Source: Ruminococcus flavefaciens
Lineage (GTDB): Bacteria; Bacteroidota; Bacteroidia; Bacteroidales; P3
Assembly (NCBI GenBank): GCA_023667315.1
Contig: JAMPAI010000002.1
Coordinates: 124,001 to 188,000, forward strand
DNA length: 64,000 nt
Direction of reading: 5' to 3'
Below the pieces are notes generated by a model. It ran no database searches. It was not told the origin of the DNA and saw only the letters and a list, made by a program, of their open reading frames with translations. Positions 1 through 64,000 of this stretch are shown here, piece by piece. The position numbers and the translations under genes were made by a program. Position 1 is the first letter of the stretch; each line of letters begins with the position of its first letter.

Positions 1-924
1 TGGCTCGAACTGCCCTACCGCCGGCTGCCGGGCTTCAAGAAGGTGGAACACAACGACGTGATCGTGTTCAACTTTCCCGACGGAGACACGGTTTCGAGCG
101 TCTATCAGAGCAACATCAGCTACAACACGCTGGTTAAGGAAGTGGGCCGGCAGCGGGTATGGAACGACAGGCACGCCTTCGGCCGCATCACCTACCGCCC
201 CGTGGACAAGCGCGAGAATTTCGTAAAGCGCTGCATCGGCCTGCCGGGCGATACGGTAAGGATCGTTGACCGCCAGGTGTTCATCAACGGCAAGATGGCC
301 GAGAACCCGGCCAACCTGCAGTTCAACTACCGTGTGCTGCCTTCGCCTGCGGTGGTGGGCAACCGCACCTGGAAAGAACTCGGGGTGTCGAACGACGACC
401 TCAAGATGCTCTTTCATCCCGACTACGGCTCGGTGCCCCTTACCTCCGAAATGGTTAAGAAACTGGAATCGGTGCCGGGCGTGGAAAGCGTTCAGGCGCT
501 GATAGAACCCGAAGGCCTGGGCGACGGACGGCTGTTTCCCTACAGCCCCAAAGACTACGCCTGGAACGTGGACAACTACGGGCCTGTCTATATTCCCGCC
601 AAGGGCGACACCCTGTACTTAGACGCGCAAAACATCGCGCTCTACAAACGGCTCATCACGATTTACGAGAACAACACGCTCGAAATCCTCTCTAACAGCA
701 CCTTCCGCATCAACGGCACGGAAACCGACACCTACGTGTGCAAAATGGACTACTATTGGGCCATGGGCGACAACCGCCACAATTCCGCCGACTCCCGCTT
801 CTGGGGTTTCGTGCCCGAGGACCACATGGTGGGCAAGGCGTTCTTCGTATGGTTCTCCTGGAATAAGGATGGGGTTGGGATGAAAAAGGTGCGCTGGAAC
901 AAGTTGATGCGGGTCATTAAGTAA
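1..924 (+). CDS. lepB: Signal peptidase I, 5'-truncated by window edge
   Basis: Membrane-bound serine protease that removes signal peptides from exported preproteins. The reading frame is open from base 1, so the N-terminal membrane anchor and the catalytic Ser box lie outside the window; 307 residues are visible. The box containing the catalytic lysine is present as [11 protein letters not shown] (Lys codon 226-228), and the C-terminal box is [15 protein letters not shown] followed by VP. About 130 residues separate lysine and C-terminal boxes, a long insertion of the kind seen in Bacteroidota LepB proteins. The stop codon is followed directly by a nested palindromic element. Identification is firm; the start cannot be seen. 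Confidence 0.95.
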
Positions 925-1047
925 AAATCGATTTGGCGGCGGTCTGCCGCGTTGGAAGGTCAAGCTTAACTCGGTCACGTACGAAAGTACGCTCCCTCGC
1001 AAGCTTGGCCTTCCGCCTTGCATCCCATCCGCCAAATCGATTTTTAC
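921..1047. repeat. Nested palindromic element, copy 1 (complete)
   Basis: Outer arms 921-939 and 1029-1047 are a perfect 19-bp inverted repeat. Inner arms 954-967 and 1001-1014 are inverted with one mismatch. Between them (968-1000) lies the core, which on the minus strand reads GAGGGAGC, then a GTAC-TTTC-GTAC mini-hairpin, then GTGACCGAG. It begins at the lepB stop codon and could also act as its transcription end. The same core occurs in other copies with unrelated arms. Confidence 0.9.
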
Positions 1048-1333
1048 CCCTTCGATTTTACAACATTCATCCACCAATCGATTTTGTACTCTTGCTTTAA
1101 AAGATTTGCCGCGGGAAGGCCAGGCTTAACTCGGTCACGTACAATTAATTTTCCAAGGTAATATATTAAAAGCAAAAGTGCAAGTACCGAAAACTATTGC
1201 TTTTATAAAATTCCTTACCTTCGCGTCATAAAAAGCTTTGATTTTGTTTGTCAAATATCGTTTAACAACCAAAAACACAGCATATTATTTGTAAAAATAA
1301 CTAACAAAATATTTTAACCAAACAAATTATCTC
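1048..1333. other. Non-coding gap with element remnants
   Basis: No convincing ORF. A fragment of the palindromic element (inner arm plus half core, ending CTCGGTCACGTAC) lies at 1108-1142, and an arm-like piece with ATCGATTTT lies near 1077-1086. The rest is AT-rich leader sequence for the lipoprotein gene. A weak TACCTTCG (1216-1223) resembles a -7 box but lacks a well-spaced -33. Confidence 0.6.
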
Positions 1334-2386
1334 ATGAAAAAGATTTTTTCTTTGTGGGTTGCGCCCGTCTTGATGGCAGGCCTGCTCTTTTCTTGCAAAC
1401 CCGAGCAATCGGAATTAAGCATTGATTCTTTACCTGGAACAGCTACCGTTATCGGTAAAGTGGAGTACAATCCCGGCGTAAGCCAGGAAAACGGCGCCGT
1501 TATTTACGACAAGAAACTTCCTGCCGCAGGCCGCACGGTTCTTGTTAAAGTCAATATGAGCGAGTTTACCAACAGTTCCTCAGAAGAAAACGAAAGTTTC
1601 CGCACTTTCCAGGCCACTACCGATGCCCAGGGTCGCTATTCGGTTCAGGTACCGGTAGGATTCCAGCCCGTCAGCGCCCGCGTTACGGCCGTATCCTTTA
1701 TTGGAAACAAAACAGCCGAAGATGCCGAGGGCAACATCATCACGATCGAAAACGCTGTATTCAATGTTGTTGACTATGAAAGGGTAACCCTCGAAGACCA
1801 GTGCATTGCGGAAGCCAACCTCCTGATGGTCAGCGAAACCGAACAGGACGATGTGGTTTACAACCAAAAGGTAAACCTGAAAGGTTCCGTTTTTGCCGCG
1901 AAAGAAGTCCGCGACAACGAAGAAGACATGTTGGACATCGAACTGTCGGCCTATGCGACGAACCTCATCGCCCGCGTGGAAATAACGAACGGTTACGAAG
2001 TTCTTTCTTCCTTGAAGTACGATATTTCTTCCAATGCCAAGGGTGAATACAGCCTGGACATGATGCTTCCCAACAACTGCTGGAACAATGGCAACAGCAT
2101 TCGTGTAAAGGTGAGCAAGGAAATTTCGATGGATGAAAACTTCAAGCACTACTACCGCGAAGTGGGCGGCGACTGGCGCACCCAAACCATTAAGGTTTTC
2201 TACGGTGGCGAATATTCCTACGTATCTTCCGCCATCTCCGAACAGCACAAGTTCGTGCCGGTGGATATGCCTGCCTTGGAACTGTATCCCACAGCGGCCG
2301 AACCCGAAAAGGTTCACGGTATCGGCAGGGAAATCGATGAAGACGCCGAAGAAGAAATCGAAGTGAACAATCCCTTCAATTGGTAA
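1334..2386 (+). CDS. Surface or periplasmic lipoprotein, unknown function
   Basis: 350 residues with a lipoprotein signal peptide: Lys-Lys, a hydrophobic stretch, then a lipobox LLFSC with the lipidated Cys near residue 21. The body looks all-beta, with two segments of carboxypeptidase-regulatory or Ig-like character (around TTDAQGRYSVQVP and SSNAKGEYSLDMML), and it ends in a very acidic tail rich in Asp/Glu. I do not recognise a catalytic motif. It precedes an outer-membrane barrel gene by 39 bp in the same direction, so the two probably form an operon and may act together at the outer membrane; that is inference from position. The ATG follows a long AT-rich leader. Confidence 0.75.
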   Translation: MKKIFSLWVAPVLMAGLLFSCKPEQSELSIDSLPGTATVIGKVEYNPGVSQENGAVIYDKKLPAAGRTVLVKVNMSEFTNSSSEENESFRTFQATTDAQGRYSVQVPVGFQPVSARVTAVSFIGNKTAEDAEGNIITIENAVFNVVDYERVTLEDQCIAEANLLMVSETEQDDVVYNQKVNLKGSVFAAKEVRDNEEDMLDIELSAYATNLIARVEITNGYEVLSSLKYDISSNAKGEYSLDMMLPNNCWNNGNSIRVKVSKEISMDENFKHYYREVGGDWRTQTIKVFYGGEYSYVSSAISEQHKFVPVDMPALELYPTAAEPEKVHGIGREIDEDAEEEIEVNNPFNW

Positions 2387-2425
2387 TCCATACTTCCGCT
2401 TCACTAATTTTAAATTGCACTTATC

Positions 2426-3394
2426 ATGAAGTATCAACACATAATACTCTCTGTCCTGTTGGCGGGGCTGTTCTTGGGAACGCAAGCCGTACAGGCACAG
2501 GAAAGCGGAAACGAGGGTACCGAACAGACGGCCCAAAAGGCTAAAAAGAGAAACTGGTCGCCCGAAGAATTCCTGCCCCAGGCCGGCGATTTTGCGTTCA
2601 GCATCAACGCCAACCCCTTCGTGAACTTTGTAGGGAACATGTTCAACCGCAGCACCAACAACCGCATCGACAATACCCAGATCGGCGGTCAGTCTTACAT
2701 CGCCCCTATGGTATCCCTGGCGGGTAAATACATGATTACCGACCACTTCGGCGTACGGCTCAATGTGGGCTGGATTTACTCCTACCAGAACACCGGCTTC
2801 TACACGCGCGACGATGCGGCTTTCTTCAACAACCCGCTCTCACACCAAAAGGTAAAGGACCGCTATGCCTATACCAATGCCGGCGGCAGCTTTAACGGTG
2901 CAGTCGAATACCGTATCGGCAACCGCCGTATCCAGGGCGTTGTGGGCGGCGGCCTGATTTATGCCTTTACCGTTCAGCGCGAACGTTTCACCTACGGAAA
3001 CGCCATTACCGAACTGAACCCCAATCCCTCCACTGCGCTTACGGAATATCAGGAACCCATTTCCAGCCTGGACGGCTTTATGGGTCAGCGCTGCCTTTCG
3101 CGCTATCAGGGAAATCCCACACACCACTTGGGTCTGATGGGCTTCGTAGGGTTCGAGTGGTTCCTCTGCCCCTGGTTCTCCTTAGGCGCGGAAGTAAACG
3201 TATCCGCCCTGTACAACTGGTCGCAGGAAGTTTACGAAGAAGTGGAAGGCTTCAACACCCTGACCGGCCAACGGGAAAAATGGACGGAGCTGATCAGCCC
3301 CCGTTCGCACGGCGTGAACTTCGGAACCGGAAATATCGGCGCCAACCTCACGCTGACCTTCTACTTTAACAGAAACAGCAACAGCACGTATTAA
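2426..3394 (+). CDS. Outer-membrane beta-barrel protein
   Basis: 322 residues with a Sec signal peptide (MKYQHIILSVLLAGLFLGTQ, cleavage probably after AVQA-QE). After a charged linker the sequence shows alternating aromatic/polar strands and glycine-rich turns (FAFSINANPFVNFVGNMF, DHFGVRLNVGWIYSY, LTLTFYF near the end) typical of small Bacteroidota barrels. The last residues are FYFNRNSNSTY, so the terminal aromatic is present. No T9SS tail is seen. It follows the lipoprotein gene by 39 bp and has a clear terminator after it. Ligand and function are unknown. Confidence 0.8.
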   Translation: MKYQHIILSVLLAGLFLGTQAVQAQESGNEGTEQTAQKAKKRNWSPEEFLPQAGDFAFSINANPFVNFVGNMFNRSTNNRIDNTQIGGQSYIAPMVSLAGKYMITDHFGVRLNVGWIYSYQNTGFYTRDDAAFFNNPLSHQKVKDRYAYTNAGGSFNGAVEYRIGNRRIQGVVGGGLIYAFTVQRERFTYGNAITELNPNPSTALTEYQEPISSLDGFMGQRCLSRYQGNPTHHLGLMGFVGFEWFLCPWFSLGAEVNVSALYNWSQEVYEEVEGFNTLTGQREKWTELISPRSHGVNFGTGNIGANLTLTFYFNRNSNSTY

Positions 3395-3424
3395 GCGCTC
3401 TATTGTTTTTAGTTTTGGTGTCGG

Positions 3425-3454
3425 GCCGCTCTGCGAATGCAGGGCGGCTTTTTT
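3425..3454 (+). terminator. Rho-independent terminator of barrel gene
   Basis: GC-rich hairpin GCCGCTCTGC-GAAT-GCAGGGCGGC followed by TTTTTT, 30 bp after the barrel stop codon. Confidence 0.85.
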
Positions 3455-3513
3455 GTAAAAATCGATTTGGCAGCGGTCTGCCGCGTTGGAAGGCCAAGTT
3501 TAACTCGGTCACG
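3455..3513. repeat. Partial palindromic element (left half of copy-1 type)
   Basis: Starts GTAAAAATCGATTTGGC and runs through the inner arm GGAAGGCCAAG to CTCGGTCACG. It matches 921-976 closely, differing at only a few positions, and breaks off inside the core. It abuts the terminator on the left and copy 2 on the right. Confidence 0.85.
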
Positions 3514-3530
3514 GATAAATCAAGGAAAAA

Positions 3531-3653
3531 AGCGTTCTGAATGGTGAGCTGCAAGGCGGGTACTTTCGGGATGCGCGGGAGCGTACTTTAGTACGTGACC
3601 AAGCAGCACGAAAGTGCCCAACGCAGCAGATCACCGTTCAGAACGCTTTTTTT
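3531..3653. repeat. Nested palindromic element, copy 2, forms tamB 3' end
   Basis: Outer arms 3531-3552 and 3626-3647 (AGCGTTCTGAAYGGTGA type) and inner arms 3558-3568 and 3609-3619 (GGGTACTTTCG / CGAAAGTGCCC) enclose the core CGGGAGCGTACTTTAGTACGTGACCAAG (about 3575-3603). The arms are unrelated to copy 1 but the core is the same. The right arm contains the last tamB codons and its TGA stop. Confidence 0.88.
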
Positions 3654-6600
3654 GCCGGATTTCGCGATTCTTTTGTCGTTCCACCCTCCTCTCCTCCCTG
3701 CTCAGCCTCGGCGAAGTCCCGTGCAGGAACTCCTGCGCGTTGTCGAAATCGCGCTGGAACACGATACTTACGCCCTGGGTGTAGGAATTGACGGGCTTGG
3801 TAAGGTCTTCGTCGTTGGAATGATTGAAGCCGCGCAGGCGCAGTTCTTCGGTGAACTTCCATTCGATATCCACGTCGCCCACCACGGTGGTGGCGCTGGT
3901 TGAAGTTCCCGCCATATTGTCCGAGACCCCCACGTTGCCGTTGATCACCAGGCGGTCGTTGAACAGCTGCCCCGACATCATGACCTGAAATTCCGAATTG
4001 CTGGTGGTGCTGCCGGGCTTGTAGTTGATGCCCACGTTGAAATCGTTGCTGAGACGGGAAAGGAAGTTGTTGAACTGACTGAAGAGCATTTCGGAAGAAG
4101 AGGCCAGGGCGGAACTGCCCACCGAGGAGGAACTGCCGCTTTCCACCGCCATAAAGGAGTTGAACATCAACAGGGAGAAAGTCTGCTGCAGCATCTCGTC
4201 TTCGTTGTTCTTGCGCACCAGGGCCCAGAACTTGTCTTTGGTGTCGTCGTCGGCATTGAGCAGGTCGATATCGAACGAAATGTCCGGGTTGAGCAGGTTG
4301 CCCGACAAGGCGATGATGCTTTCCACATTCACCTTCTGCTTATAGCGGCTTTCATCGGGATCGAAAGCCGACAGAACCGGATACAGGCTGGCTTTGGTCT
4401 GATAGCCGGCCCGCACATCCACCCTCGGCTCGCCCGCGTTACCGAGCCAGGAAACCGTGCCGCCCTCCTTGATCTTGAACCTTTTGTTGAGCAGGTTCAC
4501 CATCGAGAAATCGAAGCCACCGCCGCTCACGGTATAGGTGCCGAAAATCTTGGGTTCATTGTCGTCCATAAACAGACGCAGCGAACCCTTTCCGGTCGCG
4601 GTAAGCAGGCCGTCCATCGCCGAGTTGCGCAACCTCACCGAAACGGCCAGGTCGGGAGTAACCTCCAGGTTGAAATCCAAGGTAAGCTTTCCTTTCCGTT
4701 GGAACGCCGCCCTGTTCCGCGCATAATATTGCTCCAAGGTCATGCGTCCACTATCGACGGCAAGCACGACAGGCGCCTTGAAGGTGATGAAGTTGGCACC
4801 GTCGCCGCCCGTGGGATTGGAAAAGTCGAAGGATATGTCCGAGTTTTCGTCTGTCCTGGCATTCAACTGCAGCACGATATCATCCACCGGCCCCTTGATG
4901 TCCAGCCGGCCGGTGGCGAACACCGTTCCCCAAAAGGGAAGATTCGCCTCGCGGGTGGTGCGCAAGGCCACCAGATTATTGAAACCCACCCCCATATCCA
5001 GCCGGATATCCTTGAAGTTACGGTGCGTGATATGGCCCCCGAACGTTCCTTCCGTATTGAACACCTCATCCACAAAAGGCACGGTGGCGAATTCGATGCG
5101 GGAAGAACTCAGTTTTATCGGCACCTTCTTGAACAGATAGCGGGTGCGCAGCATGGAAACGGTAAGCCCGAAGTTCTTGCAGGTAAGGTCGGCAAAGAGC
5201 TCGGGAGAACGCAAGGTGCCTCCCAGCCGGAGGTTCCCGCTCGCCTCTCCCGTAAGGTCCTTGGCCACCGACACCAATATCCTGTCTAGGAAATTAACGG
5301 GACAGTCCCGCGCGAAACCCTTGAAATCGATTGCCCCGTTCCGCTTCGGATAATAGCGGCCGTCTAAAAAGAGCAGTGTTTTCTTATCGTCCTGCAAGAT
5401 GTTGCAAGAGGCATGCACCTCGTCGTTCTTGCTGAACGAAGCCTCCACATTGCCCCGCCCGTAGAGCTTGTCGTTGATGGTAAGGTCTTTCATCATCAGG
5501 CGGGCGTTGAACATTTGGTTGCCGTAAAAATCACGCATTTCCGCGATGCCGTCCACCCGGGTCTCTATCTTCATGGGAATCTTGCGCAGGAAGAATTCCA
5601 GATACGAGAGGTCGAAATCGCTGAACCTGACTTTCAGTAGGGAGGCCGGGTCGCGCGAAACACTGCCCTCCACGCTCACCCCGTCGTTGGATTGCATGGA
5701 AAACATGCCCACATGGTAGATTTCCAGCCGTTGGGGCGCGAACAGCACATAGCCGTCCGAATAGCTCTTCCATTCCGTATTCCTGGTCTGCAGCCTGAAA
5801 TCCTGCAATTCCAGACGCATACCGCCTTCGGGCAGGAAGTGGAACAATCCGGCGAACCGCCCGTTCGTACTCTGCCGGGTAAGGCCGTCATTGCCCCAAG
5901 AAAGCCGGTAGGCCACCGTATTGGTGTCGCTCTTGTCCACGTTTACGGCAAAACGGTTCATGCTCACACTGTCGTTCAGATAGAATCGGTCGGCGGTCGT
6001 TTCAAGCCGCACGACACGGTCGTTCACCGCCAGGTCGAAATAACCGTCCAGATAGGCAAGGCTTCCCATCTGCACGTAAGGCACCGCCATCTGCATACGT
6101 CCCCTGTTCACTTCGGAAGCGTAGCGCAGGTTCAGTTTCATGCCCAAGGGCAGCGAAAGCGGCGGATAAAGGATACTCATCAAGGAGTCGGCATTGTTTA
6201 CGCGGACACGCAAATCGAAGTCCTGCGCCGAAACCTCCCTGCTCTCCAAATCGATATTCCGCGTAAGGCGGTTCCCCAGATGCGGCAGGCAGGACTGCAC
6301 GGTGTTCAGGAAAGAATACTTCAGATCGGCAAAACTCCATTGTCCGTTCAAGTCGACATCCATCAGACCCGAACGCAGCCACAGCGTCCTTTCCAGACTG
6401 TCTTTCGTAAGCACCTCCGCCTGCAGGTTGTTCAACAGGTAGGTTTGCGACAGCCGCCGTATTTCCGTGCCGTCGATACGCAGTTTTCCCTGCACGGACT
6501 CGCCCCGGCAATCGATATTGTCCAACACCACGTGCGTCTTGACGGTAAACTTGCCCGTATCCCCCAGCAGGCGCAAGGGCTGCAGGTCGATATTGCGCAT

Positions 6601-8175
6601 ATCCAGGTTGCAGTTCAACCACGACGTATCGTTTTTCTTCTGCCACTCTCCAAGCAGGTCGAAGTCGAAATTGGGGTCTGCGCATTCCACGTCGGCCCTG
6701 AGGAAATCGCGCTGCCAGTCTATATGGAAAGGAATCTCCTTCAGCACCTTGTCGTCTATCTCCAAATCGAAAACCCGGCCCTTGGCGTGGCAGTAAAGCG
6801 CCTCCTGATCCTGTCTGCTCAAGCGGAAACCGGCATCCACCGCCACCTTTCCGAACAGGCTGTCGTTATTGAATATTTTGTCCAAGCGGATATTCCTGGC
6901 CTGGATGTTCCCCGCCATGATGTCCATCCCGTTCGCCGTATCGCGGGCGGCGTTAGTGATCACGATATCCCCTATATCGGTGCAGAGTTCCAGATCGACC
7001 GCGAACTGCCGCTGCCCACCCGAAAAAGAGCCCTTGGCCTTGACCCAATGCAGCGACTGCAAGGCTTCCGGCAGCGCCAAGGGCTTGCCGTTGGGCAGCG
7101 TCACGCCTTTAAAGTCTTCGGTATTGAGGCGCAGGCCGTCGAGTTGCAGCTCCAAACGCCCGTCCTTCAGCTTGGGAATGCCCGCCAGCGTAAAATCGGC
7201 GTTCAGGAAAGTGTGCCGGCCCGTATGGAGCCGCAGCCCCTTCAGGTCCAAGTCATCCACCGTGCCGCTCACCTTGCCCTCCGCCTTTATCTTCTGCGGC
7301 ATTCCGGCAAACACCTGCGCAAAATAACCCAAGTCTGAGAGTGTTACTTCCGATGGACGCAGATCCGATTCCATCCGCACGTTATGGATAAAATCCTTGT
7401 ACAGCTGCCAGTCGGCGGCCGCAAGATGATAATCCAGGCGCACCGTACTGTATGGGGTCTTGACATAGGCGTCGTTAAAATGCAGTTCCCCTTTGTTCAG
7501 GTAAAGCGCGGTGGAGAAATCATCGACCCGAAAGCCCGTCTTTTCGGTGCATTCCACGTGCTGCACCTTGACCAGCACGATACCGCAGCGGCTGTAGAAA
7601 TCGGAGGCTTCGGCATACACCTTGCCCAATCCCACGTGTTTGTAGTCGATGATTCCCTCCGGCGAATGTTTGGCATCCTGCGCCTCGTAGGTAAAGGTTC
7701 CGTTAAAGATCCTGCCCTTCTCGATACGGAAAGGCTTGCGCAAGGCCGTGTCTTTCTTGGGCAGGGCGGCGATTTTCTTGATGACGCGCTTAAAGTCGGA
7801 AATCGTGTCGCCCTCGTACCGGGTAATGTGTATCTCGGGCTCGTACAGCGCGATGGAGGCCAGGGTAAGGTTCTTGAAGTCGTAGTTCTTGAGGGATGCC
7901 ATGGCCTCGGCGATAAACACGGTGCGGTTGTGGCGGTAATCGAACACCTCCACGTTGCGCAGCGTGGCCGAGCGTTTAAACAAGTTGAAATCCAGTTTTC
8001 CGACCCTTACCTCGCATTCCATGAACCCGGTGGCGAAACCGGCCGCCTTCTTGGCCAGAAAGCCCTGCACGGGCGAGGTGTGCAGCATGCCGCCTAAAAA
8101 GACAAGAAACAGCACCACACCGCCCAAGGTGTAGCCCGCTATCTTTCCCGTTTTCTTAAGCCACTTGCTTTTCAT
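3631..8175 (-). CDS. tamB: TamB-like translocation/assembly module protein (DUF490)
   Basis: About 1514 residues. An N-terminal membrane anchor (GYTLGGVVLFLVFLGGMLH) is followed by a very long repetitive beta-helical region and a C-terminal DUF490 domain (GTYTVSGGGFDFSMVNLLNK, then LNPDISFDIDLLNADDDTKD and a barrel-like end). Family members span the periplasm and assist outer-membrane protein insertion or phospholipid transport. I chose the ATG at 8175 (MKSKWLKKTGK) rather than an upstream GTG, because it sits directly before the anchor. The last four or five codons lie within the palindromic repeat arm, so the basic tail KKRSER is encoded by the element. It diverges from tsaD across 113 bp. 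Confidence 0.9.
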   Translation of the reverse strand: MKSKWLKKTGKIAGYTLGGVVLFLVFLGGMLHTSPVQGFLAKKAAGFATGFMECEVRVGKLDFNLFKRSATLRNVEVFDYRHNRTVFIAEAMASLKNYDFKNLTLASIALYEPEIHITRYEGDTISDFKRVIKKIAALPKKDTALRKPFRIEKGRIFNGTFTYEAQDAKHSPEGIIDYKHVGLGKVYAEASDFYSRCGIVLVKVQHVECTEKTGFRVDDFSTALYLNKGELHFNDAYVKTPYSTVRLDYHLAAADWQLYKDFIHNVRMESDLRPSEVTLSDLGYFAQVFAGMPQKIKAEGKVSGTVDDLDLKGLRLHTGRHTFLNADFTLAGIPKLKDGRLELQLDGLRLNTEDFKGVTLPNGKPLALPEALQSLHWVKAKGSFSGGQRQFAVDLELCTDIGDIVITNAARDTANGMDIMAGNIQARNIRLDKIFNNDSLFGKVAVDAGFRLSRQDQEALYCHAKGRVFDLEIDDKVLKEIPFHIDWQRDFLRADVECADPNFDFDLLGEWQKKNDTSWLNCNLDMRNIDLQPLRLLGDTGKFTVKTHVVLDNIDCRGESVQGKLRIDGTEIRRLSQTYLLNNLQAEVLTKDSLERTLWLRSGLMDVDLNGQWSFADLKYSFLNTVQSCLPHLGNRLTRNIDLESREVSAQDFDLRVRVNNADSLMSILYPPLSLPLGMKLNLRYASEVNRGRMQMAVPYVQMGSLAYLDGYFDLAVNDRVVRLETTADRFYLNDSVSMNRFAVNVDKSDTNTVAYRLSWGNDGLTRQSTNGRFAGLFHFLPEGGMRLELQDFRLQTRNTEWKSYSDGYVLFAPQRLEIYHVGMFSMQSNDGVSVEGSVSRDPASLLKVRFSDFDLSYLEFFLRKIPMKIETRVDGIAEMRDFYGNQMFNARLMMKDLTINDKLYGRGNVEASFSKNDEVHASCNILQDDKKTLLFLDGRYYPKRNGAIDFKGFARDCPVNFLDRILVSVAKDLTGEASGNLRLGGTLRSPELFADLTCKNFGLTVSMLRTRYLFKKVPIKLSSSRIEFATVPFVDEVFNTEGTFGGHITHRNFKDIRLDMGVGFNNLVALRTTREANLPFWGTVFATGRLDIKGPVDDIVLQLNARTDENSDISFDFSNPTGGDGANFITFKAPVVLAVDSGRMTLEQYYARNRAAFQRKGKLTLDFNLEVTPDLAVSVRLRNSAMDGLLTATGKGSLRLFMDDNEPKIFGTYTVSGGGFDFSMVNLLNKRFKIKEGGTVSWLGNAGEPRVDVRAGYQTKASLYPVLSAFDPDESRYKQKVNVESIIALSGNLLNPDISFDIDLLNADDDTKDKFWALVRKNNEDEMLQQTFSLLMFNSFMAVESGSSSSVGSSALASSSEMLFSQFNNFLSRLSNDFNVGINYKPGSTTSNSEFQVMMSGQLFNDRLVINGNVGVSDNMAGTSTSATTVVGDVDIEWKFTEELRLRGFNHSNDEDLTKPVNSYTQGVSIVFQRDFDNAQEFLHGTSPRLSREERRVERQKNREIRQKKRSER

Positions 8176-8185
8176 CCGTTTTGCG

Positions 8186-8193
8186 TAAATTTG
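8186..8193 (+). promoter_or_regulatory. -7 box of tsaD promoter
   Basis: TAAATTTG matches TAnnTTTG; it lies about 95 bp before the tsaD start in the divergent gap. No good -33 is seen. Confidence 0.4.
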
Positions 8194-8227
8194 CCGCCCT
8201 GCCGTTTGGACAGGACACGACACCTTG

Positions 8228-8260
8228 CAAATTTACGCCAAGTTATGGCAAGTTTGCAAC
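8228..8260 (-). promoter_or_regulatory. Promoter of tamB
   Basis: On the minus strand GTTG (8257-8260), 21 nt, then TAAATTTG (8228-8235), about 53 bp before the tamB ATG. Matches the Bacteroidota -33/-7 form. Confidence 0.5.
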
Positions 8261-8288
8261 CGTTGAACAAATTCATTTTCCGTTAGAA

Positions 8289-9296
8289 ATGGCATATCTG
8301 CTTGCGATAGAATCTTCGTGCGACGACACCTCGGCGGCCGTGCTCAACGACCGTCTGCTGCTTTCGAACATGATAGCCGGGCAGAAGGTGCACGAGATGT
8401 ATGGCGGCGTGGTGCCCGAACTGGCCTCGCGCGCCCATGCGCAGAACATCGTGCCGGTGGTGCATACGGCACTCCTGTCGGCGGGTATCCGGAAAGAACA
8501 GCTCGACGCCATCGCCTTTACGCGCGGTCCGGGGCTTATGGGCTCTCTGCTGGTGGGCGTTTCGTTCGCCAAGGCCATGGCACTGGCCCTGGATATCCCC
8601 ATGGTGGAGGTGAACCACCTGCAGGCGCACGTGCTCTCGCACTTCGTAAAGACCACCGAATACGACCATGCCCCCGAGTTCCCGTTTCTCTGCCTGCTCG
8701 TTTCGGGCGGACACACGCAGATACTGCGGGTCAACGCGCCTTTCGAGTTCGAGGTGCTGGGCGGCACCATCGACGACGCCGCCGGCGAATGCATCGACAA
8801 GGCGGCCAAGATCATGGGGCTTCCCTACCCCGGCGGCCCGGTGATCGACCGTCTGGCCAAGGAAGGCGACGACACGCGTTTCAAGATCGCCAGACCCCAT
8901 ATATCGGGGCTGGACTACAGTTTCAGCGGCCTCAAGACCTCTTTTCTCTATCTGGTGCGCGACCGCATCAAGGAAGACCCCGACTTCGTGCAGAAAAACG
9001 TAAACGACCTCTGCGCCTGCGTGCAGAAGGCAATCATAGACAGCCTGATGGATAAACTGGCCAAGGCGGTAAGGCAGACCGGCATCGAGCAGGTGGCCAT
9101 CGGCGGCGGAGTCTCGGCCAACTCACTCTTGCGCAAGACCTTGCAGGAATATGCCGACCGCCACGGCTGGCAAGCCTTTATCCCGCCCTTCTCCTTTACC
9201 ACCGACAACGCCGCCATGGTGGGCATCGCCGGCTATTTCAAATGGCAGGCGGGACAATTCTGTTCCTTGGATGCCGTGCCCTACGCACGTGCCTGA
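8289..9296 (+). CDS. tsaD: tRNA N6-adenosine threonylcarbamoyltransferase
   Basis: 335 residues, the normal length for TsaD/Kae1, which transfers the threonylcarbamoyl group to A37 of ANN-decoding tRNAs together with TsaB and TsaE. The start ATG gives MAYLLAIESSCDDTSAAV, matching the family N-terminus. The metal-binding HxxxH is VNHLQAHVLSH, and the ASKHA nucleotide-binding motifs are visible (LVSGGHTQ, GGTIDDAAGECIDK, AIGGGVSANS). Its last 16 bp overlap the convergent TPR/AraC gene. No other t6A genes are present in the window. Confidence 0.96.
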   Translation: MAYLLAIESSCDDTSAAVLNDRLLLSNMIAGQKVHEMYGGVVPELASRAHAQNIVPVVHTALLSAGIRKEQLDAIAFTRGPGLMGSLLVGVSFAKAMALALDIPMVEVNHLQAHVLSHFVKTTEYDHAPEFPFLCLLVSGGHTQILRVNAPFEFEVLGGTIDDAAGECIDKAAKIMGLPYPGGPVIDRLAKEGDDTRFKIARPHISGLDYSFSGLKTSFLYLVRDRIKEDPDFVQKNVNDLCACVQKAIIDSLMDKLAKAVRQTGIEQVAIGGGVSANSLLRKTLQEYADRHGWQAFIPPFSFTTDNAAMVGIAGYFKWQAGQFCSLDAVPYARA

Positions 9297-10951
9297 CGCT
9301 CGATGGCCAGTTTCTGGTAGATACCCGGCTTCAATCCCGTAAATTTAGTGAAGGCCGCGATAAAGGTGGCCTGCGACTTATAGCCCACGCTCTCGGCGAT
9401 GGCCTTGATGGTAAGTTTACCGTAACGCTCGGTGTCGCCCAGGCGCAGCATGGCCTTCTTGATCCGGTATTCGTTGAGCAGGGTGCGGAAATTCTTGCCA
9501 AACACCTCGTTCACCACCTCCGACACATAGCGCGCGTTCGAACCGATGGCGGCGGCCAGTTTATCGATACTGTAGTCGCTGGCGCAATAGTCTTCGGTGC
9601 TCTCCAGAATGCGGCGGATGTCCGAGGCGATCTTGTCGCGCTGCTCGCCCTGCACCACCGTCTTGCGTTCCGGAACCTCATCCGGTTCCAAAGGCCCGGA
9701 TTCAGACACCGCCTTTAGCTCCTCTATCGTTTTCTCAAGATACTGAATGCGCTGCCGGTTGCCCAGTTCCTCCTCCAGCTGACGGCGGTTACGGTCATAC
9801 AACTCCACCCAGGCCGCCTTCAGTTTCCGTTTCTGATAGCACAATATGGCTATCAATGCAATAAACACCGCCATGGCGATACTCAGCACCCAAAGCCCGC
9901 TCCGCTGCAGGGTCTTTACGGCGTTAAGCCGGTGTATCGTGGAGGCGTCGCGCTCCAGTTCGTAGAATACCTGCTTGTTCTTTAAACTATTGAACTCCTT
10001 TTGGTTGAACACCGAGTCGGAAAAATCCAGGTACTCCGACTTATAGTCCAGGGCCTTTTTCCGCACCTGCAGTTTGTCGTAGATCCGCGCCAGGTCCTTG
10101 AGAGCCGACAGCAGCAGATCGTCGGCTCCGGGCGTCCGGCGGGCTATCGCCTCGTTGGCGTGGAGATAAACCAGAGCGGAATCCAGTTGCCCCTCTTCCT
10201 CGAAAAACTGGGCGATGCTCGAATTGACCCCGGCGATATACAGCACCGACATGCCGTTCTCCTCGATGTAGCGGATCGCCTTCTTGGCATACAGTTTGGC
10301 CGAGTCGTTCATTTTCCTGCCGTTGAACAGAATGGCACGGTTCAGGCATATATCGTATTCATAACGTTTATCCCTGTAATTCAAATCCTTGAACTCACCG
10401 AAATAACGTTCCGCCGCCTCCATATCACCTTTATAATAGTTGGCGGCCACCAGGTTGTTCGTAAGCATCGACTTGACCCGGTCGTTCCCGAACCTTTCGG
10501 CATAGGCCAAGCCTCGCCCGTAAAAGTTTACCGCGCTCTCGAAATCGTTGTTGGAGGCGTAGATATTGCCGATATGTCCGAAAATACTGCCGAGAAGGTC
10601 GTCGAAACCGTGTTTTTCGGCAATCCGCTGCGCCCTGAGGTAAAAATCCATCGCCTCGGAATAATCGGCGGCACCATAGGCGATGTTTCCGTTCTTGTCG
10701 AAACTCTGTGCGTACAGATACTGGAGTTCCCGGCCGTCGGACTCGTCGCAGCGGGAGCAAAGCACCATAAAGAGCTGCGCGGCCTTTTCGTGATCGCCTT
10801 GCCTATAAGCCTCTTCCCCTCGTTCATAGAGTTCGCGGGATGCGTACCTGGACAGTTTTTCGAATTCGGAGGATTCCAGATGCCCGCCCACGAAAAACAG
10901 CCCGCAAGCCGCAAAAAACAAAAAAACAACGGACAATAAACGCTTTAGCAT
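9281..10951 (-). CDS. TPR-sensor, membrane-anchored AraC-family regulator
   Basis: 556 residues starting at MLKRLLSVVFLFFAACGLFF, a signal/anchor segment. Residues about 40-330 are TPR-like repeats (for example GNIAYGAADYSEAMDFYLRA) expected in the periplasm. A second membrane helix follows (LWVLSIAMAVFIALIAILCY), then a coiled linker and a C-terminal AraC-type double helix-turn-helix (SIDKLAAAIGSNARYVSEVV; LTIKAIAESVGYKSQATFIA). This layout fits Bacteroidota one-protein sensors that pass a periplasmic signal to DNA. The upstream ORF extension was rejected because the ATG at 10951 begins right at the signal anchor. A 32-bp palindrome lies between it and the divergent T9SS cargo gene, which may be its target (inference). 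Confidence 0.85.
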   Translation of the reverse strand: MLKRLLSVVFLFFAACGLFFVGGHLESSEFEKLSRYASRELYERGEEAYRQGDHEKAAQLFMVLCSRCDESDGRELQYLYAQSFDKNGNIAYGAADYSEAMDFYLRAQRIAEKHGFDDLLGSIFGHIGNIYASNNDFESAVNFYGRGLAYAERFGNDRVKSMLTNNLVAANYYKGDMEAAERYFGEFKDLNYRDKRYEYDICLNRAILFNGRKMNDSAKLYAKKAIRYIEENGMSVLYIAGVNSSIAQFFEEEGQLDSALVYLHANEAIARRTPGADDLLLSALKDLARIYDKLQVRKKALDYKSEYLDFSDSVFNQKEFNSLKNKQVFYELERDASTIHRLNAVKTLQRSGLWVLSIAMAVFIALIAILCYQKRKLKAAWVELYDRNRRQLEEELGNRQRIQYLEKTIEELKAVSESGPLEPDEVPERKTVVQGEQRDKIASDIRRILESTEDYCASDYSIDKLAAAIGSNARYVSEVVNEVFGKNFRTLLNEYRIKKAMLRLGDTERYGKLTIKAIAESVGYKSQATFIAAFTKFTGLKPGIYQKLAIERQARA

Positions 10952-10978
10952 AAACTTACCGGCATTCCATTTCAAAAA

Positions 10979-10986
10979 CAAATGTA
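10979..10986 (-). promoter_or_regulatory. -7 box of the TPR/AraC gene
   Basis: TACATTTG on the minus strand, 27 bp before the ATG at 10951. No clear -33; the place where it would lie is inside the 11001-11032 palindrome. Confidence 0.45.
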
Positions 10987-11000
10987 CGCAATAGCGGATA

Positions 11001-11032
11001 AATTGTTTCGATTTCGCGAATTTGAAACAATT
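11001..11032. promoter_or_regulatory. Operator-like 32-bp palindrome
   Basis: AATTGTTTC at 11001-11009 pairs with GAAACAATT at 11024-11032 around a central TCGCGA, with few mismatches between. It sits between the divergent TPR/AraC regulator and T9SS cargo promoters, overlapping the expected -33 zone of the first and just upstream of the second. Confidence 0.55.
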
Positions 11033-11046
11033 GCCCTCCTTAAAGA

Positions 11047-11078
11047 TTGGTGATAAGCTCACCCCGCTTTTAAATTTG
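11047..11078 (+). promoter_or_regulatory. Promoter of the choice-of-anchor J cargo gene
   Basis: TTGG (11047-11050), 20 nt, TAAATTTG (11071-11078); about 41 bp before the ATG at 11120. Good fit to the Bacteroidota -33/-7 form. Confidence 0.6.
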
Positions 11079-11119
11079 TAATTCCAGAAAACAAGTATTC
11101 ACAAATACAAGTTAAAGCC

Positions 11120-14098
11120 ATGAAAACCTATCTTTTGCTAAAACACATGAGCGGTTTGACGCTTTCCGTACTGTTTTTGTGCGGAAGCCTCGCGGCTCAG
11201 AAACCCGAATCGCCCAAGAACCTGAAGGTGGATACCGTGATCGGCCATCAGGTAAGCCTGAGCTGGGAGAACCCCGACGAAGGGGAGGTACTCTTCGAAA
11301 GCGGTTTCGAGAAACAGAACGCCGCCGACAGCAACGACTACGGTTTTGAACAAGGCTGGACGGTAAAATCGACCAACACCTCTTATTACGCCTGCTCCTG
11401 GTTCAACTATCCAGCCCTGGACTTCTATGGAATGGACGACTACGGCACCTTGGTGAGGAGCGGCAAGAAAAGCGCCGTGATATGGTTCGATCCAGACGAG
11501 GAAGAACACCCCATGCATCAGGACGAATGGCTCATTTCGCCCGTTGTTCCCGGGGCAGCCTACCTTCAGTTTCATTCCTTTATCGACCCCCGTATTCTTG
11601 AAGAAGGGAGCAACGAAGAGTTTCCCGACCATTTTGTGGTGATTGCCAGTACCGACGGCGGACAGACCTGGAGCGAACCACTCTGGGATGCCCGTTACGA
11701 TGCCTCTCCCGAAGGCGGCTGGCAGGAAGTAAGCCTCTCGCTGGCTTCCTATCCCACAGAGAATATGAAGGTGGCCTTCCGCGCTTATCTCGACATCTTT
11801 ACCTACGAAGACGGCGACACGGTGAACCAGGGGCTTCACGCGGTCTGGGCCATCGATGATGTAAAGATCATCAAATCCACCCGACAGGCAAGCGCCGACG
11901 TTCTATTCAGCGACGATTTCGAAAGTACGGACAACGACGACAACGAAAATCCGGGATTCGGGGAACAATGGAGCCTGAAACAATACGAACTCCCGGAAGA
12001 AGATGCCGCCGATGCCATTTTTACCCGTTCCTGGTTCAGAAATCCTGTTACAGGAGATGAGGATATAGATGAAATATTCGCCGCAATGACCGTTAACGGA
12101 GAAAGAAGCGCCATGATTCTTCCGGATGATGCCGAACTTCCTCAGGATGAATGGCTTGTATCTCCCACCATTGATCCTCGGGTCGACAAAAAACTCAGCC
12201 TGCAATTTTCGTATATGAGCAACGCCGTATATTCCGAAGAAGATGAAGAAGGCAACGAAACATTCGTGTTCGGCGAAGGCAGCGGAAATTTCGTAGTGCT
12301 TTTAAGTAAGGACAACGGAGAAATCTGGCAAGAAGAACCCATCTGGAATATGGCAGATGACGATAAAGGCAGCACGAATGAAATGGATTTCTACACAAAC
12401 GACATAAGCCTTACCATCGATGCCCTGCCCTCCGACAAGGTAAAAATCGCTTTCCGTGCCTATGGAGACCAAGGTGAAGACGAGGAATCCGGAGAAGAAA
12501 GGCTGATGGGACTGGCTGCTTTCTGGGTTATCGATGATATCCGCATCGTTGCCGGCGAAGGCACCCCCCTTTCCACCATCGACCATTACAAAATTACCCT
12601 GGACGGCAAGGAGTTAGCCGACGTCAGCGGCATCTCTTTCGTGGATAACAGCAAGAAAAACGCCGGCGAACACACCTATGCCGTTTATTCGGTAATGGGC
12701 GACGGCACCGAATCCGAACCGGCCACCGTAAGCGTGAAACTGGACTCGCTCGTTTTCGCTGCTCCCCGGAACTTTACCTGCACCCCGGCTTTGGAGGAAT
12801 CCACCGGGAAATACACCGTCACCATGACCTGGGATGCTCCCGAGAGTGATTTCCAGCCTGTAGGCTACACCATATACAACGGGAAACTGTTGTTTGCGGT
12901 GGATCAGACGGAAGAAAACGGGCGGGAAGGCATCGGTATGACGGGTTGCTTCGGCGTATATCAGTTCAGCATCGTGGCCATCTACGAATCGCCCGACGGT
13001 GAGTCTGAACCTGTAATCCGCAACTTGGCCCTGGGCGTACGCTTCGGTGTCAACGACCTCCAGGCCGAACTTAAGGGCAAAGATGTGGCGCTCACATGGA
13101 AAGAACCCTACGAAAGCGAATTCAAGGTAGCCTCCTACACGGTTTACCGAGGGGATGAAAAAGTGGCCGAAGGGGTAAAGGATCTCACCTATCGCGATGC
13201 CGCGGTGGCCGACGGACTGTACCAATACACGGTGATTGCCGTTTACGGGGACAATGTGGAATCGGTTCGCGCCAGCGTATCGCAACAGGTGGGGGAACAA
13301 GTGCGCGTAAGCCTGCCCTACGCCCAGAACTTCAACACCACGTTCTGCCCCGCCAACTGGCAGGTGGTGAACCACAGTATCCGTACGCCCGACAAATACG
13401 GCTGGTATTTCGACGACCGAAGCCGCTTAGGCGTTAAAGGCGACGGATTCGAAGGCTGTTACGCCGCCATTGACTGCCTCGATGCCAAAGGGTACACCCG
13501 CGACGCCGCACTCGAACTTCCGGCCATCGATCTGAGCTCGGTAGAAAACCGTGGCGACATCACCCTCTCGTTCAATTACAGTTATGCCATTGGCGGCAGC
13601 TTCAAGGCCGGAACGGAATGGTCTGTAGATGGTGAAGAATGGTATATCTTGAACATGATCGGTTCTGAAACCGGATTCACGCCTACAGAAAACGGGGATT
13701 TCCATATCCAACGGGTACACCATAATATCGGTGCAGACGAAGCCATCAAACAAGCGGTGGATAATGCCAACACCCTTTACCTGCGCTTCCATTACACGGC
13801 CACCATGTCGAATTTCCTGGCCATCGACAACGTTTTGGTATCCACCGAGAAGGTTGCCATCGAGAAAAATGCAGGAGAACTGTCGGATATCACCGTTTTT
13901 TCCGACAACGGCATGCTGAATATCCAATCCTCGCATAACATCAAGCAGGTTGAAGTATATTCGCTTCAAGGTATGCGTATTGCAGATATGAAAGTTAATA
14001 CGGGCACGACCTTTACGATGTCTGTTCCTAAAAAAGGTATCGCCATTGTCCGGGTAAGCACCGAACGCGGTTCCAAGGTGGTAAAAGTGCTGCTGTAA
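11120..14098 (+). CDS. T9SS-secreted protein with choice-of-anchor J and Fn3-like domains
   Basis: 992 residues. Signal peptide (LTLSVLFLCGSLAAQ), then a short Fn3-like start (PESPKNLKVDTVIGHQVSLSW). Two choice-of-anchor J / cleaved-adhesin type domains follow (FESGFEKQNAADSNDYGFEQ...AVWAIDDVKII; FSDDFESTDNDDN...FWVIDDIRIV), then Fn3-like repeats (residues about 500-720), and a third anchor-J-like domain (SLPYAQNFNTTFCPANWQ...FLAIDNVLV). The C-terminal about 75 residues form a T9SS sorting domain (ITVFSDNGMLNIQSS...GIAIVRVSTERGSKVVKVLL). Such modules occur in Porphyromonas haemagglutinins and adhesins; the ligand here is unknown. It lies directly upstream of porU. Confidence 0.88.
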   Translation: MKTYLLLKHMSGLTLSVLFLCGSLAAQKPESPKNLKVDTVIGHQVSLSWENPDEGEVLFESGFEKQNAADSNDYGFEQGWTVKSTNTSYYACSWFNYPALDFYGMDDYGTLVRSGKKSAVIWFDPDEEEHPMHQDEWLISPVVPGAAYLQFHSFIDPRILEEGSNEEFPDHFVVIASTDGGQTWSEPLWDARYDASPEGGWQEVSLSLASYPTENMKVAFRAYLDIFTYEDGDTVNQGLHAVWAIDDVKIIKSTRQASADVLFSDDFESTDNDDNENPGFGEQWSLKQYELPEEDAADAIFTRSWFRNPVTGDEDIDEIFAAMTVNGERSAMILPDDAELPQDEWLVSPTIDPRVDKKLSLQFSYMSNAVYSEEDEEGNETFVFGEGSGNFVVLLSKDNGEIWQEEPIWNMADDDKGSTNEMDFYTNDISLTIDALPSDKVKIAFRAYGDQGEDEESGEERLMGLAAFWVIDDIRIVAGEGTPLSTIDHYKITLDGKELADVSGISFVDNSKKNAGEHTYAVYSVMGDGTESEPATVSVKLDSLVFAAPRNFTCTPALEESTGKYTVTMTWDAPESDFQPVGYTIYNGKLLFAVDQTEENGREGIGMTGCFGVYQFSIVAIYESPDGESEPVIRNLALGVRFGVNDLQAELKGKDVALTWKEPYESEFKVASYTVYRGDEKVAEGVKDLTYRDAAVADGLYQYTVIAVYGDNVESVRASVSQQVGEQVRVSLPYAQNFNTTFCPANWQVVNHSIRTPDKYGWYFDDRSRLGVKGDGFEGCYAAIDCLDAKGYTRDAALELPAIDLSSVENRGDITLSFNYSYAIGGSFKAGTEWSVDGEEWYILNMIGSETGFTPTENGDFHIQRVHHNIGADEAIKQAVDNANTLYLRFHYTATMSNFLAIDNVLVSTEKVAIEKNAGELSDITVFSDNGMLNIQSSHNIKQVEVYSLQGMRIADMKVNTGTTFTMSVPKKGIAIVRVSTERGSKVVKVLL

Positions 14099-14122
14099 CC
14101 AAGCCCCAACCGAGACACAGGC

Positions 14123-14162
14123 AAAGAGGCCGGGGAAATACGTCCCCGGCCTCTTTGTTTTT
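14123..14162 (+). terminator. Strong rho-independent terminator
   Basis: Perfect 14-bp stem AAAGAGGCCGGGGA / TCCCCGGCCTCTTT (14123-14136 and 14143-14156) with a 6-nt loop and a following T-rich run. Ends the cargo gene. Confidence 0.92.
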
Positions 14163-14182
14163 CTGTTCCCGCAAAATTTATG

Positions 14183-14190
14183 TATCTTTG
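14183..14190 (+). promoter_or_regulatory. -7 box of porU promoter
   Basis: TATCTTTG, exact TAnnTTTG, 35 bp before the porU ATG and after the preceding terminator. No consensus -33. Confidence 0.5.
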
Positions 14191-14225
14191 ATTTTAGCCT
14201 ACGCTCAAAGCGGGGCCATTGCCCG

Positions 14226-17200
14226 ATGAAACACTTTTTGGCTTTATTTCTTTCGTTGATATGCTGCACGGGAACGATGCAGGCGCAAACCTATCCGTCA
14301 CCTTCCGCACGCAAGAGCTATTCCGTTCTGGCGGCGGGACAGACTCTCAAGGTGGCCGTAGCCCAAGACGCCGTCTATAAAATCGCTTATGAGGATTTGG
14401 TTCGGCACGGATTGCTCTCGCAGCCTGTGGCATCCGACAAAATAGCCGTCTACGGCAACACCGCAGGCATGCTGCCGTTTCTGAACACAAGCGGTATCTA
14501 CGATGACCTCAGCCCTCTCTCCATTCTGGTGTCCGACGGTGGAGACGGCATCTTTGGCGCGGGAGACTACCTCCTGTTTTATGGACAAGCCCCCCACCGT
14601 TGGACCTATAACGGCTCAAGCGGCGAATTTTCCTATACACGCCATTATTTCTGCGATTCCTCGTTCTATTTCGTAAGTCTGAACGCCGAACTCGAACATC
14701 GGGTAAAGCCGTTATCCCAAACCTCTAATGGAGGAGAAACCATCACCTGGTTTCCGGAGCACATCCACCACGAAAACGATTTGATAAACCTGCGCAGCGG
14801 CGGATTCGACTGGTTAGGCGAAAGCTTTACCTTTTCCGGCAATAGCCGAAGCATTAACCTGGCCACCCCGGATCCCGTATCGGCACAGGAAGGAACCCTC
14901 TATGTAACCACCGGAGCGCAAAGCAGTGGCGGCACCGCGTCCTTCAGTGTACAACTCAACCAGACCACGCTTCATCTCTACCACGGGAGCACCGAGTTAC
15001 CTTACACTGAAGCCTCGACAAAAGGCAATGTGCAGGTAAATTCGGGAACCAGTACCGTAAATATCGCCTTTTCCAAAACAGGCAGCACCAACAACGGCTA
15101 CCTGGATCATCTCTCGCTGGTATATCCGCGAAACCTCCGGCTTACCGGCGCCAACCTGTTTTTCCGGCAGCCGAAGGCCATCGACAATACGGTCCGTTTC
15201 AGTTTGACAGCCGCCTCCGGAACCCAAATATGGGACATTTCCGATGTTTACAACATTCTTTCAATCAATTCCCAGCAAGACAACGGACGGCTGAATTTCA
15301 GCACCGAGCCCGACCAGACCCTGCACGAATATGTGGCCTTCAATGCCTCGCTCTGCCCCAGTCCTGCCTTCAAGGAACTGATACAACCGCAGAACCTGCA
15401 TCAGTTGCAAAATATCGACTATGTGGTCGTTACCCATCCCCTGTTTCTCGAACAGGCACAGGAAGTGGCGCGCCTGCACCGGGAACGCGACGGCTACACC
15501 ACCTGCGTGGCCACCACCGAACAAGTGTATAACGAATTTTCGTCGGGAGCCAAGGATCCCTCGGCCATACGCATGTTCTTACGGCATCTGGACATCCGTT
15601 CGGATTCGGCCCACAAACCGCTGTACCTCCTGCTGTTCGGCGCTGCCTCCTACGATTACAAAGGAATCTTGGGCGAAACGACCGACTTCGTACCGACCCT
15701 CGCATCCACCAACAGATCTTCCGAACAGAACGACCCGCTGGAAGACAGTTTCGGCTACTTAGCCGACGGTACAGGAACCACATTCTCCTCTTCCGGCTAC
15801 ACCATGCAGGGAAAGATTCAGGTGGCCATCGGACGCCTGCCGGTACATAACGTGGACGAAGCCCGCAACATGGTGGAGAAAATCGACATCTATTCTTCCC
15901 CTAATTTTGTTTCCGACCCCGCACAACCCAATCTTTCGGGAAATTTTGGCAATTGGCGGAATGAAGTGGTTTTCGTTACCGACGACGGCTTCGAATCAGA
16001 AATGGAGACCCGAATCATCAACAACAACTACATCCAAAACAAACTGCTGTATATTCACGTAAACAAGTTGTATTCGGACGCCTACGAAAGAACCACATCC
16101 TCCACCTCCGCCAGAATTCCCGCATTGGAAAACGCCATCAAGGACTTTGTGGAAAACGGCTGCCTGTTTTTGGGTTACGAGGGGCACAGCGGCTGGGATG
16201 CATGGTCCGACGAAAAAATCCTTACCAACAACATTATCGAGAACTGGAAGAAAAGCTACACCTATCCCGTTATCTTTTCCAGTTCCTGCACATTCGCCTA
16301 TTTCGACCAACCGAGCCAACTGTCGGGTGCCGAACGTGCCGTATTGAGAGAACACGCAGGCGCCATTGCCGTTATCGCCTCTACGCGCATGGCAACTACA
16401 GGCTCCATCGAAGACATTCAGAAACGCACCGTCGAAACCTTCATCAACAAATCGAAAGGCGAGATAAAATCTATCGGGCAGGCATTCCTATACGCCAAGA
16501 CTACATCTTCCGACCAACCGCTTCAAAAGTTCGTGCTGCTGGGAGATCCGGGACTAAAGGCCCCGCTGCCCAAACATCGTGTGCAAACCCTGCACGTTAA
16601 CGGAAAACAAGCGGACGCTGCCGACATAGACACACTTAAGGCTCTTTCGCCCATCACCATCGATGGCCGCATTACAAGCGATGACGGAGATCCGATGAAT
16701 CACTTTAACGGCATATTGTCCGTAAAGATTTACGACAAGGCCATCACCAAGCAGACTTTGGGTGTCTACAACCCCCAAATCCACAAGTACAACACTCCCT
16801 ATCCCTACACCGACCAGAGCAGCATTATCTTTCAGGGCGAGACAGAGGTTAAGGACGGCTATTTCAGCTTCAGCTTTATCGTGCCCAAAGACATTCAGTA
16901 CAACTACGGCAACGGACGCATCAGCTATTACGCCTACAACGACGAGACCGACGCCAACGGCAGCTTCGACGGCATTGTGGTGGGCGGCATGAACCCCAAT
17001 GCGGTCATCGACACCACGGCGCCCGTGGTTGACCTGTACATCAACAAGAACACCTTCAGCGGCGGCACGGTGGGTGCAGCCCCCTCGCTGTACGCCGAGA
17101 TAAGCGATGAATACGGCATCAACACCACCGGCGCCGGCATAGGGCACGACATGACCCTGGTTATCGACAACGACTACAGGAACTCCATTGTGGTGAACAA

Positions 17201-17675
17201 CCAGTTCCGCTACAGCACGGGCAGCTATAAGAGCGGCACGCTCACCTATCCGCTGGAACTCACGCCCGGCAAGCACACGGCGCAACTGAAGGTGTGGAAC
17301 ATCAACAATATCTCCACCACCCAAGAAATCACATTCAACGTAAACGCTTCCGACAAGCTTAAACTCTTCAACTTCAAGGCCGTGCCCAACCCGGCACGGG
17401 ACGGATACGTGGATTTCTATTTTAACCACAACAGCAAGAACGGCGGCATAGAACGCTGCACGCTGAGCATCTTCAGCCTGCAGGGGGCGCGTGTGGCGGA
17501 ATTCAACTACACGATGAACGACCTTTCGGGCTACACGGTGGGGCCCTTGCGCTGGAACCTGTGCGGCAACGGCGGCAAGCGCGTGCAGGCCGGGGTGTAC
17601 GTATGCTACATCAAGGCGGTGGATGCCCAGGGGGGCACGGTGCACAAAGACCTTAAACTGATCGTGGTCAACTAA
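14226..17675 (+). CDS. porU: Type IX secretion system sortase PorU
   Basis: 1149 residues, the usual size. PorU is a gingipain-like (C25) cysteine peptidase on the outer-membrane surface that cleaves T9SS C-terminal signals and attaches cargo to A-LPS. A signal peptide (ALFLSLICCTGTMQAQ) is followed by the PorU N-terminal region, then the C25 catalytic domain, with candidate catalytic His654 in GYEGHSGWDAW and Cys688 in FSSSCTFAYFDQP. The C-terminus carries a sorting-like domain (KAVPNPARDGYVDFYF...GVYVCYIKAVD), as in known PorU, where it is retained. It is not next to porV here; miaB converges on it 1 bp after its stop. The four CTD-bearing proteins in this window are likely substrates. Confidence 0.94.
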   Translation: MKHFLALFLSLICCTGTMQAQTYPSPSARKSYSVLAAGQTLKVAVAQDAVYKIAYEDLVRHGLLSQPVASDKIAVYGNTAGMLPFLNTSGIYDDLSPLSILVSDGGDGIFGAGDYLLFYGQAPHRWTYNGSSGEFSYTRHYFCDSSFYFVSLNAELEHRVKPLSQTSNGGETITWFPEHIHHENDLINLRSGGFDWLGESFTFSGNSRSINLATPDPVSAQEGTLYVTTGAQSSGGTASFSVQLNQTTLHLYHGSTELPYTEASTKGNVQVNSGTSTVNIAFSKTGSTNNGYLDHLSLVYPRNLRLTGANLFFRQPKAIDNTVRFSLTAASGTQIWDISDVYNILSINSQQDNGRLNFSTEPDQTLHEYVAFNASLCPSPAFKELIQPQNLHQLQNIDYVVVTHPLFLEQAQEVARLHRERDGYTTCVATTEQVYNEFSSGAKDPSAIRMFLRHLDIRSDSAHKPLYLLLFGAASYDYKGILGETTDFVPTLASTNRSSEQNDPLEDSFGYLADGTGTTFSSSGYTMQGKIQVAIGRLPVHNVDEARNMVEKIDIYSSPNFVSDPAQPNLSGNFGNWRNEVVFVTDDGFESEMETRIINNNYIQNKLLYIHVNKLYSDAYERTTSSTSARIPALENAIKDFVENGCLFLGYEGHSGWDAWSDEKILTNNIIENWKKSYTYPVIFSSSCTFAYFDQPSQLSGAERAVLREHAGAIAVIASTRMATTGSIEDIQKRTVETFINKSKGEIKSIGQAFLYAKTTSSDQPLQKFVLLGDPGLKAPLPKHRVQTLHVNGKQADAADIDTLKALSPITIDGRITSDDGDPMNHFNGILSVKIYDKAITKQTLGVYNPQIHKYNTPYPYTDQSSIIFQGETEVKDGYFSFSFIVPKDIQYNYGNGRISYYAYNDETDANGSFDGIVVGGMNPNAVIDTTAPVVDLYINKNTFSGGTVGAAPSLYAEISDEYGINTTGAGIGHDMTLVIDNDYRNSIVVNNQFRYSTGSYKSGTLTYPLELTPGKHTAQLKVWNINNISTTQEITFNVNASDKLKLFNFKAVPNPARDGYVDFYFNHNSKNGGIERCTLSIFSLQGARVAEFNYTMNDLSGYTVGPLRWNLCGNGGKRVQAGVYVCYIKAVDAQGGTVHKDLKLIVVN

Positions 17676-17676
17676 G

Positions 17677-19008
17677 TTATTCCGCCAATTTTCCCAAGAG
17701 CGTGGCGGCGGTGCAACCGCTTACATCGGCACTTACATAATCGCCCACCTTTACCTTGAATTCTCCGTCGGGCAGCAAGGGATTGTCGAACACGACCACC
17801 TTGTTCTGCGAGTTCCGGCCGAAATATTGAGACTCATTCTTCTTCGACCTGCCCTCTACCAGAAGTTCGAACCGCTTGCCTACATCGCGGCGGTTGCTCT
17901 CGTGCGAGAGTTGCTGCTGCAGGTCTATGATCTGGTTGAGGCGGCGCAACTTCACCTCCTCGGGCACATCGTCCGCATAATTCTTGTGGGCGAAGGTGCC
18001 GGGGCGGTCGGAATACTTGAACATAAAGGCGAAATCGTAGCCCACCTCGCGCATCAGGCTCAGCGTCTGCCTGTGGTCCTGTTCCGTCTCGCCGCAGAAA
18101 CCGGCGATTATGTCGGTGCTGATGCCGCAATCGGACACCTTGGCGCGCAGGGCGGCCACCCTTTCGAGATACCACTCCCGGTCGTACTTGCGCTTCATCC
18201 TGGCCAGCATGGCCGAACTGCCCGACTGAACCGGCAGGTGGATGTTCTTGCAGATATTGGGATAGGCCGCCATCACGTCGATAAGGCTGTCGGAAAGGTC
18301 TTTGGGATGGGAGGTGGAAAAACGCACGCGCAAGGCCGGGTCTATCTCGGCCACCTTGGCCATCAGGCCCGCGAAATCCAACCCGTCGGCACGGTAGGAA
18401 TTCACGTTCTGCCCCAACAGGGTAACTTCCCTATAGCCCTGTTCAAAGAGTTTTCTTGCTTCGGAAACGATGGTGGCCGCATCGCGGCTGCGTTCCTTGC
18501 CGCGCGTGTAGGGCACCACGCAATAGGCGCAGAAATTCTGGCATCCGCGCATAATCGAGATAAAGGCCGACACCTTGTTGGATCCCAAACGCACCGGTTC
18601 TATGTCGTGGTAGGTTTCTTCGGCGGAAAGCAACACGTCGATGCCTTTCTGTCCCGCCTGCACTTCCTCGAGCAGATCAGGTAGGTTGCGATAGGCGTCG
18701 GGACCCACCACCAGATCGATGTTCAGGTCTGAATGCAGCAGTTCTTCCTTGAGCCGTTCGGCCATGCAGCCCACCAGCCCCACCTTCATGCCGGGGCGTT
18801 TCTTCTTGAGCGAGGCAAATTCCTTGAGGCGGTTCAGCACCCGCTGTTCGGCATGGTCGCGGATCGAACAGGTGTTCACCAGAATAAGGTCGGCCTGTGC
18901 ATAGTCGGCGGTGGTATCGTATTGATCCTTCAAGATGGAGGCCAGGATTTCGGAATCGGCGAAATTCATCTGGCATCCGTAGGTTTCTATAAAGAGGAGC
19001 GGCTTCAT
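17677..19008 (-). CDS. miaB: tRNA-2-methylthio-N6-dimethylallyladenosine synthase
   Basis: 443 residues. Radical-SAM methylthiotransferase that converts i6A37 to ms2i6A37 in tRNAs reading UNN codons. The UPF0004 domain carries the three auxiliary cluster cysteines C12 (ETYGCQMN), C47 (VNTCSIRDHA) and C81 (LVGCMAER). The radical-SAM cluster is C156, C160, C163 in MRGCQNFCAYCVVPYTRGKE. A TRAM-like end follows (FELLVEGRSKK...YVSADVSGCTAATLLGKL). NTCSIR identifies MiaB rather than RimO or MtaB. It is downstream of rpsU on the same strand with a terminator between. Confidence 0.96.
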   Translation of the reverse strand: MKPLLFIETYGCQMNFADSEILASILKDQYDTTADYAQADLILVNTCSIRDHAEQRVLNRLKEFASLKKKRPGMKVGLVGCMAERLKEELLHSDLNIDLVVGPDAYRNLPDLLEEVQAGQKGIDVLLSAEETYHDIEPVRLGSNKVSAFISIMRGCQNFCAYCVVPYTRGKERSRDAATIVSEARKLFEQGYREVTLLGQNVNSYRADGLDFAGLMAKVAEIDPALRVRFSTSHPKDLSDSLIDVMAAYPNICKNIHLPVQSGSSAMLARMKRKYDREWYLERVAALRAKVSDCGISTDIIAGFCGETEQDHRQTLSLMREVGYDFAFMFKYSDRPGTFAHKNYADDVPEEVKLRRLNQIIDLQQQLSHESNRRDVGKRFELLVEGRSKKNESQYFGRNSQNKVVVFDNPLLPDGEFKVKVGDYVSADVSGCTAATLLGKLAE

Positions 19009-19046
19009 CGTTTTCGAGCGGGTTTATTGAACCGGAAATCTCCGGC

Positions 19047-19078
19047 AAAAAAAAAGCGGAGCCAGTTGCTCCGCCTCT
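19047..19078 (-). terminator. Terminator of rpsU (minus strand)
   Basis: GCGGAGC-CAGTT-GCTCCGC stem (19056-19074) followed, on the minus strand, by nine Ts (19047-19055). It lies directly after the rpsU stop. Confidence 0.88.
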
Positions 19079-19081
19079 TTC

Positions 19082-19285
19082 TTACATCGCGCTGTTTTCG
19101 GCTTTCGTCTGCAACTGCTGGATGTAAATGGCCTTTAGTCTGCGTTCCCGAGCTACGACCGAGGGTTTGGTAAACTTTTGACGGTTTCTCAATTCCCTTA
19201 CAACACCCGTTTTTTCAAACTTTCTTTTGAGTTTTTTAAGCGAGCGTTCAATGTTTTCGCCTTCTTTTACAGGAACAATGATCAT
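19082..19285 (-). CDS. rpsU: 30S ribosomal protein S21
   Basis: 67 residues, highly basic. MIIVPVKEGENIERSLKKLK and the following KFEKTGVVRELRNRQKFTKP match bacterial bS21 closely. The start is fixed by the conserved N-terminus and by a purine-rich stretch (GGAAGAGG) about 8 nt upstream; the longer in-frame extension is rejected. Located between miaB and the divergent tRNA-Cys, with its own terminator. Confidence 0.97.
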   Translation of the reverse strand: MIIVPVKEGENIERSLKKLKRKFEKTGVVRELRNRQKFTKPSVVARERRLKAIYIQQLQTKAENSAM

Positions 19286-19364
19286 ACTAAATACCTCTTC
19301 CTTTCTAAAAAGTGTTAATAATTTGTTTATTTCCCCATACAAGCTCTCGCCTGCACAAGGGCTG

Positions 19365-19372
19365 CAAAGGTA
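19365..19372 (-). promoter_or_regulatory. -7 box of rpsU promoter
   Basis: TACCTTTG on the minus strand, 79 bp before the rpsU ATG. Divergent from the tRNA promoter. Confidence 0.5.
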
Positions 19373-19379
19373 GATTTTT

Positions 19380-19410
19380 TTTGCCAATTTAAAAAATTTG
19401 GGTACTTTTG
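19380..19410 (+). promoter_or_regulatory. Promoter of tRNA-Cys
   Basis: TTTG (19380-19383), 19 nt, TACTTTTG (19403-19410), ending 18 nt before the mature tRNA. Very good consensus fit. Confidence 0.75.
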
Positions 19411-19428
19411 CCACTCTTTTAGAGATAT

Positions 19429-19499
19429 GGTCTCATGGCCGAGTGGTTAGGCAACGGTCTGCAAAACCGTGTACAGCAGTTCGAATCTGCTTGAGACCT
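19429..19499 (+). tRNA. tRNA-Cys (anticodon GCA)
   Basis: 71 nt. Acceptor arms GGTCTCA / TGAGACC pair perfectly, D-loop GAGTGGTTAGGC, anticodon loop CTGCAAA giving GCA, T-loop TTCGAAT, discriminator T. CCA is not encoded. Confidence 0.97.
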
Positions 19500-19505
19500 C
19501 AGGGA

Positions 19506-19534
19506 AGCGTTGATGGATGTCAACGCTTTTTTTT
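19506..19534 (+). terminator. Terminator of tRNA-Cys
   Basis: AGCGTTGA-TGGATG-TCAACGCT perfect 8-bp stem followed by a T run, starting 6 nt after the tRNA. Confidence 0.9.
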
Positions 19535-19579
19535 GTACCGAATGATTTTTGCACTCTTGCGGGTGCTTAAAAAATAATA

Positions 19580-19636
19580 GGCTTTCAGAAAGTGCCCGGA
19601 TGCAGTAACGAAGCAGACGGGGGCTTTCTGGAAGCC
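19580..19636. repeat. Core-less copy of the palindromic element
   Basis: Consists only of the two outer arms of the neighbouring copy 3 (GGCTTTCAGAAAGTGCCCGG... and ...CGGGGGCTTTCTGGAAGCC) joined by AGTAACGA. The inner arms and core are absent, as in a precise internal deletion, or the state before the core was gained. Confidence 0.85.
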
Positions 19637-19655
19637 GTAAACATCTAAAACCTAA

Positions 19656-19774
19656 GGCTTTCAGAAAGTGCCCGGATGCGAGGCTTTGCCTTGCAAAGTT
19701 GAGGGAGCTTACTTTTGTAAGTGACCGAATCTTTGCAAGGCTGTAACGAAGCAGACGGGGGCTTTCTGGAAGCC
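19656..19774. repeat. Nested palindromic element, copy 3 (complete)
   Basis: Outer arms 19656-19679 and 19751-19774 (about 20 of 24 paired), perfect inner arms GCCTTGCAAAG / CTTTGCAAGGC (19688-19698, 19731-19741) and the core TTGAGGGAGC-TTAC-TTTT-GTAA-GTGACCGA (19699-19730). The mini-hairpin has TTAC/GTAA instead of GTAC/GTAC, a compensatory change that keeps pairing. Confidence 0.9.
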
Positions 19775-19792
19775 GTAAAACCTATAATTGCC

Positions 19793-20242
19793 ATGGATCT
19801 GTTTGAACAAATCAACACCGACATCAAAGCCGCCATGCTGGCGCACGAAACCGTTAGATTGGCCGCCCTGCGCGGTGTAAAGAAGGAATTCCTGGAAGCC
19901 AAGACCTCCAAGAACGCCAACGGGGAACTTACAGACGAAACAGCCGTGAAGATCCTGCAGAAAATGGTGAAGCAGCGCAAGGAATCGGCGGCCATCTTTA
20001 CCGAACAGAACCGCGCCGACCTGGCCGAAAACGAACTGGCCGAAGCCGGCTTTATCGAAGCCTACCTGCCCAAACAGCTGAGCGCCGAAGAAATCGAGGC
20101 CGAAGTAAGGAAAATCATGGAACAGACGGGCGCCTCCTCGATGAAGGACATGGGCAAGGTGATGGGCGCGGCCTCCAAAGCCCTGGCGGGCAAGGCCGAC
20201 GGCAAGGTAATCTCGGACATCGTAAAGAAACTTCTCGCCTAA
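19793..20242 (+). CDS. GatB/YqeY domain protein
   Basis: 149 residues from the ATG at 19793 (MDLFEQINTDIKAAMLAHET), the typical length for free-standing YqeY proteins. The family shares its helical domain with the tail of GatB, the amidotransferase subunit that acts on mischarged tRNA, so tRNA binding is possible, but the function is not settled. Visible hallmarks are RLAALRGVKKEFLEAK, EAYLPKQLSAEEIEAEV and DMGKVMGAASKALAGKADG. The palindromic element ends 18 bp before its start codon, so the element forms most of its leader. ispG follows after 11 bp, suggesting co-transcription. Confidence 0.9.
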   Translation: MDLFEQINTDIKAAMLAHETVRLAALRGVKKEFLEAKTSKNANGELTDETAVKILQKMVKQRKESAAIFTEQNRADLAENELAEAGFIEAYLPKQLSAEEIEAEVRKIMEQTGASSMKDMGKVMGAASKALAGKADGKVISDIVKKLLA

Positions 20243-20253
20243 GCGCTACGGCC

Positions 20254-21606
20254 ATGCACTTCTCGCTTCTTTCGAAAACGGTGCGGGTGGGCAAGCTCCT
20301 GATGGGGGGCGAAAACCCGGTGGTGATCCAGTCGATGACCAACACCGACTCCCTGGATACCGAGGCCACCGTGGCGCAAAGCCAACGCATGTTCGACCTC
20401 GGCTGCCAGTTGGTGCGCATTACCGCGCCCGGACTCAAGGAAGCGCGCAACTTGGAGAACATCAAGAACCGCTTGGTGCAGAAAGGCTACGATTCGCCCC
20501 TCTGCGCTGACATTCACTTTCTGCCCGAAGCGGCCTTGGTGGCAGCGCAGATTGTGGAGAAGGTGCGCATCAATCCCGGCAACTACTGCGACCGCAAAAC
20601 GGGCAAGACCGATTTCACGCAGGCCGAACAGCAGGCCGAACGCCAGCGTATCGGCGAGCGTATCGCCCCGCTGCTGGAGGTCTGCAAGAAGCACGGCACG
20701 GCCATCCGCATCGGGGTGAACCAAGGCTCGCTCTCGGAACGCATGGTGGGGCTGTACGGCAACACGCCCCTGGCCATGGTGGAAAGCGCGGTGGAATTCA
20801 CCGAAATCTGCCATACCTTAGGCTTCGACCAAATCGTGGTGTCGATGAAATCGAGCCGCGTAAAGGTGATGGACGAGGCGGTGCGGATGTTCGCCGCCCG
20901 CATGAAACAAAACGGCCTCATTTACCCGCTGCACCTGGGGGTTACCGAAGCCGGAGACGGACAGGACGCGCGCCTGCTGTCGGCCATCGGCATCGGCAGC
21001 CTGCTGGCCGACGGTATCGGCAACACCATACGGGTATCGCTTACCGAAGCTCCCGAAAACGAGATTCCGGTGGCGCAACGCATCGTGAAGGCCGCCGAGG
21101 AATTACAGCAATTGTCCCAAGCCGAGTTGGCCGAAAAGCATTTGGAATTGACGGGCGACCCGCTTCCGGAAGAAGAAAAGATCCAGGCGGCCATCCGCTT
21201 GGGTCGGCTCATGCTACAGGGCGAGAAAGAAGGCTTCGCCATCGATGCCCCCGACGCGGCGGCGGGCAAGGCCTTGCTCAACGACATCTTGCAGGCGGCG
21301 GGAATCAGGTTTCATAAAACCCGCTTTATCGCCTGCCCTTCTTGCGGCCGCACCAAATACGACATTCAGAAAGCCCTGGCGCAGGTAAAGGAAATGTTTC
21401 CGAACCACCCCAACCTTACCATCGCCGTAATGGGCTGCGTGGTGAACGGCCCCGGCGAGATGGCGGGCGCCGACTTCGGCTACATCGGCTGCGGGGGCGG
21501 CAAGGTGAACCTCTACAGACAGGGCGTGGCCGTAAAACTGAACGTTCCCGAAACCCAAGCCCTCACCGAACTCAAACACCTTATCGAGGAATCCTCCATA
21601 GACTAA
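20254..21606 (+). CDS. ispG: 4-hydroxy-3-methylbut-2-enyl-diphosphate synthase, shortened long form
   Basis: Penultimate enzyme of the MEP isoprenoid pathway: reductive conversion of MEcPP to HMBPP using a 4Fe-4S cluster. 450 residues. The TIM barrel (about 1-275) is of the long type found in plants, Chlamydia and Bacteroidota, including NPGNYCDRKTGKTDFTQAE. The iron-sulfur domain (353-450) has the cluster cysteines C361 and C364 (ACPSCGRTKYD) and C395 (MGCVVNGPGE). Between them the extra middle domain of long-type IspG is reduced to about 78 residues of mainly helical sequence. Short IspG is about 360-370 residues and long forms about 600 or more, so this is an intermediate form. Confidence 0.95.
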   Translation: MHFSLLSKTVRVGKLLMGGENPVVIQSMTNTDSLDTEATVAQSQRMFDLGCQLVRITAPGLKEARNLENIKNRLVQKGYDSPLCADIHFLPEAALVAAQIVEKVRINPGNYCDRKTGKTDFTQAEQQAERQRIGERIAPLLEVCKKHGTAIRIGVNQGSLSERMVGLYGNTPLAMVESAVEFTEICHTLGFDQIVVSMKSSRVKVMDEAVRMFAARMKQNGLIYPLHLGVTEAGDGQDARLLSAIGIGSLLADGIGNTIRVSLTEAPENEIPVAQRIVKAAEELQQLSQAELAEKHLELTGDPLPEEEKIQAAIRLGRLMLQGEKEGFAIDAPDAAAGKALLNDILQAAGIRFHKTRFIACPSCGRTKYDIQKALAQVKEMFPNHPNLTIAVMGCVVNGPGEMAGADFGYIGCGGGKVNLYRQGVAVKLNVPETQALTELKHLIEESSID

Positions 21607-21607
21607 A

Positions 21608-21633
21608 AAGGGCACACGACACCGTGCGCCCTT
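21608..21633. terminator. Hairpin terminator between ispG and surE
   Basis: AAGGGCACACG / CGTGCGCCCTT stem around ACAC. On the minus strand it is followed by TTTTT, so it best serves surE; on the plus strand the T run is weak, so use for ispG is less certain. Confidence 0.7.
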
Positions 21634-21656
21634 GGATTTGCAATCAACCCGGCTTT

Positions 21657-22409
21657 TTAGAACAGGCCGCTTTTCTGCAGTTTTTCCAGTTCGGGATAGT
21701 CGGTCCAGTCGAAGTGGAAGGGCGTGAGGGAGATATAACCCTCGTCGAGATAAAACAGGTCGTGGTCTTTTCCGTTGTCCTTGTTCACGAAATCGCCCAT
21801 CAGCCAATAGTATTTGCGGTGCGAGGGGTCGGTGCGTTCCACCGCGTCCTCGTCCCAGTAGGCCTTGGCCTGACGGCACACCTTAACGCCCTTCAGTGCC
21901 GGAATATCGGGGCAGTTTACGTTCCAGCAGATATCCTTGCGGCCCGATTCGATGCAGGCCTTCATTATCTTTTCCACATAGGGCAGGAAAGGCGCGAAAT
22001 CGGCCTTGAGCGAATGGCTGGTAAGCGAGAAGGCCACCGAAGGCACGCCGGTAAGGGCGGCTTCCATCATGCCGGCCACCGTGCCCGAATACACGGCGTT
22101 CGACGATGCGTTGCTGCCGTGGTTGATGCCCGAGAAGATATAGTCGGGGAGCTGACCTTCGTAAACCACCTTGATGGCCAGTTTAACGCAGTCGGCCGGG
22201 GTGCCGCTACAGCTGAAATAGCGGATATTGCCCTCCTGTCCCGTTTCGTTGAGGCGCAGGGGCGTAACCAGGGTAACCGCATGCGACTGCCCCGAACGCG
22301 GGCTGTCGGGCGCCACCACGACCACCTCGCCGAACTTACCCGCCACCGAAGCCAAATGCTTGATGCCCGGCGCAAAAATCCCATCGTCATTCACAACCAG
22401 AATTCTCAT
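21657..22409 (-). CDS. surE: 5'/3'-nucleotidase SurE
   Basis: 250 residues from the ATG at 22409 (MRILVVNDDGIFAPG). SurE is a metal-dependent phosphatase acting on nucleoside monophosphates. The metal-site motif VNDDG is at the N-terminus, SGINHGSNAS and YSGTVAGMMEA are the conserved active-site loops, and VVVAPDSPRSGQSHAVTL is intact. A good AGGAG lies 7 nt before the ATG, which decides the start over the adjacent GTG. Transcription probably starts from the triplicated promoter-like array just upstream. Confidence 0.95.
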   Translation of the reverse strand: MRILVVNDDGIFAPGIKHLASVAGKFGEVVVVAPDSPRSGQSHAVTLVTPLRLNETGQEGNIRYFSCSGTPADCVKLAIKVVYEGQLPDYIFSGINHGSNASSNAVYSGTVAGMMEAALTGVPSVAFSLTSHSLKADFAPFLPYVEKIMKACIESGRKDICWNVNCPDIPALKGVKVCRQAKAYWDEDAVERTDPSHRKYYWLMGDFVNKDNGKDHDLFYLDEGYISLTPFHFDWTDYPELEKLQKSGLF

Positions 22410-22435
22410 CACTTCTCTCCTTTCTTGTTAAACTG

Positions 22436-22468
22436 CAAAGATACGAATAAGCCGAGAGCAGAGCCAAG
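22436..22468 (-). promoter_or_regulatory. Promoter of surE (array unit A)
   Basis: Minus strand CTTG (22465-22468), 21 nt, TATCTTTG (22436-22443). It is the surE-proximal unit of a three-unit array. Confidence 0.65.
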
Positions 22469-22637
22469 CCGAAAGTTCACTTTTGGATGGGCTTTGCCGA
22501 GGCGGAGTATCTTCGGCGAAGCCCAAGATACGTATAAGGTGAGAGCAAAAGCAAAACTCGTTTTGGTTTTGCCGAACCGGAGTATCTTCGGCGAAGCCCA
22601 AGATACGAATAAGCCGAGAGCAGAGCCAAGCCGAAAA
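22438..22637 (-). repeat. Three promoter-like direct repeats with an interspersed hairpin
   Basis: Units start at 22439, 22526 and 22601 with AGATACGAATAAGCCGAGAG or close variants. Each reads, on the minus strand, as -33 (CTTG, TTTG or TTGG), 20-21 nt, then TATCTTTG or TATCTTGG. Units are separated by a hairpin-forming segment (GGGCTTTGCCGA.../...TCTTCGGCGAAGCCC, 22489-22524, with a partial second copy ending at 22599). Confidence 0.8.
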
Positions 22638-22639
22638 GG

Positions 22640-23530
22640 CTAAGACGTGTATTTTATCCGGAATTTGTCGAGCAGCGTCTTGAACTGATCCTGCGCCGTA
22701 AGGCAAGTGTCCATCAGATAGCCCTTAATCCTCGGCCAGTTCTGCAATCCCCTGTAATAAAACATTTTCAATTCATCCGTAATAACGAACGGTACATACC
22801 CCCAACGGAGACATTCGCGAAACATAATGAGCCGCCCCACCCTTCCGTTGCCGTCCTGAAAGGGATGGATGGCCTCAAAACGGTAATGAAAATCGATGAT
22901 GTCCTCGAGGCCCGGATGCTTTTTTGCATGATACTCTTGCAAGAGCGATTTCATTTCAGCATGCACGTTTTCCGGAAGCGCCGTATCGTGACCACCCACC
23001 TCGTTGGGCAGTTTCTTGTAATCGCCCACCTGGAACCATTCCTTGCGTTCGTCCGAAGTGCCGGACTTCAGAATACGGTGCAGCAGTTTGATATAGGATT
23101 CGGTGAGCCGTTCCTCGGCATGGGCGATGATATAGTCAATGGCCCGGAAATGGTTGGTGGTTTCGATAATATCATCCACATTCACAGCCTGGTCGGAAAG
23201 CCCTACGGTATTGGTTTCAAAGATGTAGCGGGTTTGGTCATGGGTCAGGCGGCTGCCTTCGATATGATTGGAATTGTAGGTAAGATCTACTTGCACACGG
23301 TGATAGATGCCACCTTGAAGCCGACTTGCCTGTTGTTCCCGCAGGGCTTGCAGCAAAGGTGATACCGGAACCTTTCTCTTGCGCTCCGGCAATCCGGCAC
23401 CGATGGGAATATTCCAGGTCTTGCCCACCAAATAAGCACCGTCTATCTTACCCTGCGCGCAATAATTACGCGCCGTCCGCGCCGAAACACCATGCGTTTC
23501 CGCCCACGCCTGTACTGAGATATAATCCAT
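22640..23530 (-). CDS. Fic domain protein with N-terminal helix-turn-helix
   Basis: 296 residues. Fic proteins transfer AMP or another nucleotide moiety to target hydroxyls. The active-site motif is complete, HPFQDGNGRVGR (His222 to Arg230 and on). An inhibitory helix of the (S/T)xxxE(G/N) form is present as S87-NHI-E91-G92, upstream of the Fic core, so this is a self-inhibited class II Fic. Residues about 1-45 look like a MerR/excisionase-type DNA-binding domain (ISVQAWAETHGVSARTARNY...GAYLVGKTWNIP). With the palindrome just upstream this suggests autoregulation. The target is unknown. The gene has no obvious antitoxin partner. Confidence 0.9.
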   Translation of the reverse strand: MDYISVQAWAETHGVSARTARNYCAQGKIDGAYLVGKTWNIPIGAGLPERKRKVPVSPLLQALREQQASRLQGGIYHRVQVDLTYNSNHIEGSRLTHDQTRYIFETNTVGLSDQAVNVDDIIETTNHFRAIDYIIAHAEERLTESYIKLLHRILKSGTSDERKEWFQVGDYKKLPNEVGGHDTALPENVHAEMKSLLQEYHAKKHPGLEDIIDFHYRFEAIHPFQDGNGRVGRLIMFRECLRWGYVPFVITDELKMFYYRGLQNWPRIKGYLMDTCLTAQDQFKTLLDKFRIKYTS

Positions 23531-23574
23531 CTATCGGCAAGTCTCCGCTAAAATTCACCACGTAAAAGTAATGA

Positions 23575-23596
23575 ATCTTGCCGATATCGGCAAGAT
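23575..23596. promoter_or_regulatory. 22-bp perfect palindrome, fic operator candidate
   Basis: ATCTTGCCGAT followed by its exact reverse complement. A half-site TATCGGCAAG recurs at 23532-23541, directly before the fic ATG. Confidence 0.7.
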
Positions 23597-23802
23597 ATTA
23601 GTAAAACTAAAACTCAAAAACGCCCGAATAGCCCCAACATTACCTAATAAAATGACTGACACACAGTGATTTACACAATTTTATGCAATTTTATCAGTCT
23701 ATTGATAAAATTGCACAAAACAATTTTGGAAAGGTGAAAGCAGTCTGATTCTTCGCTTTTCCAAAAGTGTTTCCGTTCCGTCGTGTTTTTCCATAATTCG
23801 AT

Positions 23803-23810
23803 TAACTTTG
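23803..23810 (+). promoter_or_regulatory. -7 box of the dehydrogenase gene
   Basis: TAACTTTG, exact TAnnTTTG, 57 bp before the ATG at 23868. Confidence 0.5.
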
Positions 23811-23867
23811 CATTCTGTGCCTCTTTTTTCGAGGGCACGAAGGTTTTACCCTTAAATACAGACAAAA

Positions 23868-25076
23868 ATGAGCAAAGTCCTGATTATCGGTGCCGGCGGC
23901 GTGGCTACGGTGGTGGCCCACAAGGTGGCGTCTCACCCCGAGGTTTTCAGCGATGTGATGATTGCCTCGCGCACCAAATCCAAATGCGACAACATCGTGA
24001 AATCGCTCGAGACGCGCGGCTTGAAGAAAGCGCAGTGGCAAACGGCGCGGGTGGATGCCGACAACGTGCCCGAACTCACCGCCCTGATGGAAAAATTCAA
24101 GCCCGAACTGGTTATCAACGTGGCACTTCCATATCAGGATCTGCACATCATGGATGCCTGCCTCGCCGCGGGTGTCAACTACATGGACACGGCCAACTAC
24201 GAGCCACTCGACGAGGCCAAGTACCAGTACAGCTGGCAGTGGGCCTACCACGACCGCTTTAAGGAAGCCGGCCTCACCGCCATCCTCGGCTGCGGCTTCG
24301 ACCCGGGCGTCACCAGCATCTTCACCTCCTATGCCGCCAAGCATCACTTCGATGAAATCCAGTACCTCGACATCGTGGACTGTAACGCCGGCAACCACGG
24401 CAAGGCCTTCGCCACCAACTTCAACCCCGAAATCAACATCCGCGAGATTACCCAGCGCGGCAAATACTGGGAAAACGGCGACTGGCACGAAACCGACCCG
24501 CTGAGCGTTCACAAGGCACTCAACTATCCGCGTGTGGGGTCCAAGGAATCCTACCTGATGTATCACGAGGAACTGGAATCGCTGGTGAAGCACTATCCTA
24601 CCCTGAAACGCGCCCGTTTCTGGATGACCTTCGGCCAGGAATACCTCACCCACCTGCGCGTGATTCAGAACATCGGCATGGACCGCATCGACCCCATCGA
24701 CTACGAAGGCCACAAGATCGTGCCCATCCAGTTCCTGAAGGCCGTGTTGCCCAACCCCGGCGACCTCGGCGCCAACTACACGGGCTGGACGTCTATCGGC
24801 TGCCGTATCCGCGGCATCAAGGACGGCAAGGAAAAGACCTACTACATCTTCAACAACTGCAGCCACGAGGTGGCCTACAAGGAAACCGGCACCCAGGGCG
24901 TAAGCTACACCACGGGCGTTCCCGCCACGGTGGGCGCGATGATGCACCTCAAAGGTCTCTGGAAACAGCCGGGCGTGTTCAACGTGGAACAGTTCGACCC
25001 CGATCCCTTCCTCAAGGAACTCGGCTCCAACGGCCTGCCCTGGGAAGAAATCATAAACGGCGATCTGGAACTGTAG
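23868..25076 (+). CDS. Saccharopine dehydrogenase family; probable carboxynorspermidine dehydrogenase
   Basis: 402 residues. An N-terminal Rossmann fold (MSKVLIIGAGGVATVVAHK) is followed by the family substrate domain (CGFDPGVTSIFTSYAAKHHF, NPEINIREITQRG, CSHEVAYKETGTQGVSYTTG). The length and these motifs fit the carboxynorspermidine dehydrogenase branch, which joins an aspartate semialdehyde-derived imine to a diamine in the alternative spermidine pathway. The decarboxylase partner NspC is not in the window; the gene 5 bp downstream is an unrelated small frameshifted one. A true saccharopine dehydrogenase role is less likely but not excluded. Confidence 0.82.
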   Translation: MSKVLIIGAGGVATVVAHKVASHPEVFSDVMIASRTKSKCDNIVKSLETRGLKKAQWQTARVDADNVPELTALMEKFKPELVINVALPYQDLHIMDACLAAGVNYMDTANYEPLDEAKYQYSWQWAYHDRFKEAGLTAILGCGFDPGVTSIFTSYAAKHHFDEIQYLDIVDCNAGNHGKAFATNFNPEINIREITQRGKYWENGDWHETDPLSVHKALNYPRVGSKESYLMYHEELESLVKHYPTLKRARFWMTFGQEYLTHLRVIQNIGMDRIDPIDYEGHKIVPIQFLKAVLPNPGDLGANYTGWTSIGCRIRGIKDGKEKTYYIFNNCSHEVAYKETGTQGVSYTTGVPATVGAMMHLKGLWKQPGVFNVEQFDPDPFLKELGSNGLPWEEIINGDLEL

Positions 25077-25081
25077 GCCCT

Positions 25082-25566
25082 ATGTTTGCCCCGCCCATTA
25101 ACCACCTCTCGCAAGAGGAACACGACAGCGCGATAGAGGAAATGAAAACCTTCGAAGGGCTCGCTTTCGAACCCTCGGTAGGTATTTTTTGGTTCGACCC
25201 CGACAAGGGCGAATTGTTCGACACCGCCTCTTGCCCCGTGTCCACGCTCAATCCCAAGTTGGATACCATAAGCGTGCTGCACAAAAACATCTGGGCCAAA
25301 AACTACTGTCGTGCCAAGGCGAGGGGCAAGACCGACTCCATCTATTTTACCGACTACACGCAGATTCCGCGCGGCAGAATTTTCTACAACCGCAAGACCA
25401 GGCATTTTCGGTAAAGGTGGGGCACTGGATTGAGCAATACGAAAAAATCCTGCCCCCCCTCCTGCAGGAGGAATTCAACCTCAAGGAATTCTCATACGAC
25501 ATCGACATTCACTGGGATCTCGGCCACGGCTGGACCGAACACAATTTCAACGTGGACGCGGAATAG
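25082..25566 (+). pseudogene. Conserved small protein gene with a 1-nt deletion frameshift
   Basis: The first frame (MFAPPINHLSQEEHDSAIEE...RIFYNRK) runs to a stop at 25412-25414. The continuation, FSVKVGHWIEQYEKILPPLL to GHGWTEHNFNVDAE, lies one frame back and ends at 25566. Adding one G next to 25396 would turn AAG-ACC into AAG-GAC-CAG and join the halves into one protein of about 161 residues. I recognise both halves as parts of one uncharacterised Bacteroidota family, but know of no function. It is either a pseudogene, a sequencing error, or less likely a slippage site. It follows the dehydrogenase gene by 5 bp. Confidence 0.7.
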
Positions 25567-25610
25567 CCGAAACAAGTTCCCTACCTGTGCAGGCGGCAGT
25601 GCCTGCAAAA

Positions 25611-25642
25611 AAAAGCGCCGTGCGGATGCACGGCGCTTTTTC
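25611..25642. terminator. Bidirectional terminator
   Basis: AAAAGCGCCGTGC-GGAT-GCACGGCGCTTTT, a perfect 13-bp stem with A and T runs on both sides, between convergent genes. Confidence 0.92.
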
Positions 25643-25663
25643 TATAAACGCATGAACGCGGAG

Positions 25664-28600
25664 TTACCGCACCACCACGCGTTTTACAGCCACCTGGCCG
25701 TTTCCGGCGGTGAGGCGCACGAAGTATATTCCGCTGTTGGACAGGCGCACTTCCTCAACGCCCGCGGCCATCGTGAAGGCCTTCACCAGCATGCCGTTCG
25801 CGCTGAAGATCTCCACCCTCGCCTCAACGGGCGCTTCCACGCTGAAGTCGCCCTCCGTCGGGTTCGGGTACAGCCGCACGCCCGCAAGTTCCGGCACGTC
25901 GTTGCCCACGTTCTCCGTAACCTTGAACCTGACCGTCTCGCCGGCCACGTAGGCGTACTCGCCGCGGTTGTTGCGCTGCCTCAGCTCGAAGGAGGCCTCG
26001 TACTCGCCGTTGTAGAACGTGTGCCCGATGCGCACGCTGTCCGCGAAGTCGTAGTCGAGGCTCACCGCCGGGGCTACCTCGTCGCCCTCGTAGACATTCA
26101 CGTAGATCCGGTAGGTCGTGTCGCCAGCGGCCACGCCCGACACGAACATGTCGAACGCCGCCTTCCCGTCCGCGAACACCACCGTGCCGTCAGCCTCCGT
26201 GTTCCCCACAGGACGCACCGTGACCTCCGGAAGCTCACCGCCCCCCGTCACCTTGAAGACGACCGAACGCTCCGTCACATTGGCGTACTCCCCGCGCATG
26301 TTGAGCTGCCTCAGCTCGAACACCGCCTCGTACTCGCCGTTGTAGAACGTGTGCTCGATGCGCACGCTGTCCGCGAAGTCGTAGTCGAGGCTCACCGCCG
26401 GGGCTACCTCGTCGCCCTCGTAGACATTCACGTAGATCCGGTAGGTCGTGTCGCCAGCGGCCACGCCCGACACGAACATGTCGAACGCCGCCTTCCCGTC
26501 CGCGAACACCAGCGAGTCGTTCCGCAGCACGCCGCCCTCGGCTCGCACCGTGAGGGTCGGCTCAACGGGATCTTCGCCCTTGATCGTGTAGGCGGCCGAA
26601 CCCGAGCTCTGGTACTGGCCCAGCACCACCACGGCCCTGACGGTCATGGCCTCCGTGACCGTGATCCTGGTGGTGTCGGTGTATCGGGGGCTGTCCTCCA
26701 TGGTGGGCGCCGTGCCGTCGGTCGTGTAGTAGATGTCGGCCACGGTGGGGTTGCAGGCAATCTCCACCCTCGTGCCGGAGTCCACCGCTCCCGCCGGAAC
26801 GCTGAACACGGGCGCGTCGGGATACACCACGTAGCCCGCGATGGCGCCGCCCGACAGACCGTTGTCCTTGACGGCGATGGCGCGGATCTTGAGCGCCCAT
26901 ACGCTGCCCTGCCGGATCAGCATGTCCTCCGTCAGCGCGAAGGGTTCCGTGTACTCGTGCACGAAGGCGGAATCCACCGCCACCGCCACGGGATAGCCGT
27001 CCCCGTCCATCGTGTAGGGAGCCTTGCCGTTGGCCGTGTAGTAGACCTTCGCTCCCGGGGTGCCGCACGTGATCCGCACGCTGTCGCCCATGTGCACCGT
27101 GGCGTCGTTGCCCGGCGTGATGACGGGAGCCTCCACATCCACAACCGGCGTCTCGCCGCCCGCCACCGTGAACTCCCTCACCGTGACCGCCGACCAGGTC
27201 AACCCGCCGTCGTCGGCCACCAGGGCCGCGGCCGCCGAGACGGAGGCCTTCGCGCCCGGAGTCTCCACACCCAGGTCGGCCAATGTGGGCTTCGAGCTGT
27301 TATAATACCGGATAATCGAAGGCATACTGTTTTCCTCCTCCGCATCCAACGCCTCCCCGGTCCCGAAGGCCGTGAACGTTTCTGCGGCGGCATCCAGGGC
27401 ATAATAGATCCGGGCCTGCGGGGTGGACGTCGTTATGGTTATTTCCCCTTCGGCCTCTATCTCGCCCCCGTCCGGGCTGAACACCGGCGCGGCGACCCCG
27501 TCGCCCCCCGAAACCGTGCCTATCGTGAATTCTTTCGTTACTACCGGCGACCAGACAATCCTCTCTCCCGAGGTATCCGCCGTGGCCGCGTTGATCGTCT
27601 TGGCGGCGGTCAGCTCGATGCCGCCCGCCGGGTAGGCGATCAGTTTCTTGCTGATGCTGCTTAGGGCACTCTTCAACTCAGCCTTGCTCGAGACCTTGTC
27701 GAATTCCTCCGAACCGGTCGTCTTGAGGTTGTAGTAGATCGGCAGGGGGGCGGAACCGTTTTCCGTTCCGTTGGTCAGGAGCACCTTGGCTCCGGATTCC
27801 ACCGCGCCGCCGTCGGGACTGAAGACCGGGGCGGGCACGTCGCCGGGTTCAACCTCAACAGCCTTCACCGTAAAGGCCACCGTCACGATGTCTGACAGGA
27901 CTATAGTCATCCCATTCATCTCTGCCGTGGCCGCCTTTATAGTTTGATCTTCTTCAATAGTTACTTTTTCTACCTCCGGATCATACATCTTTATCGACAA
28001 TGTCCCATCATATAAATCATACACGTTTATGTCTTCGAAATCTGCATCCGAACCATCGATGGCGTAGAACACCATGATGTTTTGAGCTTTTTCCGTTTCT
28101 TCATAACCCGTCACGAAAGATACCTCTGCACCGCCCTCCACTTCCATCGTGGAGGCTTCTACTTTCACACCGGCTACATAAAAGGTAGGGGCATTCGGTT
28201 TCGGAGCGGCCGTGACCGTATAGGTGGCCGTGAATTCATCGGAATACACGAGCTCATCGGTCATCGATGCGCTGGCCGCCAGACGGGCGCGAACCTTGAC
28301 TTCTCCCGTGCCGGACAGCGTAATAGGTGCATACCATTCTTCTTCATCAACGTCATAATAGCCGACCTTGAAATCAGCACCGCCCATCATCGCCACAGAC
28401 TGGAGAGACTCTACATTAGCGTCATCTCCTGACAATTCGAGTGTTACATCGTCATCATTCTCCACGTAGAGGATGAAAGCCATGCCCAGAAGGTTTTTCT
28501 CCTTCCATTCGTTGTCAAAATCCTCGGGCCAGGCGATTTCCAACGCCGCGCCCGCCTGCACATTGCCGGGGTTCTTGAAAGAGGGGGTGGACAACGTGAC

Positions 28601-28699
28601 CGGGGTTTCCGGGGTCTCCGTGCCCTGCGCCCGCACCGGGCCGAACATCGAGAGGAGCATCGTCAGGGTCGTCAGACCCCAAAACAGTAACTTCTTCAT
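25664..28699 (-). CDS. T9SS-secreted repeat protein A (chitobiase C-terminal-like repeats)
   Basis: 1011 residues. Signal peptide (MKKLLFWGLTTLTMLLSM...VRAQG). The middle consists of repeated beta-sandwich segments with YYxxDG or YYTTDGTAPT signatures and VRAVVV-type ends, like the chitobiase/beta-hexosaminidase C-terminal (CHB_HEX_C_1) domain. Two near-identical 110-residue units follow (about residues 710-930). The end is a type A T9SS sorting domain (LYPNPTEGDFSVEAP...GIYFVRLTAGNG...VKRVVVR). It has a paralogue at 30569-33850 sharing the sorting domain and the promoter. No catalytic domain was seen; an adhesin or surface-layer role is inference. Confidence 0.85.
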   Translation of the reverse strand: MKKLLFWGLTTLTMLLSMFGPVRAQGTETPETPVTLSTPSFKNPGNVQAGAALEIAWPEDFDNEWKEKNLLGMAFILYVENDDDVTLELSGDDANVESLQSVAMMGGADFKVGYYDVDEEEWYAPITLSGTGEVKVRARLAASASMTDELVYSDEFTATYTVTAAPKPNAPTFYVAGVKVEASTMEVEGGAEVSFVTGYEETEKAQNIMVFYAIDGSDADFEDINVYDLYDGTLSIKMYDPEVEKVTIEEDQTIKAATAEMNGMTIVLSDIVTVAFTVKAVEVEPGDVPAPVFSPDGGAVESGAKVLLTNGTENGSAPLPIYYNLKTTGSEEFDKVSSKAELKSALSSISKKLIAYPAGGIELTAAKTINAATADTSGERIVWSPVVTKEFTIGTVSGGDGVAAPVFSPDGGEIEAEGEITITTSTPQARIYYALDAAAETFTAFGTGEALDAEEENSMPSIIRYYNSSKPTLADLGVETPGAKASVSAAAALVADDGGLTWSAVTVREFTVAGGETPVVDVEAPVITPGNDATVHMGDSVRITCGTPGAKVYYTANGKAPYTMDGDGYPVAVAVDSAFVHEYTEPFALTEDMLIRQGSVWALKIRAIAVKDNGLSGGAIAGYVVYPDAPVFSVPAGAVDSGTRVEIACNPTVADIYYTTDGTAPTMEDSPRYTDTTRITVTEAMTVRAVVVLGQYQSSGSAAYTIKGEDPVEPTLTVRAEGGVLRNDSLVFADGKAAFDMFVSGVAAGDTTYRIYVNVYEGDEVAPAVSLDYDFADSVRIEHTFYNGEYEAVFELRQLNMRGEYANVTERSVVFKVTGGGELPEVTVRPVGNTEADGTVVFADGKAAFDMFVSGVAAGDTTYRIYVNVYEGDEVAPAVSLDYDFADSVRIGHTFYNGEYEASFELRQRNNRGEYAYVAGETVRFKVTENVGNDVPELAGVRLYPNPTEGDFSVEAPVEARVEIFSANGMLVKAFTMAAGVEEVRLSNSGIYFVRLTAGNGQVAVKRVVVR
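26001..26511. repeat. Two almost identical 181-bp repeats inside cargo gene A
   Basis: 26001-26181 and 26331-26511 differ at a single base (CCCGAT versus CTCGAT), offset 330 bp, which is exactly 110 codons. The DNA between is more diverged. Confidence 0.95.
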
Positions 28700-28808
28700 T
28701 CTAAAAAATTTTTTGGTTAGAAAATCAGTGTCGATATATTAATAAAAATCCCGGGCAAATCCGATGCTCTGTGATACTCAACCACCAAGCACAGCCGCCA
28801 AAGACCTG

Positions 28809-28840
28809 CAAAGATAATAAAATGCAATCTCATATACAAG
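28809..28840 (-). promoter_or_regulatory. Promoter of cargo gene A
   Basis: Minus strand CTTG (28837-28840), 20 nt, TATCTTTG (28809-28816). The surrounding sequence is shared with the promoter of the paralogue at 33941-33972. Confidence 0.75.
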
Positions 28841-28931
28841 AAATTTCCTCCAAACGCTTTTTGAAATGCCGCAAGGTCTCTTGCGACAGCACCTTTTCGA
28901 CCCGCCTGAGGTTTCGCGTTAAACATTTGCG

Positions 28932-28939
28932 TAACTTTG
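28932..28939 (+). promoter_or_regulatory. -7 box of the AlbA-type gene
   Basis: TAACTTTG, 25 bp before the ATG at 28965. Confidence 0.5.
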
Positions 28940-28964
28940 TAGTTCAACCGGTTTCTTAAAGACC

Positions 28965-30443
28965 ATGACCTTAGACGACATCAAAACCTTAATCGCTTCC
29001 GGCGAATCGAGAACGCTGGAACTTAAAAAGACCACCGGGGAGTTGAAAGACGGCATGCACACCGCCTGCGCTTTCCTTAACTCCGACGGCGGCTGGCTTA
29101 TTTTCGGTGTCGTGCCCAAATCGATGAAAATCGTTGGCCAGGAAGTGTCGGACAACACCCAACGGGAAATCGCACAGGCCCTGGCCGGTCTTGAACCCGC
29201 CGTATATATTCCGGTCGAATACATAGAGGTTCCCGACCATCCCGGCCACAAGGTCATCGCCATGTATTTCGACGGATGGAAATGGGGCGAGCAACCCCGC
29301 ACATACCTCGGCAGGCCCTATTACAAACTGGAAAGCACCACCAAGGCCATGCCGCGCGAAATGTTCGACAAACGGGTCCGCGAACACACGCCCCAACGTT
29401 TCGAATGGGAAAAACAGGCGGCGGAAAACATCGCTGTCGGCGACTTGAATGCCGACCGCATCCGGGGTGCCGTTCACCTCGGTGTGGACGGAGGCCGGCT
29501 GCCGGTTTCCGCCATCACCGACCCCATCAGCGAAGTACTGGATAAATTGGAACTGTTATCCGACAACAGACCCAACAACGCCGCCGCCCTGCTGTTCACC
29601 ACAGACCCCCGCCACTATCTGCAATTCCGCTTGCGGCTGGCCCGTTTTCTCGGCACGGACAAAAACGAATTTATCGACAACCAACAGGCAGAAGGCAATT
29701 TCTTCGACCTGCTGGATGCGGGAATGGCGTTTTTCTTCAAACACCTTTCGCTGAGCGGCAAGATTTCGGGCCTGATGCGCGAAGAACACCTTGAAATACC
29801 CCAGACCGCACTCCGCGAGGCGTTGATCAACGCCCTCTGCCACCGGCAATGGGAACGCCATAACCTTACCATCGGAATCGCCATATACGACGACCGTATC
29901 GAAATCAGCAACCCCGGCGTATTCCCGCCCGAAATAACACCGGAAAGTATCAAGCTGCCCCACGATTCCTACCCCTACAACCCCACCTTGGCCAAAGTGC
30001 TCTACAGAACCACCTTTCTTGAAAACTGGGGTTCGGGGGCAAAACGGATCATAAAGGCGTGCCGCGAACAGAATGTTCCGGAGCCCGAATGGAGCGTTAG
30101 CGGCAGCTTCATTACCGTTACCTTTAAACGGCTTGTTTCCAGCCAACAAGGAGGTGTCCAAAATCCGAATGTCGGTAAAAATGTCGGTAAAAATGTCGGT
30201 AAAAATGTCGGTAAAAATGTCGGTAAAAATGTCGGTAAAAATGTCGGTAAAGAACTAACTTCCCGACAGGAAAGGATTTTAACGTTGGTTAAGGGAAATC
30301 CTTCCGTGAGCATTGCGGAAATGGCAAAGATCATAGGCGTTACCACCCGCACCATCGAACGCGAGATCCCGGCCATGGCGGAGGTTCTGCACCACGTCGG
30401 GCCCAAGAACGGCGGTTACTGGGAAGTGACGGAAAACCGATAG
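28965..30443 (+). CDS. AlbA_2/Schlafen-type ATP-binding transcriptional regulator
   Basis: 492 residues. The N-terminal AlbA_2 domain (about 1-125; SGESRTLELKKTTGELKD, ACAFLNSDGGWLIFGV) is of the bacterial Schlafen-like kind with nucleic-acid or nucleotide-binding proposals. A GHKL-like ATPase domain lies at about 255-385 (ALREALINALCHRQW, YDDRIEISNPGVFP). The C-terminus is a winged helix (SVSIAEMAKIIGVTTRTIERE). Between ATPase and winged helix are seven NVGK repeats encoded by a perfect 12-bp tandem repeat. Such proteins are usually accessory regulators; the target is unknown. It lies between the two paralogous T9SS cargo genes, divergent from one and convergent with the other. Confidence 0.87.
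   Translation: MTLDDIKTLIASGESRTLELKKTTGELKDGMHTACAFLNSDGGWLIFGVVPKSMKIVGQEVSDNTQREIAQALAGLEPAVYIPVEYIEVPDHPGHKVIAMYFDGWKWGEQPRTYLGRPYYKLESTTKAMPREMFDKRVREHTPQRFEWEKQAAENIAVGDLNADRIRGAVHLGVDGGRLPVSAITDPISEVLDKLELLSDNRPNNAAALLFTTDPRHYLQFRLRLARFLGTDKNEFIDNQQAEGNFFDLLDAGMAFFFKHLSLSGKISGLMREEHLEIPQTALREALINALCHRQWERHNLTIGIAIYDDRIEISNPGVFPPEITPESIKLPHDSYPYNPTLAKVLYRTTFLENWGSGAKRIIKACREQNVPEPEWSVSGSFITVTFKRLVSSQQGGVQNPNVGKNVGKNVGKNVGKNVGKNVGKNVGKELTSRQERILTLVKGNPSVSIAEMAKIIGVTTRTIEREIPAMAEVLHHVGPKNGGYWEVTENR
30168..30251 (+). repeat. 12-bp tandem repeat, seven units, coding NVGK
   Basis: AATGTCGGTAAA repeated seven times without a mismatch, in frame inside the AlbA-type gene. Gain or loss of units keeps the frame and changes only linker length. 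Confidence 0.97.
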
Positions 30444-30494
30444 GTTCTTATTTTTCACGGCTATCCACGGGGGTGAGACATCCTAAGTTTGGGG

Positions 30495-30540
30495 AAAGCA
30501 AAAATCCCGCCAGGCGGCTGCCTGACGGGATTTTTGCTTT
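30495..30540. terminator. Bidirectional terminator
   Basis: AAAGCAAAAATCCCGCCAGG / CCTGACGGGATTTTTGCTTT long stem (30495-30514, 30521-30540) between convergent genes, with A and T tracts within the stem. Confidence 0.88.
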
Positions 30541-30568
30541 CCAGAAACTTTGCCTCGGCTGGAGTATA

Positions 30569-33500
30569 CTATCGCACCACCACGCGTTTTACAGCCGCCT
30601 GGCCGTTTCCGGCGGTGAGGCGCACGAAGTACACGCCGCTGTTGGACAGGCGAACTTCCTCAACGCCCGCGGCCATCGTGAAGGCCTTCACCAGCATGCC
30701 GTTCGCGCTAAAGATCTCCACCTTCGCCGCCACGGGGGCTTCCACGCTGAACTCGCCCTCCGTCGGATTCGGGTACAGCCGCACGCCCGCCAGTTCCGGC
30801 ACGTCGTTGGCCACTTCCTCCAGTGTGTAGGCGGCCACGGCCACCTTGGAGGTCACGAAGCCTTCCTTGACGGCGATTGCACGGATCGTCATGGCCGAGT
30901 CGATCGTGATCTCACCCGTGTATTCGGCACTGTTAGCCGTTACCGTGTCGGCGTTCACCGAGTAGTAGATCTTGGCATCCGCCGTGTCGCAGCCCAAGGC
31001 CACTCTCGTTCCCTTGGCCACTTCACCGGCGGCTACGCTGAACACAGGAGCAGGCAGGGTGTCGGGGGCCTCCACCCCGCCGCCCGTCTTGATCGTGTAG
31101 GCGGCCGTAACCAGATCCGAGTATTCCCAGGTGGATTCCGGGGTACGCTGGGCTATGGTCCTGGCATAGATGGTGGTGTTCCTCTTGACCAGCAGCCCCT
31201 TGAATCCGGCCGAATCCCTGGGATAATAAGTCTTGTCGGGGGCGAGCTGGGGATCGTAGTTCATCATGTACACGATGTCCAGGGTGTCCACGGCGCAGCT
31301 TATCGTCACGTACACGCTGTCGGCGTATTCGCCCGGCGCGGGCGTGAACTCCGGCTTGGGCAGGCTCATGCCGAACGCGCTCGTCACCTCGTAGCTCGCC
31401 GAGTAAACCCTCGACCATACGCCGTCCGCACCCCTGAATACCGCGCTCAGCACGGGCAGGCCGTCCTCTCCGCCGCCGTTGGGCAGCACGTAGGGGACTA
31501 TCGGCTTGGCCGAGGCTGAATATTCCTTGACGCGCCCCGCGGTATCGCTGCCCGTTTCCATGAAGGCTGCCAACAGGGAGCTCCCCACCATGGCGGAACC
31601 GTCCCATATGTAGTATATGGCGCCTTCGGCGTCGCCGGACGCGGTGATGGTCACGGTGTCTCCCTCGACGATAATGTCTCCGTCCGGAAAGTTGCTCTCC
31701 GGGCTGAAGGTAAGCACGACACCTTCTTCGGCATCGCCCTCGGTCACGGTGTATCTTACGACAATGGGATCAACGAGCCAATAGGCGTAATCGGCGTCAC
31801 CGGCATCGGTGATACCGATGGAGATTACCGGATTGGCCTGCGTGAGCACGGGCTTTTCCTTTTCATTGTAAAAACCTGCCCCTTCGTACCAGCTGTTGAA
31901 ACCCTCGTCTGCCTTGGCGGCTTCTTCTGTGGCATAGAATTTATAGGCTATCGCACCATTTTGGGGAGCGGTGGCGCTGCGGGTCACCGTAATGGTCTGG
32001 CCTTCCTTAACGGGGGCCGAGCCGTCGGGACTGAGCACCAATGCGGCAGCTTCCTGGACGGGTTTAACGGTATAGCGGAACTCCACCACGCTCGATCCGG
32101 CCGGCTCTCCCTCTTTGGGTGTGCCGTTGCCCGCCAATACGCCCGCATTGTCGCGTTCGATATAGGCGATGGCCTTGATCACCGTGTCTTTCGTGATTAC
32201 GATGGTGTCGCCGGCGCCGTACGGTCTGGTGTCGATCCATTCCAATATCTCGTCACCGAGGATGGTCTCATCTTCCAAGACACGTCCGTAAAGGGGTTCC
32301 GTCCCGTTTACCGTATAGTAGATGGTGGCCGCCGCGGAATCACTCTTGAGCACCACTTTGGTGCCCGCCTCCACCAGACCGGACGCCACACTGGCCCTGG
32401 GCGCGGGAATGCTGTTCACGCGCACGGCGCGCTTCACCGGGGGAAGCGCCACTTCCTTGCCTTTTATCGTGACATAGGCCTGCGCCTTGAGCGTGTCGTT
32501 GGACTCCATGACCGCATAGGCATAGACTCTCCTGCCGGATCCGTCGTCTGTTGGAATCCAATGATAGCCCGTTTTCCGGATCGTGCTGTCGGGGTTCCTT
32601 TCGAAGGCCTCCTTGCCGGGTACCGTCTTGCTGTCGGTGGTGTAGTAAACATCGTATTCCGCATCCATTATTTCGAGATCCGGCGATTTGATGGACATCA
32701 TGATGGGATAGTTCTTGCCCGCCACGGTATCGAAGACCAGTTCCGCGTCGATCTCTTCCCCGGGGTCTTCCGTTCCGCCGCCGTTGACGGTGTAAACGGC
32801 ATAGGTGACGGCTTCCCACTTTCCACTGAATGCAGCCGCCTTGAGAACCGGCCTGGCCGCCGTGATTTCGGGCTTGTTGTCCTCTAAATACAATTGACCC
32901 ATCGCCAACTGGCTTTCATTTTCAGCCTGGGCTTCCTCCAAAGTGGCATACATCTTGTAGTCGATCTCTGACACCTCCTTGCTGGCCGTAATCGTAACCT
33001 TCGTGCCGGCCTCCACGGTGGCGCCATTGGCGGGGTCGAAGGTAAGGGCTGTTTCTTCGTTGGCTTCGGCTTTTATGATGTAGGTGGCCGTCGTCATCTT
33101 GGAACCGGCCATCGCATACGTTTCTTTATCCTCTCTGTAGTTGATGACGTTCAGGGTTACCGTCTGACCCGCCTCGCCCTTCATGATTATCCCCTGCGGG
33201 ACATAGTTCTGCGCCGGCTCCGTGCTGACTATGGGAACCTCTCCTTTCAGGCTATAGTAAACCTCTCCCATATCACCATAGTTCGACACCTTGACAAAGG
33301 AACCGATCTCAACCTCCGTGCCGGAGGCCACGTCAAGCGTCGGGGCGGTCGCCGCAAGGAACGCAAGCGGATAGGAGAACTCTTCGGAAACGGCCTTGTA
33401 CTCTGCGTCCCCGTCCGCAAGCGGAGCGAGGCCGGCTTCGGCGGTGGAACTTACATAGACCTTGAGGCGGAGCGTCGCCTCATCCTGGTCCGTGCTTGTA

Positions 33501-33850
33501 AAGAGGAATGTTCCGTCGATACCGACACTCGCCTTCATGACCTTTCCTTCCGTCTGCGAAGCGTACGCCTCGGGCGTCAATGCCGCCGTTCCGTCGAAAG
33601 TATAATAGACATCTCCGCCGGTCACGCTTTCCTCTCCCACTTTCGCCGAGAACATCAGAGCGAAATAGCGGGCCACCGTGGCCTTCTTCCCTACAGTCAG
33701 CATAGGCTCTTCTTCGTTCTGAGTATCCATAAGCTGCACCGTAACCTGCCGGACTGCAGGATCCGTCTCCGACTCGTCTGCCCTTGCAAGGCCGGTGGCC
33801 GAGAAGAGCGTCATCAGGGTCGTCAGACCCAAAAGAAACAATTTCTTCAT
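30569..33850 (-). CDS. T9SS-secreted repeat protein B (chitobiase C-terminal-like repeats)
   Basis: 1093 residues from the ATG at 33850 (MKKLFLLGLTTLMTLFSATG), whose signal peptide resembles that of protein A. The body again consists of CHB_HEX_C-like units (TIYYTVNGTEPLYG, VYYTTDSKTVPGKEAF, AIYYIWDGSAMVG, KIYYSVNADTVT) separated by Glu/Gly-rich linkers. The T9SS sorting domain (LYPNPTEGEFSVEAP...FVRLTAGNGQ) is almost identical to that of protein A, also at DNA level. The repeat bodies are much more diverged than the two ends. Start chosen at the signal peptide; the upstream extension crosses the promoter and is rejected. Function unknown, probably surface-attached by PorU. Confidence 0.85.
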   Translation of the reverse strand: MKKLFLLGLTTLMTLFSATGLARADESETDPAVRQVTVQLMDTQNEEEPMLTVGKKATVARYFALMFSAKVGEESVTGGDVYYTFDGTAALTPEAYASQTEGKVMKASVGIDGTFLFTSTDQDEATLRLKVYVSSTAEAGLAPLADGDAEYKAVSEEFSYPLAFLAATAPTLDVASGTEVEIGSFVKVSNYGDMGEVYYSLKGEVPIVSTEPAQNYVPQGIIMKGEAGQTVTLNVINYREDKETYAMAGSKMTTATYIIKAEANEETALTFDPANGATVEAGTKVTITASKEVSEIDYKMYATLEEAQAENESQLAMGQLYLEDNKPEITAARPVLKAAAFSGKWEAVTYAVYTVNGGGTEDPGEEIDAELVFDTVAGKNYPIMMSIKSPDLEIMDAEYDVYYTTDSKTVPGKEAFERNPDSTIRKTGYHWIPTDDGSGRRVYAYAVMESNDTLKAQAYVTIKGKEVALPPVKRAVRVNSIPAPRASVASGLVEAGTKVVLKSDSAAATIYYTVNGTEPLYGRVLEDETILGDEILEWIDTRPYGAGDTIVITKDTVIKAIAYIERDNAGVLAGNGTPKEGEPAGSSVVEFRYTVKPVQEAAALVLSPDGSAPVKEGQTITVTRSATAPQNGAIAYKFYATEEAAKADEGFNSWYEGAGFYNEKEKPVLTQANPVISIGITDAGDADYAYWLVDPIVVRYTVTEGDAEEGVVLTFSPESNFPDGDIIVEGDTVTITASGDAEGAIYYIWDGSAMVGSSLLAAFMETGSDTAGRVKEYSASAKPIVPYVLPNGGGEDGLPVLSAVFRGADGVWSRVYSASYEVTSAFGMSLPKPEFTPAPGEYADSVYVTISCAVDTLDIVYMMNYDPQLAPDKTYYPRDSAGFKGLLVKRNTTIYARTIAQRTPESTWEYSDLVTAAYTIKTGGGVEAPDTLPAPVFSVAAGEVAKGTRVALGCDTADAKIYYSVNADTVTANSAEYTGEITIDSAMTIRAIAVKEGFVTSKVAVAAYTLEEVANDVPELAGVRLYPNPTEGEFSVEAPVAAKVEIFSANGMLVKAFTMAAGVEEVRLSNSGVYFVRLTAGNGQAAVKRVVVR

Positions 33851-33940
33851 CTTGAAAAGTTTTGTGTTAGAAAATTTATACTTTATTAATAATATCTCGG
33901 GCTGATCCGATGCCATGTGATGACTCTCGCCCGAGACGCA

Positions 33941-33972
33941 CAAAGATAATAAAATACAATCTCATATACAAG
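33941..33972 (-). promoter_or_regulatory. Promoter of cargo gene B
   Basis: Minus strand CTTG (33969-33972), 20 nt, TATCTTTG (33941-33948). Same boxes, spacing and flanks as the cargo A promoter. Confidence 0.75.
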
Positions 33973-34167
33973 ACTTTTCCACCAAGCCCTTTTGATTTAT
34001 TTATTGTACCGCAATCCATTCCCTTTGTCCGAGAACCGGTTTCGTAACGGAATGCGATTAATAAAATTTCTAAACCATACAAATAAGACCATACAGCAGC
34101 TTTCGGATTCCTGCAGGATTCCGCCCCATGAAAGACATTTCGGGCGGAGGAGAAGACAGCCTCCATA

Positions 34168-34199
34168 TAAAAAAGATGCCGTGCGTTCCGCACGGCATC
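34168..34199 (-). terminator. Terminator of the fbaA operon
   Basis: GATGCCGTGCG-TTC-CGCACGGCATC perfect 11-bp stem (34175-34199), followed on the minus strand by a T-rich run (34168-34174). Confidence 0.92.
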
Positions 34200-34224
34200 T
34201 TCACCTCATCCATACAACGGCGGC

Positions 34225-35217
34225 CTATATCCGGTTGTCGCTGCCCAGCACGTTCACGATCTTGTGCATGTAGAGCTGCTTGAGGCTGTCGCGGGCGGAG
34301 CCGAGGTATTTGCGGGGGTCGAATTCGGAAGGCTTGTTCACCAGCACCTCGCGCACGGCGGCGGTCATGGCGATACGGCCGTCGCTGTCGATGTTTATCT
34401 TGCAGACCGCCGAGGAGGCCGCCTTGCGCAACTGGTCTTCGGGAATGCCGATGGCGTCTTTCAGGTCGCCGCCGTAGCGGTTGATGACCGCCACCAGGTT
34501 CTGCGGCACGCTGCTGGAACCGTGCAGCACGATGGGGAAGCCGGGAATGCGTTTCTCCACTTCTTCGAGAATGTCGAAACGCAAGGGAGGCGGAACCAGC
34601 ACCCCGTCGGCATTGCGCGTGCACTGTTCGGGCTTGAACTTGTTGGCACCGTGCGAGGTTCCGATGGAAATGGCCAGCGAATCCACGCCCGTGTGCTTGA
34701 GGAAGTCTTCCACTTCTTCGGGGCGGGTGTAGGTGTGGTGTTCGGCCTGCACTTCATCTTCGATGCCTGCCAGCACGCCCAGTTCGCCTTCCACGGTAAC
34801 ATCGTACTGATGGGCGTATTCCACCACTTTCTTGGTAAGGGCTATGTTTTCCTCGTAGGGAAGGTGCGAGCCGTCGATCATCACCGACGAGAAACCGGTC
34901 TCGATGCAGTCGCGGCACAGTTCGAAGCTGTCGCCGTGGTCAAGGTGCAGCACGATGGGCACGTTCACGCCCAATTCCTTGGCGTATTCCACCGCGCCTT
35001 GCGCCATATAGCGCAGCATGGTCTGGTTGGCGTACTGGCGTGCACCCTTGGACACCTGCAGGATAACGGGCGATCTGGTTTCCGCACATGCCTGCACGAT
35101 GGCCTGCAGCTGCTCCATATTGTTGAAATTGAAGGCGGGAATGGCATATCTGCCCTCCATCGCCTTGCGGAAAAGTTCACGGGAGTTTACCAACCCCAGT
35201 TCCTTATAACTTGTCAT
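34225..35217 (-). CDS. fba: Class II fructose-bisphosphate aldolase
   Basis: 330 residues. Zinc-dependent cleavage of fructose-1,6-bisphosphate to GAP and DHAP in glycolysis and gluconeogenesis. Class II motifs are in order: LHLDHGDSFELC (catalytic Asp and zinc His), VEGELGVLAG (zinc Glu region), SIGTSHGANKF (zinc His) and IVLHGSSSVP (zinc His with phosphate loop). It starts 7 bp after the cysteine desulfidase stop and is the last gene of the long minus-strand run, ahead of a strong terminator. The gene name follows the family; fbaA versus fba usage is arbitrary. Confidence 0.94.
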   Translation of the reverse strand: MTSYKELGLVNSRELFRKAMEGRYAIPAFNFNNMEQLQAIVQACAETRSPVILQVSKGARQYANQTMLRYMAQGAVEYAKELGVNVPIVLHLDHGDSFELCRDCIETGFSSVMIDGSHLPYEENIALTKKVVEYAHQYDVTVEGELGVLAGIEDEVQAEHHTYTRPEEVEDFLKHTGVDSLAISIGTSHGANKFKPEQCTRNADGVLVPPPLRFDILEEVEKRIPGFPIVLHGSSSVPQNLVAVINRYGGDLKDAIGIPEDQLRKAASSAVCKINIDSDGRIAMTAAVREVLVNKPSEFDPRKYLGSARDSLKQLYMHKIVNVLGSDNRI

Positions 35218-35224
35218 ATCCGTT

Positions 35225-36598
35225 TTATTTTTTGGTTTTATTCTTGCCTGTCTTTTTGGCAGCCGGAACCGCCTTTTTCTTGGCCGCCGGCTTGTGGGTC
35301 ATGATGTCGAGAATCACGGGGTCGACCTCGTTCATGGCATCGGAAGCGATACGGCCTATGTTGCGGATGGTGCGTTCCACATCGTCCTCGATAATGCCGT
35401 TGGTACCCGGCACGAACACATCCCTCCGCGCCAGGATAGCCGCCTGCATGGCCGCGCTGGTGCCCGAGGCCACCTTGAGGGCGCAGCCTAACTTGGCGCC
35501 GTCGCACACCATGCCGGTAAGGTTGCCGATCATGTTCTTGATGGCGTATTTAACCTGCCCGCAACTGCCGCCCACCAGATAGCAGACCCCGCAGGCCGCG
35601 CCGGTGGAGGCCACCACGCAACCGCAAGCCGCCGAAAGACGGCCGAAGCCGTGTTTGATATGGATTGCGGTAAGGTTGCTCAATATAAGCGCCCGCGCCA
35701 GTTTCTCGCGGCTTGCCTTGGTCTTTTCGGCCACCGCGAACACGGGAACCATGGCCGTGATGCCCTGGTTGCCGCTGCCCGAATTGCTCATGGCCGGCAG
35801 CAATGCGCCCGACATACGGGCGTCGGAAGCGGCGGCGGTCAAGGCCATGGCGTATTCGGTAAGGCAGTTCGTACCCGAGAGCCTGCGTTCCTTCATCCAG
35901 TCGAGCAGCGTGGCGCCGATGCCCATGCCGCTCTTGTGCCTGAGGCCGTAGTCGGAAAGTTTCTTGTTGTATTCGCCCTCGGCGATGATGAACTCTATCT
36001 TGGAGAACGGCTGCTTGTCGGCGAACTCGTAGATCTCGTCCATCGTGATGTCGTACAGCCCGTCTTCGCACTGTTCGCCCGTCTTGGCCTTCTTCTTGAC
36101 GAAAACCTTCTTGCCGTCGGCTTCCACGAGCACGATGTTCTGATGCGTCTCTTCGATCACGGCGCGCGCCTGATGCCCCTTTACCGAGCAGATGGCTTCG
36201 GCATACACCTTGTTCACCTTGCCCGTGGCCTCGATCTCCACCCCGCCCTTTTCCACAAAGGCCTTGGCCGTTTCCACATGGGCGGGCTTCACGCCCGAGA
36301 GCACTTCCAGTTCCTTCTGGGAATCGCCGACGATGGCCCCCAAGGCCGAGGCGATGTACAGCCCCGTCATATCGGTGCCGGGAATGCCCACACCCATGCC
36401 GTTCTTGTAGATATTCAGGCTGGTCACGATCTTGATTTTCTCGGGAAGCAGTTTTTTGTTTCCCGTTACCTGCCGCAGGGTCTCGGCGGCCTTGGCAACG
36501 GCCAGCGCCACCGCGATGGGTTCGGTGCAGCCCAAGGCGGGAACAACCTCTTTCTTGAGGAGGCTGTACATATTGTTCACCTTTTTCGCGCTCAACAT
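35225..36598 (-). CDS. L-cysteine desulfidase / serine dehydratase-alpha family (UPF0597) with a basic tail
   Basis: 457 residues. The N-terminal ALGCTEPIAVALAVAKA and the internal glycine/cysteine-rich loops (AMSNSGSGNQGI, LSAACGCVVASTGAACGVCYLVGGSCGQ, MVCDGAKLGCALKVASGTSAAMQ) match the iron-sulfur UPF0597/CyuA family, which releases sulfide, ammonia and pyruvate from cysteine. Cysteines needed for a cluster are present. Unusually the last 22 or so residues are a lysine/alanine tail (PAAKKKAVPAAKKTGKNKTKK) resembling the histone-like protein encoded further up the run. No strong ribosome-binding site is seen, so the alternative start at MYSLLKKE (residue 10) is possible. Confidence 0.87.
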   Translation of the reverse strand: MLSAKKVNNMYSLLKKEVVPALGCTEPIAVALAVAKAAETLRQVTGNKKLLPEKIKIVTSLNIYKNGMGVGIPGTDMTGLYIASALGAIVGDSQKELEVLSGVKPAHVETAKAFVEKGGVEIEATGKVNKVYAEAICSVKGHQARAVIEETHQNIVLVEADGKKVFVKKKAKTGEQCEDGLYDITMDEIYEFADKQPFSKIEFIIAEGEYNKKLSDYGLRHKSGMGIGATLLDWMKERRLSGTNCLTEYAMALTAAASDARMSGALLPAMSNSGSGNQGITAMVPVFAVAEKTKASREKLARALILSNLTAIHIKHGFGRLSAACGCVVASTGAACGVCYLVGGSCGQVKYAIKNMIGNLTGMVCDGAKLGCALKVASGTSAAMQAAILARRDVFVPGTNGIIEDDVERTIRNIGRIASDAMNEVDPVILDIMTHKPAAKKKAVPAAKKTGKNKTKK

Positions 36599-36684
36599 GG
36601 TAGTATCGTTTTTATCTTTTTCTTAACTCTCGACCCTACGTCGGCGTAGAGCCTACAAACTTACTAAAATTGCGGGAATGGCGG

Positions 36685-37503
36685 CTACCAAACCACCGTA
36701 TCCAGATATCCGGCCACAAACCGCATGGTCTGGTGCGGGCGTTCGTACATACCCATATGCCCCACCGGAAGCACCTGCACGCAGGCTTCCCTGGGCAGCA
36801 GGGTCTGCGCCATGAGCTTGGCCTTGTCCATGCGCTCGTCCTGCGTACCGATGATGAACAGGAACGGAACATCCAGTTCATATACCGACAGCCGGCTCTC
36901 GCGTTCCAGCATGCCGGCCTGGGCGGCGGCGATGGCCTGCGCCCCCATGTTCTTGGCGTTCTCCCGCAGAAAGTCGATCTGTTCCGCATACTGTTGTTCC
37001 GTGCCCGGGGCGAACAGCGTGTGCATGGTGTCGGTAACGAAACTGATCCGGCCGGCGCGCAACAGCTCCAGCGAGCGGCGGCGGTTTTCGGCGGCCTGCG
37101 GGCTGTCGGGGCCGGGATGGGAGTGAAAGAAGCCGATGCCCTTCACCATCTGCGGATAGAGGCAGCCGAAAGCCGCCGCCACGTATCCTCCCATGGAATG
37201 ACCTATCACCACAGCCTGTGCGATGTTCTCGGCTTCCAGCACCCGCTTGGCGATGCCCGCCTGCAGATCCATGCCGTGCACATCCCCGAACATATCCGTC
37301 TTGCCGTGCCCCGCCATATCGAGGCAAAGCACGTCGTAGCCGCGTTCACACAAAAAGGCGGCCAGTTCCTTCCACACGAAAACGGCTTCGGTAAAGCCGT
37401 GCAACAGCAGCACGGGCTTCGATTTCTCCGTGGTTCCCGGCCAGAAGGTATAATGCACGTTCCTGCCCTCTACCGATATATTCCTGTCTTGACAAGCCTT
37501 CAT
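36685..37503 (-). CDS. Alpha/beta hydrolase
   Basis: 272 residues. Classic fold order: PVLLLHGFTEAVFVWKELA (oxyanion loop), LDMAGHGKTD, nucleophile elbow VVIGHSMGGYVAAAFG (Ser), a lid region rich in helices, FLFIIGTQDERMD (acid) and LPVGHMGMYERP (His). All triad residues are visible. Substrate cannot be told from sequence. Its ATG lies 21 bp after the rluD-type gene stop, so it is probably in the same transcript. The 86-bp gap after it is the largest within this run. Confidence 0.88.
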   Translation of the reverse strand: MKACQDRNISVEGRNVHYTFWPGTTEKSKPVLLLHGFTEAVFVWKELAAFLCERGYDVLCLDMAGHGKTDMFGDVHGMDLQAGIAKRVLEAENIAQAVVIGHSMGGYVAAAFGCLYPQMVKGIGFFHSHPGPDSPQAAENRRRSLELLRAGRISFVTDTMHTLFAPGTEQQYAEQIDFLRENAKNMGAQAIAAAQAGMLERESRLSVYELDVPFLFIIGTQDERMDKAKLMAQTLLPREACVQVLPVGHMGMYERPHQTMRFVAGYLDTVVW

Positions 37504-37524
37504 GTTTCAAAACAATTAGCGTGT

Positions 37525-38643
37525 TTATTTCTTAAGGTTCATCAGTTTCTCGCGCTCCCGCATTTCTTTGGGCGTAAGTTCCTCTTCGGGCTCTTCCATC
37601 TGCCGGCTTTGGCTGTAGGTGCGCCATTTCTCAAGCACAGCCTGCATGTCGGAAGGCATTTCCGACTCGAATCGGATGGTTTTGCGCGTAACCGGATGCA
37701 CGAAACCGATGGTGGCCGCGTGCAGCGCCTGCCGGGGCAGGATATTAAAGCAATTCTCCACGAACTGCCTGTATTTGCTGAACGTGGTGCCCTTCAGGAT
37801 GCGGTCGCCCCCGTAGGTGGCGTCGCTGAACAGCGGATGCTTGATATAGCGCATGTGGCAGCGTATCTGATGGGTGCGCCCCGTTTCCAGCACGCATTCC
37901 ACCAAGGTGACGTAACCGAAACGTTCCACCACGCGGTAGTGTGTAACGGCGGGCTTGCCCTTGTCGCCCTCGGGAAAGACCGCCATTACCTTGCGGTCCT
38001 GCACGCTGCGGCCTATATTGCCGGTAACGGTGCCTTCCTCCTCATCGAAATTGCCCCACACCAAGGCGCGGTACTTGCGTTCTATGCTGTGGTCGAAGAA
38101 CTGCTTGGCCAGGAAGGTCTGCGCCTCCTCGGTCTTGGCCACCAGCAGAAGCCCCGAGGTGTCTTTGTCGATGCGGTGAACCAGAAAGGGCTTCCCGCCC
38201 TTGAGATGATGCATGAGCGCGTTCACCAACGTACCCGTAAAATTGCCGAAACCGGGGTGAACCACCATGCCGGGCGCCTTGTTGACCACCAGCACGGCTT
38301 CGTCTTCATAAACCACCTCGATGGGAATGTTTTCGGGCGCCAGATCCACGTGCTGGGGCGGATTGGGCAGCACGAGCGTAACCACGTCGCCGGGCTTTAC
38401 CTTGTAGTTCGATTTCTCCCCCTTGCCGTTCACCAGGATATTGCCGGCCTTGGCGGCGTTCTGTATGCGGTTGCGCGCCGTGCCCGACAAACGGTCCACC
38501 AGGAACTTGTCTAAGCGCAAGGGGGTCTGGCCGGGGTCGGCCACCACGCGGAAATGCTCGTAAAGTCCCTGAGCCTCTTCGTCTTCGCTCTCGTCGAGTT
38601 CCTTGTCGTCGAGCGGTTTTTCGTCAAATTCCCGTACCTCCAT
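37525..38643 (-). CDS. RluD-family 23S rRNA pseudouridine synthase
   Basis: 372 residues. An acidic N-terminal extension (about 1-30) precedes an S4 RNA-binding domain (LRLDKFLVDRLSGTARNRIQ...KAGNILVNG) and the RluA/RluD catalytic domain with the catalytic Asp in HRIDKDTSGLLLVAKT and the tail motif TGRTHQIRCHMRYIKHPL. A charged C-terminal tail follows. RluD-type is the best fit (LSU helix 69), given the S4 domain and the PASTA-protein neighbour, an arrangement known in Bacteroidota. Its ATG overlaps the PASTA stop by one base (TAATG), indicating translational coupling. Confidence 0.92.
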   Translation of the reverse strand: MEVREFDEKPLDDKELDESEDEEAQGLYEHFRVVADPGQTPLRLDKFLVDRLSGTARNRIQNAAKAGNILVNGKGEKSNYKVKPGDVVTLVLPNPPQHVDLAPENIPIEVVYEDEAVLVVNKAPGMVVHPGFGNFTGTLVNALMHHLKGGKPFLVHRIDKDTSGLLLVAKTEEAQTFLAKQFFDHSIERKYRALVWGNFDEEEGTVTGNIGRSVQDRKVMAVFPEGDKGKPAVTHYRVVERFGYVTLVECVLETGRTHQIRCHMRYIKHPLFSDATYGGDRILKGTTFSKYRQFVENCFNILPRQALHAATIGFVHPVTRKTIRFESEMPSDMQAVLEKWRTYSQSRQMEEPEEELTPKEMREREKLMNLKK

Positions 38644-39353
38644 TACACTTCGCCTTGCTCGTTGATATCCACGTCTTCTTCGGGCAGCAACTCATAGTCT
38701 TCGTAGGAATCCTCGTCCATATCGTCTTCCTGCTGCGCCACGGTATCCTGCACCACCGGCATCTTGCCCTTGCCGTCGCCTATCTGCAGGTCGATCGAGG
38801 ATCCACGCCGTATCATGCTTCCCGGCTCAATCTCCTCGCCTTGGTACAACTGGCCGATCACCGCACCCTTTACGATAGAAGGCACAGTAAACTTAGCCCC
38901 CACTTTCAGGCCGTAGGTTTCCAGCAGCGCCTCCGCCTGACGCAGCGAGAGGTCTTGCAGGTCGGGCATCTGCACCGATGCCGGAAGCGAGGCGGCCACC
39001 ACCACGTAGAACGTGCGGTTCTTCTTTACGTGCTCGCCGGCCTGGGGCGACTGGGCGATAATCTCGCCGGGTTCCTTGTCGGGGTCGTACACCGAATCGC
39101 GAATCACGAACTTAAAGCCGAATTCCTTTGAAAAAGGTTCCAGATCGCGCAGATACATACCGCGTATGTCCGCCACGCGTATGTCTTGCCCGTGGTTGGT
39201 AAAGAACCTCAACGAAAGCAGTACGCCGGCCACCAGCAGTACCAGAATCACAATCATCAACAGGAGCTGTTTCCAGAAATTTCCTGTCTTTACATAAGAC
39301 CAAAAACTCATTTCACTATTAAATTTTTCCGGCGAACCGGATTTCTCGTTCAT
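38643..39353 (-). CDS. PASTA-domain membrane protein
   Basis: 236 residues. One N-terminal membrane helix (WKQLLLMIVILVLLVAGVLL) places the rest in the periplasm. Three PASTA-like segments follow (residues about 60-200; VADIRGMYLRDLEPF, MPDLQDLSLRQAEALLETYGL, VPSIVKGAVIGQLYQGEEIEPGS), then a strongly acidic tail. PASTA domains can bind peptidoglycan or muropeptides; no kinase is attached here. The start could be 39353 or the internal ATG at 39311 (MSFWSYVKTG). Coupled to rluD. Confidence 0.88.
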   Translation of the reverse strand: MNEKSGSPEKFNSEMSFWSYVKTGNFWKQLLLMIVILVLLVAGVLLSLRFFTNHGQDIRVADIRGMYLRDLEPFSKEFGFKFVIRDSVYDPDKEPGEIIAQSPQAGEHVKKNRTFYVVVAASLPASVQMPDLQDLSLRQAEALLETYGLKVGAKFTVPSIVKGAVIGQLYQGEEIEPGSMIRRGSSIDLQIGDGKGKMPVVQDTVAQQEDDMDEDSYEDYELLPEEDVDINEQGEV

Positions 39354-39360
39354 TAAAATT

Positions 39361-42210
39361 CTAGTGCGCGTCCAGCCAATTGGAGGCGCTGTTCACTTCC
39401 ACCTCCACGGGAACGCGCATGGGCAGGGCGTTTTTCATTTCCTCCACCACCAAGGCCATAAGGGTTTCCACTTCGGCCTGCGGCACATCGAACACCAGTT
39501 CGTCGTGCACCTGCAATATCATGCGGGCGGCCAGGCCTTTTTCTTCCATCCTGCGCTGCACGGCAATCATGGCCAGCTTTATCATGTCGGCGCTTGAACC
39601 CTGCACGGGCGCGTTGATGGCGTTGCGTTCGGCATACGAGCGAACCACCGAGTTGGCCGAGTTTATGTCGTTCAGGTAGCGGCGGCGGTGCAGTATCGTT
39701 TCCACATAGCCCTTTTGCCGGGCTTCATCCAGAACGCTGTCCATGTAGGTGCGCAGTTTCGGATAGTTGGCGTAGTATCTCTCGATAAGCGCCGCCGCTT
39801 CCTTGCGCGGTATCTGCAGGCGGTCGGCCAGTCCGAAGGCCGAAATGCCATAGACGATGCCGAAGTTCACCGTCTTGGCCTGACGGCGCATCTGCGGCGT
39901 AACCTCCTCGGGCGAAACGCCGAACACATTGGCCGCCGTGGCCGTATGCACGTCTTTATGGCGGGCAAAATCGCCCAGCATAGTCTCGTCTCCGCTCAAA
40001 TGGGCGATGATGCGCAGTTCTATCTGCGAATAGTCGGCCGCCAGCAGCAGGTTGCCCGGTTTGGAGGGCACGAAACAACGGCGTATCTCCTTGCCCAGGT
40101 CGGTGCGTATGGGAATGTTCTGCAGGTTGGGGTTCTGCGAGCTGAGCCGCCCCGTGGCGGTTACGGCCTGATTGTAGGTGGTGTGAATCTTGCCCGTCTG
40201 CGGATCGGCCAGTACCGGCAAGGCATCCACGTAGGTGGACTTGAGTTTGGTAAGGCTGCGGTAAAGCAGCACCTTGCTCACCACCGGGTGTCTGTCCACC
40301 AGTTTCTGCAACACGTCTTCGGCGGTGCTGAACTGCTTGGTCTTGGTATGCTTGGGCTTCTCCACGATCTGCAGCTTCTCGAACAGCACCTCGCCCAACT
40401 GCCTGGGGGATGCGATGTTGAACCGCTGCCCCGAAAGTTCATAGATTTCCTGCTCGGCAGCGTTTATCTGCGCCTGCAGTTCCGCACCGTATTGCGCCAG
40501 GCGTTCGCGGTCCAATTTAACGCCCGCGCGCTCCATGCCGCAAAGCACCCGGCAGAGGGGAATCTCCATATTGCAGAACAGATCCTGCGCCTGAACCTCT
40601 TCCAGTCCCAAACGGAATTTGGGGTACAGTTCCAAGGCCAGTCTGGCGTTCTGTATGCAGTAGCGTATGTCTTCGTCGGTGGCAGAGGCGCCGCCGCCAA
40701 ACAGGTTCTCGCCGAACGAAAAATCCAGGTAATTGGCGGTAAGCCTCGGCAGGTCGTGCGGCGATTCGGGATCTATGAGATAGTGCGCCAGCATGATGTC
40801 GAAGGCCTCGAAACCGGCCTCCACACCCATGTTCTTAAGCAGGTGCAGCTGGGTCTTGAGGTCGTGGCACACTAAGTTTTCCAAGGGGCGCGGAGCCGCA
40901 AAAAAGGCCTGCAGGGCGGCGGTTTCTTCCGCGCTGTATACCGGCAGGTAGTAAAAGGCCGCCGGAGCGGAGGTATCGCCCGTTTCCGGCTTGCGGCAAA
41001 AGGCCATGCAAAGGGTCTTGGCCTTGCGGATATGCGGCGCCTTGGCGGCGCACAGGTAAAAGCCCACCGGCCTGCCTTCCGCCAGCAAGCGTTCCAGTCC
41101 CGCCCTGAGCGCGGCTTCGTTTGCCCACAGGGCCACGTCCGCATCGTCCTTGCCACGGCAGATCAAGGCCTTGCTTTCGGGCAGGTTCTGCATGTCGAAC
41201 AGATCGAGCGTGTTGTCCTGCATCTTGGCTGCGCGCGGGCTTGGACGCAGGGCGGAGGTCTGCGCCGGTTCGGGCCGCTGCACCGGAGGCACGGCGGCGG
41301 GCGCGGGGTTTATCCCGCCCGCTTCCTTACGGTAGTAGGAAGACAGCCGCGTGGCCAGCGTGCGCATTTCCAGTTCGTCCAGCAGGCTGAACACGGCATC
41401 GAAATCGGGTGGACAGAGCGCCAGGGCGTCGGGATCGAATTCCACCGGGGCATCCAATATAATGGTGGCCAGCATCTTCGACTCCAAGGCCTGGGCGGCG
41501 TTCTTCTGCACCTTCTCGCGCAGTTTCTCGTTCTCTATCTCCGAGGCCTTCTCAATCAGGTTCTCCACCGAGCCGAATTGAGCCAACAGCTTGCGCGCCG
41601 TTACCTCGCCCACGCCCGGAATGCCGGGAATGTTGTCGGCCGCATCGCCCCACAGGCCCAGCATGTCGATTACCTGCAAGGGATTGGAGATGCCGAATTT
41701 CTCGCAGACTTCCCTGGGGCCGAGAATCTCGATGTCGTTACCCATCCTGGCCGGACGGTACATAAAGATGTTCTGGCTCACCAACTGCCCGAAATCCTTG
41801 TCGGGCGTTACCATATACACGGTGTATCCCTCTTTCTCGGCCTTCTTGCTCAGGGTGCCGATCACGTCGTCGGCCTCGTAGCCGTCGGCATAGAGGATGG
41901 GGATGTTCATGCCCTGCAGGAGCTGCCTGATGTAGGGAATGGAAAGGGCGATGTCTTCGGGCAGCGGCGGGCGGTTGGCCTTGTATTCGGTAAACTCCAG
42001 GTGACGCGCGGTGGGCGCCATGGTGTCGAACGCCACCCCCAGGTGCGTGGGCTTCTCTTTTCTGAGCAGTTCCAGCAAGGTGTTGGCAAAACCGAGAATG
42101 GCCGAGGTATTAAGCCCTTTCGAGGTAATGCGCGGATTCTTGTTCAGGGCGAAATACGCCCGGTAAATCAAGGCCATCGCATCCAACAAAAACAATTTCT
42201 TCTCTTGCAT
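39361..42210 (-). CDS. polA: DNA polymerase I with degenerate proofreading domain
   Basis: 949 residues. The 5' nuclease domain (about 1-290) has FLLDAMALIYRAYFAL, YEADDVIGTLSKKAE and DKDFGQLVS. The polymerase domain has motif A DYSQIELRIIAHLSGD, motif B RRQAKTVNFGIVYGISAFGL and motif C VHDELVFDVP. In the middle, the 3'-5' exonuclease fold is recognisable by EAFDIMLAHYLIDPES but the catalytic acids are missing: exo I has FYLCAAK where DTET is expected (about residue 383), exo II has LKTQ for LKYD (about 451), exo III has YCIQNA for YxxEDA (about 520). So it probably lacks proofreading. It lies in the long minus-strand run, 33 bp after porW. Confidence 0.95.
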   Translation of the reverse strand: MQEKKLFLLDAMALIYRAYFALNKNPRITSKGLNTSAILGFANTLLELLRKEKPTHLGVAFDTMAPTARHLEFTEYKANRPPLPEDIALSIPYIRQLLQGMNIPILYADGYEADDVIGTLSKKAEKEGYTVYMVTPDKDFGQLVSQNIFMYRPARMGNDIEILGPREVCEKFGISNPLQVIDMLGLWGDAADNIPGIPGVGEVTARKLLAQFGSVENLIEKASEIENEKLREKVQKNAAQALESKMLATIILDAPVEFDPDALALCPPDFDAVFSLLDELEMRTLATRLSSYYRKEAGGINPAPAAVPPVQRPEPAQTSALRPSPRAAKMQDNTLDLFDMQNLPESKALICRGKDDADVALWANEAALRAGLERLLAEGRPVGFYLCAAKAPHIRKAKTLCMAFCRKPETGDTSAPAAFYYLPVYSAEETAALQAFFAAPRPLENLVCHDLKTQLHLLKNMGVEAGFEAFDIMLAHYLIDPESPHDLPRLTANYLDFSFGENLFGGGASATDEDIRYCIQNARLALELYPKFRLGLEEVQAQDLFCNMEIPLCRVLCGMERAGVKLDRERLAQYGAELQAQINAAEQEIYELSGQRFNIASPRQLGEVLFEKLQIVEKPKHTKTKQFSTAEDVLQKLVDRHPVVSKVLLYRSLTKLKSTYVDALPVLADPQTGKIHTTYNQAVTATGRLSSQNPNLQNIPIRTDLGKEIRRCFVPSKPGNLLLAADYSQIELRIIAHLSGDETMLGDFARHKDVHTATAANVFGVSPEEVTPQMRRQAKTVNFGIVYGISAFGLADRLQIPRKEAAALIERYYANYPKLRTYMDSVLDEARQKGYVETILHRRRYLNDINSANSVVRSYAERNAINAPVQGSSADMIKLAMIAVQRRMEEKGLAARMILQVHDELVFDVPQAEVETLMALVVEEMKNALPMRVPVEVEVNSASNWLDAH

Positions 42211-42243
42211 CGCTCCGTTCCTCCCGATGTGAGACCCTCAGTC

Positions 42244-44898
42244 TCAGTAATTCTCCTTATAAAACTTCTCGTAAGCCGTTTCGTCGCTCGCCTCGCGCAA
42301 GAGCTCGAGGTTGTCGCGCGTAATCACGAAGGCCTTCTTGTTTTCGAGCGTACCCAATGCATAGTCGTTCTTCAAGGCCATCTTGACGTATGCCTGCGCC
42401 ACCTTGGCCGACGAGAAGTCGGACACCAGCACGAAATACCTGTCGCCCTTGGGAATCAGCTCCAGCATCATCTCGCTTTCCGAGTAGAATTTCTCATTAA
42501 AGCCCTTAAGGCGCAGGCGCATCACTTCCGGGTCGCGTTCGGCAGAGGAACATACGAACAGGGCAAAATGCCGCTCCACGCCTTGGGGTTTGGTGTATTC
42601 CTTCGGCTTCTTCGGCTCTTCATTCTCCGGGGTTTCTCCGGCAGTTTCCTCCGGCTTTTCCTCCACCTCGGGCGCCACCGCCACGGGGTCGGAATCAGGA
42701 TACAGGATATGTTTCTTCATATCCTCCTTGGCGCGGGCTATGGCCGCCTGCACCTTGGGCAGGAGCGGGCTTTCGGGATACGAGCCCGTAAAGTTCTCGG
42801 CCAGGGGCAGCATATGCTTGTAACCGGACGTATGGGCGGTGGAGAAAATCTTGAGGAACAGGAACTGCTCGCGGTAGGCGTTGATGGGATAGCCCCTTTC
42901 CACCTGATCGACCACATTCAGCACCCCGTTGAAGTCGTTGCGGCTGAATTTGTCGAAAGCCTGGGTGTAGAGGCCCTCCACCGTCTTGGCGTTCGCCGCC
43001 AGATCCTTGTAGTAGTTGGCGTTGTTGACCCGTTCGTTCTGTTCGGTTCCCGGATAGCGCTCGGCCAGGATATCGGCATATTTCCGGAACTTTGTCATCT
43101 CGCCCGACTGGCGGTAAATCTTGCACAGCGTCTCGCAGGCCGAGGGAATGTAGTGCGAGCCCGGATATTCGTTGATGAGCCGCACCAAGTACTTCTCGCC
43201 CTCCTCGTTCTCGCCCATCTTCTCGCTGTAGATCGTGCCCACATGATAGAGCGAGGGTTCTATAATCGAGTCCAGACGCCGGTATTCGCTCTCGCTCTGC
43301 GGCAACTGCTGCAGATAGTAATCGGGATCGGCCTGCGTAAGCACCTGCGATGCCGCCTGCATTTCCTCGTCTTCCTCCATCTGCTTGGAAGAACGCAGCA
43401 CCGCCGCCTTGGGCTTGGAAGAAAGGAACCAAAGGTCTTCCAACGTACGCCGGCCCCACTTGCGGTTAAACTCCGCCAGACCCGCCGTCTTGGTCTGTTC
43501 GTTGTAGAAATACCAGTTGGAACGCGGCGCGAGGCTGGGTGCGTTGCCACTGTTCTTGGCCAGGCGGGCGGCTTCCTGCTGTTTCTGGAAATCCTTGGCC
43601 TTCTGTTCCGCGTACTTCTTCTGGTCTTTCTTGTTCATCCGCCCCACCTGCCGCAGGGTATCGGCTTCCACCAGGCTGTAGTAATGCCCCGTAAGTTCCG
43701 AAAGGCTCTTGGCGCGGCTCACGATATCGTAGTAGTCGGGATCGTCGTCCCTTACCACCTGTGCCGCCGCCGTATAGTATTTGTGCGACTCGATGTATTT
43801 CTTGTTCTCGTAGAAATAGGTGGCCAGTTTCTTGGCCGCCATCAGCGTCCGTTCGGGATCGCCCTGGCTGGCGGCGATGCTCAGGTCGAGGTAACGCACC
43901 GCGCTTTCCTCATCGTGCCGGCGAAACGACATCTCGCCCATCACATAGTAGATACGCCCGAAATAGGCCTGGTTCTTGGGGTCTTTGAGCATACGCTGCA
44001 AGCCCTTGAAGATATCCTTGGAGTTGATGTTGCTGCCGTCGTAGCAAAGGGCTATGTTCAGACGGGCGTTGAACACCAAGTCCAAGGGCGGGTTCAGGTT
44101 CAGGCACTTCTTGTAGTATTCGTAGGCCTGCATGTTGTTGCCCTCCCGCTGCTCGATCTGCCCCAGGATAAAGTTGATGCGCGCCCGCATATCGCGGTCC
44201 CTGCACAGTTGCATGCCGCGTTGCAGATAGGGAATGGCTTCCTGATACTTTTCCTGCTGAAGGCAGAATTCGGCCTGCACCAAGGGCAGGTCGCGGTAGG
44301 TCTCTTTCATCAGGCTGCCCTCGTTCTGGGCTTCCACCTGGCTTATGAACGAAGAGGCCATGCCGAACTCTTTCTCGCGCATATAGGTCCTGGCGATCCA
44401 GAGCATGGCTTCGTAGCGTTCCTTGTTCTGGGCGAATTCGGACAGCACGAAATTGAACACCGAACGGGCTTTCGAATAATCCTGCTGGTAGAAGAAGCCC
44501 TTGCCCAGCAGCAGGTACGCGTTGTCGATCGTCTTTACGTATTCCTTTCCCCGAATGGAAATGGAGTGTTTCTTGATGGTCTTCAGCGCCTTTTCCTTGA
44601 TGCGCGCCGTCTGCTGCGAGATCAGCGCGGTATCTTCCGCGTTCCCGTACTTGAAGACGGGAATCACGTTGAAATAGTTGTCCACCGACTTTTCCTTCAT
44701 CAGGAAGTCGGCGTCTTCCAAGGCCTGCGTTCCATTCCAATACACGTTGTAATACGACGTAAGGTTATGGAAATTACGCGTAAGGAAAGTATTGCGCTTG
44801 GTCGAACAGCCTGCCGCAAGAAGCAGGCAGGCTGTCAACACCGGCGGCAATATCCGGCTATGGAAAAAAGAGCCGGTTTTAGTCCACTTTGTTTTCAA
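42244..44898 (-). CDS. porW: PorW/SprE-like T9SS TPR lipoprotein
   Basis: 884 residues. A signal peptide with a lipobox LLLAAGC (Cys31) is followed by [25 protein letters not shown], the signature start of the PorW/SprE family. Many TPR repeats follow (for example [11 protein letters not shown]-like helices, [20 protein letters not shown]), and the C-terminal region ([20 protein letters not shown]...[20 protein letters not shown]) is also as in the family. PorW/SprE is needed for secretion by the T9SS in Porphyromonas and Flavobacterium. The only usable start is TTG at 44898, inside the last codons of purL, a 20-bp overlap implying coupling. Family membership is from recall of the N-terminal signature, so somewhat below certain. 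Confidence 0.83.
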
Positions 44899-47068
44899 TG
44901 GCGGTATTGTAAATATGCTTGTAATCCTTAACGTTGCCGAAATTCACCTCGTCCACGAGAATGTTTCCGTCCGTTACCTCGCCCAGATAAACCATAGGGG
45001 TCTTGGTTTCCAGCATCAGGTCTTCGAACTCATCCACCGTGGCCGGATCGATCGACACCACCACGCGGCTCTGGCTTTCGCCGAACAGGAAGGCGTCCAG
45101 ACGGATGGAATCGTCCACCATAAGCGTGAATCCCAGCTCGTTCACCATGGCGCTTTCCAGCAGCGTGGTCATCAAACCTCCGTCCGACACGTCGTGCACC
45201 GACTTGGCCAAGCCCGACTCGATCAGGTCGAGCACCACCTTCTGCAGGTTGTGTTCCTCGTCTAAGTCGAAATAGGGCGCGGGCGAAAATCTTTCGTTTC
45301 GGTAGCTGTAAAGATACTGCGAACTATTGATATCTTCGCGCACCTTGCCGAGCAAATAAATCGAATGGCCTTCTTTCTGGAAGCCGACGCCCATATGGTG
45401 GCGTTTCTCGAGCAATCCGATCATGCCGATTACCGGCGTGGGATAGACGGCCTCCACCGTACTGCCCTCGCTGTACTGGTTGTAGAAACTTACGTTGCCG
45501 CCCGTTACCGGGGTTCCGAATTTCTCGCAGGCCAGGCTCATGCCCTTGATGGCACCCACGAACTGCCAATAGACCTCCGGATTGTAGGGGTTCCCGAAGT
45601 TAAGGCAGTTGGTGATGGCCAACGGACGGCCGCCCGAGCAAACGATGTTGCGCGCGGCCTCGGCCACCGCGATCTGCGTGCCCACCAGGGGGTTCGCATA
45701 TACGTAGCGCGAGTTGCAGTCCACCGTCATGGCGATGGCGCGGTCGGTGTGCTTGAGGTTCACCACCCCGGCGTCCGAAAGCTTGTTGGTGCCCATGTTC
45801 TTGGTGCCCACCATGCTGTCGTACTGTTCATACACCCAGCGTTTGGAGGCGATGTTGGGATGGGAGAACAGGAACTTCGTCACCTTCCTGGCTTCTTCCA
45901 GGTCGATGTCTTTCACCGTGTGGATGTCGAAACGCTTGCATTTTGCGAAGGCCTTATGTTCCTTGTACTTACGGTCGTAAACCGGTGCGCCGCCACCCAG
46001 CACCAGCGTGGATGCCGGCACATCGGCCACCAACTTGCCGCCGCGGTAGAACATCAGGCGATCCTGGTCAATCACCTCGCCGATACATTCGCAGCTAAGG
46101 TCCCATTTGTCGAAAATGGCCTTCACTTCCTTCTCGCAGCCTTTCTTCACCACGATCAGCATGCGTTCCTGCGATTCGGAAAGCAGGATTTCCCAAGCCT
46201 CCATGTTGCTTTGGCGCAAAGGAACCTTGTCGAGGTCGATGCGCATGCCACTCTTACCCTTCTCGCTCATTTCGGACGTGGAGCAGATGATGCCCGCCGC
46301 GCCCATGTCCTGCATGCCCACCAGAGCCTTGGTCTTGGAGAGTTCCAGCGAGGCTTCCAGCAGCAGTTTTTCCTGAAAGGGGTCGCCCACCTGAATGGAG
46401 GGGATGTCGTCGGCGGAGTCTTGGGTGATGTCGGCCGAGGCGAACGTGGCACCGTGAATACCGTCCTTACCGGTGGCCGAACCTACGATGAACACAGGAT
46501 TTCCTTTTCCTTTGGCAATGGCTGAAACCAAATCTTCCTTGTGCATGATGCCCACCGACATGGCATTTACCAGCGGGTTGGCGTTATAGCAGTCGTCGAA
46601 GGCCACTTCGCCGGCCACGACGGGTACGCCGAAGGCATTGCCGTAATCGCCGATGCCTTTTACAACGCCTTTCAACAAATGTTTGGTATGGTCCGAGTCG
46701 AGATTTCCGAAACGGAGCGAATTGAGTTGTGCGATGGGACGCGCCCCCATCGTGAATATATCGCGGTTGATGCCGCCCACGCCCGTGGCCGCGCCCTGAT
46801 AAGGCTCGACGGCGCAGGGATGGTTGTGCGATTCGATTTTAAAGACGCAGGCATAACCGTCGCCCACATCCACCATGCCCGCGTTTTCCTCACCGGGAGC
46901 CACCAGCATCTGGGGCCCGCTCTTGGGCAGGGTCTTGAGCCACTTGATGGAGTTTTTGTACGAAGCGTGCTCGCTCCACATTACCGAATAGATGCTCAAT
47001 TCAGTAAAATTGGGATTGCGTCCCAGAATAGCCTTGATGCGGGCATATTCTTCGGGCAGCAATCCCAA
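44879..47068 (-). CDS. purL: Phosphoribosylformylglycinamidine synthase, small-type PurL
   Basis: 729 residues from TTG 47068. Fourth step of purine synthesis: ATP-dependent amidation of FGAR. Family motifs are present: [74 protein letters not shown] and [19 protein letters not shown]. Small PurL needs PurS and PurQ, which are not in the window. The frame stays open upstream for 30 codons and encodes [23 protein letters not shown], which fits a PurL N-terminus, but contains no ATG; ATG 47148 would enter the frame only if one A were added in GGGAAAATAAAC. So the start is uncertain (TTG or a missed base). Confidence 0.92.
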
Positions 47069-47136
47069 TTCCTTGGCCGTTTTTTCGGTAACTACCTCAT
47101 CGGTACGGCCTTTCGTTACCTTGGCTTCGGGAGTGT

Positions 47137-47844
47137 TTATTTTCCCATTATTTTTTTTTTAGCAGCAGTCTTGGCAGCAGTGGCTTTGGCGGCCACTTTC
47201 TTGATACCGGCCTTTACCGCCTTTTCGGCTTTCTTGCCGGCTTTCACCGCTTTCTTGCTTTCGGCTTTCAAGACCTTTTCGGCTTTCTTGCCGGCCTTCA
47301 CCGCCTTGGCTACCGTTTTCTTGCTTTCGGCTTTCAGAACCTTTTCGGCTTTCTTGCCGGCCTTCACCGCCTTGGCTACCGTTTTCTTACCTTCGGCTTT
47401 CAGAACCTTTTCGGCTTTCTTGCCAGCCTTCACCGCCTTGGCTACCGTTTTCTTGCCTTCGGCTTTCAAGACCTTTTCGGCTTTCTTGCCGGCCTTCACC
47501 GCCTTCTTAACCGTCTTTTCGGCCTTGGCCTTCAAGGTTTTGGCAGCAGGCTTCGCGGCCTTTACCGCCTTCTTGGCCGTAGCCTTTACAGCGGGTTTGG
47601 CAGCCTTTACGGTTTTCTTGGCCGTGGCTTTCGTTGCCGTTGTTTTCGCGGCGGCTTTCTTGGCCGTGGCCTTTACAGCGGGCTTGGCGGCAACCTTCTT
47701 GGTTGCGGTTTTCTTGGCAGCCGGTTTAGCCGCAGCCTTGGCCGCGGTTTTCTTGGCAGCAGTTTTTGCAGCGGGCTTGGCAGCTGCTTTCTTTGCGGCG
47801 GGCTTGGCAGCCGTCTTCACCGCAGCTTTCTGAGTCTTAGCCAT
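47137..47844 (-). CDS. Histone H1-like / AlgP-like Lys-Ala repeat protein
   Basis: 235 residues, almost entirely Lys, Ala, Val and Thr. N-terminal half: irregular KPAAKKA units. C-terminal half: about four copies of a 22-residue repeat [13 protein letters not shown](G/S)KKTVAKAV (DNA about 47210-47510). The composition matches H1-like nucleoid proteins of Chlamydia, Bordetella and Bacteroidota, which bind DNA non-specifically through their basic tails. It overlaps udk by 8 bp (ATGGCTAA) and purL follows, so it is embedded in a housekeeping operon. A run of ten As near its stop makes the exact C-terminus (AAKKKIMGK) prone to slippage. Tandem repeats may vary in number between strains. Confidence 0.88.
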
Positions 47845-48469
47845 TTTTTTTGTTTTTTTCTTCCATCATGTAATGATGCAAGTGCGAAGTTATTATTTGT
47901 ATTGCTTTTTCGTTGGCACCACCTTCGGGCACGATAATGTCGGCATACCTTTTGGTGGGTTCTATAAACTGCATGTGCATCGGTTTCACCCATTGTTCGT
48001 AATGGGTAAGCACCTGGTCGTAATTGCGACCGCGTTCGTGAATGTCGCGGCGTATGATGCGCATAAGGCGTTCATCGCTGTCGGTATCCACAAAGATCTT
48101 GATATCCATGCGCCGGCGCATCTCGGGATCGGAAAGGATCAGGATGCCTTCTACAATCACGACATCGGTAGGCTTTATCTCGATGGTTTCCTTGGCACGC
48201 GCGCAAGTGAGGTACGAATAGACGGGCATCTGTATCGTCTGCCCGCCGCGCAGCATATCCAAATGTTTTACCAACAACGAAAATTCGATGGAAGAGGGAT
48301 GATCGAAATTTATCTTCTGCTTTTCTTCGGCGGAGAGTCTGCCCTGATCCTTATAGTATGCGTCCTGCGGAATAACCGTAACCGATTGCGAACTGCAACC
48401 GGCAGCTATTTTTTTCACCACTGTTGTCTTGCCGGAACCTGAACCTCCGGCAATCCCGATAACGAGCAT
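47837..48469 (-). CDS. udk: Uridine kinase
   Basis: 210 residues from the ATG at 48469 (MLVIGIAGGSGSGKTTVVKK), phosphorylating uridine and cytidine for pyrimidine salvage. The P-loop is GGSGSGKTT. INFDHPSSIEFSLLVKHLDML and YSYLTCARAKETIEIKP are conserved uridine-binding segments, and VIVEGILILSDPEMRRRMDIKIFVDTD is the Walker B region. The upstream in-frame extension is rejected because it crosses the promoter. First gene of the long minus-strand run. Confidence 0.95.
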   Translation of the reverse strand: MLVIGIAGGSGSGKTTVVKKIAAGCSSQSVTVIPQDAYYKDQGRLSAEEKQKINFDHPSSIEFSLLVKHLDMLRGGQTIQMPVYSYLTCARAKETIEIKPTDVVIVEGILILSDPEMRRRMDIKIFVDTDSDERLMRIIRRDIHERGRNYDQVLTHYEQWVKPMHMQFIEPTKRYADIIVPEGGANEKAIQIITSHLHHYMMEEKNKKNG

Positions 48470-48494
48470 ACTATAAACTTGTTTCGCTAAGGTG

Positions 48495-48502
48495 CAAATG
48501 TA
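48495..48502 (-). promoter_or_regulatory. -7 box of udk run
   Basis: TACATTTG on the minus strand, 25 bp before the udk ATG. No clear -33. The 116-bp gap is shared with the divergent Ca2+-ATPase gene. Confidence 0.45.
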
Positions 48503-48585
48503 CAAATTTTTCATAGATTTGTAACAGATAAAAGACGATTGGAAATTCACAATCGCGTGTTAATTTCAATCCTTACAGAAGCAAG

Positions 48586-51276
48586 ATGGAATCCAACGAT
48601 ATTTCTTCTCCCCAAAACCTCTCCGGACTTACGCAAAACCAAGTGCTGGAGAGCCGTCTCAAATACGGTGCGAACATGCTCACCCCACCTGAGAAAGTGC
48701 CGCTGTGGAAAAGGTTCTTCAAGAAATTCGGCGACCCGCTGATCCTGATCCTGCTGATTGCCGGCGCGCTTTCGGTGGGCATTTCGTGCTACGAGTTCTT
48801 CGGAACCGAGAAAGGCGCAAGCGTTTTCTTCGAACCCGCCGGCATCTTCATCGCCATACTGCTGGCCACAGGACTGGCCTTTGCCTTCGAGCTGAAGGCC
48901 GACAAGGAATTCGCCTTGCTGAACCAGGTAAACGACAACGAGGCGGTAAAGGTGATGCGCGGGGGAAACACCACGCAGATAGCGCGAAAGGACGTGGTGG
49001 TGGGCGACATCGTACTGCTCGACACCGGCGAGGAAGTGCCTGCCGACGGCGAGTTGCTGGAAGCCGTCTCGCTCCACATCGACGAATCCACGCTTACGGG
49101 TGAACCCATCTGCGCCAAGACCACCGACCCGGCGCAGTTCGACCAGGAGGCCACCTTTCCGTCCAACCACGTGCTGCGCGGCACCAAGGTGCTGGAAGGT
49201 CACGGCATCATGCGCGTCCTGGCCGTGGGCGACCGCACCGAAAACGGCAAGGTGTTCGAGGCCGCGCGTATCGACGACAGCGTAAAGACCCCGCTCAACC
49301 AACAGCTGGAAGGCCTGGGCTCGCTCATCTCCAAAATAAGCTATGTGCTGGCTGGCCTCATCATCGCAGGGCGCATCGTGCTTTATCTCACCTCCGCCTC
49401 AAACATCGACTGGGGCAGCATGGATTTCTGGATGCCCTTTACCGCCTACCTGCTGCAAACGCTCATGGTAGCCGTCACGCTTATGGTGGTGGCCGTGCCG
49501 GAAGGCCTGCCGATGGCCGTTACGCTGAGCCTCGCCTACTCGATGCGCCGCATGCTCAAGACCAACAACCTGGTGCGCAAAATGCACGCCTGCGAGACCA
49601 TGGGCGCCACCTCCGTGATCTGCACCGACAAGACCGGCACGCTGACCCAGAACCGCATGCAGGTCTATCAAAGCGAGTTCTACGGAAACCCGCCCCAGGA
49701 AACCGTTTACGAAGGCATCGCCCTGAATTCCACCGCGCGCCTGGACTTTACTGAAGGAACACCCGCCGTGCTGGGCAATCCCACCGAGGGCGCGCTCCTG
49801 CTGTGGCTGCAAAAACAGGGCACCGACTACAAGGCCCTGCGGCAGCGGGCGCAGATCCTGGAGGAACTTCCGTTCAGCACCGAACGCAAGTATATGGGCA
49901 CGCTGGTAAGGTCGGGCAACGGAAAAAACATACTCTATGTAAAGGGCGCGCCCGAAATCGTGTTCGGGCTGTGCCGGAACATTCCCCAAGGCATCGACCG
50001 GGCGGGACTGAACGCCCGGCTGCTGACCTATCAGAACCAGGCCATGCGCACGCTGGGTTTCGCCTATCAGGAAACCGACGGCCACGAAAGGGTTTTTGAA
50101 AACGGAAAGGTGGTGGCGGGGAACCTCACCTTCCTCGGCATCGCGGCCATTTCCGACCCAGTGCGCGAAGATGTGCCCGCCGCCGTAAGGGAAGTGCTGG
50201 ATGCCGGCATCCAGGTAAAGATCGTTACCGGCGACACGCCCGGAACCGCCAAAGAAATCGGGCGGCAGATCGGGCTTTGGAACGACGCCTCCGACGGGGC
50301 GGAGAACCTGATTACGGGCGTGGAATTCGAGGCCATTCCCGACGCGGAACTGCCCGCGCGCGTGGGCAACTTCAAGATTATAGCCCGCGCCCGTCCCATG
50401 GACAAGAAACGCCTGGTGCAGGCATTGCAGCAAAACGGCGAGGTGGTGGCCGTTACCGGCGACGGCACCAACGACGCCCCCGCGCTCAAGGCCGCGCAGG
50501 TGGGGCTTTCGATGGGCGACGGCACCTCGGTGGCCAAAGAGGCGTCCGACATCACGATTGTGGACAACTCCTTCTCCTCCATCGGCCGTGCGGTCATGTG
50601 GGGGCGCTCGCTCTACCGGAACATACAGCGGTTCATCCTCTTTCAGATGACGGTGAACGTGGCTGCCTGCCTTATCGTGCTTTTCGGGGCGTTCATGGGC
50701 ACGGAATCGCCGCTTACGGTAACGCAGATGCTTTGGGTGAACCTGATCATGGACACCTTCGCGGCCATGGCGCTGGCCTCGCTGCCGCCCTCGCCCTCGG
50801 TAATGAAAGACCGTCCGCGACCGCGCCAGGCCTTTATCATAAGCCGCCCCATGTGGACGCGGATCATCGGCACGGGCGGCGCGTTCTTCGTGCTCCTGCT
50901 GGCCCTGCTCTACTATTTCGAACACACGGACATCTGTTCGCTCACCCAGATCGGGCGGGCGCCCTGGGGCGGCGGCAACGGGCTTTCGGCCTACGAACTC
51001 TCGCTGTTCTTTACCCTTTTCGTGTTCCTGCAGTTCTGGAATATGTTCAACGCGAGAACCTTCGCCACTTCCCGTTCGGTGTTCCGTGCCAGAAGCGGCA
51101 AAGGTTTCGGCTTTATCGCGCTGCTGATCCTGGCCGGGCAGATCCTTATCGTGAGCACGGGCGGCGCGTTCTTCAGCGTTACGCCGCTCAGACTCACCGA
51201 CTGGCTGATCCTGATCGCGGCCACTTCCCTCGTGCTGTGGATCGGCGAGATCGGCCGCCTCTTTAAACGCAAATAA
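48586..51276 (+). CDS. P-type Ca2+-transporting ATPase (PMCA-like)
   Basis: 896 residues. Domain order: cation-ATPase N-terminal segment (LSGLTQNQVLESRLKYGANML), first membrane pair, actuator loop with STLTGEP, PEGLPMAVTLSLAYSMRRM in M4, phosphorylation motif CTDKTGTLTQNRM, nucleotide domain (LEELPFSTERKYMG), hinge TGDGTNDAPALKAAQVG, and six C-terminal helices (LWVNLIMDTFAAMALA and on). M4 PEGLP and M6 NLIMD fit Ca2+-type IIB pumps. It exports Ca2+ from the cytoplasm. No calmodulin-type tail. The HAD phosphatase gene follows after 2 bp. Confidence 0.92.
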   Translation: MESNDISSPQNLSGLTQNQVLESRLKYGANMLTPPEKVPLWKRFFKKFGDPLILILLIAGALSVGISCYEFFGTEKGASVFFEPAGIFIAILLATGLAFAFELKADKEFALLNQVNDNEAVKVMRGGNTTQIARKDVVVGDIVLLDTGEEVPADGELLEAVSLHIDESTLTGEPICAKTTDPAQFDQEATFPSNHVLRGTKVLEGHGIMRVLAVGDRTENGKVFEAARIDDSVKTPLNQQLEGLGSLISKISYVLAGLIIAGRIVLYLTSASNIDWGSMDFWMPFTAYLLQTLMVAVTLMVVAVPEGLPMAVTLSLAYSMRRMLKTNNLVRKMHACETMGATSVICTDKTGTLTQNRMQVYQSEFYGNPPQETVYEGIALNSTARLDFTEGTPAVLGNPTEGALLLWLQKQGTDYKALRQRAQILEELPFSTERKYMGTLVRSGNGKNILYVKGAPEIVFGLCRNIPQGIDRAGLNARLLTYQNQAMRTLGFAYQETDGHERVFENGKVVAGNLTFLGIAAISDPVREDVPAAVREVLDAGIQVKIVTGDTPGTAKEIGRQIGLWNDASDGAENLITGVEFEAIPDAELPARVGNFKIIARARPMDKKRLVQALQQNGEVVAVTGDGTNDAPALKAAQVGLSMGDGTSVAKEASDITIVDNSFSSIGRAVMWGRSLYRNIQRFILFQMTVNVAACLIVLFGAFMGTESPLTVTQMLWVNLIMDTFAAMALASLPPSPSVMKDRPRPRQAFIISRPMWTRIIGTGGAFFVLLLALLYYFEHTDICSLTQIGRAPWGGGNGLSAYELSLFFTLFVFLQFWNMFNARTFATSRSVFRARSGKGFGFIALLILAGQILIVSTGGAFFSVTPLRLTDWLILIAATSLVLWIGEIGRLFKRK

Positions 51277-51278
51277 TC

Positions 51279-51929
51279 ATGGATATGAAAACCCGATACC
51301 TTGTCTTCGATTTCGACGGAACCTTGCTCGACACCACGCCGGTAATCCTGGCCACCATGCGTGCCACCGCGCAGGCCATGAGGCTGCCCGAGAAAACGGA
51401 AAGCGAATGCCGCGCCACCATCGGCCTGCGCCTCAAGGACGTGCCGGCCAAGCTCTACCCGCAGCATCCAGGCATCGAAGACAACTACGTGAACGTATAT
51501 CACGATATTTTCAACGAACAGAAAACGCGCTACAAACCGGTCATGTTTCCCGGCGTGCCGGAAACGCTCCGCGCCCTGTCGCGGCAGGGCTACCCGATGG
51601 CGGTGGCCAGCAGCCGCACCCGCAAGTCGCTAGTGGAATTCCTGGATGATTCGGAACTGGCGCCGCTCTTTGCGATGGTGGTGGGCGGCGACGACGTTGC
51701 CCTCGGCAAGCCCAATCCCGACCCGGTGCTCGTGCTATGCAGGGCGCTCGGCTGGAACCCGCAGGAAATACTGGTGGTGGGCGATGCCGACGTGGACATC
51801 CTGATGGGCAAGGCGGCGGGCTGCCGAACCTGCGGCGTAACCTACGGCAACGGCACCCTGTCCGAACTGCAGAAAGCCGCCCCCGATTTCCTGATAGACC
51901 GCTTCGGGGAGTTGCTGCCCATTCTCTGA
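51279..51929 (+). CDS. HAD-superfamily phosphatase (phosphoglycolate phosphatase-like)
   Basis: 216 residues. HAD motif I is FDFDGTLLDTTPV (nucleophile Asp), motif II VASSRTRKS, motif III Lys in GKPNPDPV, and motif IV VVGDADVDILMGKAAG. The helical cap after motif I (IGLRLKDVPAKLYPQHPG) is of the C1 Gph/beta-phosphoglucomutase kind. The substrate cannot be fixed. It follows the Ca2+-ATPase by 2 bp, so it is co-transcribed. A palindromic-element half-copy starts 4 bp after its stop. Confidence 0.88.
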   Translation: MDMKTRYLVFDFDGTLLDTTPVILATMRATAQAMRLPEKTESECRATIGLRLKDVPAKLYPQHPGIEDNYVNVYHDIFNEQKTRYKPVMFPGVPETLRALSRQGYPMAVASSRTRKSLVEFLDDSELAPLFAMVVGGDDVALGKPNPDPVLVLCRALGWNPQEILVVGDADVDILMGKAAGCRTCGVTYGNGTLSELQKAAPDFLIDRFGELLPIL

Positions 51930-51932
51930 GCA

Positions 51933-52008
51933 AAAAAACGCGTTCCAGTACGTGACCAAGCTCCTCTACGGCGTTCAGCGAAGCAGATTGCCGCCCAAAA
52001 CGTTTTTT
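51933..52008. repeat. Palindromic-element half-copy, left flank of the GNAT module
   Basis: Holds the right half of the core (CCAGTACGTGACCAAG) and a right arm GCGAAGCAGATTGCCGCCCAAAACG followed by Ts. It is about 90% identical in direct orientation to 52814-52890. Confidence 0.85.
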
Positions 52009-52044
52009 AAGTTTTTTTTAAGAATTCATTAGGTTTAGATAACC

Positions 52045-52052
52045 TATCTTTG
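52045..52052 (+). promoter_or_regulatory. -7 box of the GNAT module
   Basis: TATCTTTG, exact consensus, 26 bp before the antitoxin-like ATG; no good -33. Confidence 0.5.
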
Positions 52053-52078
52053 CATCATAAATTTAAGGAGGAAGAACG

Positions 52079-52234
52079 ATGGCAAGACCTATTAAAGACA
52101 CTCCCGTTTTGAGGGGAGAAGATGCCCGGCGTTTTGTGGAGAGAATGAACGAAGACCGTAAGGAATCCGAAAAAAAGAAGCAACGGCGACTGGAAAATTA
52201 CAAATTGGCGATGAGTATATTCACCAACAAGTAA
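52079..52234 (+). CDS. Small antitoxin-like protein, partner of GNAT
   Basis: 51 residues: MARPIKDTPVLRGEDARRFV, then a very charged Glu/Lys/Arg helix (EDRKESEKKKQRRLENYKLA). A strong AAGGAGG lies 8 nt before the ATG, unusual for a phylum that rarely uses Shine-Dalgarno sequences. Its stop lies 4 nt before the GNAT start. ARPIKxTPxLxGxDAR is, from recall, a recurring Bacteroidota small-protein motif next to acetyltransferases. The antitoxin role is inferred from size, charge and order; no classic DNA-binding fold is obvious. AT-rich compared with neighbours. Confidence 0.7.
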   Translation: MARPIKDTPVLRGEDARRFVERMNEDRKESEKKKQRRLENYKLAMSIFTNK

Positions 52235-52238
52235 TTTT

Positions 52239-52790
52239 ATGGAAGCCCAGAATTTCTTTTCCGATTATCACATTCAAAAACTTGAAAACGGGAAAATGGT
52301 GTCCGCATTTGATTGCGGGGACGATGATTTGAACGACTTTCTGATTAATGACGCTCCATTATATCATAACGCCCTTTTAGCCACAACTTATATCTTGCAG
52401 AATAAAACAAGCGGAAAAACAATCGCCTACTTCAGCGTTGCCAACGACCGTATTTCGATTGATGACTTTCCGAACAATACCGAATTCAATAGGTTCAGAA
52501 AAAACAAATTCGTTAACGACAAACGGATGAAAAGCTATCCGGCGATAAAGATCTGCCGTTTGGGTATCGATAAATCCATGCAGGGAAAACAGATTGGCAC
52601 TTTCCTAATTGACTTTATTGAAACACTATTTATTACCAACAATAAATCAGGATGCCGCTTTCTTTCGGTGGATGCTTATCAACAAGCGATTCCTTTCTAT
52701 CAGAAAAACGATTTCGAATTTCTCTGTTCTTCCGACAGGCAACAAAGAACCCGCTTAATGTTCTTCGACCTAAGTGACCTCTTGGACTAA
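52239..52790 (+). CDS. GNAT acetyltransferase, candidate toxin
   Basis: 183 residues. The opening FDCGDDDLNDFL resembles the FxCGxxxLDxFL start of TacT/AtaT-type toxins that acetylate aminoacyl-tRNA. The acetyl-CoA site is ICRLGIDKSMQGKQIGTFLI, where the usual QGxGIG reads QGKQIG, a Gly-to-Gln change. The end has VDAYQQAIPFYQKNDFEFL, a typical GNAT beta-bulge/aromatic region with the Tyr that often acts as general acid. Clearly AT-rich against the GC-rich surroundings, suggesting acquisition by transfer. It forms a two-gene unit with the 51-residue gene and is bracketed by direct repeats. Confidence 0.8.
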   Translation: MEAQNFFSDYHIQKLENGKMVSAFDCGDDDLNDFLINDAPLYHNALLATTYILQNKTSGKTIAYFSVANDRISIDDFPNNTEFNRFRKNKFVNDKRMKSYPAIKICRLGIDKSMQGKQIGTFLIDFIETLFITNNKSGCRFLSVDAYQQAIPFYQKNDFEFLCSSDRQQRTRLMFFDLSDLLD

Positions 52791-52813
52791 TTAACCACCC
52801 ATTTCCCGAAAGT

Positions 52814-52890
52814 AAAAAACACACTCCAGTACGTGACCAAGCCCCCTACGGCATTCAGCGAAGCAGATTGCCGCCCAAAACGTTTTTTTT
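52814..52890. repeat. Palindromic-element half-copy, right flank of the GNAT module
   Basis: Direct repeat of 51933-52008, including CCAGTACGTGACCAAGC and AGCGAAGCAGATTGCCGCCC. Its terminal T run forms the sequence upstream of the sodB -7 box. Confidence 0.85.
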
Positions 52891-52892
52891 CG

Positions 52893-52900
52893 TATCTTTG
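52893..52900 (+). promoter_or_regulatory. -7 box of sodB
   Basis: TATCTTTG, 42 bp before the sodB ATG; the -33 zone is supplied by the T run ending the repeat. Confidence 0.55.
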
Positions 52901-52941
52901 AGAGACAGACCGATGTTGATAAACCTAAAAACTCAAGCGAT

Positions 52942-53517
52942 ATGAAAACATTCGAACTCCCCCCCCTCCCTTATGCCGAAAACGCGCTGGAACCCTATAT
53001 CTCCGCGCAGACGCTCTCGTTCCACTACGGAAAACACCACAAGGCGTATGTCGATAACCTGAACAAGCTTAAGGAAGGCACGCCCTTTGCCGAGGCCGGC
53101 CTGGAACAGATCATCATGGAAGCCGAAGGCGGAATCTACAACAACGCCGCACAGGTCTGGAACCATACGTTCTACTGGAACTGCCTCTCGCCCAAGGGCG
53201 GCGGCGAACCCAGCGGAAAACTGGCCGAGGCCATCAACGGAAAATGGGGAAATTTCGAGGCCTTCAAGACCGCTTTCTCCACTGCGGCCGCCGGCCTGTT
53301 CGGCTCCGGCTGGGTATGGCTGGTCAGCGGCAAAGACGGCCTGGAAATCGTGCCCACGCCCAATGCCGGCAACCCCTTGCGCGACAAGAAGAACCCCATC
53401 ATGGTAATCGACGTGTGGGAACACGCCTACTACTTGGATAAGCAGAACCGCCGCCCCGACTACATCGCCGATTTCTGGAAAATCGTGGATTGGGAAACGA
53501 TCTGCAGCCGCTATTAA
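52942..53517 (+). CDS. sodB: Superoxide dismutase, Fe/Mn family
   Basis: 191 residues. Converts superoxide to oxygen and peroxide in the cytoplasm. Metal ligands are visible: His28 in LSFHYGKHHKAYV, a His in VWNHTFYWNCL, and Asp and His in IDVWEHAYYLDKQNRR. The AAGLFGSGWVWLV segment and its Gly/Ala pattern favour the Fe or cambialistic type over strict Mn. It heads a plus-strand cluster (sodB, aroK, EF-G-like, recX) with spacings of 11 bp, an overlap and 6 bp. Confidence 0.95.
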   Translation: MKTFELPPLPYAENALEPYISAQTLSFHYGKHHKAYVDNLNKLKEGTPFAEAGLEQIIMEAEGGIYNNAAQVWNHTFYWNCLSPKGGGEPSGKLAEAINGKWGNFEAFKTAFSTAAAGLFGSGWVWLVSGKDGLEIVPTPNAGNPLRDKKNPIMVIDVWEHAYYLDKQNRRPDYIADFWKIVDWETICSRY

Positions 53518-53528
53518 GACAATAACAG

Positions 53529-54038
53529 GTGAACATCTACCTGATCGGCTTCATGGGGTGCGGAAAGAACACCTTGGGCGCGGAACTGGCTTCCGCCCTC
53601 AACCTGGAGATTTCCGACACCGATGCCCTGGTACAGAAGGTTTCGGGGATGAGCATTCCCGAAATCTTCGACCGGCAGGGCGAGGCGGCGTTCCGCCAAC
53701 TCGAAAGCGATGTTCTCCGTTCCCTGCCCGACCGCAGGCTCGTGATTACCGGCGGCGGACTTCCCTGCAGCCAGGCCAATATGGACCACATGAAAGAGAA
53801 CGGATATGCGGTCTGGCTCGATGTTCCGGTTCCGGTACTTCTCGAACGCCTTAAAAACGGCAAAGACAAAGAACAACGGCCCCTGATTCGCCGTTTTAAC
53901 GATAAAGAATTAGAAAACTACATTACCAAGACTATCGAGAAAAGAAAAATGTTTTACGGACAGGCGCACTTTACCTTTCGCCCTTGCGAGCAAAGCATCG
54001 ACCTTCTTATAGAAAAACTTAAAACCATAAAACTATGA
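53529..54038 (+). CDS. aroK: Shikimate kinase with variant P-loop
   Basis: 169 residues from a GTG start. Phosphorylates shikimate in aromatic amino acid synthesis. Present: ISDTDALVQ (substrate Asp pair), GEAAFRQLES (Arg), VITGGGLPC (GGG loop) and the lid QRPLIRRF. The Walker A reads GFMGCGKNT, with Asn where family members have Ser or Thr after the Lys, the residue that holds Mg2+; the next residue is Thr. It may still work, or be impaired. The stop overlaps the next start (ATGA), indicating coupling. Confidence 0.9.
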   Translation: MNIYLIGFMGCGKNTLGAELASALNLEISDTDALVQKVSGMSIPEIFDRQGEAAFRQLESDVLRSLPDRRLVITGGGLPCSQANMDHMKENGYAVWLDVPVPVLLERLKNGKDKEQRPLIRRFNDKELENYITKTIEKRKMFYGQAHFTFRPCEQSIDLLIEKLKTIKL

Positions 54039-56188
54039 ACGACTATCAGACCGACAAGATTAAGAACATCGCCATTCTGGGAAGTTCGGGAGCGGGCAAG
54101 ACCACGCTGGCCGAAGCCATACTTTTCGAAGCCGGCGTGATCAAGCGCCGCGGCAGCGTGGAAGCCAAGAACACCGTATGCGACTATTTTCCGGTGGAAA
54201 AAGAATACGGCTACTCCGTTTTCTCCACCATTTTCAGCGTCTCGTGGCAGGACCGCAAGCTTAACTTTATCGACTGCCCCGGTTCCGACGACTTTGCCGG
54301 TGCCGCCGTATCGGCGCTCAACGTTACCGACACCGCGCTCATGGTGCTCAACGCCCAATACGGCGTGGAAGTGGGCACCATCAACCAGTTCCGTCAGACC
54401 GAACAGTTCCACAAGCCCGTTATCTTCGTGGTGAACCAGCTCGACCACGACAAGGCCGACTACGAGGGAACGCTGGCCCAGCTTCGCGAGCAATGGGGCA
54501 GCCGCGTGGTGCCCGTGCAGTATCCAGTTACGGTGGGCAACAGTTTCCACGCGGTGATCGACGTGCTCAAGATGAAGATGTACCAGTGGAAGCCCGAAGG
54601 CGGCGTGCCCGAGGTGCTGCCCATTCCCGAGGCCGAGCAGGAAAAGGCGATGGAACTGCACAAGGCCCTGGTGGAAGCCGCCGCCGAACACGACGACGCG
54701 CTTATGAACAAGTTCTTTGAAGAAGGCACGCTGAGCGAAGACGACATGCGCGCCGGCATCCGCGCCGGGCTGGTTACGAGAGGCATCTTCCCCGTTTTCT
54801 GCGTATGCGCCGCACGGGACATGTGCGTGCGCCGCACCCTTGAGTTCCTGGGCAACGTGGTGCCCTGCACCGACAAGATGCCCCGCCCCGTAACCACCGA
54901 CGGCCGCGAGATAACCCCCGAACCCGACGGCCCCGCCTGCCTTTTCGTGTTCAAGACCAGCATCGAGCCCCATATCGGCCAGGTGGCCTACTTCAAGGTT
55001 ATTTCGGGCACGGTGCGCGTGGGCGACGATTTGGTGAACGCCGACCGGGGCTCCAAGGAACGCATGTCGCAGCTCTTTACCATAGCCGGACAGAACCGCG
55101 AGGAAGTGAACGAGATGCGCGCCGGCGACATCGGCGCCACCGTAAAGATGAAAGACGTGCGCCGGGGCAACACCCTCAACAGCAAGGACAGCGACTGCCG
55201 CTTCGACTTTATCCGCTATCCCGAGCCCAAGTACCGCCGCGCCATCAGGCCCGAAAACGAGGCGGACGCCGAAAAGATGATGGAAGTGCTCTTCCGCATG
55301 CACGAAGAAGACCCCACCTGGATCATCGAACAGTCGAAGGAACTGAAGCAGACCATCGTTTCGGGGCAGGGCGAGTTCCACCTGCGCACCCTCAAATGGC
55401 GCATCGAGAACAACGACAAGATTCCCGTGGTGTTCTCCGAACCCAAGATTCCCTACCGCGAAACCATCACCAAGGCCGCACGCGCCGACTACCGCCACAA
55501 GAAGCAGTCGGGCGGTGCCGGGCAGTTCGCCGAAGTGCACCTGATCGTGGAACCCTATTACGAAGGCATGCCCGCCCCCTCGGTATATCGCTTCAAGGGG
55601 CAGGAATTCAAGGTCTCGGCCCGCGACACCCAGGTGATAAACCTCGACTGGGGCGGCAAGCTGGTGTTCGTGAACAGCATCGTGGGCGGCGCCATCGACG
55701 CCCGCTTTTTGCCGGCCATCCAGAAAGGCATCCTCGCTCGCATGGAACAGGGCCCGCTTACCGGCTCCTACGCCCGCGACGTGCGCGTTATCGTTTACGA
55801 CGGCAAGATGCACCCGGTCGACAGCAACGAAATCTCGTTCATGATTGCCGGACGAACCGCCTTCAGCGCGGCCTTCCGGGAAGCCGACCCCAAGATTCTG
55901 GAACCCGTGTACGAGGTGGAGGTTTCCGTGCCCTCGAACTATATGGGCGACGTGATGAGCGACCTGCAGGGGCGCCGCGCCATTATCTCGGGCATGAGCA
56001 GCGAAAAGGGCTACGAAAAGATCATGGCCAAGGCGCCGCTTAAGGAGATGGCCGATTTCTCGACCGCGCTCAGCTCCATTTCGGGCGGCAGGGCCTCGTT
56101 CACGATGCGTTTCGACAGCTACGAGCTGGTGCCTTTCGACATTCAGGAAAAACTGCTCAAGGAATACGAAAGCAAGGACGAGGAATAA
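54035..56188 (+). CDS. Elongation factor G-like GTPase (EF-G paralogue)
   Basis: 717 residues with all EF-G domains. G1 is GSSGAGKTTLAEAI, G3 DCPGSDDFAG, G4 NQLDHDKAD (instead of NKxD), then domain II (GQVAYFKVISGTVRVGDDL), III-V (GQGEFHLRTLKWRI, PYRETITKAARADYRHKKQSGG, GAIDARFLPAIQKG, GRRAIISGM). The canonical EF-G G1 (GHIDAGKTT) and DTPGH are replaced, so this is the divergent EF-G-like class, not the housekeeping FusA; members may act in recycling, or have an unclear role. Translationally coupled to aroK; recX follows after 6 bp. Confidence 0.9.
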   Translation: MNDYQTDKIKNIAILGSSGAGKTTLAEAILFEAGVIKRRGSVEAKNTVCDYFPVEKEYGYSVFSTIFSVSWQDRKLNFIDCPGSDDFAGAAVSALNVTDTALMVLNAQYGVEVGTINQFRQTEQFHKPVIFVVNQLDHDKADYEGTLAQLREQWGSRVVPVQYPVTVGNSFHAVIDVLKMKMYQWKPEGGVPEVLPIPEAEQEKAMELHKALVEAAAEHDDALMNKFFEEGTLSEDDMRAGIRAGLVTRGIFPVFCVCAARDMCVRRTLEFLGNVVPCTDKMPRPVTTDGREITPEPDGPACLFVFKTSIEPHIGQVAYFKVISGTVRVGDDLVNADRGSKERMSQLFTIAGQNREEVNEMRAGDIGATVKMKDVRRGNTLNSKDSDCRFDFIRYPEPKYRRAIRPENEADAEKMMEVLFRMHEEDPTWIIEQSKELKQTIVSGQGEFHLRTLKWRIENNDKIPVVFSEPKIPYRETITKAARADYRHKKQSGGAGQFAEVHLIVEPYYEGMPAPSVYRFKGQEFKVSARDTQVINLDWGGKLVFVNSIVGGAIDARFLPAIQKGILARMEQGPLTGSYARDVRVIVYDGKMHPVDSNEISFMIAGRTAFSAAFREADPKILEPVYEVEVSVPSNYMGDVMSDLQGRRAIISGMSSEKGYEKIMAKAPLKEMADFSTALSSISGGRASFTMRFDSYELVPFDIQEKLLKEYESKDEE

Positions 56189-56194
56189 TCCGAC

Positions 56195-56602
56195 GTGGAA
56201 AATTCATCTTTCGAAAACCTCTATGCCAAAATTTCGCGCTACTGCGCCTACCAAGAGCGCAGTAGCGGCGAAGTGCGGCAGAAACTGCGGCTGCTCGGCG
56301 CCGATTCCGACACCTCGCGCAAGCTGTTGCAGCGTTTGTTGGACGACAATTTCGTGAACGAGGAACGCTTTGCCCGTGCCTACGTGCGCGGCAAGTTCCG
56401 CATAAACGGCTGGGGGCGGCTCAAGATAAGGAACGGCCTGCGCGCCAAGGGCGTGGACGAAAAACTGATACAGACCGCCCTGCGCGAAGAAATAAGCGAG
56501 AACGAGTATGCCGCCCTGCTGCAACGCACCGTAACCGAAAAAGGCCCGAAAACCGCCCTCTCTCGCGGCTTCGAGCCCTCGTTGATCCGGTTTTCGGAGT
56601 AA
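56195..56602 (+). CDS. recX: Regulatory protein RecX
   Basis: 135 residues from a GTG start (GTGGAAAATTC). Small, helical, basic; RecX inhibits RecA filaments. Visible family pattern: RYCAYQERSSGEVRQKLRLLG, LLQRLLDDNFVNEERFARAYVRGKFRINGWGRLKIRNGLRAKG. No recA nearby. Last gene of the sodB cluster; I see no clear terminator in the 50-bp gap after it. Confidence 0.88.
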   Translation: MENSSFENLYAKISRYCAYQERSSGEVRQKLRLLGADSDTSRKLLQRLLDDNFVNEERFARAYVRGKFRINGWGRLKIRNGLRAKGVDEKLIQTALREEISENEYAALLQRTVTEKGPKTALSRGFEPSLIRFSE

Positions 56603-56652
56603 GGTGTAGTGTCGATATCTTTATCTAAGTCTTTCTTTCTTGCTTGAAGTTA

Positions 56653-57411
56653 TTATTTCCTGCGGTTCTTTACCTTATCCCATTCCTCGCTGAAGGAGGT
56701 CTGGAGCAGGGATGCGGTTTTTTCTATCGAAAGGGAGCGGTTTTTCTGTATCAAGACCAAGGATTTCTGCACAAGATCCTTGTAGGCGTTAGAATAACGG
56801 TATGCCGGATGATAGATGCTCACAAACAGCAGATCCTTATGTCTGCCAAGCATCAGGCGACGGCCAAACACCTCAACATACTGAAAATTCTCGCGAAGTG
56901 CACCTTTCATTCTATTGAAGTTATTGGGAGAAAGGCTTATCACCATTTCGGGCGACAATATCCCGATAAGATCTATGGTGCACGGAAGTGTCTGATTGTA
57001 TAGTCCCTCAAACACGTCTTTTGCTTTGGGGGTGTTGAAGAAGGTGGCATTGGTGAACACACATTCTTTCTCTTCATTCTTCTTTATGTCGGGATAAACC
57101 GCCGAGAGAAGGTTCATCACATTGTTCCAATATCTCCATCTGGTGTGTTCCTTCTGCCAGGTAAAGTTGCCGCGTATCAAGTGCCGATATTCTTCCCCTA
57201 ATTTGCCGAATCCCCAGTTGGGATTGTCTTTCATATCCGAGAAACTGCCGCCCGAGCCGGGATTGATGCCCATCACCACCACCTTTACCGGTTCCTGGAT
57301 ATCGGAAAGGGGCGTTTGGTTATAGAAGCCGATGTCATACTTCTGATCCTCCACCAGCGCGGAATAGACAGCATAGGTTTCCTTTGCCCAATTTAAAAGT
57401 TTGGTCTGCAT
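56653..57411 (-). CDS. Uracil-DNA glycosylase-like superfamily protein (tentative)
   Basis: 252 residues. VVVMGINPGSGGS resembles the GxxPG motif 1, CVFTNATFFNTP a central strand motif, and VSIYHPAYRYS the HPS-type motif 2 of the uracil-DNA glycosylase superfamily, spaced about as expected (near residues 47, 118 and 197). It does not match the classic Ung, Mug or family-4 motifs, so the enzymatic role is open. It lies convergent to recX and downstream of two secreted-protein genes. Confidence 0.5.
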   Translation of the reverse strand: MQTKLLNWAKETYAVYSALVEDQKYDIGFYNQTPLSDIQEPVKVVVMGINPGSGGSFSDMKDNPNWGFGKLGEEYRHLIRGNFTWQKEHTRWRYWNNVMNLLSAVYPDIKKNEEKECVFTNATFFNTPKAKDVFEGLYNQTLPCTIDLIGILSPEMVISLSPNNFNRMKGALRENFQYVEVFGRRLMLGRHKDLLFVSIYHPAYRYSNAYKDLVQKSLVLIQKNRSLSIEKTASLLQTSFSEEWDKVKNRRK

Positions 57412-57455
57412 GTTCTTTGTTTTATTGGTTAAACATGGATAATTAAACGTCTGTT

Positions 57456-57788
57456 TTATTTGGATATACCGTAGAGCAGGACCGTGTAGGTGCCTGGTGT
57501 ACTGTATTTATGATAACAATCCACTCGGTATCCCGCTCTTTGATAGGTGTCCGTTTCTCCATCGCCCCACTCCACCTTATAGGTTGCCCCTTCTTCGCCA
57601 CGAAAGGAGAATTCTTTGGAAGAAGACGTATTTTCTACTTTCCAAGTCATGCGGATTGTATCCGCCTGTGCGGCCTTGGGAGTGAGCACCGGTTGTTCGT
57701 TATCCAATACAAGGCTTTCGGTGGCCGAAAGCCACACGCCCGTCCCTACCAAAGACACGAGCAAAAGCCCTATTCTTACCTTTTTCAT
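57456..57788 (-). CDS. Short secreted PKD-like protein, probably a truncated LRR protein
   Basis: 110 residues with a signal peptide (MKKVRIGLLLVSLVGTGVWL) and one PKD-like domain (YKVEWGDGETDTYQRAGYRV, HKYSTPGTYTVLLYG), then a stop. In Bacteroidota such WGDGE...HxYxxPGTYTV units are commonly followed by LTSLDVS-type leucine-rich repeats; these are absent here but present in the adjacent gene. So this looks like the remaining N-terminal part of a longer gene. No T9SS tail remains. Could also be a genuine small secreted protein. Confidence 0.6.
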   Translation of the reverse strand: MKKVRIGLLLVSLVGTGVWLSATESLVLDNEQPVLTPKAAQADTIRMTWKVENTSSSKEFSFRGEEGATYKVEWGDGETDTYQRAGYRVDCYHKYSTPGTYTVLLYGISK

Positions 57789-57810
57789 GATATTCTTTCT
57801 TTTTAGATTG

Positions 57811-59214
57811 TTATCTTACCATTACCTTATAACTGTTCCTGCCTATCCTTACAATATACAGGCCGCCGTTCCGCACCGGGATGACCGTGGCACGACCGCT
57901 GTAGAGGCATTGGCCGAGCGCGTTATACACCTGCACTTCGCCTCTGTAAGCCGACAGATGGATAACGCGATCTTGCGCATACACGCGGAAACTGTCTTTA
58001 TCGGGCTCTTCGTTGTCCACGCCGCCCGATATCTTCTCGAAGTTGGCTGTCAGTTTCAGATTCTCCGTTACCCTAAACGTGTGCGTTGCCTCCGTGCTGA
58101 ACACCGTACCCTCGGCTTTCGTCCAGTTCACGAAACGGTAGCCCGATTTCGGAGTGGCGGTAACGGTGGCTTCCGAGCCTTCCTCGTACGTACCGTTTCC
58201 GGTAATCGAGGCCGTACCCCATTCCATGTTGTTGGACGCCACGCGAACCATGCGGTAGTTCTCGGTTTTCTCAAACACCGAAACACCCCAGGTAAAACTT
58301 ACGGTTTTGCCCAAAAAAGAGTTCTCCAAAACCAACCGATATGAAAGCGGCTCCTCGAATTGAAACACAAACTCGTTTTCTGTCCAATAGCCGAAAGGCA
58401 ACTCGTTGCCGTTCACATCCAACACCTTGTAAGTTGAAGTATTCTGGCCTAAAATCCACTCCGAAGACAAATCAAAAGGCTGATTAACGGATAGGGTGAC
58501 AGCATCAAACTGATTGGCATTAAACAAAGACCAAGATGGATGTTGACTATATACCTCATACAAGCGGGCAAGAGGTATCCTGTTTCCGCCGCAATCCAAA
58601 TGCCTCAAGACCGTGCAGCCACTCACATCCAGACTCGTCAATTGATTGCTGTTGCAATACAAAGTCGTCAAGGCTGTGCAGCCCCTCACGTCCAGACTCG
58701 TCAATTGATTGCTGTTGCAATACAAAGTCGTCAAGGCCGTGCAACCGCTTACGTCCAAACCCGTCAACTGATTGTATTGACAATTCAAATCCGTCAAGGC
58801 TGTGTAGCCCCTCACGTCCAGACTCGTCAATCGATTTTCGCCACAAGACAAATTCGTCAAAGCGGTACAGCCCCTCACGTCCAGACTCGTCAACTGATTG
58901 TCGTAACAAGTCAAAGTCGTCAAAGCCGTGCAACCGCTTACGTCCAAACCCGTCAACTGATTGTCGTAACAAGTCAAAGTCGTCAAAGCCGTGCAACCGC
59001 TTACGTCCAAACCCGTCAACTGATTGTCGTAACAAGTCAAAGTCGTCAAGGCCGTGCAGCCGCTCACGTCTAAACTCGTTACATCATTATTCTTCTGAAA
59101 GAGTCTCGAGCAATTAAACTCCAAAATCCGGGGCGCATCGCTGCCGCTTTCCTGCGCCTGCAGCGAGCATAGGCTCAGGGCGATGGCCGCCAGGCCAATC
59201 CATAGTCTTTTCAT
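57811..59214 (-). CDS. T9SS-secreted leucine-rich-repeat protein
   Basis: 467 residues from the ATG at 59214 (MKRLWIGLAAIALSLCSLQA, signal peptide). Eight 21-residue repeats of the form LTSLDVSGCTALTTLTCYDNQ (residues 45-212) form a BspA-like or internalin-like solenoid. Next comes a beta-rich region, then an InlB-type B-repeat (GTASITGNGTYEEGSEATVT...GYRFVNWTKAEG), and a short type A T9SS sorting domain (FRVYAQDRVIHLSAYRGEVQ...GLYIVRIGRNSYKVMVR). A surface-bound adhesin is likely. A start 18 bp further upstream is possible. Confidence 0.87.
   Translation of the reverse strand: MKRLWIGLAAIALSLCSLQAQESGSDAPRILEFNCSRLFQKNNDVTSLDVSGCTALTTLTCYDNQLTGLDVSGCTALTTLTCYDNQLTGLDVSGCTALTTLTCYDNQLTSLDVRGCTALTNLSCGENRLTSLDVRGYTALTDLNCQYNQLTGLDVSGCTALTTLYCNSNQLTSLDVRGCTALTTLYCNSNQLTSLDVSGCTVLRHLDCGGNRIPLARLYEVYSQHPSWSLFNANQFDAVTLSVNQPFDLSSEWILGQNTSTYKVLDVNGNELPFGYWTENEFVFQFEEPLSYRLVLENSFLGKTVSFTWGVSVFEKTENYRMVRVASNNMEWGTASITGNGTYEEGSEATVTATPKSGYRFVNWTKAEGTVFSTEATHTFRVTENLKLTANFEKISGGVDNEEPDKDSFRVYAQDRVIHLSAYRGEVQVYNALGQCLYSGRATVIPVRNGGLYIVRIGRNSYKVMVR
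58579..59082 (-). repeat. 63-bp coding tandem repeat, eight units
   Basis: Encodes the LRR array. Several neighbouring units are identical or nearly so at DNA level (CCCGTCAACTGATTGTCGTA recurs on the plus strand), so the number may change by recombination. Not CRISPR: no spacers, and continuous coding. Confidence 0.93.
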
Positions 59215-59664
59215 TATCTTGTTGTATTTCATTTTATTCTCCTTGTTTTACAGGAATACATTCCCTGCATCAGGCCGCTACAAATATAGTATAATTTAAA
59301 TTTTATCGATATATGAATGTTTTTAGAACGAAAAGTAAAATTTATATTATTATAATTTTGCCAACGCGCAGGATGCTGCCAACGCACGTGGCAAAGCCAC
59401 AGACCCATGCGCGAAGGCAAGGCTCTCGCTGAAATTATAATAATATAAATTTTACTTTGGAAATGTGCGGGTCGTCGAGGGAGTTTTCGGAGTTATCCAG
59501 GGAAAGCCATCCAAAACAAAAAAACGAAAGTTCGTAAATTTTTGAGAGTGTCGCCAGATAAATTTGCCTGAATTTAAATTTTATCGTAACTTGCAGGATA
59601 AACGAAAGAGATGGTGGCTGGCGATGTTATTCCTCAACACCATTCCATTTAAAGCTTGACGCCT
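59215..59664. other. AT-rich gap with a nested palindrome
   Basis: Holds the inverted repeat at 59332-59458. The rest (59215-59331 and 59459-59664) is AT-rich leader of the LRR and RhuM genes; no gene seen. Confidence 0.6.
59332..59458. repeat. Nested palindrome with 27-bp perfect arms, different core
   Basis: Outer arms 59332-59358 and 59432-59458 (AAAGTAAAATTTATATTATT...) pair perfectly over 27 bp. Inner arms TTGCCAACGCGCA / TGCGCGAAGGCAA are mostly paired. The centre has a GTGGC-AAA-GCCAC mini-hairpin flanked by ACGCAC. Same three-level architecture as the other elements but with another core. Confidence 0.88.
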
Positions 59665-60540
59665 ATGGAAAATAATGAGATAATTCTATATCAGCCGGAC
59701 AGCACGCTCAAACTCGATGTAAGGGTTGAAGATGAAACCGTATGGCTGACCCAGTTGCAAATGGCCGAACTGTTTCAAGCAACCAAACAGAACATAAGTT
59801 TTCATATTTCAAATATTTACAAAGACAAGGAAATATCAAGGGCATCAACTGTCAAGGAATATTTGACAGTTCAAAAAGAGGGAAGCCGTAGGGTTCAACG
59901 AAAAACCAATTTCTATAATTTGGACGTTATCATTTCCGTAGGCTATCGTGTAAAGTCCGTCAGGGGTGTACAGTTTCGCCAATGGGCCAACAAGATTCTG
60001 AAAGAATACTTGCTTCGTGGATATAGTGTCAACCAACGGCTGTTGGCTATGGATGAAAAGATGGATCGTCGTTTTTTCGAACATGACCGTAGATTGGATG
60101 AACTGTCGAATAAAGTCGATTTCTTTGTCCGCACATCGCTTCCACCGGTAGAGGGAGTTTTCTTCAACGGCCAAATTTTCGATGCCTACCTGTTTGTGAG
60201 CGATTTGGTGAAACGCGCCAAATCACGCATCATTCTTATTGACAATTATGTAGATGAAACGGTGCTTTCCTTGTTAGACAAAAGGAAATCCAATGTAGAG
60301 GCGCTTATTTATACGCGAACAATCTCAGGGCAATTTCAACTCGACATTGAAAAACATAACAGTCAATATCGGCCAATCCTTGTGGAAAGAGCGACACAAG
60401 TTCACGACAGGTTCCTTATTATAGACGATACTCTATATCACCTTGGAGCTTCGATAAAAGACCTTGGCAAAAAACTTTTCGCTTTTTCAAAAATGGAGGC
60501 GAACCCTGAATTTATTCTTAAGAATATCACGATGGAATAA
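59665..60540 (+). CDS. RhuM-family protein
   Basis: 291 residues from the ATG at 59665. The N-terminal RhuM domain reads ETVWLTQLQMAELFQATKQNISFHISNIY, KEGSRRVQRKTNFYNLDVIISVGYRVKS and QFRQWANKILKEYLLRGYSVN. The C-terminal half (VKRAKSRIILIDNYVDETVL, VHDRFLIIDDTLYHLGASIKDLGKK) resembles a phospholipase D-like HKD half-site, with HDRFLIID. RhuM proteins are common accessory-island genes without a settled function; toxin or defence links have been suggested. It is AT-rich relative to the core genes, consistent with transfer. Confidence 0.88.
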   Translation: MENNEIILYQPDSTLKLDVRVEDETVWLTQLQMAELFQATKQNISFHISNIYKDKEISRASTVKEYLTVQKEGSRRVQRKTNFYNLDVIISVGYRVKSVRGVQFRQWANKILKEYLLRGYSVNQRLLAMDEKMDRRFFEHDRRLDELSNKVDFFVRTSLPPVEGVFFNGQIFDAYLFVSDLVKRAKSRIILIDNYVDETVLSLLDKRKSNVEALIYTRTISGQFQLDIEKHNSQYRPILVERATQVHDRFLIIDDTLYHLGASIKDLGKKLFAFSKMEANPEFILKNITME

Positions 60541-60660
60541 AATCGGTTCGCCGGCAAAACAAAACGAGCCCGACCTAAGAGACCGGACTCGATTTCACCT
60601 TGTTTATAGTGCAGTTGGCGACATCGGGGTCATCCAGATATCACGCATCGGGTAGCAGAA

Positions 60661-62079
60661 TCAAACAAAGAGTTCGTTCAGCGTAACCGTTTGCGTCACA
60701 ATATCTGTGTTCTGCCCCTCCCTCAGGCCGTTCGTGGTAACAAGCACCGGCAACAACGCCTTCCTGCAGGAGGTTTCCTCCCTAAAGAGAGAGTTGCGTC
60801 GCAGTATCTTGTCGCGCTCGGCCTTGCTCATCACATAATAATCATCGCTATACTTTATTTCGCAAACATTTATGATGCCGTCGGCACGATCTAGAATCAG
60901 ATCGATTTGCGCCTTTTCCTTTTGCGAAAAACTCCGCCAGGCATAGCCCTCTACATATATCTTATCCAGGCCGAGGGCCTTTCGTATCTGTTCTATATGA
61001 GCCATGCAAAGCCGTTCGAAGGCCAATCCCTGCCACACATTCACCGTAGGGGTATTAAGATTGCGGCTCCAAAAATTCGGCTCGCTGATAGCCTTGGTGC
61101 CGAAAGTAAGGTGAAACAAGGAAAAGAAATCAACAAGTTGATAAACACCCGACGCGCTCACCCTCGTCTTGAGCCGGATATTGCGGCAACGCAGGAAGTC
61201 GCAATTCACCAAATCGCGCAAGGCATCGGTAAGGGTTCCCCCGGTTTTGATTTTTAATTTTCGGGAAATTTCCTCCCGTGTCATACCTTGCTTGGAAGCG
61301 GCAAGGAGCGAGATAATCTGCATATAGATATCCGCCTGACGGAACAGGGATTTGTAGAGGCGCGGATATTCCCTGCTCAACTCTCCACCTCCAAAATAGA
61401 GAGCGTCTATATTCTGGGCAAAACTCTTGGTGGCATCGAGCAATCCGAGATAATAGGGAATCCCGCCAAGCGCCATGTAGGCCTGCGCCATCATTTGCCG
61501 GTTCCATTTAAAACCCAACGATTTGAAATAGCGTTCCGTTTCGTGCAACGTAAAGGGTCTGAGATGGATTTCGCGCGTAATCCTGTTGTGCAACCCGCCC
61601 TTGCTGTCGATAAGGTTCGTTACCATCCAACTTGTGGCAGAACCGCAAACCACCAGCTTGACACCGGGGCGGCGCGATGCCCATGTGTTCCAAAAATGAT
61701 CGAGTGCCGTAACGAGATCCGACCTGGGGGTATCAAGGCTTGGAAGTTCGTCTATGAAAATAACCTGCGGTGCAGAGGCAGGCTTTTTGTCGAGAAAATC
61801 CCTCAAGATGGCAAAAGCCTCGTGCCAATTTTTAGGCATTGGAATATCCTGACATCCGGCCCTCCGCAAGGCATCCGTAAAATAGAAAAATTGCTCTTTC
61901 GCGTTCCCGTCTATCCCCCCCGTCATCTCGAAAGAAACTTTATCCTTTAGCGTTTGGGTAATAAGATACGTCTTTCCCACCCTTCTCCGTCCATACACCG
62001 CCACAAATTCCGCCTTCTTGGATTTTATGCAGCGAAGAAGTTCGTTCCGTTCTTCCTCACGTCCTATCATTTGTATCAT
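60661..62079 (-). CDS. AAA ATPase with DUF234 C-terminal domain
   Basis: 472 residues. Archaeal-type AAA domain with Walker A GRRRVGKT (30-37), Walker B QVIFIDELPSLD, and sensor-type VVCGSATSWM. A winged-helix segment follows (GMTREEISRKLKIKTGGTLTDALRDL), then a DUF234 end with QIDLILDRADGIINVCEIKYS, a PD-(D/E)xK-like nuclease pattern. Very common in Bacteroidota as an accessory gene; a defence or mobile role is suspected but unproven. The start may be 62079 or 62070. A promoter box and paired hairpins lie directly upstream. Confidence 0.88.
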   Translation of the reverse strand: MIQMIGREEERNELLRCIKSKKAEFVAVYGRRRVGKTYLITQTLKDKVSFEMTGGIDGNAKEQFFYFTDALRRAGCQDIPMPKNWHEAFAILRDFLDKKPASAPQVIFIDELPSLDTPRSDLVTALDHFWNTWASRRPGVKLVVCGSATSWMVTNLIDSKGGLHNRITREIHLRPFTLHETERYFKSLGFKWNRQMMAQAYMALGGIPYYLGLLDATKSFAQNIDALYFGGGELSREYPRLYKSLFRQADIYMQIISLLAASKQGMTREEISRKLKIKTGGTLTDALRDLVNCDFLRCRNIRLKTRVSASGVYQLVDFFSLFHLTFGTKAISEPNFWSRNLNTPTVNVWQGLAFERLCMAHIEQIRKALGLDKIYVEGYAWRSFSQKEKAQIDLILDRADGIINVCEIKYSDDYYVMSKAERDKILRRNSLFREETSCRKALLPVLVTTNGLREGQNTDIVTQTVTLNELFV

Positions 62080-62099
62080 TTACAGGGAGTTTTGTGCTG

Positions 62100-62107
62100 C
62101 AAAGATA
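62100..62107 (-). promoter_or_regulatory. -7 box of the AAA ATPase gene
   Basis: TATCTTTG on the minus strand, 20 bp before the ATG at 62079; its -33 zone falls in the first hairpin. Confidence 0.55.
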
Positions 62108-62125
62108 GCAAAAATCGAGATATAC

Positions 62126-62214
62126 AACAGCCAAAAGTTTCAAAAAAGCAAACTTTTGGCTGTTCGATAGAGTGATATAACAGCCAAAAGTTTTGAAAAG
62201 CCGAACTTTTGGCT
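62126..62214. repeat. Two tandem palindromes (CAGCCAAAAGTT)
   Basis: Copy 1: perfect 15-bp arms AACAGCCAAAAGTTT / AAACTTTTGGCTGTT (62126-62140, 62150-62164) with a 9-nt spacer. Copy 2: ACAGCCAAAAGTT / AACTTTTGGCT (62180-62192, 62204-62214). Copy 2 reaches into the stop codon of the YbhN-like gene. They lie between that gene and the AAA promoter. Confidence 0.9.
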
Positions 62215-63301
62215 ATGCTTCTTTCTTGGCTTTTGTCCGGCTCTTGTTGTACAACGGAAGTATGCAGAGGGAGGCCAGGCCGGCCAGGATGATGAGGGCC
62301 GTTTGGGTGCCCCAGGCGATCCAGCCTGCCGTGTAGCCGATGGTCTTGGCCACGCCGAACACCGACAGCGTTTCGGAAATGATTACCGGATACACGCCGA
62401 TGCCGCCGGGAGTCACCATGATGCCGATCGTGCCCATCGCCAGCGCGATCAAGGCCAGTTCCAACGAACTGCCCGACAAGGCCTGCAGGCTGTGGAAGGC
62501 GTAGTGCATCATCAGCAGGTAACACAGCCACAAACCGATGGAATAGGCCACGAACAGCCAGGGTTTCCTAAGATGACCCAGGGAGGTGAAGCCCTCGCCG
62601 AAGCCTTTCAGCACATTGGCGATCTTGGCCATGACGCTGCCGGGCTTGAACCGGGAGATATTCTTCCGGCAATAGACCACCAGCCACCATATTCCGGCAA
62701 CCAGCAGCACGCCAAAGGCAATCATGATCCAAAGCCCGCCATGGCCGTTGCCGGCCTGACGGTTGAACAGGCCGCTCACATAGTTGTGAAGCGCCTTGTA
62801 TTCTATCAGGAAGGAGGCGGCGAAAATAAGCAGGAAGGTAATCACGTCGATGACCCGTTCGCTCAGCACCGTGCCCAGCGACTTCTGCACCGGCACCTTT
62901 TCATAGCGGTAGAGGAAAGTGCAGCGCAGCACCTCGCCCAGACGCGGTATCGCCAGATTGGCGAAGTAGCCCACCATCACGCTGCAGAACGTGTTCAGGA
63001 AGCGGGGTCTGTAGCCCATCGGCTCAATCAGCAGGTTCCAGCGCAGGGTGCGGAAAACGTTGCTCAACAGCCCGAAAACGGCGATCCAGAACACCATGAT
63101 CCAGCGCGCGTTGCGCAGTGAATGGCCGATTTCGGCCTTTTCTTCCGCACTCAGGTTGTTTTGAAAAAGCCAGATGATGAAGATGCCGAAAGTAAAAAAG
63201 ACGCAGAATTTTAAGATCTGCCTTAAGATATTGGCAACCGAACGTTGTTTCTGAGGCGTTTCGGATGCCGTGGCTTCCGACTGAGGGGTATCGTGGTTCA
63301 T
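62213..63301 (-). CDS. YbhN/UPF0104 flippase-like membrane protein
   Basis: 362 residues with about eight membrane helices (ILKFCVFFTFGIFIIWLFQ, WIMVFWIAVFGLLSNVF, VITFLLIFAASFLIEY and so on). Matches the lysylphosphatidylglycerol synthase TM-domain family: SVMVGYFANLAIPRLGEVLRCTFLYRYE and GTIGIMVTPGGIGVYPVI are its conserved loops. There is no aminoacyl-transferase domain, so lipid-linked substrate flipping is more likely than lysyl-PG synthesis. panD lies 9 bp upstream on the same strand. Confidence 0.88.
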   Translation of the reverse strand: MNHDTPQSEATASETPQKQRSVANILRQILKFCVFFTFGIFIIWLFQNNLSAEEKAEIGHSLRNARWIMVFWIAVFGLLSNVFRTLRWNLLIEPMGYRPRFLNTFCSVMVGYFANLAIPRLGEVLRCTFLYRYEKVPVQKSLGTVLSERVIDVITFLLIFAASFLIEYKALHNYVSGLFNRQAGNGHGGLWIMIAFGVLLVAGIWWLVVYCRKNISRFKPGSVMAKIANVLKGFGEGFTSLGHLRKPWLFVAYSIGLWLCYLLMMHYAFHSLQALSGSSLELALIALAMGTIGIMVTPGGIGVYPVIISETLSVFGVAKTIGYTAGWIAWGTQTALIILAGLASLCILPLYNKSRTKAKKEA

Positions 63302-63310
63302 CGGCAGGGG

Positions 63311-63658
63311 CTATTTCACGACTTTGTTGTCTTCGGGAAAAATCACGGTGGGCTTATGCGTCTTGGCCTCTTCGGGGGTCATGGAGGCAAACGAGACGAT
63401 AATCACCAGGTCGCCCACCTGAACCTTGCGCGCGGCCGCTCCGTTGAGGCCGATCACGCCGCTGCCCCGCTTGCCCTTGATAACGTAGGTGTCGAGCCGT
63501 TCGCCGTTCATGATATCGTAAATATGAACCCGCTCGTACTCGCAGAGGTTGGCGGCATCCATCAAATCTTCGTCTATGGTGATGCTGCCCACATAATTAA
63601 GGTCGGCATACGTTACCTTGACGCGGTGTATCTTGGATTTCAGCACTTCAATTTCCAT
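63311..63658 (-). CDS. panD: Aspartate 1-decarboxylase
   Basis: 115 residues. Pyruvoyl enzyme making beta-alanine for pantothenate and CoA. The self-cleavage site is Gly24-Ser25 in [17 protein letters not shown], as in the E. coli enzyme; Ser25 becomes the pyruvoyl group. KIHRVKVT and [24 protein letters not shown] are conserved. It is probably the first gene of a panD-ybhN transcript, with a -7 box 26 bp upstream. panB and panC are not here. Confidence 0.96.
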
Positions 63659-63684
63659 AGTCTGACGGCATTAAAATTGGGCGA

Positions 63685-63692
63685 CAAAAGTA
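63685..63692 (-). promoter_or_regulatory. -7 box of panD
   Basis: TACTTTTG on the minus strand, 26 bp before the panD ATG. Confidence 0.5.
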
Positions 63693-63703
63693 AAAAATAT
63701 ACT

Positions 63704-64000
63704 TTATAGAACCTTATAAAAATTACCCGAATTGGCTTGCGCCGTGGGCATGACAACGATGTCGTTGAGGCATACGTGGGCGGGCAGGTTCACGCAATAG
63801 GCCACCAGGTCGGCTATATCCTCGCCCTTAAGCGGCGTAAAGCCCTTATAGACCTGCTCGGCCCGCTGGGTATCGCCGTGAAAGCGCACGGTGGAGAACT
63901 CGGTTTCGACCGCACCGGGGCAAATCTGCGTAACCTTGATGTTGTAGGGAAGGCACTCCATGCGCATGGAGCGGCTCAGCGAATCGACCGCGTGCTTGGA
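63704..64000 (-). CDS. Short-chain dehydrogenase/reductase, 3' part only
   Basis: The frame is open to the window edge, so the N-terminal NAD(P) site is missing; 98 residues are visible. It begins SKHAVDSLSRSMRMECLPYN, where SK is the end of the YxxSK catalytic motif, and continues with VTQICPGAVETEFS, the PG motif after strand 6, and a YdfG-like C-terminus (GEDIADLVAYCVNLPAHVCLNDIVVMPTAQ). That end suggests the serine/3-hydroxypropionate dehydrogenase-like SDR branch. Substrate not determinable. Confidence 0.88.
   Translation of the reverse strand, partial: SKHAVDSLSRSMRMECLPYNIKVTQICPGAVETEFSTVRFHGDTQRAEQVYKGFTPLKGEDIADLVAYCVNLPAHVCLNDIVVMPTAQANSGNFYKVL

Follow-up and report, generated by a model that had tools for sequence, protein, structure and literature searches.

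Background

ERIC sequences have been known and used for typing for more than 30 years, and are described as elements of enteric bacteria and Vibrio. Dispersed extragenic palindromes at gene ends are also known as REP/BIME, and a folded hairpin following the stop codon of a gene in fixed orientation is the form of the attC sites, which are used by a site-specific recombinase. The ERICs of Yersinia, as De Gregorio and colleagues reportedly described in 2005, have a preferred orientation beside stop codons. The MITE review PMC10969869, in its part on ERIC, gives the Enterobacteriaceae and the Vibrionaceae as hosts, and the relevant passages of Delihas 2007 (PMC2229807) hold the orientation of ERIC to be crucial for its effect on transcripts. 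A literature search for ERIC outside enterics retrieved none described there, as judged by title or by the start of the abstract. The core string of the elements reported here, searched in published texts, gave no related paper among the matches listed, as judged by title.

The present analysis concerns nested hairpins in a stretch of 64,000 nucleotides of a Bacteroidales genome, hereafter called the window. With a probability that we place at about three in four, these elements are Bacteroidales members of the non-autonomous, MITE-like ERIC (IRU) family, which would then not be confined to enterobacteria. The best reading of the data is a cross-phylum ERIC superfamily, combining a conserved hairpin module with lineage-specific ends. 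ERIC itself being already known, what is new is its kind in an unexpected host range and the specificity of its ends to each lineage.

Results and discussion

Nested hairpins of the window and their copies in the genus

Three complete nested hairpins of about 125 bp are present in the window. Its incomplete copies are two 3' halves, two with an internal deletion, and one short derivative. Copy 1 (917..1044, minus strand; core 971-996, minus strand) scores 108.6 bits with the broader of our covariance models, R2, and the stop codon of the ORF 43-924, a Peptidase_S26 according to Pfam, overlaps with its 3' end. The 3' half of an older copy lies at 1100..1142 (minus strand), 103 nt 5' of the copy 1 core and in the same orientation, and another 3' half, at 3455..3513 (minus strand), shows 95% identity to copy 1 over 59 nt. 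Copy 2 (3528..3657, plus strand; core 3577-3602, plus strand) scores 113.2 bits with R2; the ORF 3631-8223 on the minus strand (TamB, Pfam) terminates within its 3' arm, and the element supplies the last codons of this ORF. Copy 3 (19655..19782, plus strand; core 19703-19728, plus strand; 88.9 bits with R2) is flanked by tRNA-Cys and a YqeY gene and is therefore an exception to the placement at gene ends described below; TTAC/GTAA replaces GTAC/GTAC in its core, with pairing preserved. In tandem to it, the short derivative 19578..19640 (plus strand), which consists of outer arms without inner hairpin and core, is missing from the close relative G004. The two internally deleted copies (51933..52008 and 52814..52890, both plus strand) each join a piece of the 5' outer arm to an intact 3' half, without the middle; they are 85% alike over 61 nt and also break the gene-end rule. 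The complete palindromes, their conserved core, the two-sided change in the core of copy 3 and the four fragments had all been pointed out in an initial annotation of the window, and are recovered here.

The two internally deleted copies enclose an ORF that Pfam assigns to the GNAT acetyltransferases (52239-52790); a small ORF immediately precedes it, and the two ORFs look like a toxin-antitoxin pair. The window also holds tandem direct repeats at 58520-59142 (63 nt), 47180-47620 (66 nt) and 30156-30263 (12 nt), and, at 59332-59458, an A+T-rich, perfect 27-nt inverted repeat with arms 73 nt apart.

In the window's own genome (G000; 2.93 Mb, 88 contigs), the 26-nt core pattern GGGAGCKTACTNNNGTAMGTGACCRA, with at most 1 mismatch, has 31 matches against 0 for the reversed pattern, and a looser 18-mer with at most 3 mismatches has 42 against 7 for its control; the window elements are therefore not a product of chance. 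The dispersal of the core, first noticed within the window, extends in this way to the whole genome, where the copies are mostly intergenic, some overlapping a called ORF. Within the genus, the core pattern was found in 9 of the 13 genomes searched, G000 included. The initial annotation had also considered identity with an Rfam family; at the gathering threshold no family fits the window elements, the sole match in the window being a tRNA.

Conserved fold and covariation

Folded alone, full copies adopt nearly one shape, the exceptions being truncated or rearranged, for instance the first L012 copy, L028 and L007 minus. From an outer stem with about 20 pairs, the structure leads to a 2x2 loop with G.A and A.G and then to TGC/GCA; these are followed by an asymmetric loop AAGGC / AACGC(A), by an inner stem of variable sequence and by small 2x2 loops; the tip is made of GG/CC, tandem G.A, a six-pair apex and a tetraloop TNNN. 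The conserved hairpin domain can be written TGCAAGGC ... GGGAGC-NTAC-NNNN-GTAN-GTGACC ... AACGCNGCAGA, with connecting stems that are variable but paired.

Covariation was evaluated on an alignment (A1) of 38 of 54 copies, built by sequence only, the 16 omitted copies being truncated, rearranged or, in part, just unchosen. RNAalifold gave 39 pairs for A1, 30 of which have double compensatory changes. In this structure 91.2% of cells are paired, where shuffles give 70.3%; double changes are found in 303 cells (93 in shuffles), and the covariation score is 0.564, against 0.181 in shuffles and a maximum of 0.169 in slid versions. Of 500 shuffles, 0 came up to any of the observed values. The co-variation of the arms proposed from the window copies is thereby borne out. 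The additional claim that these arms are mutually unrelated needs correction: the outer arm has a recognisable consensus across the genus, from which it diverges largely by paired changes, and copy 1 and the half at 3455..3513 are nearly identical over their 59 common nucleotides. The mismatched pair formed by the bases that immediately precede GGGAGC and follow GTGACC also co-varies (A/G in 25 and C/A in 13 of the 38 rows), and over all loci reads A/G 142, C/A 33, T/G 17 and C/G 12 times, and more rarely A/T 6, A/A 5, T/A 2 and G/G 1; subfamily history may be a partial cause of this covariation.

Strand-specific folding was also considered, from an excess of G.T over A.C that amounted to 125 against 21 in a first count over the RNAalifold pairs (34 of 38 rows against 2). 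The claim was dropped because columns 15, 18, 19 and 54 carry most of the excess, and because a symmetric test on 229 copies from ten groups gave 89 against 70 (65 copies against 47; p=0.11), with the reverse in P. somerae (7 against 24).

Homology with ERIC

The covariance model R1 was trained on the window's genus only and has 129 positions; its E-values, as those of R2, are rough. It scores an E. coli ERIC, which was not in the training set, at 61.1 bits (E=1.8e-13) and a Rahnella ERIC at 65.8 bits (E=9e-14), and covers both end to end. The E. coli copy (L172:1498-1621) is that of strain ER1709, located between hsdM and hsdR; its apex reads GGGAGCGTAC-AGAA-GTACGTGACC, and it matches both printed ERIC primers (ERIC1R and ERIC2) at 3 mismatches. 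At the central palindrome, where the primer sites lie, this copy and those of the genus have an equal apex. The Rahnella copy aligns to DNA of 5375 of 5426 E. coli genomes. Since a model trained on the genus alone recovers the ERICs of E. coli and Rahnella, and the E. coli copy has the apex and fits the primers, the window elements and ERIC form one family as defined by sequence and predicted structure. For the same reason, the claim that no described family has this architecture is not supported; the interpretation offered with it stands as far as a dispersed, structured, non-coding element is concerned, with target duplications in the related lineage of P. somerae, but not for the novelty of the architecture.

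The elements share with ERIC / IRU / RU-1 a length of about 127 bp, the palindromic fold, the apex GGAGC-NTAC-NNNN-GTAN-GTGAC, the flanking loops AAGGC and AACGC, dispersed intergenic copies and proximity to stop codons; unlike them, they occur in Bacteroidales and other phyla and have outer arms that vary by lineage. When the element-bearing loci were searched against Rfam at a lax threshold, only tRNAs, a weak miRNA match and V_AS5 (RF02818) were obtained, the latter for the E. coli copy, over all 129 positions at 44.9 bits, against a gathering score of 96; V_AS5 (Vibrio RNA AS5) may itself be an ERIC copy. Some of the palindromic candidate RNAs of Bacteroidetes in the HMP2 set (palindromes of 80-132 bp; PMC8040213), compared by description only, may also be the element of the window, and the passages of that article on these candidates make no link with ERIC.

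Distribution across phyla

A scan of genome contigs for the core alone returned at least 111 stretches. Among the matches listed, the core-bearing taxa include Porphyromonas, Tannerella, Bacteroides-named MAGs, Desulfobacterales, Deltaproteobacteria, Verrucomicrobia, Lentisphaeria, Coriobacteriales, Sporosarcina, Lysinibacillus, Psychrobacillus and Rahnella. R1 scores 96 of 100 listed stretches at E<=1e-5, and the remaining 11 of 11 as well, all of them containing the core by construction; L070, L107 and L122 have the core alone (25-26 bits) and L136 little beyond it (29.6).

Copies were counted with R1 (E<=0.001) in 16 genomes chosen for having a match. The counts were 69, 51 and 22 in Porphyromonas somerae, P. 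uenonis and P. levii, 22 in a Lentimicrobiaceae MAG, 12 in Dysgonomonas, 3 in Victivallales, 148 in the Verrucomicrobia MAG GWC2_42_7 (1.3 Mb), at least 150 in the Deltaproteobacteria MAG WY2.bin34 (3.2 Mb; 150 of 150 scored, out of 1374 candidates), 50 in Desulfobacterales, 47 in Sandaracinaceae, 31 in Rahnella, 16 in Bacteriovoracia, 10 in Sporosarcina, 6 in Lysinibacillus, 6 in Coriobacteriales and 2 in Psychrobacillus. Contamination of MAGs does not explain this spread, since several of the matching genomes are those of isolates. A survey with R2 on evenly drawn samples (strict filters, 8 candidates scored per genome, E<=1e-5, centre genomes counted) found matches in 38 of 395 genomes in the window's phylum; the figures were 92 of 398 in the phylum of Rahnella and 35 of 398 in that of Lysinibacillus. 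Twenty survey matches were re-examined: 15 have both modules TGCAAGGC and AACGCNGCA with at most 1 mismatch, a combination present in 5 of 1000 shuffles, and 13 of these 15 have a recognisable apex; among the other five, one (L448) reads as an ordinary ERIC. The host range given for ERIC, which is descriptive and not structural, does not extend to these relatives, found in other phyla.

From their flanks, copies of Planococcaceae (L080, L082, L134, L067, L155, L161 and L171) and of Coriobacteriales (L063) lie immediately upstream of 16S/5S rRNA or tRNA genes. Three predicted viral contigs (IMG/VR; L367, L368 and L369) also carry the element, at 58, 86 and 34.5 bits respectively.

Placement and orientation at gene ends

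Gene context was called beside each copy with an ORF heuristic (>=90 aa) and ARAGORN for tRNAs; in G000 and G004, only copies that match the core pattern and have flanks of sufficient length entered the sample. The 3' end of a gene faces the 3' end of the element in 16 of 21 copies of G000 and 19 of 24 of G004 (18 of 23 and 19 of 25 in an earlier run with other limits). It abuts the element in 15 of 21 (within -20..+3 nt) and 15 of 24 (within -20..+6). For non-coding points of G004 taken at random, the proportion facing and within 6 nt is 2.3%. The 5' side is faced by a gene in 12 of 21 and 8 of 24 copies, respectively, and never from within 15 nt. This preference is observed in several other lineages. 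In the Deltaproteobacteria MAG (27 of 30 loci, 22 classifiable), 16 of 22 copies are faced by a gene 3' end, all 16 within -11..+5, with 10 genes facing the 5' side at 13 to 1035 nt. Rahnella (29 of 30 loci, 28 classifiable) has 19 of 28 facing and 12 of 28 within -25..+3, the 5' side being also close (20 facing, 3 to 79 nt), and Bacillota (7 of 8 loci) has 6 of 7 facing, 5 of them within -13..+17. Other members of the genus have 11 of 21 copies facing, 8 close. The orientation next to stop codons in G000, G004 and Rahnella is like that reported for ERIC.

As a counterpoint to the ERIC reading, certain groups follow the gene-end rule only weakly or not at all. The mixed phyla have 15 of 21 copies facing, 8 close (5' side: 13 facing, 2 close). 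In P. somerae 14 of 18 copies face a gene 3' end, yet 2 are close; other Porphyromonas have 7 of 8, 2 close. The two copies of Desulfobacterales are both facing, but at 16 and 68 nt. The Tannerella group (3 of 6 facing, 0 close; 6 of 6 facing on the 5' side) and the copies of Planococcaceae depart from the rule, and there is no facing gene in Bacillales (0 of 3) or in a second Deltaproteobacteria group (0 of 2). Where the rule holds, the transcript of the abutting gene includes the complement of the GTGACC strand, and in our reading of the junctions the element now and then contributes the final base of the stop codon.

Ends of the elements and candidate mover

Target duplications are seen in one lineage. 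The copies of P. somerae, which end with GAGAMTGTTGCACGAAGG ... CCTTCGTGCAACAGTCTC, have identical flanking 5-mers in 7 of 18 cases at one fixed offset pair (next best offset: 2); two short-form copies show a 5-mer match at another offset, and further matches are visible by eye with slightly shifted ends. Table 2 of PMC4596501 gives GAGACTGTTGCA as the left terminus of both ISPg4 (IS5 family) and MITEPgRS/MITE464 of P. gingivalis. The copies of P. somerae end with GAGACTGTTGCA / TGCAACAGTCTC, equal or nearly equal to these, and GAGACTGTTGCA occurs 157 times in this genome with at most 1 mismatch, against 3 for a control. This likeness concerns the ends of the P. somerae copies only, the window's genus having other ends. 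A minimal element of P. somerae (L361) has both ends about 36 bp apart, the hairpin being nearly all gone. Two PF01609 transposase matches were found in P. somerae, neither with fitting ends, and a search of plasmids for the P. somerae element gave no match.

Ends differ in several lineages: AGGCTGG...CCAGCCT in the Deltaproteobacteria MAG, approximately TACCC...GGGTA in Rahnella ERIC and a start in GGTGTGT in Tannerella. These differences support one inner domain carried on different ends. No target duplication of 3 bp or more stands out in G000, G004 or the Deltaproteobacteria MAG, and the scan had 0 anchored copies to work with in the sets of Verrucomicrobia and P. uenonis. ERIC is characterised by a TA target duplication and, according to Table 1 of PMC2229807, by TA termini; in the window's genus, TA at both ends (8 of 27 copies in G000, 6 of 24 in G004) is no commoner than the AT control (7 of 27 and 7 of 24).

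The mover search in G000 was made with the PF01797 profile only and gave 0 matches, while 5 of 14 control genomes were positive. The linked REP-associated transposase suggested in the initial annotation is thus absent by this profile, and a link with a REP/BIME system and its RAYT (Y1) transposase was rejected; unlike REP/BIME, the elements are moreover about 125 bp long, with nested loops.

Turnover between close relatives

G004 is 95-97% identical to G000 beside one copy, and the majority of the G000 sites that could be anchored in G004 are shared with this degree of identity. Among eight orthologous sites aligned, two have the element in common. At one, flanks and outer arms are kept and the whole inner hairpin is swapped for that of the neighbouring tandem copy; at one, the inner hairpin is lost in G004 between CAG repeats; at one, the element is gone in G004, leaving apparent end remnants; one has a different element, and another has none in G004; at the last, window copy 3 is single in G004, with an extra short one in G000. 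No clean empty site is shown by these eight alignments, nor is a coreless host palindrome, so that the earlier proposal of a copying into existing palindromes receives no support.

A search with half-models over 1.56 Mb of G004 plus the window (E<=0.01) returned 11 3'-only halves, 2 5'-only halves and 38 full pairs. In a hand-edited list of 14 halves (one tiny hairpin removed; window 1100-1142 and a match at E=0.012 added), 8 have on their 3' side, at most 200 nt away, an intact copy that points the same way; on their 5' side, 0 do. Either fresh copies insert beside the gene, or just the gene-proximal copy is retained.

Proposed mechanism and alternative explanations

With the elements read as members of the ERIC family, a resident transposase would move them in trans through their outer arms, and insertion would be targeted to gene ends in one orientation, or would survive there. 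In G000 the inserted hairpin would form the 3' end of the abutting transcript, and the inner domain would be under selection in a folded, single-stranded form, as RNA or DNA, separately from the ends; the conserved centre is not explained by transposition alone. The negative results for a transposase with fitting ends and, in the window's genus, for TA ends, target duplications and a clean empty site also weigh against this reading. A more ambitious scheme, which we regard as possible rather than probable, is that one hairpin domain, of common descent in Bacteroidota, Pseudomonadota and Bacillota at the least, behaves as a selfish unit in its own right. This unit would keep its inner loops and tandem-G.A apex and swap its outer arms to suit the transposase of the host (in Porphyromonas IS5-type, with 5-bp duplications; in enterics TA-type; other types in other hosts). 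In several lineages it would have been inserted repeatedly at stop codons, in one orientation, with the newest copy proximal to the gene; ERIC would be its enterobacterial branch.

The elements could alternatively be a conserved structured RNA or terminator at gene 3' ends, functional in each lineage and not, or no longer, mobile, which spread long ago or by recombination. Such a role fits their placement at stop codons, the A-runs and T-runs that frame many copies in the window's genus, the conservation of most anchored sites between G000 and G004 and the fact that the copy left intact beside 8 of the 14 decayed halves is the gene-proximal one. It is nevertheless unlikely in view of the uneven occurrence within the genus (9 of 13 genomes), of the 150 positive candidates out of 150 scored in a single MAG and of the target duplications of P. 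somerae; in addition, the Deltaproteobacteria copies have no T-run at their ends, and a terminator scan of positions 800-3800 flagged neither element there, its loop limit being such that long hairpins would be missed.

We give little credit to a copying mediated by RNA, in which an RNA of the GTGACC strand would be reverse-transcribed into a nick after the stop codon. The 3' end and orientation fixed at stop codons and the excess of 3'-only over 5'-only halves (11 against 2) would follow from it as fixed 3' ends and 5'-truncated copies, but several 3'-only halves belong to tandem arrays explained by decay or recombination, two of the window 'halves' retain a 5' end, and the duplications of P. 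somerae are associated with IS5-type ends. A relation with attC-like recombination sites, the gene being moved by a site-specific recombinase, is hardly plausible: here the apex and inner loops are conserved and not the ends, and the genes beside copies 1 and 2 (signal peptidase and TamB) are not cassette-like, even if placement and orientation follow a logic similar to that of attC, with the abutting gene read into the complement of the GTGACC strand. As improbable is a convergence of unrelated hairpins on a similar shape, for although long hairpins earn some covariance-model score by shape alone and 5 of the 20 survey matches do not have the two modules together at one mismatch, the sequences of a 24-nt apex and of two distant loops are in agreement between phyla, both modules occur together in just 5 of 1000 shuffles and E. 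coli ERIC, outside the training set, is found at E=1.8e-13.

Conclusions

If ERIC is a single branch of a family that spans phyla and whose ends can be exchanged, then the centre of the element must be its selected part. If such a family is real, its mover would also become testable, the ends of the Porphyromonas copies pointing to a transposase of the IS5 family (ISPg4-type). The orientation rule at gene ends would provide a second handle, on targeting or on the 3' ends of mRNAs.
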